A stretch of DNA of 64,000 bases from Desulfovibrio desulfuricans (GTDB lineage Bacteria > Desulfobacterota > Desulfovibrionia > Desulfovibrionales > Desulfovibrionaceae). A model generated the notes under the pieces. The model saw nothing but the letters and a program-made list of their open reading frames with translations, had not been told where the DNA came from and did no database searches. The translations under genes were made by a program, and so were the position numbers. Of the stretch, positions 1 through 64,000 are shown in pieces (the stretch's first letter is position 1; each line of letters begins with the position of its first letter). The stretch is from NCBI GenBank assembly GCA_015062205.1, contig SUVB01000058.1, positions 124,001 through 188,000 of the forward strand. Reading direction: 5' to 3'.

Positions 1-254
1 GCGTGGCCAACTGCCACGCCCTGAGCGTGCTGGAAGACATCTACCCCGTCCATTACAGGGAATTCATGGAGATGATGGATCGGCAGGGCGTGGCGCTGCC
101 CAAGGGCATCTGCAAGGGCCTCACGGATGCCCAGTTCGACGCCCTGTATGGGGCGAGCATTGTGCACGAGAAGCCGCTCTCCAACCGGCTGGGGCCGGAT
201 TTCAGGAAGATCCTCACCCCGGAGAATGTGCGTTCGCGCTTTGAGCGCATGTAG
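1..254 (+). CDS. C-terminal fragment of iron-containing alcohol dehydrogenase family protein, KdnB-like (3-deoxy-manno-octulosonate 8-oxidase-like); 5' end off window
   Basis: ANCHALSVLEDIYP...LPKGICKGLTDAQFDALYGASIVHEKPLSNRLGPDFRKILTPENVRSRFERM resembles the KdnB C-terminus; followed directly by a DegT-type aminotransferase (KdnA-like). Confidence 0.6.
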   Translation, partial: VANCHALSVLEDIYPVHYREFMEMMDRQGVALPKGICKGLTDAQFDALYGASIVHEKPLSNRLGPDFRKILTPENVRSRFERM

Positions 255-336
255 GCGGCCGTCAGGCCGTATCCCGTCCCGCAGCCCGTTTCGCGCCGTC
301 GGCACGCCCGGCGGCGCGTCCGCACAAGGAATGCCT

Positions 337-1524
337 ATGGATTGCAGAATCAATTTCAGCGGTCGCGCCATCCGCTATACGGAAGAGGAAATCGCCGCCG
401 TGGTGGAGGCCATGCGCGAGGCCGACCCCCTGACGCAAGGCCGTTACATGGCCGCCTTTGAGAAAAAATTCGCCGCCTATCAGGGCGTGCCCGAGGGTTC
501 GTGCTTCACCACCATGAACGGCGTTTCCGCGCTGGAAATGTCGGCCCAACTCTGCCGCCTCAAGCCCGGCGACGAGGTGGTCATGCCCTCGCACACCTTC
601 ACGGCCTCGGCCTATCCCTACGTCAAGAAGGGCGCGACAATGGCCTGGGCCGACGTGGATCTGCACACCCGCGTGGTCACGGCCGAAACCATTGAGAAGG
701 CCGTCACCCCGCGCACAAAGGCCGTGGTGGTGGTGCACCTCTACGGCTATGTGGCCGACATGCCCGCTATTGCCGACCTCTGCCGGCGCAGGGGCCTCAT
801 CCTCATTGAGGACGCGGCGCAGGCCATCGGCTCGGAGCTGGACGGCAGAAAGGCGGGCAGCTTCGGCGACATGGCCATCTTCTCCTTCCACTCGCACAAG
901 AACCTGACCACGCTCGGCGAGGGCGGCATGCTCTACGTGCGCGACCCGAAACCGGCGGCCCTTGTGCCCGCGCTGCGCCACAACGGCCACTGCGCCTACG
1001 ATTTCGCGCGGCCCGACTACTGGAAGCCCGCCATGGGCAATGTGGACATGCCCATGCTGGACGGGGAATTCCTGCAGCCCAACAACTACTGCCTGGGCGA
1101 GGTGGAATGCGCGCTGGGGGCCAAGCTGCTTGACCGCATCGACCGCATCAATGATGAAAAGCGCGCCCGCGCCCTGCGGTTCATGGACGGTCTGGCCGAT
1201 TTTCCCGAACTGGAGTTCCACCGCGTGGAAACCCGCCGCCACAACTACCACCTGCTGGCGGCCCGCATGACCACGGGGCCGGAGAAGCGCGACGCCTTCA
1301 TGCGCGCCATGTTCAACGACAAGGGCGTCAAGTGCGTGGTGCAGTATATCCCGCTGAACCGGTACGACTACTACCGCCGCCTCGGCATGGGCGAGGCGCA
1401 GTGCCCCAATGCCGACGCCTTCTTTGACAGCATGATCTCCTTCCCCTTCCAGCACTGGATGAGCGAGGAGGACTTTCAGTACATGCTCAAAAGCACGCGC
1501 GAGGTGCTGGCGAGCCTGCGCTGA
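337..1524 (+). CDS. DegT/DnrJ/EryC1 (AHBA synthase) family PLP aminotransferase, KdnA-like
   Basis: EDAAQAIGSELDGRKAGSFGDMAIFSFHSHKNLTTLGEGGML family signature; start at 337 preceded by AAGGA. Confidence 0.8.
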   Translation: MDCRINFSGRAIRYTEEEIAAVVEAMREADPLTQGRYMAAFEKKFAAYQGVPEGSCFTTMNGVSALEMSAQLCRLKPGDEVVMPSHTFTASAYPYVKKGATMAWADVDLHTRVVTAETIEKAVTPRTKAVVVVHLYGYVADMPAIADLCRRRGLILIEDAAQAIGSELDGRKAGSFGDMAIFSFHSHKNLTTLGEGGMLYVRDPKPAALVPALRHNGHCAYDFARPDYWKPAMGNVDMPMLDGEFLQPNNYCLGEVECALGAKLLDRIDRINDEKRARALRFMDGLADFPELEFHRVETRRHNYHLLAARMTTGPEKRDAFMRAMFNDKGVKCVVQYIPLNRYDYYRRLGMGEAQCPNADAFFDSMISFPFQHWMSEEDFQYMLKSTREVLASLR

Positions 1525-1605
1525 GGGTATTTTGCCGGACGCGGAGCGGGCGACGCATGTCTGTTCCGCTCCGCGCGTCCGCGGTCCGCTGCCCCAACTC
1601 CAGCC

Positions 1606-3243
1606 ATGAAAGAACGCTGCATCGTCATTCCCGCCATCAAGAAAAATGCCGTCATCCCCGACCAGCTCGTGAAAAAGCTGGCCGGGGTGACGCTGATTGA
1701 GCGGGCCATCCTCACGGCCCGCGCCGTGCTGCCGGGGCAGGACATTGTGGTGCTCACCGACAGCCAGGAAATATCCCTCATCTGCGAGCGCATGGGCGTG
1801 CGCTTCCACCGCAACAGCGGGCTGTGTTTCAGGGGGCTCGACATTGTGGCCGAGATGCGCGGCCTGCTGTCCGAACTGGGGCGGGAGTATGGGCACTGCA
1901 TGGTGCTGCGCGCCTCCTGCCCGCTGCTCACCTGGGTGGACGTGGAAGACGCCTGGAAGCATTACTGCCGCACGGGGGCGGACGGGCTGGTGACGGTGCG
2001 CAAGCTGCGCCACCGCCTCTGGAATTTGCGCGGCGACGGTCTTGACGGCCTGCTGGACCCGGATGAGGCCAGCCGCGCCGGCGAGAAAACCCTGGTGGCG
2101 GAAAGCCGCGCCCTGCTCATCCTGCGTCTGCCCCTTCCGGCCGACGCGGCGGCCCCCCTGACGCGCGGCCGCGTGGTTCCCTGGTTCCTGGGCGACCGGG
2201 CCATTGAGATTCAGGGCTATCAGGACTGGTGGATCTGCGAACGCCTGCTGCAGCGGCGGCATGTGGTCTTTGTGGTGGCGGGCTTTCCCGCCATCGGCAT
2301 GGGGCATGTCTTCCGCGCGCTCATGCTGGCGCACGAGATCACCAGCCACAAGGTGAGTTTTGTCTGCACGCGCGCAAGCGAACTGGCCGTGGAACGCATT
2401 GCGGAAAAGGACTATCCCATCACCCGCCAGGGGCCGGAAGATCTGGCCGACACGGTGCTGGGCATGCGGCCGGACCTGGTCGTCAACGACATGCTGAACA
2501 CGGATGCGGCCTACATGGGCCGCCTGACGGCGGCGGGCGTGCGCTGCGTCAATTTCGAGGACGAGGGGCCGGGCGCGGCGCAGGCGCGTCTGGTCGTCAA
2601 CGCCCTCTATGAGGATGCGGCCTCCACGGAGCAGCTGCGCTGCGGGCCGGAGTACTTCTGCCTGCGCGACGAATTTCTGAACGCGGCACGCAATCCTTTC
2701 CGGCCGGAAGTCAAAACGGTGCTCGTCACCTTCGGCGGCACAGACCAGTTTGACAGTTCCCGTCGCGTGCTGGACATCATTGAGCCCATCTGCCGGGGGG
2801 CGGGCATAACCGTCCGGCTGGTGGTCGGGCCGGGCTATGCTCACAGGGAAGCCATGGAGGAGCATCTGCGTCGGCTGGACAATCCCCTTGTGCAGTTCAC
2901 CTGGGCCACCAACGTCATGAGCCGTATGATGGAAGGGGCGGATCTGGCCGTCTGCTCCGCCGGGCGCACCGTGTACGAGCTGGCCCACATGCGCATCCCC
3001 GCCCTGGTGCTGGCCACGCACGAGCGCGAGGCGCGGCATACCTTCGCCCGGCCGCGCAACGGCTTCGCCTTTGTGGGCATCATGGGCCGCGTGAGCGACG
3101 TGAAAATACGCAATGTCTTTCTGGCCATGTGCAGGACACCGCGCCGCCGCCGCTTCTGGGAGCGGCAGAACAGCCTGGACTTTACGCCCAACAAGGCGCG
3201 CGTGGTGGGGCTGTTGCAGGATATCTTGCAGGAGCAGCAGTAA
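1606..3243 (+). CDS. Fusion: N-terminal NeuA/PseF-like cytidylyltransferase domain plus C-terminal PseG-like UDP-sugar hydrolase/GT-B domain
   Basis: N-term CIVIPAIKKNAVIPDQLVKKLAGVTLIERAI...VLRASCPLLTWVDVEDA; C-term GFPAIGMGHVFRALMLA (PseG G-x-G-H-x-x-R) and VTFGGTDQFDSSRRVLDII...CSAGRTVYELAHMRIPALVLA. Confidence 0.75.
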   Translation: MKERCIVIPAIKKNAVIPDQLVKKLAGVTLIERAILTARAVLPGQDIVVLTDSQEISLICERMGVRFHRNSGLCFRGLDIVAEMRGLLSELGREYGHCMVLRASCPLLTWVDVEDAWKHYCRTGADGLVTVRKLRHRLWNLRGDGLDGLLDPDEASRAGEKTLVAESRALLILRLPLPADAAAPLTRGRVVPWFLGDRAIEIQGYQDWWICERLLQRRHVVFVVAGFPAIGMGHVFRALMLAHEITSHKVSFVCTRASELAVERIAEKDYPITRQGPEDLADTVLGMRPDLVVNDMLNTDAAYMGRLTAAGVRCVNFEDEGPGAAQARLVVNALYEDAASTEQLRCGPEYFCLRDEFLNAARNPFRPEVKTVLVTFGGTDQFDSSRRVLDIIEPICRGAGITVRLVVGPGYAHREAMEEHLRRLDNPLVQFTWATNVMSRMMEGADLAVCSAGRTVYELAHMRIPALVLATHEREARHTFARPRNGFAFVGIMGRVSDVKIRNVFLAMCRTPRRRRFWERQNSLDFTPNKARVVGLLQDILQEQQ

Positions 3244-3284
3244 CCTGCGGCCGACTGCCGCGAAACCGTGCATAAGGAGTGTCC

Positions 3285-3977
3285 ATGTCCGCATACGGCA
3301 AGGTCATTGCCATTGTTCAGGCCCGGCTGGGCTCCAGCCGTCTGCCGCTGAAATCCCTGCTCTGCCTGCGCGACGTGCCCGTCATCGACTGGGTGACGCA
3401 GCGGCTTGCCCAGGCCTCCCGGCTGGACGGCATGCTTGTGGCCGTGCCCGACACGCCGCTGGACGCCGTACTGCTGGAACATTTGCGCCGTCGGAATGTG
3501 CCCTGCATGGCCGGGCCCGAAAATGACGTGCTGGAGCGTTACCGTCTGGCCGCGCGGCAGGCCGGCGCCGGGCTTGTGGTGCGTGTCTGCGCGGACAATC
3601 CGCTCATCTGGGGCGAGGCTGTCGACAGGCTGGTCGATTTCTATGAACAGGGCGCGTGGGACTACGCCTACAACCACATCCCCCGGGAAAACCTCTGGCC
3701 CGACGGCCTCGGCGCGGAGATATTCTCCCGCGAGCTTCTGGAGCGCATGGCCGACGAAGCCGTGGAACCCTCGCAGCGGGAACACTGCTGCAACTACATC
3801 TGGGACAACAGGGAGCGCTTCCGCATCGGCACCTTTGACCCCGGGGAGGACTGGCTGCGCCGCCCCGACCTCAAGCTGGACATGGACTGCCCGGACGACT
3901 TCCGCCGCCTGGCGCTGCAGCCCATCCGGCCGGACATGGACGCCCGCGACATTGTGCGCCTCTTCGGGGAGGCATAG
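3285..3977 (+). CDS. SpsF-like cytidylyltransferase family protein
   Basis: AIVQARLGSSRLPLKSLLCLRDVPVIDWVTQRL...VVRVCADNPLI; AAGGAG RBS upstream. Confidence 0.8.
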   Translation: MSAYGKVIAIVQARLGSSRLPLKSLLCLRDVPVIDWVTQRLAQASRLDGMLVAVPDTPLDAVLLEHLRRRNVPCMAGPENDVLERYRLAARQAGAGLVVRVCADNPLIWGEAVDRLVDFYEQGAWDYAYNHIPRENLWPDGLGAEIFSRELLERMADEAVEPSQREHCCNYIWDNRERFRIGTFDPGEDWLRRPDLKLDMDCPDDFRRLALQPIRPDMDARDIVRLFGEA

Positions 3978-4048
3978 CGCATTTTTCTGCAGATTGCGCC
4001 ATGCTGCCGCCGGGACGCGGGACGTTCCGGCGGCCTTGCTGTTTTTTG

Positions 4049-5464
4049 CTACAGATAGGGCGAAAAGATCCAGCAGGCGGCATTGCGCAGCTTGACGGGC
4101 AGGGGCAGGCTTTCGAGCATGCCGGCGGTGATTTCCAGGCCCCGGCTGATAGCGTGGTCGATGTGGCCGGTGATGGAGGCGTTGAACGCCGGGTCGAACA
4201 CTTCCATGTTCAGCTCGAAATTGAGGCGCAGGCTGCGCGCGTCCAGATTGGCGGAACCGATCTGGGCGTAGTAGCCGTCCACGGCCAGCAGCTTGGTGTG
4301 GGCAAAGGGCGGCGGCTGCAGCCACACGCGCACGCCTGCCTCCAGCAGTGTGGGCAGCAGGCGGAACTGCGCCCAGTGCACATAGAAAAGGTTGTTTTTT
4401 GCGGGCAGCGCCACGCGCACGTCCACACCGCGCTGCCCGGCGGAACGCAGGGCGGACACAAGCCCGTGCGAGGGCAGGAAATAGGGCGTCATGATGCGCA
4501 CGGAGGTGCGGGCCGCACTGATGACGCCGCAGTAGACGTCATTGAGAATGTCCGCGTCGGAACCGGGGCCGTCCATGATGATGCGGCAGCGGCTGTCGCC
4601 CCTGGGCAGGGAGCTTGCGGGCGGCAGGGGCGTGTAGTTGCCCGTGCAGAAGCCCCAGTTGAGCAGAAAGGCGCGTCGCAGCTGGTCCACGATGGGCCCT
4701 TCGCAGCTGAAGTGCATGTCCTGCACGTAGTTGGCCTTGCCGGCGGTCAGGTTGTCGTCTGCGATGTTCATGCCGCCGGTAAAGGCCACGCTGTCGCAGA
4801 TGAGCATTTTGCGGTGATTGCGCAGATTAATGCCGAGATTGGGCGGGAAAAGACTCGGCGGCAGGAATTGCGCCACCTTGACCCCGTACTGCGGCAGTTT
4901 CTTCCAGGGCTTGCGCAGGGAATAGAGCACGCCGATGCCGTCCACCAGCAGGCGCACGTCCACACCGCGCGCGGCGGCCTGCGCCAGGGCCTTGCTGAAG
5001 GCCTGCGCCGTCCTGCCGGCATTGAAGATATAGGTGCACAGGAAGACGTGGTCCCTGGCTTCGCGGATGGCCGCGAGCATGGCGGGATAGGCCTCGTCGC
5101 CGTTGTGCAGGGGGGTCAGGGCATTGCCGCCGCACAGATGCTGCTCCGTGAGGACGCGCCCGATGTGCTCCATGCGTACAATGCTTTCCGGCACATGCTC
5201 CGGCGGGGCCGCAGAGAAGGGCGGATGGGCGTAGTCCGGCTCCAGGGGTTCCTGACGGCGCATGATACGGCTGGCGCGGCTTTCCGCCCGGCTGATGCCG
5301 AAGCAGGCATAGAGCAGCGGCCCCACGAGCGGCAGCAGCAGCGCGGCGACCGTCCAGCCCAGGGCGGCGCGGGGATCGTGCTTGGTCAGCAGCGCGTGGC
5401 AGACCGCTATCCACGAAAGGATGTGGATGGCCAGCAGGCCGAGGGAATCAGCGACAAGAAGCAT
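4049..5464 (-). CDS. cls: Cardiolipin synthase (phospholipase D superfamily)
   Basis: Two HKD motifs (HRKMLICD, HTKLLAVD), N-terminal TM segments, GGMNIADD. Confidence 0.88.
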   Translation of the reverse strand: MLLVADSLGLLAIHILSWIAVCHALLTKHDPRAALGWTVAALLLPLVGPLLYACFGISRAESRASRIMRRQEPLEPDYAHPPFSAAPPEHVPESIVRMEHIGRVLTEQHLCGGNALTPLHNGDEAYPAMLAAIREARDHVFLCTYIFNAGRTAQAFSKALAQAAARGVDVRLLVDGIGVLYSLRKPWKKLPQYGVKVAQFLPPSLFPPNLGINLRNHRKMLICDSVAFTGGMNIADDNLTAGKANYVQDMHFSCEGPIVDQLRRAFLLNWGFCTGNYTPLPPASSLPRGDSRCRIIMDGPGSDADILNDVYCGVISAARTSVRIMTPYFLPSHGLVSALRSAGQRGVDVRVALPAKNNLFYVHWAQFRLLPTLLEAGVRVWLQPPPFAHTKLLAVDGYYAQIGSANLDARSLRLNFELNMEVFDPAFNASITGHIDHAISRGLEITAGMLESLPLPVKLRNAACWIFSPYL

Positions 5465-5536
5465 GGATCATAGTACGCGGCCGCAGGCGCGCCCTGTGCC
5501 GGGCGAGCCGCCCCGTGACGCCGCGGTCCGAAACCT

Positions 5537-5959
5537 TCAGCGGCGCACCGCCAGCAGGGTTGTATCCGTATGGCGCAGAACGCGTTCGGTGATGGAGCCC
5601 AGCATCATGTCCTGCAGGCCGTCGCGCCCGTCGGTGTACATGACGATGAGGTCCGCGTTCTCCTCGTGCGCAACGCGCACGATGGTTTCCGCCACAGTGC
5701 CTTCTTCCACGCGGCAGCGGCAGGGCAGGTTCTTCTGCTTCAGCTCCGCGCCGATGGTGTTGAGCAGGGTCTGTCCCTTGGCTCTGGCGTCAGCCAGCAG
5801 GTCGGCGTGATCCTGGCCGCCGACGACCAGGGAAATGGGATCGAAAATGTGCAGCAGCACAATCTCGCCCTGCGTCAGGGGAAGGGCGCTGCGCAGGGCC
5901 GTCCGCGCCCGGGAAAGGCCGTTTTTGCCGCTGACGGGAATGAGAATGGTCTTGTACAT
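5537..5959 (-). CDS. Universal stress protein UspA family
   Basis: YKTILIPVSGKNGLSRARTAL...VVGGQDHADL...EENADLIVMYTDGRDGLQDMMLGSITERVLRHTDTTLLAVR. Confidence 0.85.
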   Translation of the reverse strand: MYKTILIPVSGKNGLSRARTALRSALPLTQGEIVLLHIFDPISLVVGGQDHADLLADARAKGQTLLNTIGAELKQKNLPCRCRVEEGTVAETIVRVAHEENADLIVMYTDGRDGLQDMMLGSITERVLRHTDTTLLAVRR

Positions 5960-6004
5960 GAGCCTCTCGCAAAGGTTGAAGGAAATGGCGCTGCGCCTGC
6001 CGCC

Positions 6005-9000
6005 TCAGCGGCGGGGCGTCAGGGCGATGCGGTTGCGCTCCACCGCCACTGCCAGCTCCGGCAGAAGATCCTGCAGCGCGTGCAGGTCTCCCGCCTTGGC
6101 CGCGCGTTCCACGCAACGGGCCATACGGGTCAGCACGCGGAAGCCGAAGGCGTCCGATTCCGCGGCGATGCGTTCCGCAGCCTCGCCCACCACAATGCAC
6201 CGCCGGTTTTTGAAGCCCTGCTGGGCGTCCTGCATGGCCGCGTCCAGGCGCGCCACAAGCTGGGGAATGGTCTGGTCGGCGTCCCCTGACGGCGTGGGCG
6301 CGGCGCGTCCGCCGCTGCCGTTCTCAGGCTGCGCGCCGCCCGTCGGCACAGGCGCGCCGACCGACGTATAGGAGGAGGGTGCCGGTTCGGGAGCCTGCAC
6401 TGCGGGCTCGGGGAGAGATTGTTCCGGCAGCGGCGGGGTATCGGCCGTCGCCGCATGCCCGGAGCCGAGAAGGCTTTCCGCCGCGCCCGCAATGAAGTTC
6501 ATGAAGGGGCTTGCCTTGCCGCCGTTCGGCGTCGTGGGCTTCTCCGCCGCCGGCGTTGCCCTGCCCGCTGCTTCTGCCGGGCCGTGAGCGGGCCTGTCGC
6601 CGGAGCTGTCCAACAGCTTGAGAATGAGCCTGCCGGCGTCGGTGTGCGGCAGTTCCGGCTCTTCGGGCCGGGAGTCTGCCGGGCGTTCGGGTCTGGTGAC
6701 AGGCATGGGCTCGCCCACCCATTCCCCGGGCGCTGTCAGGCTGGGGCTGACATAACGCGAGCGCGGCGATGCCGGGGCGGCAGGGGGCGGCGGGGCGGCC
6801 GGACGTTCAGCCTGTTCCTGCGCGGCGGCGGGCTTTGTGCCGTGCCCGACGGGCGTGCCGATGGGCATGGGCTCGCCCACCCATTCGTCAAAATCGTCGT
6901 TCCATGCATTCATGGACGCCGTGATTCCGGCAGGGCGGGGCGCGGCGTCAGCGTGACGCGGCGCGTGCGCGTTGACCGGCGTCAGCGTGGCCTCCCCTTC
7001 GCGGCGCAGCATGGCCGCAAGGCCTTTCGCGTCCGACAGGGGTTCCGGCTGCGCATTCTGCGGGGGAACGGCCTGTGGCGCAGGGGCCGCTTCTCCGGCG
7101 GACGGCGCGGGGGGCGTTTCTGCCTGCGGGGGCCACGGAAGCGGGGCACCGTTTGAGCTGTCGGCCCCGGCGGTGTCCTGTTCGGCGGGGGCCGCCGCCT
7201 GTGCGGCAGAATCCGCATCCGGGGCAAGGGCGTCATGCACCGCCTTTCCTGCAAGCGGGGCGCCGGCGGGCATTGCCGCCGTTGCGGCTTCGGCGGTGGG
7301 GCGCCCATCACCCGTTGCTTCCGGCGTCACGGGGGGGGCCGACGGGGGCTGCGGCATTGCAGGAACGTCCGGCCGGGCAGGAGCGGCGGAAGGTTCCATT
7401 TCCTGCTGCCTGTCGTCATGCGGCGGCATGGCCGCGACGGGAGCCTCCCCTGCTTCGGGCGTGTCAGTCCCGTCCCAGTGCGGGCCGTCCATGCCTGCCG
7501 CCGTCAGGAATTCTTCCGCCACGGCGTCGCCGCCGTACGGCGCGCCCGCGTCTGCGGACGGGGCCGTTTCCCCGCTGTTTATATGTTCCGGCACCTCGGG
7601 CGCGGCCGCAGGTTCCACGGGCGCTTCCGCATCCATCGGAGACGCGGGCCCGGCCGCCCCCGGCAAAATGGCCGTCTCCATCGGGGCGGCGTGTCCCTGC
7701 GCGGGGAGCGTGCCGGTCGCGACAGCGCGTGCGGGCTCCTCTTCAGCCGTCACGCCCATGCTGAGCGGTCGGAAAAAGGCAGCATCATCCGGTTCGGCGG
7801 CGGGCTGCCCCGCGGGAACGTCAGCATCGGGCCCGGTCGGGCGGATGTCGGGCATTGCGCCGGGCTGCGCAAAGGGGGACGTGCCGAAAAGATCGGGCAG
7901 CGGCTCCGCCGGGTGGGCCTCGGGCAGCGTTTTCGTGACCGGGTTGCCGTCGGCTGCTTGCGCCCGGGCGTTGTCGGCGGGGGCGGCCAGACCGGCCTCG
8001 TCCAGCACTTCACGGACAGTGGCGGCGAAGGCCTCGGCGTCCACGGGTTCCAGCAGGGCGTGCGTATAGCCCCTTTCAGCCAGGGAATCCCACTGGCTGT
8101 CATCCGTCGTGACGGCGAGGGCCTTGAAGACGGGCAGGCCCGACTGCATGGCTTCCGCCTCAAAACGGCCCAGCGCGTCGCCTTCGGCAGGGGTATTGTG
8201 CGCGGGCTGGGCCACGACCATCATGGCCGGAGCCTCCCTGTTGCATTGCAGCGCCTCGTGCATGCTGCGCGCTTCCGTGCTGCGGCAGCCCAGGGACGTG
8301 ATCATGCGGGCGAGCGTCTGCCGGGTCACGGCGTTGTCCGCCACGACGGCGATGGTGGGCCGGCGGCGCGTTTCCGCGTCTGCTGCCGGCTCCTCTGCGG
8401 CCTCCAGCGGCGTGAGATGCAGGGTAAAGGCAATGGATGCGCCCTGCGGTCCGCATTCCACGGTGAGATAGCCGTTGTTGGCTCCGGCCAGTTCCCAGGC
8501 GCGGGTCAGCGCCAGTGAGGAGCGTCCGCGCGGGGGAATGCCGGAACCGGTGTCGGTCACGGTGAAGAGCAGATGCCCGGGATCGGCGCTTTCCGGCACG
8601 CGCCGCACGGAGAGGTGCACGGCCCCGCGCGTGGTGGCGCGGACGGCGCTTTCCAGCAGCAGGTCGAGCGTTTCGCGCAGGGCCTGAACCTGCCCCTCGT
8701 ACATGTGTCCCAGCAGGGGCGGCATGTACCAGGCAATGCCTATGCCCGCGTTTTCCGCCGCAGGGGCAACGCTGTCATGGGCCTCACGCACAAGGTGCTG
8801 CAGGTTGAAGGCCGTGCGTTGCTCGTTTTTGCGCGCCTGTTCCTGCGTTTTGCCGGGATTGTCGATGAGCTGCGCCATTTCCCCGGCGGCGGCGAGCATG
8901 TTTTCGGCGTATTGGCGCACCGCCGGCGGCAGGGAACAGCCGCCGAGGGCGGCGCCTTCGCGCATGAGGCGGTCAAGAGGCGGCCGCAGCAGGTTTTCCC

Positions 9001-10384
9001 ACGCATGGATGTCTGCTGCGGGCGCAGTGTCCGTCGGGCGCGGCGCGCTGTCTGTGGGCGGCGTGGCGGCAACGGGGGGCAGCAGGCGCAGATTGGGATC
9101 GTCCAGGGGCTGATCAAGGGTAATGGGCGCGTCGTCCATGCCGGCGCTTGTCAGCACGGCGTCCAGTGAAAGCGCTCCCTGGGGCGTCGCGGCGGAAGTC
9201 TGCGCGTCATTTTCCCGCACGGCGTCGCGGGGAAGGCCCGTGCCCGCGATGAGCAGGGCGCTGAGGGCCGTGCCCCACAGCGGGGCCGACGCCAGCAGTT
9301 CCGGGGCAAAGCCGTAATCCATGCCCAGAATGCCCGCCGCCGTGAACAGCGGGGGAATGAGGCAGCCCAGCAGGAAGCGGCGCGCGCCGCCGAAGCCCAT
9401 GACAGCCCCGCACAGGGCGGTGAACGTAAAGATGATGGTGCATGCGGGCCAGAGGGAAAGGTAGCGGATGGTCCAGCCGAAGCCGGGCAGAAGGGGCAGC
9501 AGGGCCACAACCGCGCCGGGCAGGGTGAGCAGCATGAACTGCGCGTCCAGCAGGCGCGAGCGCCCCCTGGCGCGCAGCAGGTGACGGCCCACATGGGGCA
9601 GCAGCATCAGGGCCAGCCCCGGGCTCAGCACGGCAGCGGCCTGCCCCGACGTGATGCCGCCCGAGCCGTACGCGGGCATGCCCAGGAAGCCCTGCACCAA
9701 GGCCATGCCCACATACAGGGCCGTCCAGATGCGCCACTGGCCTTTTTCGGAGAGCCAGCGCAGCAGGCACAGCAGCATGACGACGCCCAGGGCCAGCAGG
9801 GCGGCCTTGCCGGAAAGCCCCGCCCAGTCGGAGGCGGCATTCTGGGGCGTGCGCAGCATCGGCGCGAACCAGATGCCGGGCAGGCCGTCAAGGCGGATAT
9901 AGCAGGTGCGGGCTTCAGGCCCCGACTCGGGGAGCAGCAGCAGGTTACGGTCTCCGGGCGCGGTTTCGCGCCATTCGAGGCCTTCCGTGACGGGGTTGAG
10001 ACGCGGTTCGTAAAGAACCGGGCCTGCGGGCGCATCCTGCCCCAGATCAAGAAGCAGGGCCTGCGGGCGGCCTCCCTCCGGCAGGGGGGCGAGGGTGAAG
10101 CGCAGCCACGTGACGCCCACCACATCGGGCAGCCCCCTGACGTCCAGGGGGCGGAAGGAGGAGGCGTTGGCGGGGGTGGCGATTTCCTCCACATCCATCG
10201 TGCCCGTCACGTCGATAAAATATTCCAGAAGGGGCTGCAGGGGGGTGCTGGGCGCGGCGGGCGCAGACGGCAGCATGCCGCCGCAGGCTGTCGCGGGCGC
10301 GCTGCAGTGAAGGCAGGCAAGGCACAGAAAGAGCATGCAGGCCCGCAGCCATACGCGGGCAATGCCGGAGGGGGTCGTCGTCAT
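6005..10384 (-). CDS. Hybrid histidine kinase-like protein (signal peptide, 7TM region, degenerate kinase, degenerate receiver, long Pro/Ala-rich linker, degenerate HPt); probable pseudo-kinase
   Basis: FTVTDTGSGIPP ATPase G1 box; receiver-like IAVVADNAVTRQTLARM; TM-rich N-terminus; C-terminal HPt-like helices. Start taken at MTTTPSGIARVW. Confidence 0.7.
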   Translation of the reverse strand: MTTTPSGIARVWLRACMLFLCLACLHCSAPATACGGMLPSAPAAPSTPLQPLLEYFIDVTGTMDVEEIATPANASSFRPLDVRGLPDVVGVTWLRFTLAPLPEGGRPQALLLDLGQDAPAGPVLYEPRLNPVTEGLEWRETAPGDRNLLLLPESGPEARTCYIRLDGLPGIWFAPMLRTPQNAASDWAGLSGKAALLALGVVMLLCLLRWLSEKGQWRIWTALYVGMALVQGFLGMPAYGSGGITSGQAAAVLSPGLALMLLPHVGRHLLRARGRSRLLDAQFMLLTLPGAVVALLPLLPGFGWTIRYLSLWPACTIIFTFTALCGAVMGFGGARRFLLGCLIPPLFTAAGILGMDYGFAPELLASAPLWGTALSALLIAGTGLPRDAVRENDAQTSAATPQGALSLDAVLTSAGMDDAPITLDQPLDDPNLRLLPPVAATPPTDSAPRPTDTAPAADIHAWENLLRPPLDRLMREGAALGGCSLPPAVRQYAENMLAAAGEMAQLIDNPGKTQEQARKNEQRTAFNLQHLVREAHDSVAPAAENAGIGIAWYMPPLLGHMYEGQVQALRETLDLLLESAVRATTRGAVHLSVRRVPESADPGHLLFTVTDTGSGIPPRGRSSLALTRAWELAGANNGYLTVECGPQGASIAFTLHLTPLEAAEEPAADAETRRRPTIAVVADNAVTRQTLARMITSLGCRSTEARSMHEALQCNREAPAMMVVAQPAHNTPAEGDALGRFEAEAMQSGLPVFKALAVTTDDSQWDSLAERGYTHALLEPVDAEAFAATVREVLDEAGLAAPADNARAQAADGNPVTKTLPEAHPAEPLPDLFGTSPFAQPGAMPDIRPTGPDADVPAGQPAAEPDDAAFFRPLSMGVTAEEEPARAVATGTLPAQGHAAPMETAILPGAAGPASPMDAEAPVEPAAAPEVPEHINSGETAPSADAGAPYGGDAVAEEFLTAAGMDGPHWDGTDTPEAGEAPVAAMPPHDDRQQEMEPSAAPARPDVPAMPQPPSAPPVTPEATGDGRPTAEAATAAMPAGAPLAGKAVHDALAPDADSAAQAAAPAEQDTAGADSSNGAPLPWPPQAETPPAPSAGEAAPAPQAVPPQNAQPEPLSDAKGLAAMLRREGEATLTPVNAHAPRHADAAPRPAGITASMNAWNDDFDEWVGEPMPIGTPVGHGTKPAAAQEQAERPAAPPPPAAPASPRSRYVSPSLTAPGEWVGEPMPVTRPERPADSRPEEPELPHTDAGRLILKLLDSSGDRPAHGPAEAAGRATPAAEKPTTPNGGKASPFMNFIAGAAESLLGSGHAATADTPPLPEQSLPEPAVQAPEPAPSSYTSVGAPVPTGGAQPENGSGGRAAPTPSGDADQTIPQLVARLDAAMQDAQQGFKNRRCIVVGEAAERIAAESDAFGFRVLTRMARCVERAAKAGDLHALQDLLPELAVAVERNRIALTPRR

Positions 10385-10495
10385 GGTTGTTCCGCCTGTA
10401 AGTACGCCGGAAAGTCTTTGTTGCATATCCTCTCCCGGCCCGGACGGCGGGCGCGGGGACGTTCGGCGCGCCGCCCGCATGCGGCCCGCGACTGC

Positions 10496-11272
10496 TCAGC
10501 GCAGCGTCCTGAGTATGTCGGAAACGGGGCGGCCGTCCGGGGCGCGCGCGGCGGGGTTGACCGCCAGCAGGCGCTGCCAGGCCTTCATGGCGTCATCCTT
10601 GCGGTGCAGATCGAAAAACAGCACCACACCCTCGTTGAACATGGCGTTCTCGTGGCGGGGATTGACGCTGGAAGCCCGGCGGAAGTTCGCTACGGCCTTT
10701 TCAAACTCGTCCAGTTCGCGGTACATGATGCCGAGATCCGTCAGCACGTCGGCATTGTCCGGCGCGAGGGCGAGGGAGCGTTCATAGGCGGAGGCCGCCT
10801 TGCGCGGCTGGCCCGTGTCAAAATAGAGATTGCCCAACTCCGTCCAGGGGCGCGGATTGCCGGGCTCCTGCAGGACGGCCTGTTCCAGACCGGCGATTTT
10901 GGCGGCCAACTCTGCGGGGATGGGCGGCTGCCGGTCCGGCGCGGACGGCTGCTTCGGAGGTTGTGCGGGCGCGGACGGCTGCGCGGGAGGTTGCGTGGAC
11001 GGGGCCTGCGCCGCAGCCTGCGGGGCGGGGGCCGGTGCGGTTCCCGGCGCGGCGGTTTCCGGCGCGGATGCGAGCCTCGGGGGGATGAGGCTGCCGACAA
11101 AGAGGCCCAGCACCAGCGCAAGCCCCACACTCAAGAAGAAGACGCTTTTGCTGATGCCGTCCGTTGCGGACGTCGCGGGAGAGAGTTCCACCGGAGAGGA
11201 GGGACAGGCGGCGGGCTGTGCGGCCGCAGATGCGGTATCGGAAGGTTTTTTCTTGCGTTTGTCGCTGGCCAT
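10496..11272 (-). CDS. Membrane-anchored tetratricopeptide repeat protein
   Basis: MASDKRKKK..., one TM helix, Pro/Ala linker, TPR helices (PWTELGNLYFDTGQPRKAASAYERSLALAPDNADVLTDLGIMYRELDEFEKAVANFRRA). Confidence 0.8.
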   Translation of the reverse strand: MASDKRKKKPSDTASAAAQPAACPSSPVELSPATSATDGISKSVFFLSVGLALVLGLFVGSLIPPRLASAPETAAPGTAPAPAPQAAAQAPSTQPPAQPSAPAQPPKQPSAPDRQPPIPAELAAKIAGLEQAVLQEPGNPRPWTELGNLYFDTGQPRKAASAYERSLALAPDNADVLTDLGIMYRELDEFEKAVANFRRASSVNPRHENAMFNEGVVLFFDLHRKDDAMKAWQRLLAVNPAARAPDGRPVSDILRTLR

Positions 11273-11647
11273 GAAATCCTCGTATACGGGCGTGACCGGA
11301 GTCTGGAATTCACAGCCTACAACCGGAGGGCAAAAGAGGCAAGTCCGCGTGTGGCGGGCGCGGACGGGAGAGCGCTGCCGCGCAGCTTCCCCTGCCTGCG
11401 CGCCCGGCCATGCCCTTGCAGCCGCCGGGCAACGGTTTGCCGAAGCTGCATGCCCCGGCATCGGGCCGGGGAGCATGCAGGAAGTCAGCGCGGGTTGCGC
11501 GGATTGCGAGCGGGCACAGGCGAACGCGGCGCGGCCCGGAGGCCGGCGAAGACCGTGCGGGCCGTCAAAGGCGGAAAGCAGGCCGCCGGTGACAGGCATG
11601 GCCGGCAGGGGGCTGCCGGCGGCAGCCGCGTGGCCTCTGCAGGGGCG

Positions 11648-12922
11648 CTACCTGGGCTCAATGACCTCCACGCCGTCCATGTAGGGAACCAGAACCTTGG
11701 GCAGCACGAGGCTGCCGTCCTTCTGCTGGCCGTTTTCCAGGATGGCGGCCATGGTGCGTCCCGTGGGCAGGCCGGAGCCGTTGAGAGTGTGCAGCCAGGC
11801 AGCCTTGCCGCCCTTGGGCTTGAAACGGATGTTGGCCCGGCGGGCCTGAAAGTCCGTGCAGTTGGAGCAGGAGGAGATTTCGCGGTAGGTCTTTTGCGCG
11901 GGCAGCCACACTTCCACATCATAGGTCTTGGCGGAACTGAAGCCCATGTCGCCGGTGCAGAGGGTGATGACGCGGTAGGGCAGCTCCAGCAACTCCAGCA
12001 GTCTGCAGGCGTGGCCGCGCATGATTTCCAGCTGGTTGAAGCTGTCGTCCGGATGGGCAAAACGCACCATTTCCACCTTGGTGAACTGGTGCATGCGGAT
12101 GATGCCGCGCGTGTCCTTGCCGGCGGAGCCCGCCTCGGAGCGGAAACAGGGCGTGGCGGCGCAGTAGGCGCGGGGCAGATCGGCCTCGTCCAGCGTTTCG
12201 CCCGCGTGCAGGTTGGTCAGCGGCACTTCGGCGGTGGGGATGAGGTAGTAGTCGGCCTCGCGCAGCTTGAAGAGATCCTCCTCGAACTTGGGCAGCTGGC
12301 CTGTGCCGGTCATGGTGGCGCGGTTGACCATGTAGGGCGGGCAGACCTCGATATAGCCCTCATGCCGGGTATGCCGGTCAAGGAAGAAATTGACCAGCGC
12401 CCGTTCCAGCCGTGCGGCCCAGCCCAGTTCCACCACAAAGCGGCTGCCTGTGAGGCGCGCTGCGCGCTCAAAATCCAGCCCGCCCAGGGCTGCGCCCAGT
12501 TCGCCGTGTTCGCGCGGGGGAAAATCGAAGTTGCGCGGCTCGCCCCAGCGGCAGACCTCCACATTTTCCGTCTCGTCGCGCCCCACGGGCACGGAGGCGT
12601 CAGGCAGGTTGGGCACGCGCATGAGCCACGTCTCCACGTCGGCCTTTGCCTGGGCGGTTTCGACGTCCAGTTCCTTGATGCGGTCCGAGAGTTTGCCCAG
12701 TTCGGCCAGCAGGGCGGAAGCGTCTTCGCCCGCCCGCTTTTTGGCGGCAACATCGGCCGAGGCCGCGTTGCGCCGGCTCTTGAGCGATTCCACTTCCGTC
12801 AGAAGTTCGCGGCGGCGCGCGTCCAGCCGCAGAAAATCGTTCACGTCCAGATCGGAATGGCGGTCCGCCAGGGCCTTGCCCAGCACTTCGGGCTGTTTCT
12901 GCACCAGTTTGAGATCAATCAT
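11648..12922 (-). CDS. serS: Seryl-tRNA synthetase
   Basis: [21 protein letters not shown]...[14 protein letters not shown]...[27 protein letters not shown]. Confidence 0.97.
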
Positions 12923-13130
12923 AACCGCTCCTGCATGCCTGTGGTCTTTTCGCGCAAGGCGTCAAAACATACTGCGTGTAGCACGCCGCGCCTCCGGCCG
13001 CAAGGCGCGCTGCGCGGGAGATTTCGCCGCCGTTCGGCCGCGCGGCACTGGACGCGCCGGGGTTAAGCCGCTATACGAATTCCCTGCACAGACACCTTCT
13101 ACACGCGCCGGACGCGAGCAGGCAGACACC

Positions 13131-14963
13131 ATGAGCAACATCATCCATGATTCCGGGCACAGCCATACCCTGGTTCTGCATGAGCCGGAAAAGCCGCAAC
13201 TCTACCGCGAGCTTTTCCCCTACACCAGCATCTGCCGCACCTCTTTTGACGAGGTGCTGCTCGCGCCGCGCCCCGCCGAGCAGATGCGCATCACCGACAC
13301 CACCTTCCGCGACGGGCAGCAGGCCCGCCCCCCCTATACGGTGAAGCAGGTGGCGAAGATGTTCGACTTCCTGCACCGCCTGGGCGGCAAGACCGGGCTC
13401 ATTTCCGCCTCGGAGTTTTTTCTGTACTCCGCGCGCGACCGCAAGTGCATAGACGTGTGCCGCGCCCGCGGCTACCGTTTTCCCCGCGTGACGGCCTGGA
13501 TACGCGCCAACAAGGAAGACCTCAAGCTGGCCCGCGACATGGAGTTTGACGAGACAGGCATGCTCACCAGCGTGTCCGACTACCATATCTTCCTCAAGCT
13601 GGGCAAAACCCGCAGGGAAGCCCTGGACATGTACACCGGCCTAGCCGAACAGGCCCTGGAATGGGGCATCATTCCGCGCTGCCACTTCGAGGACGTGACC
13701 CGTGCGGACATCTACGGCTTCTGCCTGCCCCTGGCCCAGCGCCTCATGGAACTTTCGCGCCAGAGCGGCATGCCGGTGAAAATCCGCCTCTGCGACACCA
13801 TGGGCTACGGCGTGCCCTACCCCGGCGCGGCCCTGCCCCGCTCGGTGCAGCGCATCGTGCGCGCCTTCACCGATGAGGCGGGCGTGCCCGGCGAATGGCT
13901 GGAATGGCACGGCCACAACGACTTCCACAAGGTGCTGGTCAACGGCGTCACGGCCTGGCTGTACGGCTGCGGCGCGGTCAACGCCACCCTGTTCGGCTTT
14001 GGCGAGCGTACGGGCAACACCCCCCTGGAGGCCCTGCTTGTGGAGTATATTTCGCTCACCGGCGAGGATGCCGCTGCGGATACGACCATCTTGAGCGAGG
14101 TGGCGGAGTTTTTTGAAAAGGAGCTCAACTACCGCATCCCGCACAACTATCCCTTTGTGGGGCGCGACTTCAACGCCACGCGTGCGGGCGTGCATGTGGA
14201 CGGTCTGGCCAAGAACGAGGAAATCTACAATATTTTCGACACGTCCCGGCTGCTGGGACGCCCGGTGCCCATCATCATCACCGACAAGTCCGGCCGCGCG
14301 GGCGTGGCGTACTGGATCAACGCCAACCTCAACCTGCCCAGGGAGCGGCAGGTTTCCAAGAAGCATCCGGCCGTGGGCCAGATCTACGACGCCGTCATGG
14401 CCGCCTACGAAAGCACGGGCCGCACCACCAGTTTTTCGCACGAAGAGATGGAGGCGCTCGTGCAGCGCTTCATGCCCGAACTTTTCGCGTCCGAATACGA
14501 TCGCATGAAGCGCCTGGCGGGCGAACTTTCGGCCAATGTGCTTATTCGCCTTTCGCGCAGCCGGGAGTTGCTGGATTTCAGCAAGCAGGCCTGCGCCCGG
14601 CTGGACGCCTTTGCGCGCGAATATCCTTTCATTCAGTATTGCTATCTTACGGATGCCACGGGCAGCCTGCGCTGCGCCGCCATCACCGACCCGGCCTACA
14701 GGGAGAAATATGAAGCCCTGCCCATCGGCTACGACTTCTCCCAGCGCGAATGGTTCAAAATGCCCATGCAGACCGGCGACCTGCACATCATGGACGTGTA
14801 CCAGTCGCACTTCACGGACAAGCTCATCATCACCGTGTCCTGCGCCGTCACGGATGAAAAGGACAATATTGTGGGCGTGCTCGGCGTGGACATCCAGCTG
14901 GAGCAGCTGCTCAGGCGCGCCCGCGCCCTGCAGCAGGAAGCGGCCGACGACGAGGGCGAGTAG
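13131..14963 (+). CDS. Homocitrate/isopropylmalate synthase family (HMGL-like); probable Re-citrate synthase with C-terminal Cache/PDC-like domain
   Basis: ITDTTFRDGQQARPPYT...WHGHNDFHKVLVNG...GFGERTGNTPLEALL; C-term SQREWFKMPMQTGDLHIMDVYQSHFTDKLIITVSCAVTDEKDNIVGVLGVDIQLEQL; upstream of icd. Confidence 0.78.
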   Translation: MSNIIHDSGHSHTLVLHEPEKPQLYRELFPYTSICRTSFDEVLLAPRPAEQMRITDTTFRDGQQARPPYTVKQVAKMFDFLHRLGGKTGLISASEFFLYSARDRKCIDVCRARGYRFPRVTAWIRANKEDLKLARDMEFDETGMLTSVSDYHIFLKLGKTRREALDMYTGLAEQALEWGIIPRCHFEDVTRADIYGFCLPLAQRLMELSRQSGMPVKIRLCDTMGYGVPYPGAALPRSVQRIVRAFTDEAGVPGEWLEWHGHNDFHKVLVNGVTAWLYGCGAVNATLFGFGERTGNTPLEALLVEYISLTGEDAAADTTILSEVAEFFEKELNYRIPHNYPFVGRDFNATRAGVHVDGLAKNEEIYNIFDTSRLLGRPVPIIITDKSGRAGVAYWINANLNLPRERQVSKKHPAVGQIYDAVMAAYESTGRTTSFSHEEMEALVQRFMPELFASEYDRMKRLAGELSANVLIRLSRSRELLDFSKQACARLDAFAREYPFIQYCYLTDATGSLRCAAITDPAYREKYEALPIGYDFSQREWFKMPMQTGDLHIMDVYQSHFTDKLIITVSCAVTDEKDNIVGVLGVDIQLEQLLRRARALQQEAADDEGE

Positions 14964-15023
14964 CGGAGTCGCGCAGGCGACATGGCATGTACCTGTCCCG
15001 CAAGCGGACAAAGGAAGATCCCC

Positions 15024-16166
15024 ATGCACAGGAAAATCTACTGGATTGAGGGCGACGGCATAGGTCCGGAAATCTGGCGGGCCGCCCGCCCTGTCATTGA
15101 CGCGGCCTTGGCCGCCGAAACTGCGGACGTGACTCTGGACTGGCAGGAGCTTCTCGCCGGTGAAAAGGCCGTGAAGGAAACCGGCTCCCCCCTGCCCGAG
15201 GCCACCCTTGACGCCCTGCGCACGGCCGACCTTGCCATGAAGGGGCCGCTCGGCACGCCCGTGGGCACAGGCATGCGCAGCCTCAATGTGGCTCTGCGCC
15301 AGGGGCTGGATCTCTATGCCTGCATCCGTCCGGTGCGGCACTTCGAGGGGCTGGAAACGCCGGTCAAGCACCCTGAGCGCGTCAATATGGTCATCTTCCG
15401 CGAGAACACGGAGGACGTGTACGCGGGCGTGGAGTTCGCCGCCCTGACCCCGGAGGCCCGCAAACTGGCCGCCTTTCTGCGCGAGGAACTGGGCGTGACC
15501 AAGGTGGGCGACGCGGCGGCCATCGGCATCAAGCCCATGACCGAGGCCGGTTCCAAGCGCCTGGTGCGTCGGGCCCTGCGCTTTGCCCTGGACAACGGGC
15601 TGCCCAGCCTCACTCTTGTGCACAAGGGCAATATCATGAAGTTCACCGAGGGCGCGTTCCGCCAGTGGGGCTACGACGTGGCCGCGCAGGAATTCGGCGA
15701 CAGAACCTGCACGGAGAAGGAACCCGCGCCCGGCCGCCTCGTGGTCAAGGACCGCATTGCCGACGCCATGTTCCAGGAGGCCCTGCTGCGGCCCGAACAG
15801 TACAGCGTGCTCGCCACGCCCAACCTCAACGGCGACTACATTTCCGACGCGCTGGCCGCGCAGGTGGGCGGCTTGGGCCTCGCGCCCGGCGTGAACATGT
15901 CCGACACGCTGGCCTTCTACGAGGCCACGCACGGCACCGCCCCCACCATCGCCGGGCAGGACAGGGCCAACCCCGGCAGCGTCATCCTCTGCGGCGCGCT
16001 CATGCTGGAACACATCGGCCAGTCCGGGGCCGCCGAGCGCATCCGCCGGGCCGTGAGCCGCGCCATTGCGGGCAGGGCCGTCACCGCCGACCTCGCCCCC
16101 AACGTCACCGGCTCCCGCGTGGTGGGCTGCCGGGAATTCGGCGAGATTATCGGGGCGAATTTGTAA
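15024..16166 (+). CDS. icd: Isocitrate dehydrogenase
   Basis: WIEGDGIGPEIWRAARPVIDAAL...FRENTEDVYAGVE...LVHKGNIMKFTEGAFRQWGYD...NLNGDYISDALAAQVGGLGLAPG. Confidence 0.93.
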   Translation: MHRKIYWIEGDGIGPEIWRAARPVIDAALAAETADVTLDWQELLAGEKAVKETGSPLPEATLDALRTADLAMKGPLGTPVGTGMRSLNVALRQGLDLYACIRPVRHFEGLETPVKHPERVNMVIFRENTEDVYAGVEFAALTPEARKLAAFLREELGVTKVGDAAAIGIKPMTEAGSKRLVRRALRFALDNGLPSLTLVHKGNIMKFTEGAFRQWGYDVAAQEFGDRTCTEKEPAPGRLVVKDRIADAMFQEALLRPEQYSVLATPNLNGDYISDALAAQVGGLGLAPGVNMSDTLAFYEATHGTAPTIAGQDRANPGSVILCGALMLEHIGQSGAAERIRRAVSRAIAGRAVTADLAPNVTGSRVVGCREFGEIIGANL

Positions 16167-16272
16167 ACGCCCCGCGCAGGGAGTCGCCCGGCCGGAAGGT
16201 CTGGGGCCGCCCAACGTGCGCAACACCCCTGTCCTTCGCATTGCGCTGCGAAATAAAAGTTTTTGAAGAGTC

Positions 16273-16317
16273 GGGGGGGGAAGGGAAACTTTTTCAAAAA
16301 GTTTCCCTTCCCCCCCC
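16273..16317. repeat. 45-nt perfect inverted repeat (22-nt arms, 1-nt centre) between icd and the LysE-family gene
   Basis: GGGGGGGGAAGGGAAACTTTTT-C-AAAAAGTTTCCCTTCCCCCCCC read directly. Confidence 0.95.
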
Positions 16318-16328
16318 AAAGGAAAAAC

Positions 16329-16994
16329 ATGATTCCCTTGGAAAGCCTGCTGCTCTATGTGCCTATGGCGGCGCTGTTTGTGATGCTGCCGGGGCCGGAC
16401 TTCGCGCTGATTGCGAAGATATCGCTGCTGGAGGGGCGGCCGCAGGGGCAGGCGGCGGCCTGCGGCGTGGCTCTGGGCATCGGCGTGCACACCACGGCGG
16501 CCATGCTGGGAATTTCGGCCGTCATCGCGCATTCGGCCTTCTGGTTCAGCGTGCTGAAATATGTGGGCGCGGCCTACCTTGTCTGGCTGGGCGTGAAGGC
16601 CCTGCGGCACGGCGGGGCCACCGGCGCGGCCGCGGCGCGCACGGCGGCGGAAGGCGTTGCACCGCCGCGGGCTGTGAAGCTGACGTTTCGTCAATGGCGT
16701 CGCTGCTTCGCGCAGGGTTTTTTGACCAACGCGCTGAATCCCAAGGCGGTCATTCTGTTCCTGACCTTTCTGCCGCAGTTCATGGACCCGGCCGCGCCGC
16801 TGGGGCCGCAGTTCCTGACATTGGGCGGCATCATGTCCGGCCTGTGCCTGGTCTGGTATGTTCCCCTGGCCTATATGCTCGGGCGCATCCGCCGCCTGTT
16901 CGCCAGCGACAGGTTCCAGACCCGGCTGCAGCGCTGCACCGGCGTCATCTTCATCGCTTTCGGCCTGAAGCTGGCCACGGCGCATGCCCGTTAA
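16329..16994 (+). CDS. LysE/RhtB family amino acid exporter
   Basis: MIPLESLLLYVPMAALFVMLPGPDFALIAKISLLEGRPQGQAAACGVALGIGVHTTAAMLGI. Confidence 0.85.
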   Translation: MIPLESLLLYVPMAALFVMLPGPDFALIAKISLLEGRPQGQAAACGVALGIGVHTTAAMLGISAVIAHSAFWFSVLKYVGAAYLVWLGVKALRHGGATGAAAARTAAEGVAPPRAVKLTFRQWRRCFAQGFLTNALNPKAVILFLTFLPQFMDPAAPLGPQFLTLGGIMSGLCLVWYVPLAYMLGRIRRLFASDRFQTRLQRCTGVIFIAFGLKLATAHAR

Positions 16995-17033
16995 CCCGCG
17001 TCGCCCTGCGACCGCACTACAAGAGGTGGCCCC

Positions 17034-19331
17034 ATGATTGAGCTTGTGAACAATGCCGTGGTCATTGACGGCGAGAGCATCAGGACGGTGGAGGAAGCCC
17101 GCGCCAAGGGCGCGGATGTGGAGGCCGCGCGCAAGAACACGCTGGCCGCGCGCATTCTGGCCGCGCACAACACGGCTCCGGAAGGGGAGGGCGCGCTGCG
17201 CATCCGTTTTGACGCCCTGGCCTCGCACGACATCACCTATGTGGGCATCATCCAGACGGCACGGGCCAGCGGTCTGAAGGAATTCCCCATGCCCTACGCG
17301 CTGACCAACTGCCACAACAGCCTGTGCGCCGTGGGCGGCACCATCAACGAGGACGACCACGTCTTCGGCCTGTCGGCGGCGCGCAAGTACGGCGGTATCT
17401 TCGTGCCCCCCCATCTGGCGGTGATCCACCAGTACGTGCGTGAAATGATGGCCCAATGCGGCGGCATGATTCTCGGCTCGGACAGTCACACCCGCTACGG
17501 AGCGCTGGGCGTCATGGCCGTGGGCGAGGGCGGGCCGGAGTTGGTCAAGCAGCTTCTGGGCAAAACCTGGGACGTGCCCGCGCCGCAGACGGTGGCCGTG
17601 TGGCTCACGGGCGCGCCGCGCCCCGGCGTGGGGCCGCAGGACGTGGCCCTGACGCTCATCGGGGCCGTGTTCAAAAACGGCTTTGTGAAGAACAAGGTGC
17701 TGGAGTTCATGGGGCCGGGCGTGGCGAACCTCTCCGTGGAATACCGCTGCGGCGTGGACGTGATGACCACGGAGACCACCTGTCTCTCCTCCATCTGGAT
17801 CACGGACGACAAGGTGCGGCAGTACATGGCCAATCACGGCCGCGCCGGGGACTACCGCGAGTTGCGCCCTGAAGGCCCGGCCTGCTATGACGCGCTGATC
17901 CGCATTGAACTGGACAAGGTCGTGCCCATGATAGCCCTGCCCTTCCACCCCAGCAACGCCTGGCCCGTGGCCGAAGTGGCGCGGCACGGCAGGGAGATTC
18001 TTGCGCAGACGCAGGCCGAGGCCGAACGCCAGTTCGGCGCGGCGGCCGCATCGCTCAACCTGCCCGGCAAGCTGCGGGACGGCGGCGTGTGGGCGGATCA
18101 GGGCATTATTGCGGGGTGCGCGGGCGGCAGTTTCGAGAATCTCGCCACGGCCGCGGCCATGCTCAACGGGCAGAACACGGGCAACGGGGCGTTCAGCCTC
18201 TCGGTCTATCCGGCCAGCCAGCCGCAGGGGCTGGCGCTGGTGAAAAACGGCGCGGCGGCGAAACTCATGCTGGCCGGGGCCGTCATTAAGAACGCCTTCT
18301 GCGGCCCCTGTTTCGGCGCGGGCGACACCCCGGCCAACGGGGCGCTCTCCATCCGCCACGCCACGCGCAATTTCCCCAACCGCGAGGGCTCCAAGCCCGC
18401 CAACGGCCAGCTTTCGGCCGTGGCGCTCATGGACGCGCGCTCCATTGCCGCCACGGCGGCCAACGGCGGCCGCCTGACCCCGGCCACGGAACTGGACTGG
18501 TCCGCGCCGGGGCTGGCCGACATCGACCTGACCTATGCCTTTGAGCCGGAAATTTACCGTCGCCGCGTGTTCAACGGTTACGGCCGCGCCGAACCGCAGG
18601 CCGATCTGGTGTTCGGCCCCAACATCACGGACTGGCCCGTCATGAGCGCCCTGCCGGAGCATCTGCTTCTGCAGGTGGCCAGCGTCATCACCGACCCCGT
18701 GACCACCACGGACGAGCTGATTCCCTCGGGCGAGACTTCCTCTCTGCGCTCCAATCCGCTGAAGCTCTCGGAGTACGCGCTTTCGCGCAAGGATCCCGCC
18801 TACGTGGGGCGGGCCAAGGCCGTGGCCGCGCTGGAAAAGCAGCGTCTCGCCGACCCCGCCGACGCCGAGTTGCTCGGTCTGGCGCGTTCCCTGTGGGCCG
18901 CCTGCGGGCGGGAGGACCTAGTCGGGCTTGCCGACCTCAAAAGCGTGGGACTGGGCTCGACCATCTTTGCCATGAAGCCCGGCGACGGTTCCGCGCGGGA
19001 ACAGGCCGCCTCCTGCCAGAAGGTGCTGGGCGGCTGGGCCAACCTGGCGGCGGAATACGCCACCAAGCGCTACCGTTCCAACCTTATCAACTGGGGCATG
19101 CTGCCCTTTATCGTGGACGCCGCGCTGGCCGACAGCCTGGCTGTGGGCGACTGGCTGGCCGTGCCCGATGTGCGCGCCGCCGTGCGCGCCGCCAGGGGGG
19201 AAATCGCGGCCTTTGTGCTGCACGGGGGGCAGGCCCGCCCCGTGACGCTGACCCTGCGCGATCTCACCACGGACGAGCGGCAGATCATCCTCGACGGCTG
19301 CCTTATAAACTTCTATAACAGCAGCAACTAG
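17034..19331 (+). CDS. Aconitate hydratase family protein (YbhJ-like single-polypeptide form)
   Basis: GSDSHTRYGALGVMAVGEGG; CGPCFGAGDTPANGALSIRHATRNFPNREG. Confidence 0.85.
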   Translation: MIELVNNAVVIDGESIRTVEEARAKGADVEAARKNTLAARILAAHNTAPEGEGALRIRFDALASHDITYVGIIQTARASGLKEFPMPYALTNCHNSLCAVGGTINEDDHVFGLSAARKYGGIFVPPHLAVIHQYVREMMAQCGGMILGSDSHTRYGALGVMAVGEGGPELVKQLLGKTWDVPAPQTVAVWLTGAPRPGVGPQDVALTLIGAVFKNGFVKNKVLEFMGPGVANLSVEYRCGVDVMTTETTCLSSIWITDDKVRQYMANHGRAGDYRELRPEGPACYDALIRIELDKVVPMIALPFHPSNAWPVAEVARHGREILAQTQAEAERQFGAAAASLNLPGKLRDGGVWADQGIIAGCAGGSFENLATAAAMLNGQNTGNGAFSLSVYPASQPQGLALVKNGAAAKLMLAGAVIKNAFCGPCFGAGDTPANGALSIRHATRNFPNREGSKPANGQLSAVALMDARSIAATAANGGRLTPATELDWSAPGLADIDLTYAFEPEIYRRRVFNGYGRAEPQADLVFGPNITDWPVMSALPEHLLLQVASVITDPVTTTDELIPSGETSSLRSNPLKLSEYALSRKDPAYVGRAKAVAALEKQRLADPADAELLGLARSLWAACGREDLVGLADLKSVGLGSTIFAMKPGDGSAREQAASCQKVLGGWANLAAEYATKRYRSNLINWGMLPFIVDAALADSLAVGDWLAVPDVRAAVRAARGEIAAFVLHGGQARPVTLTLRDLTTDERQIILDGCLINFYNSSN

Positions 19332-19370
19332 CGGACGGCGGGACGCGCTCTTGCGTGCGCCCTTCATTTC

Positions 19371-19399
19371 CGGTCCCCGGAGGCATGCTCCGGGGACCG
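19371..19399 (+). terminator. Probable terminator hairpin downstream of aconitase-family gene
   Basis: CGGTCCCCGGAG-gcatg-CTCCGGGGACCG, 12-bp perfect stem; weak U-tract. Confidence 0.5.
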
Positions 19400-19546
19400 T
19401 TGCGTTTCCGATGAGTTGCGGTGTTGCGGTCTTGCGGTTCGCGCCGGCATTGCTCCCCGCGCCGTTTTGCGGTATTAGGCAGGGGCCGCCCTCCGTGACG
19501 CACGGCGGCCGGGGACGGAGGAAAGAAGCCTTGCGAGGGTTGCAGT

Positions 19547-20158
19547 ATGCTGGAAGCGTTGTGGATAGCCCTGGGCTATGTGCTCGGCTCCGTGCCGTGG
19601 GGACTGGTCATCGCCAAAACCTTCTGCGGCGTTGACCCGCGCGAAAGCGGCAGCCGCAACACCGGAGCCACCAATGTGGCGCGGCTGTGCGGCTTCGGCT
19701 GGGGCGTGGCCACCTTGGCCTGCGACCTGGGCAAGGGCGCGCTGCCCGTCTGGCTGGCCTTGCGCATCAATCCCTCGCCGTTCTTTGTCAGCGCGGTGGG
19801 GCTGGCCTGCATAGCGGGGCATGTCTTTTCTTGCTTCATGAAATTCCGGGGCGGCAAGGCCGTGGCCACGAGCATCGGCGTGTTCCTGCCCTTGGCGTTC
19901 CTGCCTCTGCTGGCTGCCGCCGTGCTGTGCGTGCTTGTCATTTGGCGCAGCGGCTTTGTGTCGCTGGGTTCGCTGACGCTGGTGACGGCCCTGCCCGTGG
20001 GGCTGGCCGTGGCCGGGCAGTGGGCCTGGCTGCCTCTGGCCTGCTGCGTGTGGGCCGTGGTGGTCTGGAAACACAGGGAAAATATCGCCCGCCTGCGGGC
20101 CGGCACGGAAAAGAGTTGGCTCAAGGGCCGGCACGAGCAGCAGGACGGACAGGCATAG
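19547..20158 (+). CDS. plsY: Glycerol-3-phosphate acyltransferase PlsY
   Basis: [56 protein letters not shown]. Confidence 0.93.
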
Positions 20159-20211
20159 CGGCGCGCCGCCGCGACAATCCGCACTGCGGCTACAGTCAAG
20201 GAGTGGTGGAA

Positions 20212-21657
20212 ATGGCTCACGCGGAATTTCCGGCCTATCGCGGCCGCATGGAATATGTCTGTCTGGACTGCGGGGCGCGCTATCCCGGCGACAGCCTGCT
20301 GTACACCTGCCCGCAGTGCGGCGGCGTGTTCCTGCTGGAAAATCTGGATTTCGGGAAGCTCAGGGAACGCAGCGGCGCGCAGTGGCGGGAGTTGTTTGAC
20401 GCCCGTTGCGCGACCCGCGCCACGGCCCTCAGGGGCATTTTCCGCTACTACGAGTTGCTGGCCCCCCTCATGGACGAGGAGGACATCGTCTATCTGGGCG
20501 AGGGGCTCACGCCCATTGTGGAGGCCGCCCCGGCCCTGCGCGACCGCGTGGGCGTGCCCTTCGGCTACAAGAATGACGGGCAGAACCCCAGCGCCTCCTT
20601 CAAGGACAGGGGCATGGCCTGCGCCTTCAGCTTCCTGAAATGGCTCTGCCGCCGCGAGAAATGGGACGAGGTGCTGACCGTCTGCGCCTCCACGGGCGAC
20701 ACGTCCGCCGCCGCCGCGCTCTATGCCGCCTATGTGGGCGCGCCGCTCAAGTCCGTGGTGCTGCTGCCCCACGGCAGGGTGACGCCCCAGCAGCTTTCGC
20801 AGCCGCTGGGCAGCGGGGCCACGGTACTGGAGCTGCCCGGCGTGTTCGACGACTGCATGAAGGTGGTGGAGCTGCTGGCCGAGAACTACCGCGTGGCCCT
20901 GCTCAACTCCAAGAACGGCTGGCGCATCCTCGGGCAGGAATCCTTCGCCTATGAGACGGCCCAGTGGTACGGCTGGGACGTGTCCGGCCTGTGCATTTTT
21001 GTGCCCATCGGCAACGCGGGCAACGTCACGGCCATCATGTCCGGCTTCCTCAAGCTGCTGGACCTCGGCGTCATCACGTCGCTGCCGCGCATGTTCGGCG
21101 TGCAGTCCGAACATGCCGACCCGGTGTGGCGCTATTACGACGCGCCCATAAACGCGCGGCGCTGGCAGCCCGTGACCGTCGCGCCCAGCGTGGCGCAGGC
21201 CGCCATGATCGGCAACCCCGTGTCCTTCCCGCGCGTGCGCAGGCTGGCCGAGCGTTTTGTGGAACAGGGCGGCGAGCGGGCCTTTCAGGTGGTGCGCGTT
21301 ACCGAGCAGCAGATCATGGACGCCATGATCACGGCCAACCGCCACGGGCACATCGCCTGCACGCAGGGCGGCGAATGCCTGGCGGGCCTCATCAATGCGA
21401 AACTGCTGGGCCTCATCGGCCCGGACGAACACGCGGTGCTGGACTCCACGGCGCACGCGCTCAAGTTCGCGGGCTTTCAGGAAATGTACTTCAATGACGG
21501 CTTCCCGCCCGAATACGGCGTTACGCCGGACAAGAGCCTCGCCAACAGGCCGGAACTGCTGCTGCCCGAAAGCGCGCGGCAGGGACGGGATGTGGCCGAG
21601 TTCGCCCGCATGGGTGCCGAGGCCGTGGTCAGGCGGCTGGGGTTGCAGAAGAAGTAG
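20212..21657 (+). CDS. thrC: Threonine synthase
   Basis: YKNDGQNPSASFKDRGMACAFSF...CASTGDTSAAAALYAAY; N-terminal Cys pairs (CLDCGARYP, YTCPQCGG). Confidence 0.92.
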   Translation: MAHAEFPAYRGRMEYVCLDCGARYPGDSLLYTCPQCGGVFLLENLDFGKLRERSGAQWRELFDARCATRATALRGIFRYYELLAPLMDEEDIVYLGEGLTPIVEAAPALRDRVGVPFGYKNDGQNPSASFKDRGMACAFSFLKWLCRREKWDEVLTVCASTGDTSAAAALYAAYVGAPLKSVVLLPHGRVTPQQLSQPLGSGATVLELPGVFDDCMKVVELLAENYRVALLNSKNGWRILGQESFAYETAQWYGWDVSGLCIFVPIGNAGNVTAIMSGFLKLLDLGVITSLPRMFGVQSEHADPVWRYYDAPINARRWQPVTVAPSVAQAAMIGNPVSFPRVRRLAERFVEQGGERAFQVVRVTEQQIMDAMITANRHGHIACTQGGECLAGLINAKLLGLIGPDEHAVLDSTAHALKFAGFQEMYFNDGFPPEYGVTPDKSLANRPELLLPESARQGRDVAEFARMGAEAVVRRLGLQKK

Positions 21658-21670
21658 AAACGACAGGGAA

Positions 21671-21713
21671 AAGGGATAGCCAGGGGGCCGCAGCCCCTTG
21701 GCTATCCCCTTTG
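21671..21713 (+). terminator. Probable intrinsic terminator after thrC
   Basis: AAGGGATAGCCAgGGGG / CCCCTTGGCTATCCCCTTT. Confidence 0.65.
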
Positions 21714-21793
21714 TATGCGTTCGGCGCGATACCTGCCGCATCAGGCGGCGCTTCATGTAACGCTGCTGCGGCGCCGCAGGGGCGGGAATTTCC

Positions 21794-23749
21794 CTACAGT
21801 CCCAGCAATTCCTTCCAGCGCGGCAGCGCGGCATCCAGTTCCAGATAGTCCTGCGGCAGGGGCACGGCCGTGGGCCGGGCCAGCGCGGCCGCCACGTCGA
21901 CCGGCGTGCCCGTGCGCGGCAGGCCGGGCACGTCCTGCAAGGGGCAGAGGTCAAAATCGTCCGCCGGCAGCATGGCCATGACCGGCAGGCCCCTGACGGC
22001 CGCCTCCAGCGTCACGGTGGTGGAGTTGGAGGCCCACACGACCACGCCGGGCTTGAGCTGATCCGCAATGGGGCCGTCCGCCACGCTGATTTCTGCGGCG
22101 CGTTTGCCCAGCAGGGCGCGCAATCTGCTTTCCACGGGCAGGTAGGGGTGCGGTTTGACGCGCACCTCCCAGCCGTCCGGCAGGCCGCCCGTCAGGGCGC
22201 GGGCCAGCAGAGCCAGGTGCGCCTCGGTTTCGTCGCGGAAAAAGCTCGTCACCACCAGCAGGCGACGCGGCGCGGGCGCTGTTGCTGCAGTCGGCGGGGG
22301 GGGCAGGGGCGTGTCGGCCAGGTAGAGGTAGCGCAGGGCCTCCACAACGCCCAGGCGTTCTGCGGGCACGCCCGCCTCACGCCACTGCCCGCAGGCCGAC
22401 TGCCCGTTGCCGCGTATGGCGTCGGGTTGGAAATCCGCCTCCGCGCCCGTGAACGTGCGCGGGTCGTCAAAATAGCGGAAGTCCGTGGGCCGGATGGTGG
22501 AGTGCTGCGCCCCGATGACCGGGCCGTTGCCCGCCTCGTGCATGCTTTGCGTGAGCATGCGTTCCCAGGGGCAGTTCTCCAGCGGAAAGAGGGTCCATCG
22601 TTGCGGCCCGGCCAGAGCCGCGTACCGCTGGAAGGCGCGGTGCTGGAGGCAGCGCTCCAGGCAGCGCCAGCCGCGGAAGGATTCCGCCCAGTACCGGCCC
22701 AACTCGTTCCAGAAGTTCAGGCGCGAACCGGCCAGCCGGAAGGACGGCCGCACAACCTTTTCCAGCTTCCACGAGGCCAGGCACAGGCGGGCGTAGCGCA
22801 GCCACGCGGCCAGCACGTCGCGCAGACCCAGGAATTCCTCCAGATAGTGAAAGCTCGCGCCGTCAACGCCTGCGGCGCGGAAGCGGTCGCGCAGGTCGAT
22901 GCACTGCCCGAAGTCAAGCTGCGGCGCGGGGAAGCGGATGAACAGCCAGCGCACAAACTGTCCGCCCTCCGCATGGGCCCGGCGGTTCAGCGCGTCGTGC
23001 AGGGCCTCCCAGTAGCGGGAGCGGTAGCGGCCCTGTTGTGCCGCCTCCATGTCCACATTGGGGAAATAGGTGACGATGGTGGCGGGGCGGCCTGCCGTTT
23101 CGGGCAGGGGCGCGAGGCGGCGCAGGGGCTTGAGGCGGCGGCGCACGGTCCACCACCAGTGCGCGTAGCGCAGCACGGCGCGCAGGGGCGCGGGCAGGGC
23201 CGCATACAGACGGCGCAACGGGCTGCCCGCAGGACGCGCCGGGGTCGCCCCGTCCTCTTCCGCAAACATGCGGCGGCTTGCCGCGCACAACTGCTTCAGG
23301 GAGCGTCGCAGGCGCATGTCGCCGCCGCGCACGCGCAATGACGTGCAGCCTTCGGCATCCATAAGCCGTTCCAGGGCGCGCAGCTTGTAGAGCGTGTACA
23401 GGCCCGGCGTCATCTTGGGATGCCGCTCGTAGAGCAGGGAACACCACCACATGGAGAGCTTCGCGCCGCAGCGGAGGTGGTGCTGCACCTCGCGCCCGGC
23501 CACGCGCAGGCGGCCCGTTTCATAGGCCCAGGCCGCGTGTTCGGCCCGGATGGCCTTCAGGTCGTCGCGCAGGCGGGCTTCCAGAGATATCTCGCCTCCG
23601 GGGGCATCCCAGCCGGCCCAGCGCACCACAAGGCGTTCCGCTGCCGGGCCTTCGGGCCGCCCGTCGGGGCCGTAGCCGCGCGCATTGTCGTGCGGGAACG
23701 ATTCGGGCCCGGCCCTGCCGATGACAAGAAAACACTCTTTCGCGGGCAT
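21794..23749 (-). CDS. Putative surface-carbohydrate biosynthesis protein/GT-B-like transferase (TIGR04326-like)
   Basis: LSMWWCSLLYERHPKMTPGLYTLYKLRALERLM; VIGAQHSTIRPTDFRYFDDP; VKPHPYLPVESRLRALLG...ASNSTTVTLEAAVRGLPVMAM. Confidence 0.5.
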   Translation of the reverse strand: MPAKECFLVIGRAGPESFPHDNARGYGPDGRPEGPAAERLVVRWAGWDAPGGEISLEARLRDDLKAIRAEHAAWAYETGRLRVAGREVQHHLRCGAKLSMWWCSLLYERHPKMTPGLYTLYKLRALERLMDAEGCTSLRVRGGDMRLRRSLKQLCAASRRMFAEEDGATPARPAGSPLRRLYAALPAPLRAVLRYAHWWWTVRRRLKPLRRLAPLPETAGRPATIVTYFPNVDMEAAQQGRYRSRYWEALHDALNRRAHAEGGQFVRWLFIRFPAPQLDFGQCIDLRDRFRAAGVDGASFHYLEEFLGLRDVLAAWLRYARLCLASWKLEKVVRPSFRLAGSRLNFWNELGRYWAESFRGWRCLERCLQHRAFQRYAALAGPQRWTLFPLENCPWERMLTQSMHEAGNGPVIGAQHSTIRPTDFRYFDDPRTFTGAEADFQPDAIRGNGQSACGQWREAGVPAERLGVVEALRYLYLADTPLPPPPTAATAPAPRRLLVVTSFFRDETEAHLALLARALTGGLPDGWEVRVKPHPYLPVESRLRALLGKRAAEISVADGPIADQLKPGVVVWASNSTTVTLEAAVRGLPVMAMLPADDFDLCPLQDVPGLPRTGTPVDVAAALARPTAVPLPQDYLELDAALPRWKELLGL

Positions 23750-23820
23750 GAACGCTTTCCTCCGCGTCTGTTCACGATGTGGGCATGCCCTTTGGACGGG
23801 CGTTACGGCGCTGCCCCGCG

Positions 23821-24870
23821 CTATGCCTGGCGCGCAAGGGCCGCGCGGATGGATGCCGCATACGGCGGCCGCAGCACGCCCGTTTCGGTGACGATGCCGC
23901 TGATGCAGTCCGCCGGGGTCACGTCAAAGGCGAAATTGTACACGGGCACATGCTCGGGGCAGATGCGCACCGGGCCCACATGGGTCACCTCCCGCTCCGG
24001 ACGCTGCTCGATGGGGATTCCCGTGCCGTCGGGCGTGGCAATGTCAATGGTGGAAAGGGGCGCGGCCACGTAGAAGGGAATGTTGAAATGCCGCGCCAGC
24101 AGGGCCACGCCGCAGGTGCCTATCTTGTTGGCCGTGTCGCCGTTGGCGGCAATGCGGTCCGCGCCCACCACCACGCACTGCACAAGCCCCCTGCCCATGA
24201 GCAGCGCGCAGGCGTTGTCGCAGGCCACGGTGACGGGAATGCCGTCCCTGTGCAGCTCCCAGGCGGTCAGGCGGGCGCCTTGGAGGAAGGGGCGCGTTTC
24301 GTCGGCGATGACACGGATGTTCTTGCCCGCGTCCACCGCGCCGCGCACCACGCCCAGAGCCGTGCCGTAGCCCGCCGTGGCCAGCGCGCCCGCATTGCAG
24401 TGGGTCAGCACGGTATCGCCGTCGTGCAGCAGCGCTCCGCCGTGGCGGCCGATGGCGCGGCAGATTGCCACGTCTTCCTTCTGCATGGCCGCGGCTTCTT
24501 CCTGAAAGGCCGTGAGCAGGGCATCGCGGCTGAACTGCTTCATATCCGCCGGCCTCTGCCGCAGGCGGCGCATGCGTTCCACGGCCCAGCGCAAATTGAC
24601 CGCCGTGGGGCGCGCGGCTGCCAGCCGATCCAGCTGCGCGTCCAGACGCGCCTGCCAGTCCGGCCCGTCGGCTCCATGCAGAGCCAGCACGCAGCCCCAA
24701 GCGGCGGTGACGCCGATGGCCGGAGCCCCGCGCACCACCATGACCTGCAGGGCCTCAATCACGTCGTCGGCGCTGCGGCAGACGAAATCCTCCTCGCGCT
24801 CGGGCAGCAGGCGCTGGTCAAGCAAATGCAGTGCAACCTCCCGGGCGTCAAAACGGATGTGATCTTCCAT
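23821..24870 (-). CDS. mtnA: S-methyl-5-thioribose-1-phosphate isomerase family
   Basis: [69 protein letters not shown]. Confidence 0.9.
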
Positions 24871-25131
24871 GCAACCCTCCATGCCGTGCAAGGATACACA
24901 AGAGCCCCGCACATGAAAAGCGCGGCGGCGCACGCCGTGACAGGACAAACGGCGGCTCGCCGCTTTACAAAAGCCCGCGCGGCTGGCTATGCTGTTCCAC
25001 TGCAATGCCGCCCTGCATGGCAAGGAGCGCGCGGGGCGGTTCAGGTTCATGCGGCAGGGCAAGATTTACGCCCGTGCGGTGCGGGCGCACGCCGGCCGCG
25101 TCCACAGTGGATACAGCAGGAGCTATTGGAG

Positions 25132-26313
25132 ATGGAAGAATTTTCGCGCATACGTCGCCTTCCGCCTTACGTTTTTGCGGTGGTGGGGGACCTCAAGATG
25201 CGTCTGCGTCGGCAGAATATCGACATCGTGGACTTCAGCATGGGCAACCCGGACATGCCGACCCCCGCGCCCATTGTGGACAAGCTCGTCGAGGCCGCCC
25301 AGAAGCCGGTGAACCACCGCTATTCGCTTTCGCGCGGCATTCCCAATCTGCGCAAGGCCGTCTGTGACCGCTATGCGCGCCATTTCGGCGTGCAGCTTGA
25401 TCCGGACAGCGAGGCCATCGTGACCCTGGGTTCCAAGGAAGGTCTGGCCCACCTCTCCCTGGCCATGCTGGAGCCGGGCGACGTGGTGCTGGCGCCGGAC
25501 CCGACCTACCCCATCCACAAGTATGCGCCCGTCATCGCCGGGGCGGACGTGCGCAGCGTGCCCATCGGCCCCGGGCGCGACTTCTTTGAAGACCTGGAGG
25601 CCGCCACGCGGCAGGCCTGGCCCAAACCCAAGGTGCTGTTCATCTGCTATCCGCACAACCCCACCACCGAAGTGACCGACCTGGAATTCTTCGAGAAGGT
25701 GGCGGACTTCGCCAAGGAGAACGGCCTCTGGGTCGTGCACGACATGGCCTACGCCGATCTGGTGTTCGACGGCTACAAGGCCCCCAGTTTTCTGCAGGCC
25801 AGGGGCGCCAAGGATGTGGGCGTGGAATTCTTCTCCATGTCCAAGAGCTATTCCATGCCCGGCTGGCGCGTGGGCTTTGCCGTGGGCAACAAACACCTCA
25901 TCCACGCGCTTGCGCGCATCAAGAGCTATCTGGATTACGGCATGTTCCAGCCCATCCAGATCGCGGCCACCGTGGCGCTCAACGGGCCGGAAGACTGTGT
26001 AGAGCACATCCGCCAGGTCTACCAGGACAGGCGCGACCACCTTATTGACGGCCTGAACCGCATCGGCTGGACAACCCCCGCGCCCAAGGCCACCATGTTC
26101 GTGTGGGCGCGCATTCCCGAACCCTTCCGCAAGATGGGTTCCGTGGAATTTTCCAAGCTGCTGCTGCAGGAGGCGCATGTGGCGGTCTCGCCGGGGCTGG
26201 GTTTCGGCTCCTACGGCGACGAGTACGTGCGCCTGGCCCTGATTGAGAACGAGCAGCGCACGCGGCAGGCCATCAGCAACATACGGCGGCTGCTGTCGGG
26301 CGTGGGCGACTGA
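25132..26313 (+). CDS. PLP-dependent class I/II aminotransferase (AlaA/AlaC or LL-DAP-AT-like)
   Basis: [19 protein letters not shown]...[26 protein letters not shown]...[19 protein letters not shown]. Confidence 0.9.
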
Positions 26314-26396
26314 AGGGAACGGTAACGCGCAACAGCGCGGCGGCGCCTTGCGGCCCGCCGCCTCCGGCCCGGCCGGGCGAAACACGCGGAGAACAC

Positions 26397-27719
26397 ATGA
26401 CCAGAAACAGCGAAAAGCCCCTTGTGGCGGGCCTGGCCGGTTTCGGCACCGTGGGCGGCGGCCTTGTGCGGCTGCTGCAGGAAAATGCGGATATCATCCG
26501 GCGGCGGGCCGGGCGTGACATCCTGCTGAAAAAGGTGCTGGTGCGCAATGTCGCCAAGGCCCGTGCGGCCCAGCTGCCTCCCGGCGCGGAACTCGTCACC
26601 GACCCCCACGCCCTCACCGACGATCCGGAAATCGACGTGCTGGTGGAGCTTATCGGCGGCATTGATCACGCCCGCGCCCTTATTGACCGCGCGCTGGATC
26701 AGGGCAAGCACATTGTCACAGCCAACAAGGCCCTGCTGGCCGAAGAGGGGCTGGAGCTGTTCCGCAAGGCGGCCCGCAGGAAGCGCATCCTGCGCTACGA
26801 GGCCAGCGTGGCCGGGGCCATTCCCATTGTGGAGGCCCTCAAGGAAAGTCTGACGGGCAACCGCGTGCAGTCGCTCATGGGCATTCTCAACGGCACGAGC
26901 AACTATATCCTCTCCGAGATGACCAGCAACGGCATGGAGTTCGACGTGGCCCTGCAGCAGGCCCAGCGTCTGGGCTACGCCGAGGCCGACCCCACGCTGG
27001 ACATCGACGGCCACGACGCCGCCCACAAGCTCATCTTGCTCATCCGCCTGGCCTACGGGGTGCACTATCCCTATTCGGCGCTTTCCGTGCGCGGCATTCG
27101 GGGGCTCTCCGGCATGGATATCCGCCTTGCGCGGGAATTCGGTTACCGCATCAAGCTCATCGGGCAGGTGCGCGAGGCTCCCGGCGGCGAGAACGGCCAG
27201 GTGCGGCTGGAGGCCGGGGTTTTCCCGGCGCTGGTCTACCACAAGTACCTGCTGGCCCGCGTGGGCGGCGTGTACAACGCCGTGCGCGTGGAGGCCAATG
27301 CCGCGGGCGCGCTGTTCTTCCACGGGCGCGGCGCGGGCGACCTGCCCACCGCCGGGGCCGTGCTCGGCGACCTGCTGGCCGTGGCGCGCGACGAGCGCCC
27401 CAACAACACGGGCTTTGCCGACAGGGAGTTGCCCAAGGCCTGCATCGTGCCGCCGGAGGAATGGCGCTCCTGCTACTATGTGCGCGTCATGGTGCAGGAC
27501 GCGCCGGGCGTGCTGCGCGACCTCTCGGGCTGCATGGCCGCCGAGGGCATCAGCATGGCCCAGGTCATCCAGAAGAGCGACGAAGGGCAGGGCGTGCCCC
27601 TGGTGTTCATGACGCACGAAACCACGGCCCGCGCCATGAGCGACGCCCTGCAGCGCACCCTGGACGCGGGGCTGCTCAGAGAGCCCGCGGTCTATTTCCG
27701 CGTGCTGGGCGGGGAATAA
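26397..27719 (+). CDS. hom: Homoserine dehydrogenase (with C-terminal ACT domain)
   Basis: GLAGFGTVGGGLVRLLQEN...ANKALLAEEG...YEASVAGAIPIVEALKESLTGNRVQSLMGILNGTSNYIL; C-term VMVQDAPGVLRDLSGCMAAEGISM. Confidence 0.95.
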   Translation: MTRNSEKPLVAGLAGFGTVGGGLVRLLQENADIIRRRAGRDILLKKVLVRNVAKARAAQLPPGAELVTDPHALTDDPEIDVLVELIGGIDHARALIDRALDQGKHIVTANKALLAEEGLELFRKAARRKRILRYEASVAGAIPIVEALKESLTGNRVQSLMGILNGTSNYILSEMTSNGMEFDVALQQAQRLGYAEADPTLDIDGHDAAHKLILLIRLAYGVHYPYSALSVRGIRGLSGMDIRLAREFGYRIKLIGQVREAPGGENGQVRLEAGVFPALVYHKYLLARVGGVYNAVRVEANAAGALFFHGRGAGDLPTAGAVLGDLLAVARDERPNNTGFADRELPKACIVPPEEWRSCYYVRVMVQDAPGVLRDLSGCMAAEGISMAQVIQKSDEGQGVPLVFMTHETTARAMSDALQRTLDAGLLREPAVYFRVLGGE

Positions 27720-27748
27720 ACGCGCCGCGGGCTTTGCAGGAGGGACGT

Positions 27749-28168
27749 ATGGAGCGGCTTTCCTTTGCCACGCGCAGCCGTTGCGAGATGCTGGACATTA
27801 CGGCGGAGCTGGCCGCCCTTGTGCGCCGCAAGGCTGCCGAGGGCCGCTGGAGAAGCGGCGCGCTGGCCCTGTTCTGCCCGCACACCACCTGCGGCCTCAC
27901 CGTCAACGAGGGCGCGGATCCGGACGTGCGCCGCGACATGCTGACCTTCTTCAAGCGCCTTGTGCCGGAGGAGGGCGACTACCGCCATGCCGAAGGCAAC
28001 AGCGACGCGCACATCAGGACGACGCTGCATGGGCCGTCGCTGCTGCTCATGGTGGAGGAAGGGGAGTTGCGCCTCGGCACATGGCAGGCAGTGTACCTCT
28101 GCGAGGGCGACGGGCCGCGCCGCCGTTCGCTCTGGGCGCAGTTCCTGCCCGGCTGTCGGGACGAGTGA
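27749..28168 (+). CDS. YjbQ/UPF0047 family protein (secondary thiamine-phosphate synthase)
   Basis: ALFCPHTTCGLTVNEGADPDVRRDML; GNSDAHIRTTLHGPSLLLMVEEGELRLGTWQAVYLCEGDGPRRR. Confidence 0.9.
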   Translation: MERLSFATRSRCEMLDITAELAALVRRKAAEGRWRSGALALFCPHTTCGLTVNEGADPDVRRDMLTFFKRLVPEEGDYRHAEGNSDAHIRTTLHGPSLLLMVEEGELRLGTWQAVYLCEGDGPRRRSLWAQFLPGCRDE

Positions 28169-28297
28169 CAGCTGCGGCGCAGTGACGCCCCCGCCGCCGC
28201 AGCGCGGGCATCGTCAGGGCAGAAAACATCACGGCAGTCCGCGTTTTTCGTCCGCGTGCCGCCGCCGCACGACCGGGCATGGCCGCCCGGAGCCGCC

Positions 28298-29560
28298 ATG
28301 ATCCTGCATATCGACATGGACGCCTTTTTTGCCTCTGTGGAGCAGCTGGACAACCCCGCCTTGCGGGGCCTGCCGCTCATTGTGGGCGGGGGCAAACGCG
28401 GCGTGGTCTCCACCTGTTCCTACGAGGCCCGCAGGTTCGGCGTGCACTCGGCCATGCCCATGACCGAGGCGCGCCGCCTCTGCCCGCAGGCCGTGGTGCT
28501 GCACGGGCGCTATCGGCGCTATGCGGAAGTCTCGCGGGCGGTCATGGCGGCCCTGGGGGAATTTTCGCCTCTGGTGGAACAGGCCAGCGTGGACGAGGCC
28601 TATGTGGACGCCGCGGGGCTCACGCGCCTGTTCGGCCCGCTGGAGCAGCTCATTGCGAACATGAAGGCGCGGGTGCGCGAGGTCACGGGCGGGCTGACCT
28701 GTTCCGTGGGAGCCGCGCCGGTGAAGTTTCTGGCCAAGATATGCTCCGACATCAACAAGCCCGACGGCGTGTTCATTTTGCTGCCCGGCGAGGTGGACGA
28801 TTTTTTGCGCGAGCTGCCGGTGAGCAGAATTCCCGGCGTGGGCCGGCGCATGACGGCGGATCTGCGCGGGCTGGGCGTGACCACCGTGGGACAGTTGCGC
28901 CGCTTCAGCCCGGAATTCATGGCGCGGCGTTACGGCAAGTGGGGCAGCGCGCTTTTCGAGCGCGCCCACGGGCGGGATGCGCGCCGCGTGCAGCCGGAAC
29001 ACGAGGCCAAGAGCGAGAGCGCGGAATGCACCTTTGAGGAAGATACGCGCGACCGCGAATTTTTGCAGCGCGCCCTGCTGGCGCATGCCGAACGCGTGGG
29101 GACGCGGCTCAGGCGGCAGGGCTTCAGGGGGCGCACGGTGACGCTCAAGGTCAAGTTCGCGGATTTCCGGCAGATCACGCGCTCCCGTACGCTGCCCGAG
29201 GGCGTCAATGCTACGGAGACCATTTTTGAGGTGGGGCGGGCCCTGCTGGCGGAGCTGCCCCTGCCACAGCCGGTGCGGCTCATCGGGCTGGGCGTATCCG
29301 GTTTTGACGCGCCCGCCGCGCAGCTCTTCCTGCCCGGCGCGGGCTGGGCCGCGCCGCCGGGCTTCGACCCGCAGACGGAGGCCCGGCGGGGCAGGCTGGA
29401 CGCGGCGCTGGACAGCCTGCGCGAAAAATTCGGCAAGACCGCCGTGCAGCGCGGCCGCCTGTTTGCCCCTGCAGGGAAAGCCCTGCCCCCCTCCCGCGAG
29501 GAAGCCCCTGCCGGGGAACCGGCAGGCGACGGCGGGAGGGGGCGGGGCCGGCGGCGGTGA
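28298..29560 (+). CDS. dinB: DNA polymerase IV (Y-family)
   Basis: [62 protein letters not shown]. Confidence 0.95.
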
Positions 29561-29586
29561 TGGTGACGACGGCCACGGGCGCGGCT

Positions 29587-29775
29587 GCGATGCGCCAGAT
29601 AGGTCATGGGCCCCACCAGCACGGTGATGATGATCAGGGGCCACATGCCTGCCCTCCCCGCCGTGATGGGCAGAAAGAGGATGCCCGCGCCCACGGCGGT
29701 GCCGAAGAGCTTCAGCATCCGGAGCGTGTCAAACTTGTTCCGGCGCTGCTGCTGCGTGCCTGTTACGGCACACAC
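29587..29775 (-). pseudogene. Truncated N-terminal remnant of an SdaC/YhaO-family serine/threonine transporter
   Basis: [56 protein letters not shown] then low-complexity sequence; AGGAGAG before GTG at 29775; permease-like frame is lost just past the dinB 3' end. Confidence 0.65.
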
Positions 29776-29930
29776 CTCTCTCCTGTGTGGGAAAGGACCT
29801 CGCAATCCCTCCACGGGTATCCGGCTCCGGCCGGTGCGCAATACGGCGTCCCCCTCGTCTTCCGGTCCGGCGGAGAGGGCCTGTCGCGCGTTGCGCCGTT
29901 GTCCCCGGGGAACCATGTGGGGGAAAGCAT

Positions 29931-29956
29931 CTGCAACGGCCGCGCGGCCGTTGCAG
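29931..29956. repeat. 26-nt perfect palindrome
   Basis: CTGCAACGGCCGCGCGGCCGTTGCAG equals its own reverse complement. Confidence 0.9.
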
Positions 29957-30152
29957 GCGCAGCGCGAACCGGCGGCATGCCGGCATCCGCACCGCCGCGC
30001 CCGTTTGGGCAGACGCGGGCGCGGCGACACAGGTTGTACAGAATTACGTATATGCGTCAGGTGACATGTTTTGCCCATGTCCGCAAGCGAAATCTTGTCT
30101 GCCCGCGCTTGCGGCCTTTGCGCGCATGCCGTACATGCAGGGAGGAGGCCTT

Positions 30153-31493
30153 ATGCAAACATACCGCGAACAGTGGGGACGGTTGCTGGCCCCCCACCGC
30201 AAGACCGGGGAGGGGCGGCGGCTGGACGGCATGGACAGCGCGCGCACGCCCTTCCTGACGGACTATGACCTCATCGTGTTTTCCAGTTCGTTCCGCAGGC
30301 TGGGCAGGAAAACGCAGGTGCATCCCCTGGCGCGCAATGACCACATCCACAACCGGCTGACCCATTCGCTGGAAGTCAGTTGCGTGGGCCGTTCCCTCGG
30401 TCTCTACGCGGGCGAGGAACTGCGGCGGCGCGGCGACCTGCCGGAACCCTTCACGCCCGAGCACATCGGCCAGATACTGCAGGCCGCGTGCCTTGCGCAC
30501 GACATCGGCAATCCGCCCTTCGGCCACGCCGGGGAGGAGGCCATCCGCGACTGGTTTGTCGAGGCCAGCAAGGGAGCGTATTTCCGGGAACTGCCGCCCG
30601 CGTCCATAGCGGATTTTGTGTGCTTTGACGGCAACGCCCAGGGCTTCCGTGTGCTCAACGCGCTGGAGAACAACAAGGACAGGGGCGGTCTCAGGCTGAG
30701 CTTCCCCGTTGTCGGCGCACTGGTCAAGTATCCCCGCTCGGCGTACGAGGCGCAGGGCATGGGGACGCGCAAGTTCAACTTCTACGCGGCGGAACGCGAG
30801 CTCTTCGCGGAGGTCTTCACCGTGCTCGGGCTGGAAGGGAGCACGGGCTTTTGCCGTCACCCGCTTTCCTACCTGCTGGAGGCCGCCGACGACATCTGCT
30901 ACCGCATCATTGACATGGAAGATGCCTGCGAACTGGGCATCATCACCTATGCGGACTTCACCTCGGCCATGTCCTGCCTGCTTTCGGACGCGGAGCGCGA
31001 CGAGCGCCGGCTGGAAGCCATGGATACGGACCGGCGGCGCGCGGGTATGCTGCGCACCGTGGCCATGGGCCGCATCATTGCCTCAGTCATCCGCACCTTC
31101 ATGGATGTCTACGCGGACATTATGGCGGGGACGCTCGCGGGGGGGCTGCTGGACCATGCCCAGGAAGATGTGGCGGCCTTCATGAAGGCCGCCAGGGGCG
31201 TCTTCAATAACAAGATTATGAATGACCCGCAAAAGACGGCTCTGGAAATCGGCGCGTACTCTTTGTACCGACGGCTGCTGGACGTGTTCATTCCCGCCTG
31301 CTTCCACCATGTGCACAGCGCCCCCATGAGCTATCAGGAAACGCGCGCCCTTACGCTGATGGGGGCCAACGCCCCCGGCAGGAATGAGGGCGTCTATGCC
31401 GCGTATCTGCGCGTGCTGGACTTCGTCGCCGGCATGACGGACGAGTACGCCACCTTCATCTCGCGGCAGTTCTCCGGGACGGAGGGGCGCTAG
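30153..31493 (+). CDS. dgt: dGTPase-family deoxynucleotide triphosphohydrolase (HD superfamily)
   Basis: RRLGRKTQVHPLARNDHIHNRLTHSLEVSCVGRSLG; ACLAHDIGNPPFGHAGEEAI. Confidence 0.92.
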   Translation: MQTYREQWGRLLAPHRKTGEGRRLDGMDSARTPFLTDYDLIVFSSSFRRLGRKTQVHPLARNDHIHNRLTHSLEVSCVGRSLGLYAGEELRRRGDLPEPFTPEHIGQILQAACLAHDIGNPPFGHAGEEAIRDWFVEASKGAYFRELPPASIADFVCFDGNAQGFRVLNALENNKDRGGLRLSFPVVGALVKYPRSAYEAQGMGTRKFNFYAAERELFAEVFTVLGLEGSTGFCRHPLSYLLEAADDICYRIIDMEDACELGIITYADFTSAMSCLLSDAERDERRLEAMDTDRRRAGMLRTVAMGRIIASVIRTFMDVYADIMAGTLAGGLLDHAQEDVAAFMKAARGVFNNKIMNDPQKTALEIGAYSLYRRLLDVFIPACFHHVHSAPMSYQETRALTLMGANAPGRNEGVYAAYLRVLDFVAGMTDEYATFISRQFSGTEGR

Positions 31494-31546
31494 AGCGGCG
31501 GGTCTCCGCAGCAGTCCGGCCGCAGGCCATGCCGACGCGGCAGAAA

Positions 31547-31598
31547 AAAGGAACCGTGCGGACTGCAATCCCCAGGGATGCGGCCGCACGGTTCCTTT
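31547..31598. terminator. Bidirectional intrinsic terminator between dgt and cysC
   Basis: AAAGGAACCGTGCGG / CCGCACGGTTCCTTT perfect 15-bp stem between convergent genes. Confidence 0.75.
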
Positions 31599-31624
31599 GC
31601 GTGCAAGCGGGCCTATTGTGCGCG

Positions 31625-32221
31625 TTACAGCGCGATGGCGGCGGCGCCCAGATACGGCCTCTGCGCCGCCGGGAGCATGTGATCCAGCCTGTGCCGCCAG
31701 GTCCGGCCCTCATTCAGCGCGTCCAGCGTCAGGTCGCGCAGCTGCTCGTAGCAGACGCCGAGTTCATACCTGTCGGTATCAATGATGCAATCCGCATGGC
31801 GCGGCTCGTCAAAGGCGTCCGAAACGCCCGTGAGGTTGTCCACGCGCCCCTGAGCCGCCCTGGCATACAAGCCCTTGGTATCGCGCTGCGCAAGGGTGTG
31901 CAGCGAGCAGCGCACCCAGACCTCCCGGTACTGCGGCAACACGGCGCGATTCTGCGCGCGCATGCTCTCATACGGGGTGATGGCCGCCACCACGCAGGCC
32001 TTGCCCTGCCCCTGCAGATCCAGCACATGGTCGCGCATGGCGTTGATGTTGCGGATGCGGTCCGCAGGCGTGAAGCCCGTGATGCCGAACTGCCGGCGGA
32101 AGCGGTCGCCGTCAATGAGCTCGGTTTCAATGCCCTGCCCTTCGAGATACAGGCGCAGAAGAGAGCCGAGGGTGGTCTTGCCGCTGCCGGAAAGTCCCAG
32201 TAACCAGATGATGGGCTTCAT
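31625..32221 (-). CDS. cysC: Adenylylsulfate (APS) kinase
   Basis: IIWLLGLSGSGKTTLGSLLRLYLEGQGIETELIDGDRFRRQF; VRCSLHTLAQRDTKGLYARAAQGRVDNLTGVSDAFDEP. Confidence 0.92.
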   Translation of the reverse strand: MKPIIWLLGLSGSGKTTLGSLLRLYLEGQGIETELIDGDRFRRQFGITGFTPADRIRNINAMRDHVLDLQGQGKACVVAAITPYESMRAQNRAVLPQYREVWVRCSLHTLAQRDTKGLYARAAQGRVDNLTGVSDAFDEPRHADCIIDTDRYELGVCYEQLRDLTLDALNEGRTWRHRLDHMLPAAQRPYLGAAAIAL

Positions 32222-32788
32222 GCGAACCTCGCTTGCGTTGAGCCTTGTTATTGTATCCGCGCAGCCTGCGCGTCCGGAACGGCCGCCGCCCGCGCGTGTA
32301 CTGGCTGGTGCTCGGGAATGCTCCCTCGCAGGTCGGCGTGTTGTTGTTCACGGGATGCCATTTCGACAGCAAAATTGAGGCCAAGATAAATTTTTACTGT
32401 ATTTTACATATGTTGCATAGAAGGCTTTGCGGGGGAAGGCATTTTTGACAGATGGGCGCGGCAACTCTGTCAGCGTGCTGACAACGCCGGTAGGCCGTCG
32501 GCGGTCTGGAGCAGGTCAGCCTGAAACGGTGCCCCGTTCGCCCCGGATGGCCTCCGGACCTGTGCGCGGGCCTGCTGTTCCGCGAATCCTGCGCTTGCGG
32601 GCTTTTCGCGAGAGCCAGGCCGGCACATGCCGGCGCTGTGGACATGGACTCCATGTCCTCTCCATGCCTCTCGCGCCATGTTCATCGAAATCAGCCCGGA
32701 AAAATGAGAGCGGCCGCCCCCTTTGCGGTGGGCGGCCCTGCGCTCTCCCCGGGGAGTGGCGGCGGGAGACAGGCGGACGCCAAAAATG

Positions 32789-32827
32789 GAGAAAGCCCGC
32801 TCGGCTCAAGGCCTTGCGGGCTTTCTC
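32789..32827 (-). terminator. Intrinsic terminator downstream of the tRNA-Val/tRNA-Asp operon
   Basis: GAGAAAGCCCGC / GCGGGCTTTCTC stem followed on minus strand by TCCATTTTTG. Confidence 0.8.
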
Positions 32828-32848
32828 AAACGTGGATGAATGCTTTGT

Positions 32849-32925
<77 letters not shown>

Positions 32926-32931
32926 GCGGGA

Positions 32932-33007
32932 TGGTGGGCAGTACAGGACTTGAACCTGTGACCCCCGCCGTGTGAAGGCGATGCTCTACCAGCTGAGCTA
33001 ACTGCCC
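32932..33007 (-). tRNA. tRNA-Val (anticodon CAC)
   Basis: GGGCAGTTAGCTCAGCTGGTAGAGCATCGCCTTCACACGGCGGGGGTCACAGGTTCAAGTCCTGTACTGCCCACCA; loop TTCACAC. Confidence 0.95.
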
Positions 33008-33210
33008 TCCCGGAGTTCGATTTCTATGCAAAAGCCGGGCATGAGTCAAGTGAAAAGTGCAGTAAAAAAAATTTAACAAAACCATGCTATCAATCAATTG
33101 ATTTTACAAGAAAAAAGTTTTTATCTCAAAAATGTCCGCAACGTGGGAGCTTGCGGAGCGGCAGGGGGAATGCTAGACCTCCCTATCTTTTTTGCGCTGA
33201 GGCCTTATCC

Positions 33211-34194
33211 ATGAAGTTTTTTCTGCATACTGCGGCGATTGCTCTGTGTATATTCGTGGTGTCCCCTGTGCCCGTCCGGGCCCGCGTGGTGGACGGCAAT
33301 GTTATCATGGATCAGCCGATGCACGAGAACTTGTGCGCCCTGACCTTTGACGACGGGCCTTCCGTCAATACGCCGCAACTGCTGGACACTCTTGCCGGTT
33401 ACGGCATCCCGGCCACGTTTTTTCTGCTGGGAAAAAACGCGGAGCGATATCCTGACATCGTGCGCCGCATCCTTGCCGAAGGGCACGAGGTGGGCAACCA
33501 TTCGTATTCGCACCCCAACTTGCGGGCCATCAGCCCTGCGCGCAAGGAGGATGAACTGCGCCGAACCGACGCCATCCTGCGCAGGCTAGGCGCGGCTCCC
33601 GTGTTTATACGCCCCCCCTACGGTTCCTACGATGCTTACGTGGAGCGGGTTGCGGAAAGTCTGGGGGCGTCGCTTGCGCTCTGGTCGCTGGACAGCCGCG
33701 ACTGGCAGCGCCTGCCCGTTAACTACGCCGCACTGCGCAGCACGCGCGGCACGGTCTACGCGCCGGGCACGCTGCGCGGCGTTTTTCTGTTCCACGACAC
33801 CCACAAGCGTACCGTGGAGGATTTGCCGCGCGTCATCCGTGACCTGCGGGCCGGCGGCTGCCAGCGTTTCGTCACCCTGAGCGATTACCTGGAAGGCCTT
33901 ATGGACCCGGAACCGGGGCTGCTCATGACCCGAACCGCGCCCGCGCGTCCCGCAGCGCCGGCGGAGCCTCCGCTTATGGCCCGGCACGCGGTGGAGGGCG
34001 TTGATGGCCTGGAGGAGCCGATGCACAGTTATCCCGCAGGGTCCACCCCCATCCCGCTGGGGCGCAGCAGCACGCCGTGGCAGGCAGGAGGCGGAACGGA
34101 CCAACACGCGCCGCTGCCGCAGACAGCCGATCCGGGTATGCCCGACCTGCCGGCAGCGCCTCTCGCTGCGCCTGCGGCCGGGTCGGCTTCCTGA
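33211..34194 (+). CDS. Polysaccharide deacetylase (NodB homology), secreted
   Basis: Signal peptide; ALTFDDGPSVNTPQLLDTLAGYGIPATFFLLGKNAERYP; EGHEVGNHSYSHPNL; FIRPPYGSYD. Confidence 0.93.
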   Translation: MKFFLHTAAIALCIFVVSPVPVRARVVDGNVIMDQPMHENLCALTFDDGPSVNTPQLLDTLAGYGIPATFFLLGKNAERYPDIVRRILAEGHEVGNHSYSHPNLRAISPARKEDELRRTDAILRRLGAAPVFIRPPYGSYDAYVERVAESLGASLALWSLDSRDWQRLPVNYAALRSTRGTVYAPGTLRGVFLFHDTHKRTVEDLPRVIRDLRAGGCQRFVTLSDYLEGLMDPEPGLLMTRTAPARPAAPAEPPLMARHAVEGVDGLEEPMHSYPAGSTPIPLGRSSTPWQAGGGTDQHAPLPQTADPGMPDLPAAPLAAPAAGSAS

Positions 34195-34403
34195 CGACCC
34201 GGGCTTCGCTTTCCCATGCCCAATCGGGCCGGATCCCCCGCCGACGCCGCAGCACGGCGGCATGATTTGCCGGTATGGGGATGGGGCACACCGTCCCCGT
34301 GTCTGGAGCATCCGGCGTCGTGAGCCGGTTTGGCGGGCGATGCCTGCCTGCAGGTCATGGCCGCTGCGCCACGTCCGGGCGCCTGCCGATGGGGAAGGCA
34401 ATC

Positions 34404-35621
34404 TCAGGAGAGGCGGCGCTTGAAGTCTTCGTAGCCGAATTCCCGCAGCAGGCGAAAGCGGATTTCGCCTTCCCGTTCCTCACAGATGCCGATGGAGGGC
34501 AGGCGCAGGCCGTTAAAGGTTGTGGTCTTGACCATGCTGTAGATGGCCATGTCCTCAAAGACCAGGCGCTGTCCCGCTTGCAGGGGCGCGGAGAAGGAAT
34601 ACTCGCCGGCCGTATCCCCCGCCAGGCAGGATTTGCCCGCCAGACGGCAGGTCCAGACATTTTTGCCGGGTTCGCCTGCCAAAACGGCAGCGCCGTCGGC
34701 CTCATAGCGCACGCGCGGGCGGTAGGGCATCTCCATGACGTCCGGCATGTGGCAGGGCACGCCGATGTCCAGAATGGCCACCGGCATGTCCGCCTGCACC
34801 ACGTCAAGCACTGTGGCCGTGAGCCAGCCGGCGTCCAGGGCAACGGCCTCGCCCGGCTCCAGATAGATTTGCGCGCCGTAGCGGTCACGCCAGGTCGTGA
34901 GGCAATGGCAGAGCAGGCCCAGGTCATAGCCCGGCCTGGTAATGTGGTGCCCGCCGCCCATGTTGATCCAGCGGCAGCGGGGGAGCCACGGGCCGAATTT
35001 TTCTTCCACGGCGGCCAGCGTGCGTTCCAGCGCGTCGGCCCCCTGTTCGCAGAGCGTGTGAAAATGCAGGCCGGAGATGCCCTCCAGCGCATCGGGGGCA
35101 AATTGCGCGCGGCGTATGCCCAGCCGCGAGCCGGGCGCGCAGGGGTTGTAAATGGCCGTCGCGCCTTCCGAGTGCTCGGGGTTGATGCGCAGCCCGCACT
35201 GTATCTGCCGGTCAGGGCAGCGGCTTCTGTTGTGCATGGTTATCGCCGGGGCGAACTGCCGCCACTGGGCGATGGAGTTGAACACAATGTGGTCCGCCAG
35301 CGTCAGCAGTTCCGCCATTTCCCGCCGGTTCCAGGCCGCGGCGAAGGCGTGCACCTCGCCGCCGAATTCCTCGCGGGCAAGACGGGCCTCATCCACGGAA
35401 CTGGCGCAGGCCCCCCACAGGGGGCCGCTGCCCTTTTCGCGCGAGAGCAGGGGAAAGGTGGCCCAGGCCGCATACCCCTTGAGGGCCAGCAGTATTTTTG
35501 CCCCCGTGCGTTCCTGTACGCTGTTCAGGATGGCGGCATTAACGAGGAGCTGCGCCTCGTCAAGCACAAAACAGGGCGAAGGAATCCGGGCGGGATCAAA
35601 CAGCAGGTGCCGGCAGTGCAT
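34404..35621 (-). CDS. nspC: Carboxynorspermidine decarboxylase
   Basis: PSPCFVLDEAQLLVNAAILNSVQERTGAKILLALKGYAAWATFPLLS; WINMGGGHHITRPGYD; LEPGEAVALDAGWLTATVLDVV. Confidence 0.88.
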   Translation of the reverse strand: MHCRHLLFDPARIPSPCFVLDEAQLLVNAAILNSVQERTGAKILLALKGYAAWATFPLLSREKGSGPLWGACASSVDEARLAREEFGGEVHAFAAAWNRREMAELLTLADHIVFNSIAQWRQFAPAITMHNRSRCPDRQIQCGLRINPEHSEGATAIYNPCAPGSRLGIRRAQFAPDALEGISGLHFHTLCEQGADALERTLAAVEEKFGPWLPRCRWINMGGGHHITRPGYDLGLLCHCLTTWRDRYGAQIYLEPGEAVALDAGWLTATVLDVVQADMPVAILDIGVPCHMPDVMEMPYRPRVRYEADGAAVLAGEPGKNVWTCRLAGKSCLAGDTAGEYSFSAPLQAGQRLVFEDMAIYSMVKTTTFNGLRLPSIGICEEREGEIRFRLLREFGYEDFKRRLS

Positions 35622-35719
35622 GCAGATTCCTGGTGTGGATTGCGTCGAGGGCAGAAACGCGAACGGCCGCAATGCACGGTACTCCCGCGCCATTGCGGCC
35701 GTTCCGGAAAAAAGGTCGT

Positions 35720-36121
35720 TCAGCGCATCTGGGCCAGCTGCAGGCGCATGACAGCGCGCTGCAGAGAAGCCTCTGCGCGCGTCACGTCCACCTTGTCGGA
35801 GTGCTCGGCAAGGCGTTTCTCCGCGCGTTCCTTGGCGGCCATGGCGCGGGCGGTGTCGATGTCGGCCGCCAGTTCGGCCGATTCCGCCAGGACGGTCAGC
35901 ACGTTGTTGTTCACGTCGGCAAAACCGCCGGAAATGAAGACTACTTCGTCCTTGCCGTCCGCGCGGTAGCGCAGCCCGCCGATTTTCAGAGCGGAAAGCA
36001 GGGAAACGTGCTGGGGCAGTACGCCGAATTCACCCTCCACGCCGGGGCAGACGGCCATCTCCACCGCAGTGCTGACCACGGTCTTGTCCGGCGTGACCAC
36101 TTCAAGTTGCAGCGTGCCCAT
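35720..36121 (-). CDS. atpC: F1Fo ATP synthase epsilon subunit
   Basis: LQLEVVTPDKTVVSTAVEMAVCPGVEGEFGVLPQHVSLLSALKIG. Confidence 0.96.
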   Translation of the reverse strand: MGTLQLEVVTPDKTVVSTAVEMAVCPGVEGEFGVLPQHVSLLSALKIGGLRYRADGKDEVVFISGGFADVNNNVLTVLAESAELAADIDTARAMAAKERAEKRLAEHSDKVDVTRAEASLQRAVMRLQLAQMR

Positions 36122-36219
36122 AGATTCTCCTTCGCTCCTGATGTGCGTTCGTTCCCGTTTCCGGACCGCGTCCGCGCAGGGACGCGGTCCGGTGCGAAAA
36201 CGCGCTGTTGGTCGGCGCT

Positions 36220-38533
<2,314 letters not shown>

Positions 38534-38560
38534 GCTTATCTCCCTTTACAGAGGGGGCCC

Positions 38561-40069
<1,509 letters not shown>

Positions 40070-40072
40070 GTG

Positions 40073-40624
40073 CTATTCACCCCTCTTGAATGTCTCCCGA
40101 AGGATTCCCAACTGCGCGCGCAGACTTGCGTCCAGCACCCGGTCACCCATTTTGAGCACCATACCTCCCAGGATGTCTTTGTCCACGGCAAAGGTCAGCT
40201 CAATATCGGCGCCGGCTTTCTTTTGCAGCGTTTCCTTGAGCTTGGACTTTTTGTCGGCGGAAAGTTTCACTGCGGTGACGCACTGGCCGCGGATGACGCC
40301 CTTGGCCTCGTCCAGCAGTTTGCCGTAACATGCGGCTATTTCGCCCAGAAAAGCGAGTCGCTCCTTGTCTGCCAGCAAAAAGCAGAAATTCCGGAGGGTC
40401 GCGTCTGCCTTGAGTTTGGTCAGCAGTTTGTCAAGGAGCGCCTTTTTTTCTTCCACGCCGATGACCGGGCTTTTCAGCGTAAGGTCAAGGGCGGGAGCAG
40501 CGGCAAGCATTTCGCCAATGGCCGCAAGGCATTCTCCGCGCGCGTTCAGGGCGGCATCCCCATCCTTCCTGCCCAACGCAAACATGGCGTTGGCATACCT
40601 GCGTGCAACCACGGTGTTCATCAA
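40073..40624 (-). CDS. atpH: F1Fo ATP synthase delta subunit
   Basis: VVARRYANAMFALGRKDG...C-term GGMVLKMGDRVLDASLRAQLGILRETFKRGE. Confidence 0.94.
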   Translation of the reverse strand: MMNTVVARRYANAMFALGRKDGDAALNARGECLAAIGEMLAAAPALDLTLKSPVIGVEEKKALLDKLLTKLKADATLRNFCFLLADKERLAFLGEIAACYGKLLDEAKGVIRGQCVTAVKLSADKKSKLKETLQKKAGADIELTFAVDKDILGGMVLKMGDRVLDASLRAQLGILRETFKRGE

Positions 40625-41202
40625 TGGAGCACCACCTTGTTAAGGGAGTTGGCAATAAGCTTGTCGTGTTCGTCCGCCGTGAGTCTGGAGCGCAGGGCGG
40701 CCTCGGCGGCGTCCACAATTTCGTCGGCAATGGCGGCGCGCACCTCGGCGATGATGGCGCGGCCCTCATTTTCCGCCGTCAGGCGGGCCTGCTCCACAAT
40801 CTGGGCGGCCTGCCGCTGCGCTTCTTCCACGATGCCGTGTTTCAGGGCTTCGGCCTGTTTGCGGCTTTCGGTCAGGATGGCTTCGCGCTCGGCGTCAAGG
40901 TTGGCGATGCGGCTCTCCACGGAGGCCAGCTGCTCCTTGGCCCTGGCGCGGCGCTCTTCCAGTTCGTCCAGCGTGTTCTTGATGGTTTCGCGGCGGCCCT
41001 TGAAAAAGCGTTTTGCCAGGCCGCCCACGAAATGCCAGAGGATGGCGGCAAAGAGGATCAAGTTGACCACGCGCCAACCGAAGTCGCCCCAGCGGGGCGC
41101 GTCATGCCCTTCGGAAGCCAGCGCCTCCACAGGCATGACCGCCAGCGCGGCACAGGCGAAAACGAGCGGCAGGATGAAACCCGCGTGTTTCCATTTGCTC
41201 AA
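40621..41202 (-). CDS. atpF: F1Fo ATP synthase b subunit (TTG start proposed)
   Basis: VVNLILFAAILWHFVGGLAKRFFKGRRETIKNTLDELEERRARAKEQL; GAGGGGGTG RBS before TTG at 41202; position in operon. Confidence 0.88.
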   Translation of the reverse strand: MSKWKHAGFILPLVFACAALAVMPVEALASEGHDAPRWGDFGWRVVNLILFAAILWHFVGGLAKRFFKGRRETIKNTLDELEERRARAKEQLASVESRIANLDAEREAILTESRKQAEALKHGIVEEAQRQAAQIVEQARLTAENEGRAIIAEVRAAIADEIVDAAEAALRSRLTADEHDKLIANSLNKVVLH

Positions 41203-41299
41203 AGCCCACCCCCTCTGTTCAGAGATAGCCGATACTGAAAGGAGCCAGTCTACCCCGGGGCGTGCGCCCCGCTGCGGCCTTGCGGCCGGAAAAATGCCG

Positions 41300-41719
41300 T
41301 CAGCCCTTGATGAGGCGATCAGCCACAGTGCCCGCGAGGGCGTTTGTCTGCTTGCGCAGGGCGGCAAGGGCCTCGGCCGCCTGGGCCTGAAGGGCCGCGC
41401 GCGTCTCCGCCAGGATGGCGCGGGCCTTCTGCTGCGCCTCGCCCACGAGCTGCTGCTGTTCCTTCACGCCGGCGGCGCGGCTTTCTTCGCGGTTGCCGCT
41501 CGCGTCCTGCCGGGCGCGGGCCAACTCGGCCTCGTAGTTGGCGAGGCGTTCGGCGGCCTGATTTTCAAAGGAACCGGCCTCGTCGGACATGCCGTCCATG
41601 ATGCCGTTGCGTTTCTTGATGATTTCACGGATGGGCCGGATTAGGAGGATGTTGAGGACAAAGAGGGCGATGAAGAAATTCGCCAGCTGAAACAGCAGGG
41701 TAATATTGAGATCCAGCAT
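41300..41719 (-). CDS. F1Fo ATP synthase second b-type (b') subunit
   Basis: MLDLNITLLFQLANFFIALFVLNILLIRPIREIIKKRNGIMDGM then coiled coil. Confidence 0.9.
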   Translation of the reverse strand: MLDLNITLLFQLANFFIALFVLNILLIRPIREIIKKRNGIMDGMSDEAGSFENQAAERLANYEAELARARQDASGNREESRAAGVKEQQQLVGEAQQKARAILAETRAALQAQAAEALAALRKQTNALAGTVADRLIKG

Positions 41720-42072
41720 GCCGCATCCTCCCGTGAGTGGCGGATTGAAGGAAAAAACATAAAGCTCCTGCAAGATAGCTGCTTACCCCTGTTATGTCAA
41801 AGGGTATTGGTGACAAATTTCGCAAAGTCTGCATTTTTTTCTGCGGCACGTCCTGCGGACGGCGCAAACCTGTGTTGCGGGGAAGGGAGAAGCGACAGGC
41901 GGGCATGCAGTATGCGCCGCAGGCGCCATGCGCGACACGCGTTATGATTGTGTACACAATCAATATGCGTCATTCCGTGACAGAGTGTTGTTGAGGGCCG
42001 GGAAAGGATTGTCCCGTCGTGCGGCGGGTTGCGTCACGGGCGGGAACAGTCGCATGCGGGGACAGTGCAGTT

Positions 42073-43113
42073 TCATGTCGGCAGCCATTCCTGCGGTTGG
42101 TAGCCCGCCGCGTCCAGCCATTGCGCGGCCTCTTCCGCAGCGCCGTGCGCGGTCAGCGCGTTGAGCAGGAACCCGTGGCCCGGCGGGGGTGCGGCATCGC
42201 GCCCCACCACGCGCACGCCGTCCACGCGGTTGCCGATTTTTTTCGGATCAATATCAATATATGCGGCCGGGCGGGGGCCGCGTTCCCAGAGCGGGGCAAG
42301 GCGGTGGCGCGCCATGCGTCCCCCGCCCACGACCCAGACCGTGGGGTGGAAGGGGTTGGCGCGCGCAAGGTGGCGGGCCAGCCAGACGGCGCGCAGCCGG
42401 TCGCAGGCAGGGCGGGAATACCGCGGGTCGGCCCGGGTGGCCCGGGTGGGCGCGTCATTCCACGTCAACAGCGTCTGCGGCAGTTTTTCCATCAGCGCGC
42501 CCGCGTCCAGCCAGCGCAGCCAGAGTTCCCAGTCTTCCGGAAAATTCCCGTCGCGGTAGCCTCCCCATCGGTCAACGGCCTCCCTCCGGAACATGACGGA
42601 GGGATGGCATACGGGCGTATCGCGAAAGCGCGCGCGGGCAATGTCTTCCGGGGAGAGCACGTCGTTCTGCCGGTCCACGAAGTGCGCAAAGCCGTGGGCC
42701 AGCCGGTTGTCGCCGCCAAAGGCCACGCGGCTTGCGGAAAGGCTGAGGGCAGGCTTGGCGTACAGATGGGCCGCCTGCAGGGCCAGCCGCTGGGGATGGG
42801 CCGTATCGTCGGCATCCATACGGGCGATAAGGCGGCCGCGCGCAACTTCCAGCCCCGCAGTGAGGGCCGCAGCGACGCCCTTGTGCGCCAAGCGCAGACT
42901 GCGCAGCCGCGAACCCAGCCTGTCCGGGGCCGACCAGAGGGTCAGCAGGGCTTGCGTGCCGTCCGTGGAACCGTCGTCCACGGCCACGATTTCGTAGTCG
43001 GGCAGGGGCGCGCCGGGGGCCGGGCGCTGGTCGCGCAGGCTGTGCAGGGCCGCATCCAGCGTGGCGGCCGCGTTCCAGACGGGCAGCAGGACGGAGACGA
43101 GCGGCGCGGGCAC
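42073..43113 (-). CDS. Glycosyltransferase family 2 with C-terminal Rossmann-like domain
   Basis: VSVLLPVWNAAATLDAALHSL...EIVAVDDGSTDGTQALL...IARMDADDTAHPQRL; C-term VWVVGGGRMARHRLAPLWERGPRPAAYIDIDPKKIGNRVDGVRVV. Confidence 0.88.
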   Translation of the reverse strand: MPAPLVSVLLPVWNAAATLDAALHSLRDQRPAPGAPLPDYEIVAVDDGSTDGTQALLTLWSAPDRLGSRLRSLRLAHKGVAAALTAGLEVARGRLIARMDADDTAHPQRLALQAAHLYAKPALSLSASRVAFGGDNRLAHGFAHFVDRQNDVLSPEDIARARFRDTPVCHPSVMFRREAVDRWGGYRDGNFPEDWELWLRWLDAGALMEKLPQTLLTWNDAPTRATRADPRYSRPACDRLRAVWLARHLARANPFHPTVWVVGGGRMARHRLAPLWERGPRPAAYIDIDPKKIGNRVDGVRVVGRDAAPPPGHGFLLNALTAHGAAEEAAQWLDAAGYQPQEWLPT

Positions 43114-43146
43114 GGCGGGAGTCCTCCGGATACGGCGGGTACGGGG

Positions 43147-43689
43147 TTACGCGGCGGGCGGGCGGGCGTCGCCGGGACGCAGCATGTCCGCAATCTGCGT
43201 GCAGAGTTCGTCCGGGGGGAGGACGGCGTCCAGCGTGTGGTGGGCAGTTTCCCTATAGAGCGGATGGCGCTTTGCCAGCACTGCGGCCACCTCCTCCAGC
43301 GGGCTTTGGCCGGTGAGCGAGGGGCGCTGGGCGGCCAGTGGTTCCGACGCCAGACGCTGCGCCAGGATCGCCGCAGGCGCGTGCAGGTAGAAAACTGTGC
43401 CGCGCGCGCGCAGGAATGCGCGGTTTTCCGCCGCCAGCACGATGCCGCCCCCCGTTGAAACCACGCCGCCCCTGCGCAGGCCGCCGACCACAGTACGCAG
43501 GGCCGCGCTTTCCCGCGCGCGAAAACCCGGCCAGCCTTCGGCGGCCACGATGTCGCGCACGCTGCGGCCTTCGGCGCGCAGCAGGAATTGATCCGTATCC
43601 GCAAAGGGCAGGTCAAGGCGCGCGGCCAGCAGTTTGCCCACTGTGGTTTTGCCTGCGGCCCGCGCGCCCACGAGAAAGATGATGTCCAT
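43147..43689 (-). CDS. Shikimate kinase
   Basis: IIFLVGARAAGKTTVGKLLAARLDLPFADTDQFLLRAEG; VVSTGGGIVLAAENRAFL. Confidence 0.9.
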   Translation of the reverse strand: MDIIFLVGARAAGKTTVGKLLAARLDLPFADTDQFLLRAEGRSVRDIVAAEGWPGFRARESAALRTVVGGLRRGGVVSTGGGIVLAAENRAFLRARGTVFYLHAPAAILAQRLASEPLAAQRPSLTGQSPLEEVAAVLAKRHPLYRETAHHTLDAVLPPDELCTQIADMLRPGDARPPAA

Positions 43690-43754
43690 AGGCAGTTGCA
43701 TGGCGCGGAGCGGCCGGACGGCGCAGTCCCGGGCCGGGCGCTCCGCGCGTGTTG

Positions 43755-44828
43755 TCAGAGAATGCGAACGCCGTCCTCTTCCACAAGGACGGTGTATTCC
43801 CAGCGCACGCCGCCCCACTGGGGATAGTACAGGCCCGGCTCCACGGTGACGACCATGCCGGGTTCCAGCACGCCTGCGGAGCGGGGCGAGAGGCTGGGGG
43901 CCTCATGCGTCTCCAGCCCGACGCCGTGCCCCAGCCCGTGGGTGAAGGCGTCGGCCGTGCCCGCCCGTTCAAAGACCGCATGGGCCAGGGCGTAGGCTTC
44001 GGCCAGGGGCAGACCGGGGCGCATGCCCTCTATGGCGGCCGTTTGCGCCCGGCGGGTCAACTCCAGCGAGCGGCGAAAATCGTCGGCAGGGGCATGGCCC
44101 ACCCAGAAGGTGCGGGTCTGGTCCGAGCAGTAGCCGTCCACGCGGCAGCCCACATCAATGAGCACCGGGCAGTTTTCCGTGATGACATCCCCACCCGGCA
44201 CGGCGTGGGGCAGGGCGGCGTTGCGGCCCACGGCCACAATATTGGCGAAAGCCAGTTCCGACGCGCCGTTCTCGCGGAAGTAGCGTTCAATGCTCCAGCT
44301 GATCTCGGCCTCGCTGCGGCCCGGCGCAAGCTGCCCTTCCACCCATTGCAGCAGCCTGTGGTTGAGGGCGAAGGATTTTTCCAGCGCGGCCACTTCGCAC
44401 GGCTCCTTGATGCGGCGCAGCCGTTCCACCAGCCCGTCGGCGGCCTCGATGAACAGTCCCGGCCCGGCCTTGGCGAGCGCGCGGGCAAAGGCCAGGCTGA
44501 CGCCCTGCGCCTCAATGCCGACGCGGCTCCCGCAGCGGCGCAGCAGGCCGTGGAGCTGCCCGGCGGCATTCCCGCCGTAGATGAAGATGCGCTCCGCATC
44601 CCACAGGCGGGCGGCGGCGTCCCTGTAGCGGGCGTCGGTGGCCAGCCAGTCGCGGCCGTCGGCGCTGATGACAAGCCTGCCCGCGCTCTCGTTGCACTGC
44701 GGGTCGTGCAGTTCGAAGCCGGAAAGGTAAAACCTGTTGGCGGCCCGGCTGACAAGCAGGGCGTCAAGGCCGCGCGCGTGCATGGCCCGACGCAGTTTTT
44801 CGCGCCGGGCGGCGAAAATGTCGTTCAT
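43755..44828 (-). CDS. M24 family Xaa-Pro peptidase
   Basis: VLIDVGCRVDGYCSDQTRTFWVG; FTHGLGHGVGLETHEAPSLSPRSAGVLEPGMVVTVEPGLYYPQWGGVRWEYTVLVEEDG. Confidence 0.92.
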   Translation of the reverse strand: MNDIFAARREKLRRAMHARGLDALLVSRAANRFYLSGFELHDPQCNESAGRLVISADGRDWLATDARYRDAAARLWDAERIFIYGGNAAGQLHGLLRRCGSRVGIEAQGVSLAFARALAKAGPGLFIEAADGLVERLRRIKEPCEVAALEKSFALNHRLLQWVEGQLAPGRSEAEISWSIERYFRENGASELAFANIVAVGRNAALPHAVPGGDVITENCPVLIDVGCRVDGYCSDQTRTFWVGHAPADDFRRSLELTRRAQTAAIEGMRPGLPLAEAYALAHAVFERAGTADAFTHGLGHGVGLETHEAPSLSPRSAGVLEPGMVVTVEPGLYYPQWGGVRWEYTVLVEEDGVRIL

Positions 44829-44905
44829 GCAAAAACTCCTGCCCTGCACTATACGCCCCCTGCTCCCGGCTGAAAAGCCCCGGACGGCGGCAGGGTCGGA
44901 CTACG

Positions 44906-45187
44906 TTATGTCTTGCGGGGGCGGCCCCGCATTCTCGCCGGCGGCTTTGGGGCCGCCAGTGCCGCCTCAACGGAGCGCATAAGTTCCGACGGCTGCATCC
45001 CGAACGCCCCGGCAAGCAGCGCCGGCGCAGTGACGGAATCTCCACGCCGCCCCTGTTCCAATTTTGCAATGTAAGCTTCAGAAAGTCCGGCGAAACCGGT
45101 CAGTTGGGCTTGGGCCCCTCCCCTCGCCCGTCGTGCTTCCCGGACAGCAGTGCCGATGGCGGACTCAAGGCCGATAATGTCATCCAT
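44906..45187 (-). CDS. XRE-family HTH regulator with C-terminal AT-hook-like tail
   Basis: AVREARRARGGAQAQLTGFAGLSEAYIAKLEQGRRGDSVTAPALLAGAFGMQPSELM; tail RMRGRPRKT. Confidence 0.8.
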   Translation of the reverse strand: MDDIIGLESAIGTAVREARRARGGAQAQLTGFAGLSEAYIAKLEQGRRGDSVTAPALLAGAFGMQPSELMRSVEAALAAPKPPARMRGRPRKT

Positions 45188-45317
45188 CCGGCATGGGTAG
45201 CGCACCTCTTGCGCAATTATTGATACAAGTGTAACAAATTATCGAGCAAAGAACCGCGACGGACGGTGCGCAGGCAATTTTGCCGTACTTCAGGAACAGT
45301 AACCGGGAGGGCTCAAT

Positions 45318-45581
45318 ATGCTTTTCACAAGATGCGGCGCAGCGCTTCTTTTCTGCATGTGCGTTGAAGCCATGTTGCCGAACGCTGCCCATGCGTATTT
45401 TGATCCCGGCACGGGCAGCATGCTCCTGCAGGCATTGGCCGCAGGACTTATCGGCGTCGCGGCATTCTGGCGTCACATCAAGGAAAAAATATCGAGCGTG
45501 TTTTCTTCAAAAAAAATAAAGAACAATGAATTTAGTTCAGGGATCTTTTCGGGACAGGTCTGGGTATGTCTACTGCATTGA
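45318..45581 (+). CDS. Small membrane protein with YFDPGTGSMLLQ motif
   Basis: MLFTRCGAALLFCMCVEAMLPNAAHAYFDPGTGSMLLQALAAGLIGVAAFWRHIKEKISSVFSSKK; signal peptide/TM; overlaps next ORF by 56 nt. Confidence 0.75.
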   Translation: MLFTRCGAALLFCMCVEAMLPNAAHAYFDPGTGSMLLQALAAGLIGVAAFWRHIKEKISSVFSSKKIKNNEFSSGIFSGQVWVCLLH

Positions 45582-46908
45582 TGAAAGGATAATTCGGTCT
45601 GTCAATGCATCATATCTGAAAGACTGGCAAGCCGCCGTATCTTCGGGCTTGCTTGAGGAATGCCTTGCGAAAAAGTGGCTGCCGGGTTTTCATGAAGTCT
45701 CCCCCCCGGAAGAGAATGCTGCCCTGGGGCTTGAAGTGGAGCGCATTCCCTTCATCTCCTATCCTTATGAATGGTGCTTTTCCCAGCTCAAGGACGCCGC
45801 GCTGCTGACTCTGGATCTGCATGTGGCGGCGCTGGAAAAGGGCTTAGTTCTGAAAGATGCCAGCGCCTACAACGTACAGTTTGTGGGGAGTTCACCCCGG
45901 TTCATTGACCTGCTTTCCTTCGAGCGATGGAAGGAAGGCGTCCCTTGGCAGGCATACCGCCAGTTCTGCATGCATTTTCTGGCCCCCCTCGCCTTGAGCC
46001 GCTATCTGGGGCTCTGGGCCGGAACCTTGACGCAGATGCGCACGGACGGCATCCCCCTTGCGCGCGCGGCCGCCCTGCTGCCGTGGCGTGCCCGCCTGCG
46101 CCCCGGGCTGGCATTGCACCTTTTTGCCCACGCGGCCATGGAAAAACGACATGCAGACGCGCGCAACGCGGCGGGAAAACTGAAAGACGTCTGTATGCGC
46201 AGGGAACAGCTCATCAATCTTGCCCTGTCGCTGCGCAGCCTTATTGAAAAAATGAAGCCGCCGAAAGCGGCAACCCAATGGGGCGGGTACTACGGCGACA
46301 CCAACTATACTGAAGCCGCTCTTGCCTTCAAACGGGAGAAAGTCGCGGCAATTGCGGCGGCCGCAGGCAAGCCCGCAGGCATTGCCGTCGACTTGGGGGC
46401 CAACACCGGAATGTTTTCCGCCTTGCTGGCGCCGCATTTCCGCTATGTGCTGGCTCCGGACGGCGACGCGCTCGCTGTGGAACAGCATTACGCAGCCCTG
46501 CGGAACAAGGGCAACAGTTCGATCCTGCCCCTCGTGCTGGATTTGAGCAATCCCTCGCCGGCGCTGGGCTGGGCCAATGCCGAGCGGGCTTCCTTCACAG
46601 GGCGCTGCAAGGCTTCCATGGTTGCGGCCCTTGCCCTTGTGCATCACTTGGCGCTCACCGAAGGGATCCCCTTCAGGGAGCAGGCTCGCTTTTTCGCCGA
46701 TATGCTGGACGACGGCGGGGTGCTGCTGCTGGAATTCGTTCCGCCCGACGACAGCCAGGTGCAGCGCATGACTCTGGCCCGGCAGGATGACTTGGGCTGG
46801 TATCGCCTGCCCGCTCTCCTGAACGATTTTGCTGCGGATTTCGTGCTGGAAAACAATATTCCCATAGCGGAATCCCAAAGGAGCCTCTTCGTATGGAGGA
46901 AAAGATAG
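45526..46908 (+). CDS. Class I SAM-dependent methyltransferase-like protein (NoeA-like)
   Basis: AVDLGANTGMFSALLAPHF; VAALALVHHLALTEGIPFREQARFFADMLDDGGVLLLEFV. Confidence 0.75.
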   Translation: MNLVQGSFRDRSGYVYCIDERIIRSVNASYLKDWQAAVSSGLLEECLAKKWLPGFHEVSPPEENAALGLEVERIPFISYPYEWCFSQLKDAALLTLDLHVAALEKGLVLKDASAYNVQFVGSSPRFIDLLSFERWKEGVPWQAYRQFCMHFLAPLALSRYLGLWAGTLTQMRTDGIPLARAAALLPWRARLRPGLALHLFAHAAMEKRHADARNAAGKLKDVCMRREQLINLALSLRSLIEKMKPPKAATQWGGYYGDTNYTEAALAFKREKVAAIAAAAGKPAGIAVDLGANTGMFSALLAPHFRYVLAPDGDALAVEQHYAALRNKGNSSILPLVLDLSNPSPALGWANAERASFTGRCKASMVAALALVHHLALTEGIPFREQARFFADMLDDGGVLLLEFVPPDDSQVQRMTLARQDDLGWYRLPALLNDFAADFVLENNIPIAESQRSLFVWRKR

Positions 46909-46909
46909 C

Positions 46910-48553
46910 ATGAAGATGCAAGGGTTACGAATTTTGAGTGTAGTGAATTTTTTTTGCATATTCCCGATTTTTCTTGTCTGGCTGTGTTATTATTTGAATG
47001 TCAATGATCGTATGGCCAATCAATATGAATGTCTGAAAATCAGCATCATATTTTTTTTATGCATATCAATAGTAATTTATACTTTAATACATTTTCTTGA
47101 AAAGTTATGTAAATACTTCTCGTATGCCTATCTTGCATTTGACATTATTTTTGTTGCACTATGTGTGCTGGCTGTGTTGTTCCCTATAGAGCATATACTT
47201 CTGGATGGTAAAGAAGTTGCTGATGTACCATTTGGCGTAACAATAAAACAAGTCTGTATTTTTATTGTTGTATTTTTGCTCACATTTTTATTTTGTAAAG
47301 TAAAGAGAGACGAGTTTATTTTTTTGAAGCATGCATTCAGCATATTCTGTTGCATTTTTATTTTGTATGCTGCAGTGCAGATGGATAAAGACGCAAATGC
47401 CGCGTTGCCTTCCACGATGGAAGAAAAAAATTTCACCTTCGGTGACAGGAATGTCATCCTGCTGGTGACGGAAACCCTGCAGGGGAATTATTTCAAAGAG
47501 ATTTTTGACGAAAGCCCTGAGATTTTTTCCGAATTCACTGGCATGACGCTCTTTGACAAGGCCGTCACCGCTACCAACTGGTCTCCCTTTTCCACCAACC
47601 AGATTTTCAGGGGCGGCAACAACTGGCAATCTTTCCAGACGCGCGCCGAGGCGGTACAGGCGCTGGAGGAGGATTCCCTCATAACGGACGCCCGAAAATA
47701 TGGCTTCCGTTTTTCCGGTGGCCGCTATACGCCTGTGAAGGCACAATACTTCACAGGCAAAACGGAAGATAGCAATATCCCGTTTCGGGTTCGTTTACCC
47801 AAAATTATCCTGACAAATTCGCGTTATTATTTTGCCGCATTCAGGCGCGTTATTCCAGCTGTATTATGGCCTCGTATCAATAAACTTGAAATGAAAATAT
47901 TTTGGAAATATCTTGGTAGCGGGCAATATCCCAACAAAATATCTGCAAAAAACAATTTACTGCATATCAAGAATACTGCAAGGAAATCTTCTGGAAACGC
48001 GTTCTTTTATTTTTTCAACTACATGACGCACAGGGAAATACTCTTTGATCGGAATGGCACGCCGGTACCTGGTCTACCTCAAAATAAGGATACACAAAAA
48101 GAAGAATACAGGTATGCCGTTGCTCTTTATGGAGATTTTTTTGCAAAGCTGAAAAAGATAGGCGTCTATGACGATGCATTGATCGTCATAACCGGCGATC
48201 ATGGTACCTACGATGAACCCTTCGGTTCGTATAACCCCGCAGTCTTTGTCAAACCGCCGCATGCGCAAGGGGGACTTCGTGTTTCATCTGCCAATCTCTT
48301 GCTCAGCGACCTCCGCGCTCTGATTGCCGCCTACATGCATGACGACGCCGCTTGCGAGGCCGGCTTTACCGGCATAGCGGCTGCCGCCGGGCCGCGACGT
48401 TTTGATGTCTTCGTCTACCGGCCGTCGAAAAACATCCTGCCGGGGAACAAATGGGAAAACGACAACGGCACTGCTTACGTGCGGATACCCATTGAAGGAG
48501 ATATCGCCACTGTCCGTAACGTGCTGAAGGCGCATGAAAAGCAAAGGCCATGA
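46910..48553 (+). CDS. Membrane sulfatase/alkaline-phosphatase-superfamily protein
   Basis: N-terminal TM helices; NVILLVTETLQGNYF...MTLFDKAVTATNWSPFSTNQIF; ALIVITGDHGTYDEP. Confidence 0.8.
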   Translation: MKMQGLRILSVVNFFCIFPIFLVWLCYYLNVNDRMANQYECLKISIIFFLCISIVIYTLIHFLEKLCKYFSYAYLAFDIIFVALCVLAVLFPIEHILLDGKEVADVPFGVTIKQVCIFIVVFLLTFLFCKVKRDEFIFLKHAFSIFCCIFILYAAVQMDKDANAALPSTMEEKNFTFGDRNVILLVTETLQGNYFKEIFDESPEIFSEFTGMTLFDKAVTATNWSPFSTNQIFRGGNNWQSFQTRAEAVQALEEDSLITDARKYGFRFSGGRYTPVKAQYFTGKTEDSNIPFRVRLPKIILTNSRYYFAAFRRVIPAVLWPRINKLEMKIFWKYLGSGQYPNKISAKNNLLHIKNTARKSSGNAFFYFFNYMTHREILFDRNGTPVPGLPQNKDTQKEEYRYAVALYGDFFAKLKKIGVYDDALIVITGDHGTYDEPFGSYNPAVFVKPPHAQGGLRVSSANLLLSDLRALIAAYMHDDAACEAGFTGIAAAAGPRRFDVFVYRPSKNILPGNKWENDNGTAYVRIPIEGDIATVRNVLKAHEKQRP

Positions 48554-48614
48554 GGGGACGAGGCGGGTGGCCGCCGGTTGACCGGCCGCCCTCTGTGCGC
48601 CTATAGTCACCCGC

Positions 48615-49424
48615 ATGTCGCAACCAAATTCCTGCGAGCTTGAAGTGCTCGACCTTGTGCCCTTCGGGCAGACAGGCAATGAAAGCCGCTTTTTTGCCCT
48701 GCGTCTCGCCCGTCCCGACTGGAAGGCGTGGCGTCCCGGCCAGTTCGTGATGCTGCGGCCGCGCAATTTCGGCCTGGATATTCTCTGGGCCAAACCTCTG
48801 GGCATCTGCCACATGACCGCGCGTCACATGATCTGCTTTTTTCAGGTGCGCGGCCGGGGCACGCGGCGCATGGCGCGGCTGCGGCCCGGCGATGTGGTGC
48901 GCGTGTGGGGCCCGCTGGGCAACGGTTTCGCCATGGAGCCGGACACCCCCACCCTGCTGCTGGCCGGGGGCATGGGCATTGTGCCCTTTGTGGGCTATGT
49001 GAGCGAGCATCCCAAGCCGTGGAACGTGTCCATGCTGTTCGGCCACCGCGAGCACATCAGCTGCTACCCCGTGGACAGCATCAACGAGCATGTGCCGCTG
49101 GACAGCCTGCGCGAGCCGGAAAACGGCGACCTGGACAACTTTATCTTCACCATTCAGGAACGCATGCGCGAATACGCCGAACAGAAGGGGCTGGTGCTGG
49201 CCTGCGGGCCCACGCCCTTCATGCGCACGGTGCAGAAATTTGCCGCCGAGTTGGGCGTGCGCTGCCAGCTTTCGCTGGAAAACCGCATGGCCTGCGGCGT
49301 GGGCGCGTGCCTTGGCTGCGTGACCAAAACCACGCAGGCCTGGCCCGTGGAAGCCAAGCGCGGCGGACATGTGCAGGTGTGCAACCACGGCCCCGTGTTC
49401 TGGGCCGACCAGGTGGAACTGTAA
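48615..49424 (+). CDS. pyrK: Dihydroorotate dehydrogenase electron transfer subunit
   Basis: WRPGQFVMLRP; LLLAGGMGIVPFVGYV; ENRMACGVGACLGCVTKT. Confidence 0.93.
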   Translation: MSQPNSCELEVLDLVPFGQTGNESRFFALRLARPDWKAWRPGQFVMLRPRNFGLDILWAKPLGICHMTARHMICFFQVRGRGTRRMARLRPGDVVRVWGPLGNGFAMEPDTPTLLLAGGMGIVPFVGYVSEHPKPWNVSMLFGHREHISCYPVDSINEHVPLDSLREPENGDLDNFIFTIQERMREYAEQKGLVLACGPTPFMRTVQKFAAELGVRCQLSLENRMACGVGACLGCVTKTTQAWPVEAKRGGHVQVCNHGPVFWADQVEL

Positions 49425-49481
49425 CCGGGCGAATGCGCGGCCGCGGGCACCGGCCCGCGCCGGCACGCCGGAGAGAGCGGC

Positions 49482-50417
49482 ATGGATGTTTCCGTCACCC
49501 TCAGGGGGCAGACCCGCGACCTGACCCTCAAGAATCCCGTGCTCACGGCATCGGGCACGTTCGGCTACGGACTGGAATTCGCCACGTACGGCGATCTGGC
49601 CTCGCTGGGCGGCATGGTGGTCAAGGGCCTTTCCCTGCGGCCCCGCGAGGGCAACCCCACGCCGCGCATCATTGAAACCACGGCGGGCATGCTCAATGCC
49701 GTGGGCCTGCAGAACGACGGCGTGGAAGCGTTCTGCACGGAGAAACTGCCCCGCCTGCCCTGGCGGGAAACCGCCGTCATTGCCAATATCTATGCCGCCT
49801 CCGTGGACGAGTTCGCCGAGTTGGCCGCCCGGCTGGACGCGGAGGAGGGCGTGGCCGCGCTGGAGGTCAACGTCTCCTGCCCCAACGTGAAGGCCGGGGG
49901 CGCGCTTTTCGGGCAGGACCCGGCCCTGGCCGCCGCCGTTACGGCCGCCGTGCGCCGCGCCGCGCCGCGCAAGCACGTCATGGTCAAGCTCTCGCCCAAC
50001 GTCACGGATATCGCCCTCATGGCGCGCAGCGTGGAAGACGCCGGGGCGGACAGCATCTCGTGCATCAACACCCTGCTGGGCATGGCCGTTGATCTGCAGA
50101 CCCGTCGTCCCTCGCTGGCCAATGTGGTGGGGGGACTCTCCGGCCCGGCCGTCAAGCCCGTGGCGCTGCGCTGCGTGTGGCAGGTCGCGCGGGCCGTGAA
50201 GATTCCCGTGGTGGGCCTGGGCGGCATCCTCACGGCCGAGGATGCCCTGGAATTCCTGCTGGTGGGCGCGCAGGCCGTGCAGGTGGGCACGGGCAACTTT
50301 GTGCGGCCTGACTGCGCCTTTGCCCTGGCGGCGGAACTGCCTGCGGCCTGCGAGCGCCTGGGCATCGACGACCTGGCCGCCTTTTGCGGCAGCCTGCAGC
50401 CGGACGCCCGCTCCTGA
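49482..50417 (+). CDS. pyrD: Dihydroorotate dehydrogenase (class 1B)
   Basis: NPVLTASGTFGYGLEF; VEAFCTEKLPRLPWRETAVIANIYA; EVNVSCPNVKAGG; GGLSGPAVKPVALRCVWQ. Confidence 0.95.
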   Translation: MDVSVTLRGQTRDLTLKNPVLTASGTFGYGLEFATYGDLASLGGMVVKGLSLRPREGNPTPRIIETTAGMLNAVGLQNDGVEAFCTEKLPRLPWRETAVIANIYAASVDEFAELAARLDAEEGVAALEVNVSCPNVKAGGALFGQDPALAAAVTAAVRRAAPRKHVMVKLSPNVTDIALMARSVEDAGADSISCINTLLGMAVDLQTRRPSLANVVGGLSGPAVKPVALRCVWQVARAVKIPVVGLGGILTAEDALEFLLVGAQAVQVGTGNFVRPDCAFALAAELPAACERLGIDDLAAFCGSLQPDARS

Positions 50418-50426
50418 GGCCCCGCC

Positions 50427-51557
50427 ATGCCGCCCGTCGTCATTCCCGTCCGCTCCGCCGTGGATTTCAACGCCTTTGTGGACCTGCCCTTCCGTCTGCA
50501 CGCGCAAAGCCCCCAATGGACGCCTGATCTGCGTTTTGAAACCGTGGCCCTGCTCACCCCCGGGCAGCATCCCTTCTGGGCAACGGCCCGGCGCGAGCTC
50601 TTCCTCGCCCTGCGCGACGGCCGCCCCGTGGGCCGCATTGCCGCCATTGTGGACGAAAAGTACAATGCCTACGCCAATGAGGCCTGCGGCGCGTTCGGCT
50701 TTTTTGAGTGCGAGAACGACGGGGAGGCGGCGCACGCCCTGCTCGACGCCGCGCGCGACTGGCTCCGGACGCAGGGCATGGCCTTCCTGCGCGGGCCGCT
50801 GAACCCCTCCACCAACTACACCTGCGGCCTGCTGGTGCACGGCTTCAACCTGCCGCCCGCCGTCATGATGCCCTGGAATCCCCCCTACTACGCGGAACTG
50901 CTGGAAGGATGGCATCTGCGCAAGGAGCAGGATCTCTTCGCCTACCTCATTGAACGCGACCGCATGACGCCGCCCGAGCGCCTCAGTGAGGAGGTGGCCC
51001 GGCTCAGGGCCGAGGCGCGCTTCACCTGCCGCACCTCCGGCAAGGCCACGCTGGAGGAGGACATCCGCACCATGCTGGAGCTGTACCGGGTTTCCTGGGC
51101 GAAGAACTGGGGGTTCTCGCCCCTCTCCGAAGGCGAGGCCGCGCGGCATGTCAGGGAGCTGTCCGGCGTGCTGGACCCCGAATTTTTCGTGCTCTTCTTT
51201 CACGGCGACGAACCGGCGGCGGGCATGGTGGCCCTGCCCGACATGGCCCCGCTGCTGCGGCGGCTCAAGGGCGGGCTCGGCCTCACCGCGCCGTGGCACT
51301 GGTGGCGCGCCCGGCCGGAGATCCGCGGCGGCTATCGCATCATCCTGTTCGGCATCCGCGAGGAATACCGCCTGCTGGGCCTGCCCCTGCTGCTGCTGGA
51401 CTTCATGCTGGAAAAGGCGCGGCAGAAGCCGCAGTTCCAGTGGGTGGAAGGCTCCTGGGTACTGGAGGACAATGTGCCCGTCTGTGAACTCATCGAGGAC
51501 TTCTGCGGTCGGCTGACCAAACGCTACCGCATCTACCGCCGGGAGATCGGGGCATGA
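50427..51557 (+). CDS. GNAT-fold acyltransferase-like protein (YghO-like)
   Basis: PVGRIAAIVDEKYN...FGFFECENDGEAAHALLDAARDWLRTQGMAFLRGPLNPSTNYTCGLLVHGFN...WNPPYYAELLEGW. Confidence 0.65.
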   Translation: MPPVVIPVRSAVDFNAFVDLPFRLHAQSPQWTPDLRFETVALLTPGQHPFWATARRELFLALRDGRPVGRIAAIVDEKYNAYANEACGAFGFFECENDGEAAHALLDAARDWLRTQGMAFLRGPLNPSTNYTCGLLVHGFNLPPAVMMPWNPPYYAELLEGWHLRKEQDLFAYLIERDRMTPPERLSEEVARLRAEARFTCRTSGKATLEEDIRTMLELYRVSWAKNWGFSPLSEGEAARHVRELSGVLDPEFFVLFFHGDEPAAGMVALPDMAPLLRRLKGGLGLTAPWHWWRARPEIRGGYRIILFGIREEYRLLGLPLLLLDFMLEKARQKPQFQWVEGSWVLEDNVPVCELIEDFCGRLTKRYRIYRREIGA

Positions 51558-52642
51558 GCGCGGCGGACGCTGCCGCCGCATTCCCGCATCTGGCGGGCAG
51601 GGCGGTGCTGCTCACGGGCGGCACCGGCTTTGTGGGGCGGCATCTGCTGCCGCAGCTGCTGGAGGCCGGGGCCCGCGTCACCTGCCTCGTGCGCGCCTCG
51701 TCCGACACGTCGCGCCTGCCGCGCGGGGTTGCCGTGGCGCAGGCCGACCTGCGCACGGGCGAAGGCCTGGACGCGGCCCTGACGGGCAGGGACGTCATCA
51801 TCCACATGGCTGCCCTGCTCTTCGGCCTGGGCTGGCAGGACTATCTGCGGGCCAACGCCCTGGCCGCCGGCCGTCTGGCCGAGGCCGTCGCACGCCTGCG
51901 CACCGCGGGCCGGTTGCGCGGGGACTGCCGCCTTGTGCTGGTCTCCAGTCTGGCGGCCACGGGTCCCTGCGCCGTGGAACCCGGCGCGGCGGACGATGCC
52001 GCGCCCGCGCCAGTCTCGGCCTACGGCTGGTCCAAGCTGCTCACGGAACAGATATTGGGCCGCGCGCTGGGGGAAGGCCTGGTCACGCTGCGGCCGCCCA
52101 TCATCTACGGTTCCGGCGACAGGGGGCTGCTGCCCGTGTTCCGGGGGGTCAAACGCGGCGTGGCCGTGAGTCCCGGCCGGGGGCGGGAGTTCCCGGTGAG
52201 CGTCGTGCACGCGGACGACATGGCCCGCGCCGTGCTCTGCGCCTGCCGCCCCGAGGCCCGGGGGGTCTACCATCTCAATGACGGGCAGGTTCACACCATG
52301 ACCGGTTTCTGCCGCTGCATGGGGTCGGCCGTGGCCCGCGCCCTGGGGCGGGAGCCGCGGCCCGCGCGCGTCATCCGCATGCCCCTGCCCGTCATGGCCG
52401 TCACCGCCGCGCTCTCCTCGGCGTGCGGCACGGTCGCCGACGCCCTGTGCCGCCGTTTTGCCGGGCACGGGCTGCGCCGCGCGCCGGAGTGGAATCTGGA
52501 CAAATACCGCGAGGCGCGGCAGCCGGGCTGGGTCAGTGACGGCCGCCGCATCTGCCGCGAACTGGGCTTCACGCCGCAAACCGGCCTTGCGGACGGCCTG
52601 CTGGAGGCGGCGCAGGGCTATGTCCGCGAGGGGCTGCTGTGA
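51554..52642 (+). CDS. NAD-dependent epimerase/dehydratase (extended SDR)
   Basis: VLLTGGTGFVGRHLLPQLLEAGARVTCLVR; VSAYGWSKLLTEQIL; ATGA overlap with preceding gene. Confidence 0.88.
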   Translation: MSAADAAAAFPHLAGRAVLLTGGTGFVGRHLLPQLLEAGARVTCLVRASSDTSRLPRGVAVAQADLRTGEGLDAALTGRDVIIHMAALLFGLGWQDYLRANALAAGRLAEAVARLRTAGRLRGDCRLVLVSSLAATGPCAVEPGAADDAAPAPVSAYGWSKLLTEQILGRALGEGLVTLRPPIIYGSGDRGLLPVFRGVKRGVAVSPGRGREFPVSVVHADDMARAVLCACRPEARGVYHLNDGQVHTMTGFCRCMGSAVARALGREPRPARVIRMPLPVMAVTAALSSACGTVADALCRRFAGHGLRRAPEWNLDKYREARQPGWVSDGRRICRELGFTPQTGLADGLLEAAQGYVREGLL

Positions 52643-54624
52643 AAATCACCATACAGGAACTTTCCAAATCCTTCGGCGGACGGGACATTTTCAGCAACTT
52701 CTCGCTGGAGGTGGATTCCGGCGTGCGCCTGTGCGTGTGCGGGCCCAACGGCACGGGCAAGTCCACGTTGCTGCGTCTGCTGGCCGGGGTGGAAAGTCCG
52801 GACGGGGGACGGGTCATCCTGCCGCGCGGCTGCCGTCTGGGCTATGTGGAACAGGAATTTGCCGAGGATGTGCTGGACACGCCCCTGCTGACCTATGTGC
52901 TGGACGTGCTGCACGACTGGAACGACTTCTGGGCGCAGTGGGAGGACGCCGCCGCCCGCAAGGATGAGGCGCGCCTTGCCGAACTCATGCGCCGTCAGGG
53001 CGAGCTGGAGGCGCAGTACGGCTACAACCCCGAGCACCGCGCCAAGGCTGTGCTCTCCGGACTCGGATTCAGCGAGCGCAAGTGGGGGCGCACGCTGCGG
53101 CAGCTTTCCGGCGGCTGGCGCGAGCGCGCCAAGCTGGCCCGTGTGCTTACGGCCGGAGCCGACGTGCTTCTGCTGGACGAGCCCACCAATCATCTGGATG
53201 TGGAAGCGGTGGAATGGCTGGAGTCCTTTTTGCTGGACTTCAGGGGCGCGCTGGTCTTTGTGGCGCACGACCGCATGTTCATGGACAATGTGGGCACGCA
53301 TGTGCTCTATCTGGGACTTTCCCGCCCGGTGTTCCGCAAGGCCACATACACGCAGTTCCTGGCCCTGCAGGAGGAATACAACCAGCAGCGCGAACGCGAG
53401 GCGCGCGCCCTGCGCGACGAGCTGGACCGCAAGATGGCCTTTGTGGAGCGCTTCCGCGCCAAGGCCACCAAGGCCCGGCAGGCCGGCTCCCGCCAGAAGA
53501 TGGCGAAAAAGCTGGAAAAGGAACTGGAAGACTACCGGCCCGAGCCCAAACGGAAGGAACTGAACTTCACCTGGCCGGAAGCGCCGCATTCGGAAAAGAT
53601 CGTCGTGGCCGCCGCCGATCTGGCCTTCCGCTTCCCCGACGGCAAGAGCATGTGGCCGCCGCTCACCTTCACGCTCTACAGGGGGCAGCGCGTGGCCCTG
53701 GTGGGGCACAACGGCTGCGGCAAATCCACGCTGCTCAAACTGCTGGCGGGCACGCTGGAGCGCTGCGGCGGCAATGTGGTCACGGCCTCGCAGATGCGCA
53801 TGGGCTACTACACCCAGCACCAGATGGAAACCCTGCGTCCGGACACCACGGTGCTGGGCGAAATCCGCCGCCTCTCCGACCCGCACACCACGGAAGAGGA
53901 GCTCATGAGCGTGCTGGGGCTCTTCCTGCTGGGGCAGGAGTATTTCGACAGGCAGGTGAGTGCGCTCTCCGGCGGGGAAAAGAGCCGCCTCGTGCTGGCC
54001 TCGCTCTTCCTCAAGCGCTGCAACTTCCTGCTGCTGGACGAGCCCACCAACCATCTGGATCTGGAAAGCCGCGAAGCTCTGGCCGCGGCGCTGCAAAAAT
54101 TCACGGGCTCCCTGCTCATGGTGGCGCATGACCGCTGGCTGCTCTCGCAGGTGGGGGCCGAAATCTGGGAGCTGAACGACAAGGGCCTGACCGTGCATGC
54201 GGACTTCGCCGCCTATGACGCGCAGCGGCGCGCCGCTGCGGCGGGAGTTTCCGGCGGCAGCGCCGTCCGGCCTGCGCCGGGCGGCGAAGACAGGGGCAAG
54301 GCCGCTCCCCAGGCCCTTTCGCGCGAGGAGCAGAAGCGCCTCAAGCGCGAGCAGGCCGAAAAGCGCAATGCCCTGCACAAGGAACTGAAGCCGCTTCAGG
54401 CGCGGTACGAGACGCTGGAGGCGGAACTTGCGCGCGTCATGGATGAGCAGGGCGCAGCCGAAACACAGCTGGCCGACCCCGCGGTCTACGCCGACCACGC
54501 CCGTTCCGGCGAGCTGCTCCGGACCTTTGAGGACTGCAAGCGGCGCAGCGAGGAACTGCTGGAGGAAATGACGGCCCTTGAGGCGCGCATGGAGGCCGTC
54601 AGGGCAAAGGCCGACGCGGGGTAA
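52639..54624 (+). CDS. ABC-F family ATPase (Uup/YbiT-like)
   Basis: Two Walker A (GPNGTGKSTLL, GHNGCGKSTLL), two LSGG (LSGGWRERAKLAR, LSGGEKSRLVLA), LLLDEPTNHLD twice, no TM; GTG start. Confidence 0.93.
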   Translation: MKITIQELSKSFGGRDIFSNFSLEVDSGVRLCVCGPNGTGKSTLLRLLAGVESPDGGRVILPRGCRLGYVEQEFAEDVLDTPLLTYVLDVLHDWNDFWAQWEDAAARKDEARLAELMRRQGELEAQYGYNPEHRAKAVLSGLGFSERKWGRTLRQLSGGWRERAKLARVLTAGADVLLLDEPTNHLDVEAVEWLESFLLDFRGALVFVAHDRMFMDNVGTHVLYLGLSRPVFRKATYTQFLALQEEYNQQREREARALRDELDRKMAFVERFRAKATKARQAGSRQKMAKKLEKELEDYRPEPKRKELNFTWPEAPHSEKIVVAAADLAFRFPDGKSMWPPLTFTLYRGQRVALVGHNGCGKSTLLKLLAGTLERCGGNVVTASQMRMGYYTQHQMETLRPDTTVLGEIRRLSDPHTTEEELMSVLGLFLLGQEYFDRQVSALSGGEKSRLVLASLFLKRCNFLLLDEPTNHLDLESREALAAALQKFTGSLLMVAHDRWLLSQVGAEIWELNDKGLTVHADFAAYDAQRRAAAAGVSGGSAVRPAPGGEDRGKAAPQALSREEQKRLKREQAEKRNALHKELKPLQARYETLEAELARVMDEQGAAETQLADPAVYADHARSGELLRTFEDCKRRSEELLEEMTALEARMEAVRAKADAG

Positions 54625-54670
54625 CCGGGTTGCGCGGCATCCCCTGCAACAGGGCGTTTTCGGAGGAGGC

Positions 54671-55075
54671 ATGCGGCATATCGAGGTGGCGGCGGGGATC
54701 ATCTGGCGCAATGGGCGCTTTCTGGCCGGGCAGCGCCGGACCGACACGCCCCTGGAAGGATACTGGGAATTTCCCGGCGGCAAACTGGAAGGCGCGGAAA
54801 CGCCTTTGGAGGCTCTGCGGCGGGAATTGGCCGAGGAACTGGGCATCGGCGTGCGCGAGGCCGCGTTCTGGAAAAACGTGGAGCATGCCTACAGCGAGCG
54901 CGGCTTTGCCGTGCGCCTGCATTTCTTTCATGTCACGGCCTTCACGGGCGAACCCTGCGGCAGGGAAGGCCAGAACCTGCGCTGGGTGACAGCGCGCGAG
55001 GCTCTCGAACTGGGCTTTCTGCCCGCGGACGCGGCCCTGCTGGAAGACCTCCAGGCCGGGCCGCCGCGCTCCTGA
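54671..55075 (+). CDS. MutT-like NUDIX hydrolase
   Basis: GYWEFPGGKLEGAETPLEALRRELAEELGI (Nudix box). Confidence 0.92.
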   Translation: MRHIEVAAGIIWRNGRFLAGQRRTDTPLEGYWEFPGGKLEGAETPLEALRRELAEELGIGVREAAFWKNVEHAYSERGFAVRLHFFHVTAFTGEPCGREGQNLRWVTAREALELGFLPADAALLEDLQAGPPRS

Positions 55076-55370
55076 CGCGCCCGCGCGCAGGCGTCCTGCT
55101 TCGGGGGGCGTCTTGCTTCCGCAGAATAATCAGCCGCCGAAAAATCTCGGCGGTGCCGGCGCGGCGGCGCAGCGTCATAGGTCACTGTGCCGCTTTTCCT
55201 GCACCGGCGAGAATCTCCACGAAAAAAATCGGGAAAGCTGTCTTCCGTGTATGGCGTTTTGCGGCCCGGTACGCTATATCTCTTTTGCCGTAGAAAAAGA
55301 GGAAGTCCGAAACGTCTCTCCCGCGGGGCTGACGTTTCGGACTTGACGTTTGCCTGCCGTCGGGGGCTCC

Positions 55371-58300
55371 GTGCGCATCAAACAACACACCTTTCTCACC
55401 TGTGTCGGCATCATGGTCATTTTCGCCGTCATCTCCTACATGATGAGCGAGATCGTGGTGTCGCGCGATGTGGACGGCATAGAGAGCCGGCAGGCCGAGG
55501 AAAGCATGCGCCTCTTGCAGGGCTGCCTGCGCGCCGAGGGAGCGCAGGCGGACCGCTATGCGGCCGAACTGGCCTTCAGGGAGGATGTCTACCGTTTCAT
55601 GCGCGACCGCGGGGGGCGCTTTGCTGCGGAATATTTCGACACGGAAGCGCTTGTGGGCATGCGGATTTCCTCTGCCTCGCTCTATTCGGAGGAGGGCAGG
55701 CCGGTTTTTTCCCAGACCACGGCGGGCAATGACGGGGATGATGCCGGGCAGGCGGAGGAACGGCGGCTGTGCGCCCGCGTGGCGAACGTCCTGCTGGAAG
55801 GCGCGGCGGATGCCCTCAGCGGCCTGCTGGCGGTGGACGGCCGCATCTTCGGGCTCTCCGCGCACAAGATCCGCGGCAGCGTGCGCCCCCGGACGCCTGC
55901 GGGAGCGCTGGTTCTGACGCGGCCGATGGACGCCGCTTTCCTCCAGAGATTCAGGGAAGTCACGGGGCTGCATTTTGCCGTGGAACCGGCATCGGCCTTT
56001 GACGCTGTTCCGGCCGTGACGGACAGCGCCACGGGCTACAAGCTCGTGCGGGAGGCCGATGCCGTAACGGTCTATGCCGTCATGCGCGACGTGTTCGGCG
56101 ATCCCGTCCTCTGCCTGCGCCTGGATGCCGGCAGGGACGTGGCCGAGTTGGGACGGGGCATGGGCCGCAAGAATTTCCTGCTGATTGCCGCGTTCGGGCT
56201 GATACTGCTGCTGGCCTTCCTGCTGTTCACGGAAGCGCATATCCTGCGGCGCGTCGTCTCCATCCAGCGGCAGGCCCGGCGCATCGGACGGGGCAAGGGC
56301 GTGCTGCGCAGGATCGTCATCCCCGGCGATGACGAAATCCATGACCTTGCCATGAGCATCAACCGCATGGTCGGGGCCCTGCAGTCCAGCGAGAGATTCC
56401 TGGGCGCCGCGCTGGACACGCTGCAGGCCGGGGTGGTTTCCATTGATCCTGAAACCCGCCGCATCCTCAACGTCAACGCCTTTGCGCGGCGTTTCCTCGG
56501 CCTGCCGCGCGAGGACATTGTGGGCAGGGCCTGCCGTGAGGTCATCTGTTCCCGGAAGGAGGGGGACTGCCCGCTGATCGCGCATCCTGATACGCCGGTA
56601 CGGTCGCTGCTGCAGATCAACGGACGGCAGAAAAGCCTTGTGAAGTCCGGGCGCGCCGTTGAGCTGAACGGGAAGAAAATTATCCTGGAAACCTTCATTG
56701 ACATCACGGAGCTGGAAAAAACCCGCCACGAACTGAGCAAGTCGGAAGAACGCTATCGGATGCTGTTCATGAACACCGGCATGGCGTCGGCCGTCGTCAG
56801 CGACAAGGGGCGCATCCTGCTGGCCAATACCGAATTTGCCGGCCTTGTGGGCCTGCCGCGCGCCGACATTGAAGAAAAGTTGCATTTGTCGCATTTCTTC
56901 AACGAGGGCATCCTGTGCCCCGGCGACGGGACGTTCCGCAGCGTCGCCCCCGGCGAAAGCGCCCGGTGTGAGGGGCGGATAATCGGCCGCGACGGCCGCG
57001 CCATTGACGTGATGATCACCTGGGCGGGCCTTGACGGCGGGCGCTGCATCCTCTCCCTGCTGGACATTTCCGAGCGCAAGGACATGGAGACGGAACTGGC
57101 CTACAGGGCCGACCATGACATGCTTACGGGGCTGCCCAACAAGCGCCTGCTCACGGAACGGCTGGAAAAGGCCATGGCTGCGGCGCGCGGCACAGGCCGC
57201 ATGGTGGGGGTGCTGCTCGTCGATCTCGACCGTTTCAAGGGCGTGAATGACAGCTTCGGGCACACGCTGGGCGACAAGCTGCTGCGGCAGGCCGCCGGAC
57301 GGCTGAGCGCCCTCATGAAGCTGGACGACTGCGTGGCGCGCACGGGCGGCGACGAATTTCTCTTCGCCGTCAGCGACGTGACGGACAGGAGCCAGCTGGA
57401 AGATCTGGCCAGGAGCATCCGAACCTCCCTGAACCGCTGCTTTTACGTGGAAGACAATTCCATCTATCTCGGCGCGAGCATCGGCATAACCTGCTTTCCC
57501 GCAGACGGGGAGAATGCCGAAACCCTGCTGCGCAACGCCGATCTCGCCATGTACCGCTCCAAGGAGCGCGGCAAAAACGCCTACACCTTCTTCACCAATG
57601 AGCTGAACATCGACGTCACCAGCAAGATGACCCTGGAGACGGCCCTGTTCAAGGCCGTGGAGAACGAGGCGCTTGAGGCCTACTACCAGCCCAAGGTGGA
57701 CATTGTGAGCGGCCGCGTGGCGGGCTGTGAAGCGTTGGTGCGCTGGCGGCGGGAAGACAAGTTCGTGCCGCCCCCGGCCTTCATCCCCCTGGCGGAGGAA
57801 ACAGGGCTTGTCACGCGGCTGGATATGTTCATGCTGCGCAGCGCGTGCCGGCAGATACGCGTCTGGATGGAAAAGGGCTGCGATCCGGTTCCCGTGGCCG
57901 TCAACATGTCCGCCCGCACCATCCAGTCCGAGGGTTTTGTGGAAAAGGTGCGGCGCATCCTCCGCGAGGAGGACATGCGGCCGGATCAGGTGGATATGGA
58001 GATCACCGAAACAGGCCTCATGTCCGACCTGCATGCGGCGTCGGGAATCATCTCGCAGCTAAGCAACGCGGGCATCAGGATTTTTCTGGATGATTTCGGC
58101 ACGGGCTATTCCTCGCTGCAGTATCTGCATTCCATGCCCATTGCCTGCCTGAAAATCGACAAAAAATTCATTGATGACCTCAATGCCCCCGAAGGCGATT
58201 CCAGGGAGCTTGTGACGACCATCATCGCCCTGGCCACGGGCCTTGGCATGTCCACCGTGGCCGAGGGCGTGGAGCGCAAGGAGCAGCTGGATTTCCTGGC

Positions 58301-58469
58301 CGAAAACGGCTGCCGGGTCATCCAGGGCCATATTTTTTCCAAAGCGCTCAGCGGGGCGGAGTTCGCGGAATTTTTGCTGCACCAGAAGGAACGCATTGAC
58401 GCCGTGCTGCGGCACGACGACCTGTGCCGGTTCTGCCCCCTGCCGTCGGCCCCGGCCCCGACGGCATGA
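55371..58469 (+). CDS. Membrane PAS-GGDEF-EAL protein (putative diguanylate cyclase/phosphodiesterase)
   Basis: CHASE-like region, HAMP-like linker, two PAS, RTGGDEFLFAV, CEALVRWRR; GTG start proposed. Confidence 0.92.
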   Translation: MRIKQHTFLTCVGIMVIFAVISYMMSEIVVSRDVDGIESRQAEESMRLLQGCLRAEGAQADRYAAELAFREDVYRFMRDRGGRFAAEYFDTEALVGMRISSASLYSEEGRPVFSQTTAGNDGDDAGQAEERRLCARVANVLLEGAADALSGLLAVDGRIFGLSAHKIRGSVRPRTPAGALVLTRPMDAAFLQRFREVTGLHFAVEPASAFDAVPAVTDSATGYKLVREADAVTVYAVMRDVFGDPVLCLRLDAGRDVAELGRGMGRKNFLLIAAFGLILLLAFLLFTEAHILRRVVSIQRQARRIGRGKGVLRRIVIPGDDEIHDLAMSINRMVGALQSSERFLGAALDTLQAGVVSIDPETRRILNVNAFARRFLGLPREDIVGRACREVICSRKEGDCPLIAHPDTPVRSLLQINGRQKSLVKSGRAVELNGKKIILETFIDITELEKTRHELSKSEERYRMLFMNTGMASAVVSDKGRILLANTEFAGLVGLPRADIEEKLHLSHFFNEGILCPGDGTFRSVAPGESARCEGRIIGRDGRAIDVMITWAGLDGGRCILSLLDISERKDMETELAYRADHDMLTGLPNKRLLTERLEKAMAAARGTGRMVGVLLVDLDRFKGVNDSFGHTLGDKLLRQAAGRLSALMKLDDCVARTGGDEFLFAVSDVTDRSQLEDLARSIRTSLNRCFYVEDNSIYLGASIGITCFPADGENAETLLRNADLAMYRSKERGKNAYTFFTNELNIDVTSKMTLETALFKAVENEALEAYYQPKVDIVSGRVAGCEALVRWRREDKFVPPPAFIPLAEETGLVTRLDMFMLRSACRQIRVWMEKGCDPVPVAVNMSARTIQSEGFVEKVRRILREEDMRPDQVDMEITETGLMSDLHAASGIISQLSNAGIRIFLDDFGTGYSSLQYLHSMPIACLKIDKKFIDDLNAPEGDSRELVTTIIALATGLGMSTVAEGVERKEQLDFLAENGCRVIQGHIFSKALSGAEFAEFLLHQKERIDAVLRHDDLCRFCPLPSAPAPTA

Positions 58470-58481
58470 CCGCTGGGCGGT

Positions 58482-59096
58482 TCAATCCCGCGCCTGTGGC
58501 CCCAGCAGCATTTCCAGCACGGCGTCGGCCAGCAGGGCGGCGGCTTCCGTGACGCGCGGGGCCAGGGGCGGCGCCGTGAGCACATCCGTGGTAAAATCGC
58601 CCACCAGCACCATGTTCCCCAGCGCGCGCCGGGTCATGGCGGGGCCGCCCCAGCCGCCCATGCCCGAGGCCGAGGCCACGCGGCAGCCCGCCAGCAGGGC
58701 GCTTTCCACCAGCAGGCTCTTGTCGTCGGGGCGGTCAAAGGCCTCCACCCACACGGGGCAGCGGGCCAGCGTCGCCGTCATGGTGTCGCGCGTCAGACGA
58801 CGGCGAAGAGGTTCCACGTCAATTTCCGGGTTCAGCTCACGCAGCAACTCCGCCAGGGCGTCCACCTTGGGGCGGCCCACATGGCGGGGCCAGTACTGCT
58901 GCCGGTTGAGGTTGGAGGCGTCCACCACGTCGTCGTCCACCAGAAGCAGATGCCCTACGCCGCAGCGGGCCAGCATGAGGGCGGCGTTGGAACCGAGCCC
59001 CCCCGCCCCTGCCACGCCCACGCGCGCCCGGCGGAGCGCGTCCAGCTGCTCCGGGCTGAAATAACGGGCAAGGCCTGCATAGAGGATGTTTTCCAT
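58482..59096 (-). CDS. thiF: ThiF-family sulfur-carrier adenylyltransferase
   Basis: RARVGVAGAGGLGSNAALMLARCGVGHLLLVDDDVVDASNLNRQQYW. Confidence 0.92.
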   Translation of the reverse strand: MENILYAGLARYFSPEQLDALRRARVGVAGAGGLGSNAALMLARCGVGHLLLVDDDVVDASNLNRQQYWPRHVGRPKVDALAELLRELNPEIDVEPLRRRLTRDTMTATLARCPVWVEAFDRPDDKSLLVESALLAGCRVASASGMGGWGGPAMTRRALGNMVLVGDFTTDVLTAPPLAPRVTEAAALLADAVLEMLLGPQARD

Positions 59097-59120
59097 GGGC
59101 GTTGCGGGCGCGAACGACGG

Positions 59121-60245
59121 TTATGCGGGAACCGCCGTGGGGTCTTCCCAGTCCTTGAGCACGGCCTGGTAGCCGATGCCCGTGAGCGAGGCGACCATTT
59201 CTTCCAGGCTGCGGCGGTCGGTGATTTCAAACTGGCCGGGATTGTGCAGGTCTTCGGTGGCCCGGCCGCCCACGGCCGTGGAGACCCCGGCGGAAACGCG
59301 CGTCACGCCGATGGGCACCAGATGGTCGCGCATAAACGCGCTTTCACGGCTGGAACAGGTGATGCCCGCGCGCGGCAGGAAACAGCGCAGGGCCGTGACA
59401 TACTGCACGAACAGGCGGTCATCCACGGCGTGCTGCACCGTGAAGCTGCCTTCGTGCGGGCAGATGCGCGGGATGGACACGCTCACGTCCACGCCGGGGT
59501 AGCGCCGCTGCAGCCACCAGGCATGCAGGCCCGTGGCGAAGGCGTCGCGCACGAAGCTTTCCAGCCCGAGCAGCGCGCCCACGCCCAGGCTGCGCATGCC
59601 GCCCTCGGCCGCGCGCTGCGGCGCGTTGAGGCGGAAGCCGTAATCGTGCTTGGGGCCCACAGGGTGCAGCCATGCGTACAACTCCGGGCTGTATGTTTCC
59701 TGGAACATGGTCATGCTGTCCACGCCCGCCGACGCCATGAGGGCGTACTCGTCCGTGGTCAGGGAGTAAACCTCGATGCCCACCGAGGCAAACCGGGGCT
59801 TGATGCGCCGGGCCACTGCCGCAATGTACTCCGGTGAGGAGACCTTGCGCGCGTCGCCCGTGAGCACCAGAATGTGCCGGAAGCCCCGGTCGGCGATGAC
59901 ATCGGCCTCGGCCGCGGCTTCCTCCACGCTGAGGTGGCGGCGCGGCTGCGTGTTCTTGGCGTTGAAGCCGCAGTAGCGGCACTGATTGGTGCACACGTCC
60001 GAAATGTACAGCGGCGTGAAGATGTTCACCGCCCGGCCGAAATAGCGCAGCGTCAGTTCGTGCGCGCGCCGGGCCATGCCCTCAAGGTGCGGTGCGGCCG
60101 CCGGGGAGAGCAGGGTCAGAAAGTCCTCGGGCCGCAGGGTATCCCTTTCCAGCAGGGCGGGCACATCCTCGTTTTTGGCGCGTGCTGCGCCTTCGTCCCG
60201 CCTGTCCGTCGGCCAGGCCGCAAGATAGTCCTGAAATGTTTCCAT
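59121..60245 (-). CDS. thiH: 2-iminoacetate synthase (radical SAM)
   Basis: FTPLYISDVCTNQCRYCGFNAKN (CxxxCxxC); next to thiG and thiF. Confidence 0.95.
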   Translation of the reverse strand: METFQDYLAAWPTDRRDEGAARAKNEDVPALLERDTLRPEDFLTLLSPAAAPHLEGMARRAHELTLRYFGRAVNIFTPLYISDVCTNQCRYCGFNAKNTQPRRHLSVEEAAAEADVIADRGFRHILVLTGDARKVSSPEYIAAVARRIKPRFASVGIEVYSLTTDEYALMASAGVDSMTMFQETYSPELYAWLHPVGPKHDYGFRLNAPQRAAEGGMRSLGVGALLGLESFVRDAFATGLHAWWLQRRYPGVDVSVSIPRICPHEGSFTVQHAVDDRLFVQYVTALRCFLPRAGITCSSRESAFMRDHLVPIGVTRVSAGVSTAVGGRATEDLHNPGQFEITDRRSLEEMVASLTGIGYQAVLKDWEDPTAVPA

Positions 60246-60259
60246 GGCGCGAACCCCGT

Positions 60260-61042
60260 CTACCGTAAAAAGCCCGTGAGCGGCGACGAGGCTTCCGCCC
60301 CTTGCCCGCGCGACTTCATCGCGCCCGGTCCGGCCAGCCACGCGGCGCGCCCGGCGCGCACGGCGTCGGCAAAGGCCCGCGCCATGACCACGGGATTTTC
60401 GGCCGAGGCGATGGCCGTGTTCACCAGGCAGGCCGCCGCGCCCATTTCCATGGCCTCGCAGGCCTGCGAAGGCCGCCCGATGCCCGCATCCACCACAATG
60501 GGCAGGTCCAGCTCCTCAATGAGAATGGCGATCATCTCTCTGGTGCGCAGCCCCCGGTTGGTGCCGATGGGCGCGCCCAGCGGCATGACGGCGGCGGCTC
60601 CGGCGTCGGCGCAGGCCCGCGCCACATACAGGTCGGGATTGATGTAGGGCAGGACGGTGAAGCCTTCCTTGACGAGCAGTTCCGTGGCCCTAGCGGTTTC
60701 ATAGCCGTCCGGCAGGAGGTGGCGCATATCGGAGATGACCTCTATCTTCACCCAGTCGCCGCAGCCGGCGGCGCGGGCCAGCCGGGCCAGCCGCACGGCC
60801 TCTTCCGCGGTGCGCGCGCCGGAGGTGTTGGGCAAAAGGCGCATGTGCGGCGGGATGTGCCCCATGATGCCCTGCGGGGCTTCGCCCGGTTTGCCCACAC
60901 GGCGCATGGCCACGGTAATCACCTCCGCGCCGCTGGCCTCGGCCACCGCCGGGATGAGGCTGTCTGCGCCGTATTTGCCTGTGCCGATAAAAAGGCGGCT
61001 TTTCAGAGATACGCCGCCGAGTTCAAACATATCGTCATGCAT
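60260..61042 (-). CDS. thiG: Thiazole synthase
   Basis: [77 protein letters not shown]. Confidence 0.96.
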
Positions 61043-61131
61043 GCTGTTCTGCCTGTACCGCGCGGATGCGCGAAAAAAACGCCCGTAGGGGCAAAAGGAT
61101 TCCCAAAGATGCGCGAACTCAGCGGCCGGGT

Positions 61132-61332
61132 CTAGCCGCCGCCCACAAACTGCACAATTTCCAGCCGGTCGCCCGGCATGAGCGTGGTGTCGGCGAAGGC
61201 GTCGCGGGGGACGATGTCGCCGTTGCGTTCCACAACCACGGCGGTGGCGTCGTGCCCCCGCGCGGCCAGAAAATCGGCCACGCTGGTCTGTTCCGCGGCC
61301 TGTTCCGCCGCGCCGTTGACAATGAGTTCCAT
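61132..61332 (-). CDS. thiS: Sulfur carrier protein ThiS
   Basis: [11 protein letters not shown]...[28 protein letters not shown]-terminal GGG. Confidence 0.9.
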
Positions 61333-61385
61333 AGGCGTCTCCACAAGGAAGGCCTCCGCCTTCCGTGCCGTTGCCGGGGGGTGAC

Positions 61386-61417
61386 AAAAAGCCCGCATAA
61401 CCTGTGCGGCTGCGGGC
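61386..61417 (-). terminator. Intrinsic (attenuator) terminator between TPP riboswitch and thiS
   Basis: minus strand GCCCGCAgccgcacaggttaTGCGGGCTTTTTG. Confidence 0.75.
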
Positions 61418-61438
61418 GCGAACCTGCCTGGGCAGGCG

Positions 61439-61543
61439 GCTTCCCTTCGTCGGCACTGTCCGCGTCAGGTGCAGAACCACAGTATGGTGGTCCTAGGGGT
61501 CAGGCTCGTTCGTCCTTTCTCAGCCCGTGGGGCTCCCCCAGCC
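61439..61543 (-). promoter_or_regulatory. TPP riboswitch (THI element)
   Basis: minus strand GGGGGAGCCCCACGGGCTGAGAAAGG ... CACCTGACGCGGACAGTGCCGACGAAGGGAAGC; CTGAGA and the distal conserved segment present; upstream of thiS. Confidence 0.85.
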
Positions 61544-61650
61544 GGTGCGCAGAATATAAGCATCTCGGCGGCGCATGGCAAGCGGAAGCCGTGTCCTGCC
61601 CCGCATGTCGGGGCGTTTCGGCAGCGGGGGACAGCGCAGGAGGCCGGCAT

Positions 61651-63210
61651 TCAGCGTTCCCCGGCGTCGCGTCGCCGGGACTTGCGGAAGCGGATGAAGA
61701 TTTCGTGCAGTTCCTGGCGCGTGAAACCCATGACGGCGGGCAGGCCCAGACAGAGCAGGGCCACGCAGGCCGTGTACACCACGCCGGAGACGAGGAAGCG
61801 CGTCAGTGACTCCAGTCCGCCGAGGCCCAGGGCCAGCGTGGCCTGACGGCAGCAGAAGGCCAGCGCCAGCAGCACGGCGAGGCTCCAGACCTGATGGGCC
61901 GCATTGCGCCGGAAATTCAGCGGAATGAAGCGTGAGGCCAGCCACAGATAGATGTTGACCGTCACCATCTGCACGCAGACCGTCTTGACGGCCAGCCCCA
62001 CCGCGCCCAGCCCCAGCCCGAACAAATGGGGCGGGGCCAGCAGGAACCAGGCTGCGGCGAAGCCGTAGACGCATTCCAGCGCGGCCATGTTGCGCAGCAC
62101 CTTGGTGCGTCCCGTGGCGTGAAAGACGGAACCGGCCAGTTGCCCGTAGGCCTGGTGCAGGGGATAGAGGGCCATGATCTGCACGGGGAGTACGGCGGCG
62201 GTAAAGTTTGCGCCGCCGAAAAGAGCCACCAGGGCCGGGCCTTCGGCCAGCGTGAAGCAGGAGAAGTAGGCCGCCACCACATAGAGCAGCGGGGCGAAGC
62301 GGGAAAGCAGACGGCCCATGGCCTCCCTGTCGTGGTTGCCCCAGGCGATGGAGAGTTCGCGCATGATGAGCGGCGTCATGGCCGAGACAAAGAGAAAACA
62401 GGCCATGCTCACTTTTTGCGACAGGGCGAAGAAGCCCTGTTCCACGCTGCCGTCGAACCACTGCAACAGCCAGCGTTCGGTCGTGAGCATGAGAAAGGAA
62501 AGCAGCGCCTGGACGAACAGCGGGTGACTGTAGTCGAAAAATTCCCGTCCGTAGGCGCGCAGCTCGCCGCGCGTCAGGCGGAAGTGCAGTTCGGCTCCCT
62601 CCTGCCGCCAGCAGGCGCGCGTCACAAGCCAGTAGCCCAGGGCCGTGGCCCCCAGCATAAGGTACTGCTGGCCGAAGAGCGTGCCGATGTTCAGCCGGCC
62701 GCCCCAGAAGAGCAGGCCCAGCAACCCCACCGCCACAAGCGAGACCACGGTGCGCACCATTTCGGAGGAGACGGTGGCCCCCACGGCGTCGTTCATGGAG
62801 CGCAGCACGCGTCCCCACCAGGTCAGGAAAGCCCACAGGGCGGCCAGCGGGGCGAGCCACAGGGGCACGTCAGGCATGAGCAGCCCGCCGATGCGGGGCA
62901 GCTGCATGCACAGGGCGACCAGCAGGCTGACGCCCAGCACGGCCGCCGTCACGCGCATGTAGAAGCCGATGAGGCCGGTTTCGCGCTGACGGCGGGAGAG
63001 GGCGTTGTAGAAGCAGGTGGAGGTGCCCATGTCCAGAAAGCCGAAGAGCTGCTGGAACACGTTGGTCGCAAAGCTGTAGTTGCCGTACATCTGCGGGCCG
63101 AGGGCGCGCGGCAGAATGGCCTCCATGACCAGATACACGGGCACGGAGGCGACGTTGGCCAGCAGTTTGAACGCATAGCGTCGGGCCAATGTGGGAGTGG
63201 CGTTGGGCAT
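61651..63210 (-). CDS. Polysaccharide biosynthesis/oligosaccharide flippase family (Wzx-like) membrane protein
   Basis: Multiple TM helices; NVASVPVYLVMEAILPRALGPQMYGNYSFATNVFQQLFGFLDMGTSTCFYNALSR. Confidence 0.8.
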   Translation of the reverse strand: MPNATPTLARRYAFKLLANVASVPVYLVMEAILPRALGPQMYGNYSFATNVFQQLFGFLDMGTSTCFYNALSRRQRETGLIGFYMRVTAAVLGVSLLVALCMQLPRIGGLLMPDVPLWLAPLAALWAFLTWWGRVLRSMNDAVGATVSSEMVRTVVSLVAVGLLGLLFWGGRLNIGTLFGQQYLMLGATALGYWLVTRACWRQEGAELHFRLTRGELRAYGREFFDYSHPLFVQALLSFLMLTTERWLLQWFDGSVEQGFFALSQKVSMACFLFVSAMTPLIMRELSIAWGNHDREAMGRLLSRFAPLLYVVAAYFSCFTLAEGPALVALFGGANFTAAVLPVQIMALYPLHQAYGQLAGSVFHATGRTKVLRNMAALECVYGFAAAWFLLAPPHLFGLGLGAVGLAVKTVCVQMVTVNIYLWLASRFIPLNFRRNAAHQVWSLAVLLALAFCCRQATLALGLGGLESLTRFLVSGVVYTACVALLCLGLPAVMGFTRQELHEIFIRFRKSRRRDAGER

Positions 63211-63374
63211 GCCGCAGGGTAGCCTGTTTCACCGGCGCGCTCAAGCGGGGCGCATTCCGGCGCGGACGGCAGGGCGGCAGTTGCGCGGGCGCGCCCCTTT
63301 GAGTTTACGGCCGCGCGGTTTTGCCGTATGGTGCGGGCCTGTTCGGAGTCGTCTTTTACCACGAGGAAAATGTC

Positions 63375-64000
63375 ATGGATGCCGAAGAACGCAGCAAAAA
63401 AATGAAATTCGGGCTGGAAAAGGCCCCCCATCGCTCCCTGCTCTATGCCCTGGGCCTGACCAGGGAGGAAATGGAACGCCCCCTGGTGGGCGTGGTCAAT
63501 GCCGCCAGCGAAGTGGTGCCCGGCCATATGCATCTGAACAGTCTGGCCGAGGCGGTCAAGGCCGGGGTGCGCATGGCGGGGGGCACGCCCCTGCAATTCC
63601 CGGCCATCGCCGTGTGCGACGGCATCGCCATGAATCATGAGGGGATGCGCTTTTCCCTGCCGTCACGCGAATTCATTGCGGATTCCATCGAAATCATGGC
63701 CCGCGCCCACGCCTTTGACGCGCTGGTGTTCATCCCCAACTGCGACAAGTGCGTGCCCGGCATGCTCATGGCCATGATGCGCCTGAATATCCCTTCGGTG
63801 CTGGTTTCCGGCGGGCCCATGCTGCCGGGCGACATCGGCCCGCACCAGCGCGGTGACCTCATCACCGTGTTCGAGGCTGTGGGCAAGGTGCGCAGCGGAG
63901 CTATGACCGAGGAGGAACTGGAGCGTCTCACCGAGCGGGCCTGTCCCGGCTGCGGGGCCTGTGCGGGCATGTTCACGGCCAATTCCATGAACTGTCTGGC
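63375..64000 (+). CDS. ilvD: Dihydroxy-acid dehydratase, 5' part (runs off window; absent from ORF track)
   Basis: [108 protein letters not shown]...[16 protein letters not shown]...[19 protein letters not shown]. Confidence 0.95.

Follow-up and report, generated by a model that had tools for sequence, protein, structure and literature searches.

A small DPGTGS membrane protein accompanies NoeA- and NoeB-type enzymes in Desulfovibrio desulfuricans and other bacteria

The 64,000-nucleotide stretch of Desulfovibrio desulfuricans DNA analysed here (the window) carries, at 45318-48553, a cluster of three genes that is not wholly unknown since its second and third genes correspond to noeA and noeB, which makes it a cluster of the NoeA–NoeB kind that is already partly known. 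The earlier note had credited such genes with no defined function, which is not supported: NoeA and NoeB are genetically characterised, and the neighbourhood of the NoeA family has already been described (PMC9758233). What appears to be undescribed in the searchable literature is the product of the first gene, a membrane mini-protein with a DPGTGS motif, together with its presence in the rhizobial nod operon and the fact that other loci dealing with phospho-groups share it. Our preferred reading, to which we give slightly less than an even chance, is that the cluster, an operon of the NoeA–NoeB type with the DPGTGS protein as third component, attaches a phosphate-linked group to a glycan that is exported or belongs to the envelope, or to a lipid-linked precursor. 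The observations behind it, documented below, are the family assignments, the order of the genes, their co-occurrence, the conservation of active-site residues and the finding that other phospho-enzymes can take the place of NoeA.

The three genes encode proteins of 87, 460 and 547 aa and lie head to tail on the plus strand. They are as tightly packed as the earlier note had claimed, the list of open reading frames placing the first two in a 56-nt overlap and the last two 1 nt apart. Shine-Dalgarno-like sequences precede gene 1 (GGGAGG) and gene 3 (GGAGGA). The GC content of the three genes (0.49, 0.59 and 0.44, respectively) is below that of the flanks (0.66-0.69), which suggests that the cassette was probably acquired horizontally and, given that it is surrounded by housekeeping genes, that it arrived as a unit. 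These surroundings include apparent ATP synthase subunits (recognised by eye), a shikimate kinase, an M24 peptidase and a GT2 glycosyltransferase upstream, and dihydroorotate dehydrogenase genes downstream, while the nearest upstream neighbour is an HTH gene on the opposite strand. The noeA-like gene lacks a nodL upstream, and its surroundings showed no Nod-related gene; nor does any glycan gene adjoin the cassette, except for the GT2 gene about 2.2 kb away.

The identity of the middle protein (AVDLGANTGMFSALL; 45526..46908, plus strand) came from tblastn and family alignments. It aligns with Sinorhizobium NoeA over residues 4-459 (99% of its length, 30% identity, E about 4e-36), and a tblastn search of named plasmids matched 65 records, mostly from Sinorhizobium, in which the annotated copies are named nodulation protein NoeA. 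No Pfam or NCBIfam model reached its cut-off on this protein. Judged by its sequence, it is a full-length NoeA homologue with both domains, and this family identity is firm.

The small gene and the noeA-like gene travel together. When a small-protein profile was run in reverse on the genomes used for the noeA-like search (687 genomes, three phyla), 38 had both genes, nine the noeA-like gene only, eight the small gene only and 632 neither (Fisher p 7e-46, a value that overstates the case because related genomes are not independent), and the pairing holds separately within each of the three phyla. The conserved co-occurrence across phyla that the earlier note had anticipated is thus borne out. 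Since homologues of the middle gene are accompanied by the small ORF in the five phyla sampled and in Gemmatimonadota, the association is not due to chance. Among 66 NoeA-family loci, about 55 contain a DPGTGS ORF and 48 an alkaline-phosphatase (AP)-superfamily gene; around a quarter have no AP gene on the same strand within 4 kb, some of these being contig ends and some having such a gene on the opposite strand. In 49/61 same-strand pairs the noeA-like gene directly follows the small ORF, and in 35 of these 49 the two genes overlap.

At a threshold of E 1e-10 (a few matches being partial or weak), the NoeA-family profile found the family in 8/297 genomes of Desulfobacterota, 19/189 of Myxococcota, 20/201 of Planctomycetota, 7/192 of Patescibacteria and 7/299 of Pseudomonadota, each sample being named after the phylum of the locus at its centre. 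The family tree mixes phyla, showing 23 changes of phylum label against a minimum of six (well-supported branches force four to six, in four groups), which argues that the cassette moves horizontally. The window protein groups in it with Desulfovibrionaceae and one metagenome-assembled genome labelled Holosporales. Part of the loci have glycan genes nearby (GT2 makes up 7/91 neighbours, in addition to sugar-nucleotide and sugar-transferase genes). This proximity, for which there is no background comparison, is suggestive only, in keeping with the membrane or envelope setting proposed in the earlier note.

In 14 loci the small protein has no noeA-like neighbour. Of these, 12 have an AP-superfamily partner encoded in the same direction no more than 4 kb away (one fusion included); at L210 such a gene lies 2.7 kb away on the opposite strand and at L212 there is none. 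In L188 and L180 (the latter just below cut-off) the DPGTGS segment is fused to a CDP-glycerol glycerophosphotransferase-like domain (PF04464), and a local profile made from these proteins revealed a similar fusion in L181. The fusions in L180 and L188 adjoin proteins joining a YidC/60KD_IMP domain to a sulfatase domain, and these loci also carry an NTP transferase-choline kinase (L180) and a PEP mutase (L188). PEP mutase and phosphonopyruvate decarboxylase-like genes were recognised by inspection at L209, while L182, L183 and L185 have PF01663 phosphodiesterases, as neighbour or fusion partner. A literature search on phosphonate, sulfatase and CDP-glycerol links and on YidC–sulfatase fusions returned nothing relevant. 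Every identified cytoplasmic alternative to NoeA handles a phosphate or phosphonate group and, because the cytoplasmic partner changes between loci, the constant feature is the DPGTGS protein plus an AP-superfamily enzyme. Such exchange of NoeA is compatible with both hypotheses of the earlier note, a scaffold role for the small protein and transfer of a phospho-headgroup.

In the window this enzyme is a NoeB-type, 'sulfatase-like' membrane protein with an ITGDHGT motif (46910..48553, plus strand), assigned by family profile: the iterated profile, in which NoeB also falls, scores it at 6e-63, and the Pfam Sulfatase model matches it with an E of 0.0021, below cut-off. The fold prediction failed (pLDDT 41), and an N-terminal multi-TM region (46910..47404, plus strand) is supported by hydrophobic sequence and by helices in this low-confidence model. 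The predicted active site (47471..48202, plus strand) consists of E188 (47471), S225 in the nucleophile position (47582), H374 (48029) and D430-H431 (48197-48202). In 55-60 homologues the corresponding columns are D/E (100%), T (90%) or S (9%), H (100%), D (100%) and H (83%) or E (15%), the window enzyme being divergent in having Ser where the family mostly has a Thr nucleophile. A formylglycine sulfatase was considered and rejected, since the C/S-x-P/A-x-R signature is absent (the window has S225-P-F-S-T, and the family nucleophile is Thr/Ser); 'sulfatase' is therefore the name of a fold and not of a function. The earlier note was right to expect a phospho-type rather than a sulfo-type active site. 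Nor does the enzyme score as a lipoteichoic acid synthase, the curated LtaS model giving 14 bits against a cut-off of 970, and a match to the lipoteichoic acid primase 4uop is marginal (E 0.055). LtaS and EptA have N-terminal membrane helices followed by an AP-superfamily domain with a Thr/Ser nucleophile and D/E and DH metal ligands. The NoeB-type enzyme resembles them in architecture and ligands, with a Thr/Ser nucleophile and AP-superfamily metal ligands behind membrane helices, a likeness of residues only, and sequence similarity is marginal.

This likeness bears on the strongest rival explanation, in which the NoeB-like enzyme is a hydrolase that removes or edits a (methyl)phosphate added by NoeA, or a carrier phosphate, so that the module remodels rather than transfers. 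Its best recognisable relatives do belong to the sulfatase/phosphodiesterase clan, and the phosphodiesterases of L182, L183 and L185 point the same way. However, the multi-TM N-terminus and catalytic Thr recall the LtaS/EptA-type transferases, and transfer accounts more readily for the regular association with enzymes that make headgroups, which makes hydrolysis unlikely although it is the alternative that fares best.

The middle protein had been described in the earlier note as methyltransferase-like. The methyltransferase core stands, but the note missed that the first ~245 residues are kinase-like, so that the protein is not solely a methyltransferase. In the AF2 model (pLDDT 84), elements arranged in a kinase-like order precede a class I methyltransferase domain. 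The kinase-like domain (45526..46260, plus strand) was delimited by conserved residues, this order (beta-beta-helix-beta-beta-helix(E)-catalytic loop-beta-beta-D128) and the published account of the family, in which NoeA and Lani_1194 from Legionella have an atypical kinase domain joined to a SAM methyltransferase (PMC9758233). Its site codons, all on the plus strand, encode R24 (45595), D111 (45856), N116 (45871) and D128 (45907), which are conserved in 66 homologues (98% for R24 and 100% for the other three). In all four, as in D289 and N293, the window protein is identical to S. meliloti NoeA. The methyltransferase domain (46282..46905, plus strand), defined by Foldseek and conservation, contains D289-x-G-x-N-x-G, H373, H374 and E403, and its SAM residues are 97-100% conserved in the same homologues. 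The best Foldseek match was NodS (3ofj) and WbdD (4azt) ranked 18, both fitting the methyltransferase half.

WbdD of E. coli O9a likewise has a kinase and a methyltransferase in one protein, which acts on a glycan (PMC3482155), and thus resembles the window protein, whose first domain is kinase-like, in this pairing and in the fold of the methyltransferase. A difference is the coiled coil described for WbdD, which has also been treated as a separate kinase–methyltransferase family (PMC9758233). The Foldseek match spans 214 columns, about one domain, and phmmer with the window protein against all PDB chains did not match WbdD (no match at E 1). To our knowledge, WbdD has no DPGTGS or AP-superfamily partner.

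Whether the kinase-like half is active matters for the second alternative, in which it is dead and only holds a substrate, the protein being simply a methyltransferase for glycans or lipids that the small protein anchors in the membrane. An Arg replaces the ATP lysine (K72-equivalent) in the window protein, a Lys-to-Arg change that is characteristic of the NoeA/Lani_1194 family, as is the want of a recognisable alpha-C Glu (PMC9758233), and a PDB profile search with the domain gave zero kinase matches. In view of the Arg and of this null result, phosphoryl transfer may be lost. Set against this, the catalytic Asp (D111), Asn (N116) and metal Asp (D128) are invariant in 66 sequences from across phyla, which is unusual for a pseudokinase, and NoeA is swapped elsewhere for other phospho-enzymes; a dead kinase is therefore rather improbable. 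A pairwise profile comparison with choline kinase was not significant, with D-x4-N and I-D lined up in register.

The mini-protein itself (AHA/YFDPGTGSMLLQALAAGLIGVAAFW; 45318..45581, plus strand), identified as an ORF matching the family profile at 1.4e-24, has a signal-peptide-like N-terminus, one TM helix and a basic tail. The motif YFDPGTGS (45396..45419, plus strand, from the family alignment) comes directly after a predicted A-H-A cleavage site. The window protein fits the family in its Y-[LIF]-D-P-G-[TS]-G-S motif, its single TM helix, its basic tail and its position, family members adjoining NoeA or another phospho-enzyme. Within the motif the Y, the D and the second G are invariant; 46/72 members have a signal-peptide-like N-terminus and 66/72 a net-positive tail after the TM helix. 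Since the signal-peptide-like start ends just before the motif and is followed by the TM helix and basic tail, the motif should face the periplasm, and the fusion protein of L182, with a further hydrophobic segment ahead of its phosphodiesterase domain, is consistent with this topology. A spurious ORF is excluded by cross-phylum conservation and, in rhizobia, by a dN of 0.065 versus a dS of 0.246 (S. meliloti compared with Rhizobium sp. T1470). The mini-protein matched no known family in Pfam or NCBIfam, and a literature search for 'DPGTGS' found the string in a single unrelated paper.

It is improbable that the mini-protein is instead the substrate, a secreted peptide on whose motif Thr/Ser the two enzymes would place a phosphate, a methyl group or a headgroup. 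Such a role would suit the conserved T/S and a mature N-terminus that starts at Y-[LI]-D-P-G-[T/S]-G-S. However, the motif lies across the membrane from the cytoplasmic kinase–methyltransferase, its Thr/Ser is not strictly kept (DPGAGS and DPTAGG occur), and the fusions make it a domain of GT-B and phosphodiesterase proteins.

In rhizobia, noeA and noeB have been defined by genetics as nodulation genes that affect host range, and they have borne their names as host-range genes for Medicago since 1995. S. meliloti has a nodL-noeA-noeB operon with nod box n5 (Ardourel 1995, as cited in PMC9758233). A DPGTGS ORF, of 71 codons in S. meliloti, lies between nodL and noeA on S. meliloti pSymA and in E. 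canadensis, and such ORFs are present, unannotated or 'hypothetical', in 61 rhizobial plasmid records with the same genus counts as noeA. The order small–noeA–noeB is common to Ensifer, Sinorhizobium, Rhizobium and the window. In Ensifer canadensis and Rhizobium sp. T1470 the gene after noeA is annotated as a sulfatase-like hydrolase/transferase (noeB in Ensifer). The window resembles S. meliloti in full-length homology of the middle protein and in having a DPGTGS ORF just before the noeA-like gene and an AP-fold membrane partner just after it, but differs in that nodL is not adjacent, the Desulfovibrio-like host has no nodulation context and NoeA identity is only ~30%. Legionella anisa Lani_1194/Lani_1195 offer a similar picture, with a kinase–methyltransferase fusion and conserved neighbours, one of which has an AP fold. 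According to PMC9758233, the partner of NoeA/Lani_1194 has an alkaline-phosphatase fold and the immediate neighbours are conserved, homologues of Lani_1193 and Lani_1195 being kept in 65% and 38% of 816 neighbourhoods; its authors considered effector roles. Lani_1193 occupies the position where the DPGTGS protein would be and, although the main text of that paper does not describe Lani_1193, it may be as Lani_1193 that the DPGTGS protein was counted.

No biochemical function was found in the literature for any NoeA or NoeB family member, and the rhizobial proteins have been hypothesised to modify the Nod factor (PMC9048898). A restriction of the module to Nod factors (lipo-chitooligosaccharides), suggested by the name noe and by the rhizobial nodL-noeA-noeB operon, is most improbable, since the family occurs in Desulfobacterota, Myxococcota, Planctomycetota, Patescibacteria, Gemmatimonadota and Pseudomonadota with an intermixed phylogeny, its non-rhizobial members have no reason to make a Nod factor, and Nod use would be at most a late recruitment.

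Under the preferred reading, phosphate-linked decoration of a glycan or lipid-linked precursor, we infer which way the transfer runs, what the acceptor is, that the product is a methyl-phosphate and that the small protein serves as an adaptor. At the cytoplasmic side of the membrane, a sugar or carrier would be phosphorylated by the kinase half of the NoeA-like protein, while the methyltransferase half would methylate that phosphate or a neighbouring hydroxyl, by analogy with the way in which WbdD caps the O9a antigen of E. coli. With a periplasmic motif, a single TM helix and a basic cytoplasmic tail, the DPGTGS protein would be a dedicated membrane subunit that pairs with the NoeB-like enzyme, either coupling the NoeA step to it or forming one of its subunits. 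The NoeB-like enzyme would then transfer (or, less likely, trim) the phospho-group on the periplasmic side via its Thr/Ser nucleophile. The acceptor may be a glycan that is exported or lies on the cell surface, and use in the Nod-factor setting would be a late recruitment. A broader proposal, which we advance more tentatively, is that the DPGTGS protein could be a general, hitherto unrecognised membrane subunit of AP-superfamily headgroup transferases. A constant DPGTGS plus AP pair would work with interchangeable cytoplasmic modules (NoeA kinase–methyltransferase, CDP-alditol-type transferase, activation of choline or phosphonate), so that a variety of phospho-groups could cross the membrane and be placed on surface glycans; the Sinorhizobium nod operon would then contain a fourth, overlooked gene of this kind.

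The comparative data give noeA/noeB a missing third component, the small ORF, and point to phosphate-group chemistry rather than to chemistry confined to the Nod factor. If the broader proposal is true, a tiny conserved membrane protein common to phosphocholine-like, phosphonate-like and kinase–methyltransferase loci would reveal a common bacterial design for surface decoration.

Directly upstream of the cassette, a small HTH gene (HTH_31/HipB-like) occupies window positions 44906-45205 on the reverse strand; it may regulate the locus, or it may be a remnant of cassette insertion. In rhizobia, a DPGTGS ORF of 71-82 codons lies in the nodL-noeA interval of both Ensifer canadensis pT173b (L142:4721-4969) and S. 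meliloti 1021 pSymA (L143:4721-4969), where the rhizobial records seen carry either the annotation 'hypothetical protein' or none. A distant (23%) relative of the NoeA-like protein from the same genus, the 448-aa protein of locus L051 (G013) matched at L005:853-2196, was not found with a DPGTGS protein, and its neighbour resembles, by eye only, a second methyltransferase. A fold search of BFVD aligned the model of the NoeA homologue (window 45526-46908) with the giant-virus 'methyltransferase domain protein' A0A481Z196 of Mimivirus LCMiAC01 (TM 0.61 over 499 alignment columns); judging from this match, a giant virus may encode a kinase-methyltransferase of similar shape.

In a planctomycete that has a separate noeA-type locus elsewhere, a DPGTGS protein and AP-superfamily enzymes surround a CDP-glycerolphosphotransferase-like gene and apparent phosphonate genes (L209:1-7693), the latter recognized by eye as a PEP mutase-nucleotidyltransferase fusion, a phosphonopyruvate decarboxylase-like and an Fe-ADH-like gene. 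At other loci, YidC/Oxa1 (60KD_IMP) and sulfatase-fold domains are joined in one protein (L180:7250-9790 and L188:2729-5560), and sequence resemblance suggests that L181:6531-9548 is probably a further example. These YidC-sulfatase proteins, which adjoin a DPGTGS-CDP-glycerolphosphotransferase-like fusion, possibly unite an insertase-like and a transferase activity in one machine.
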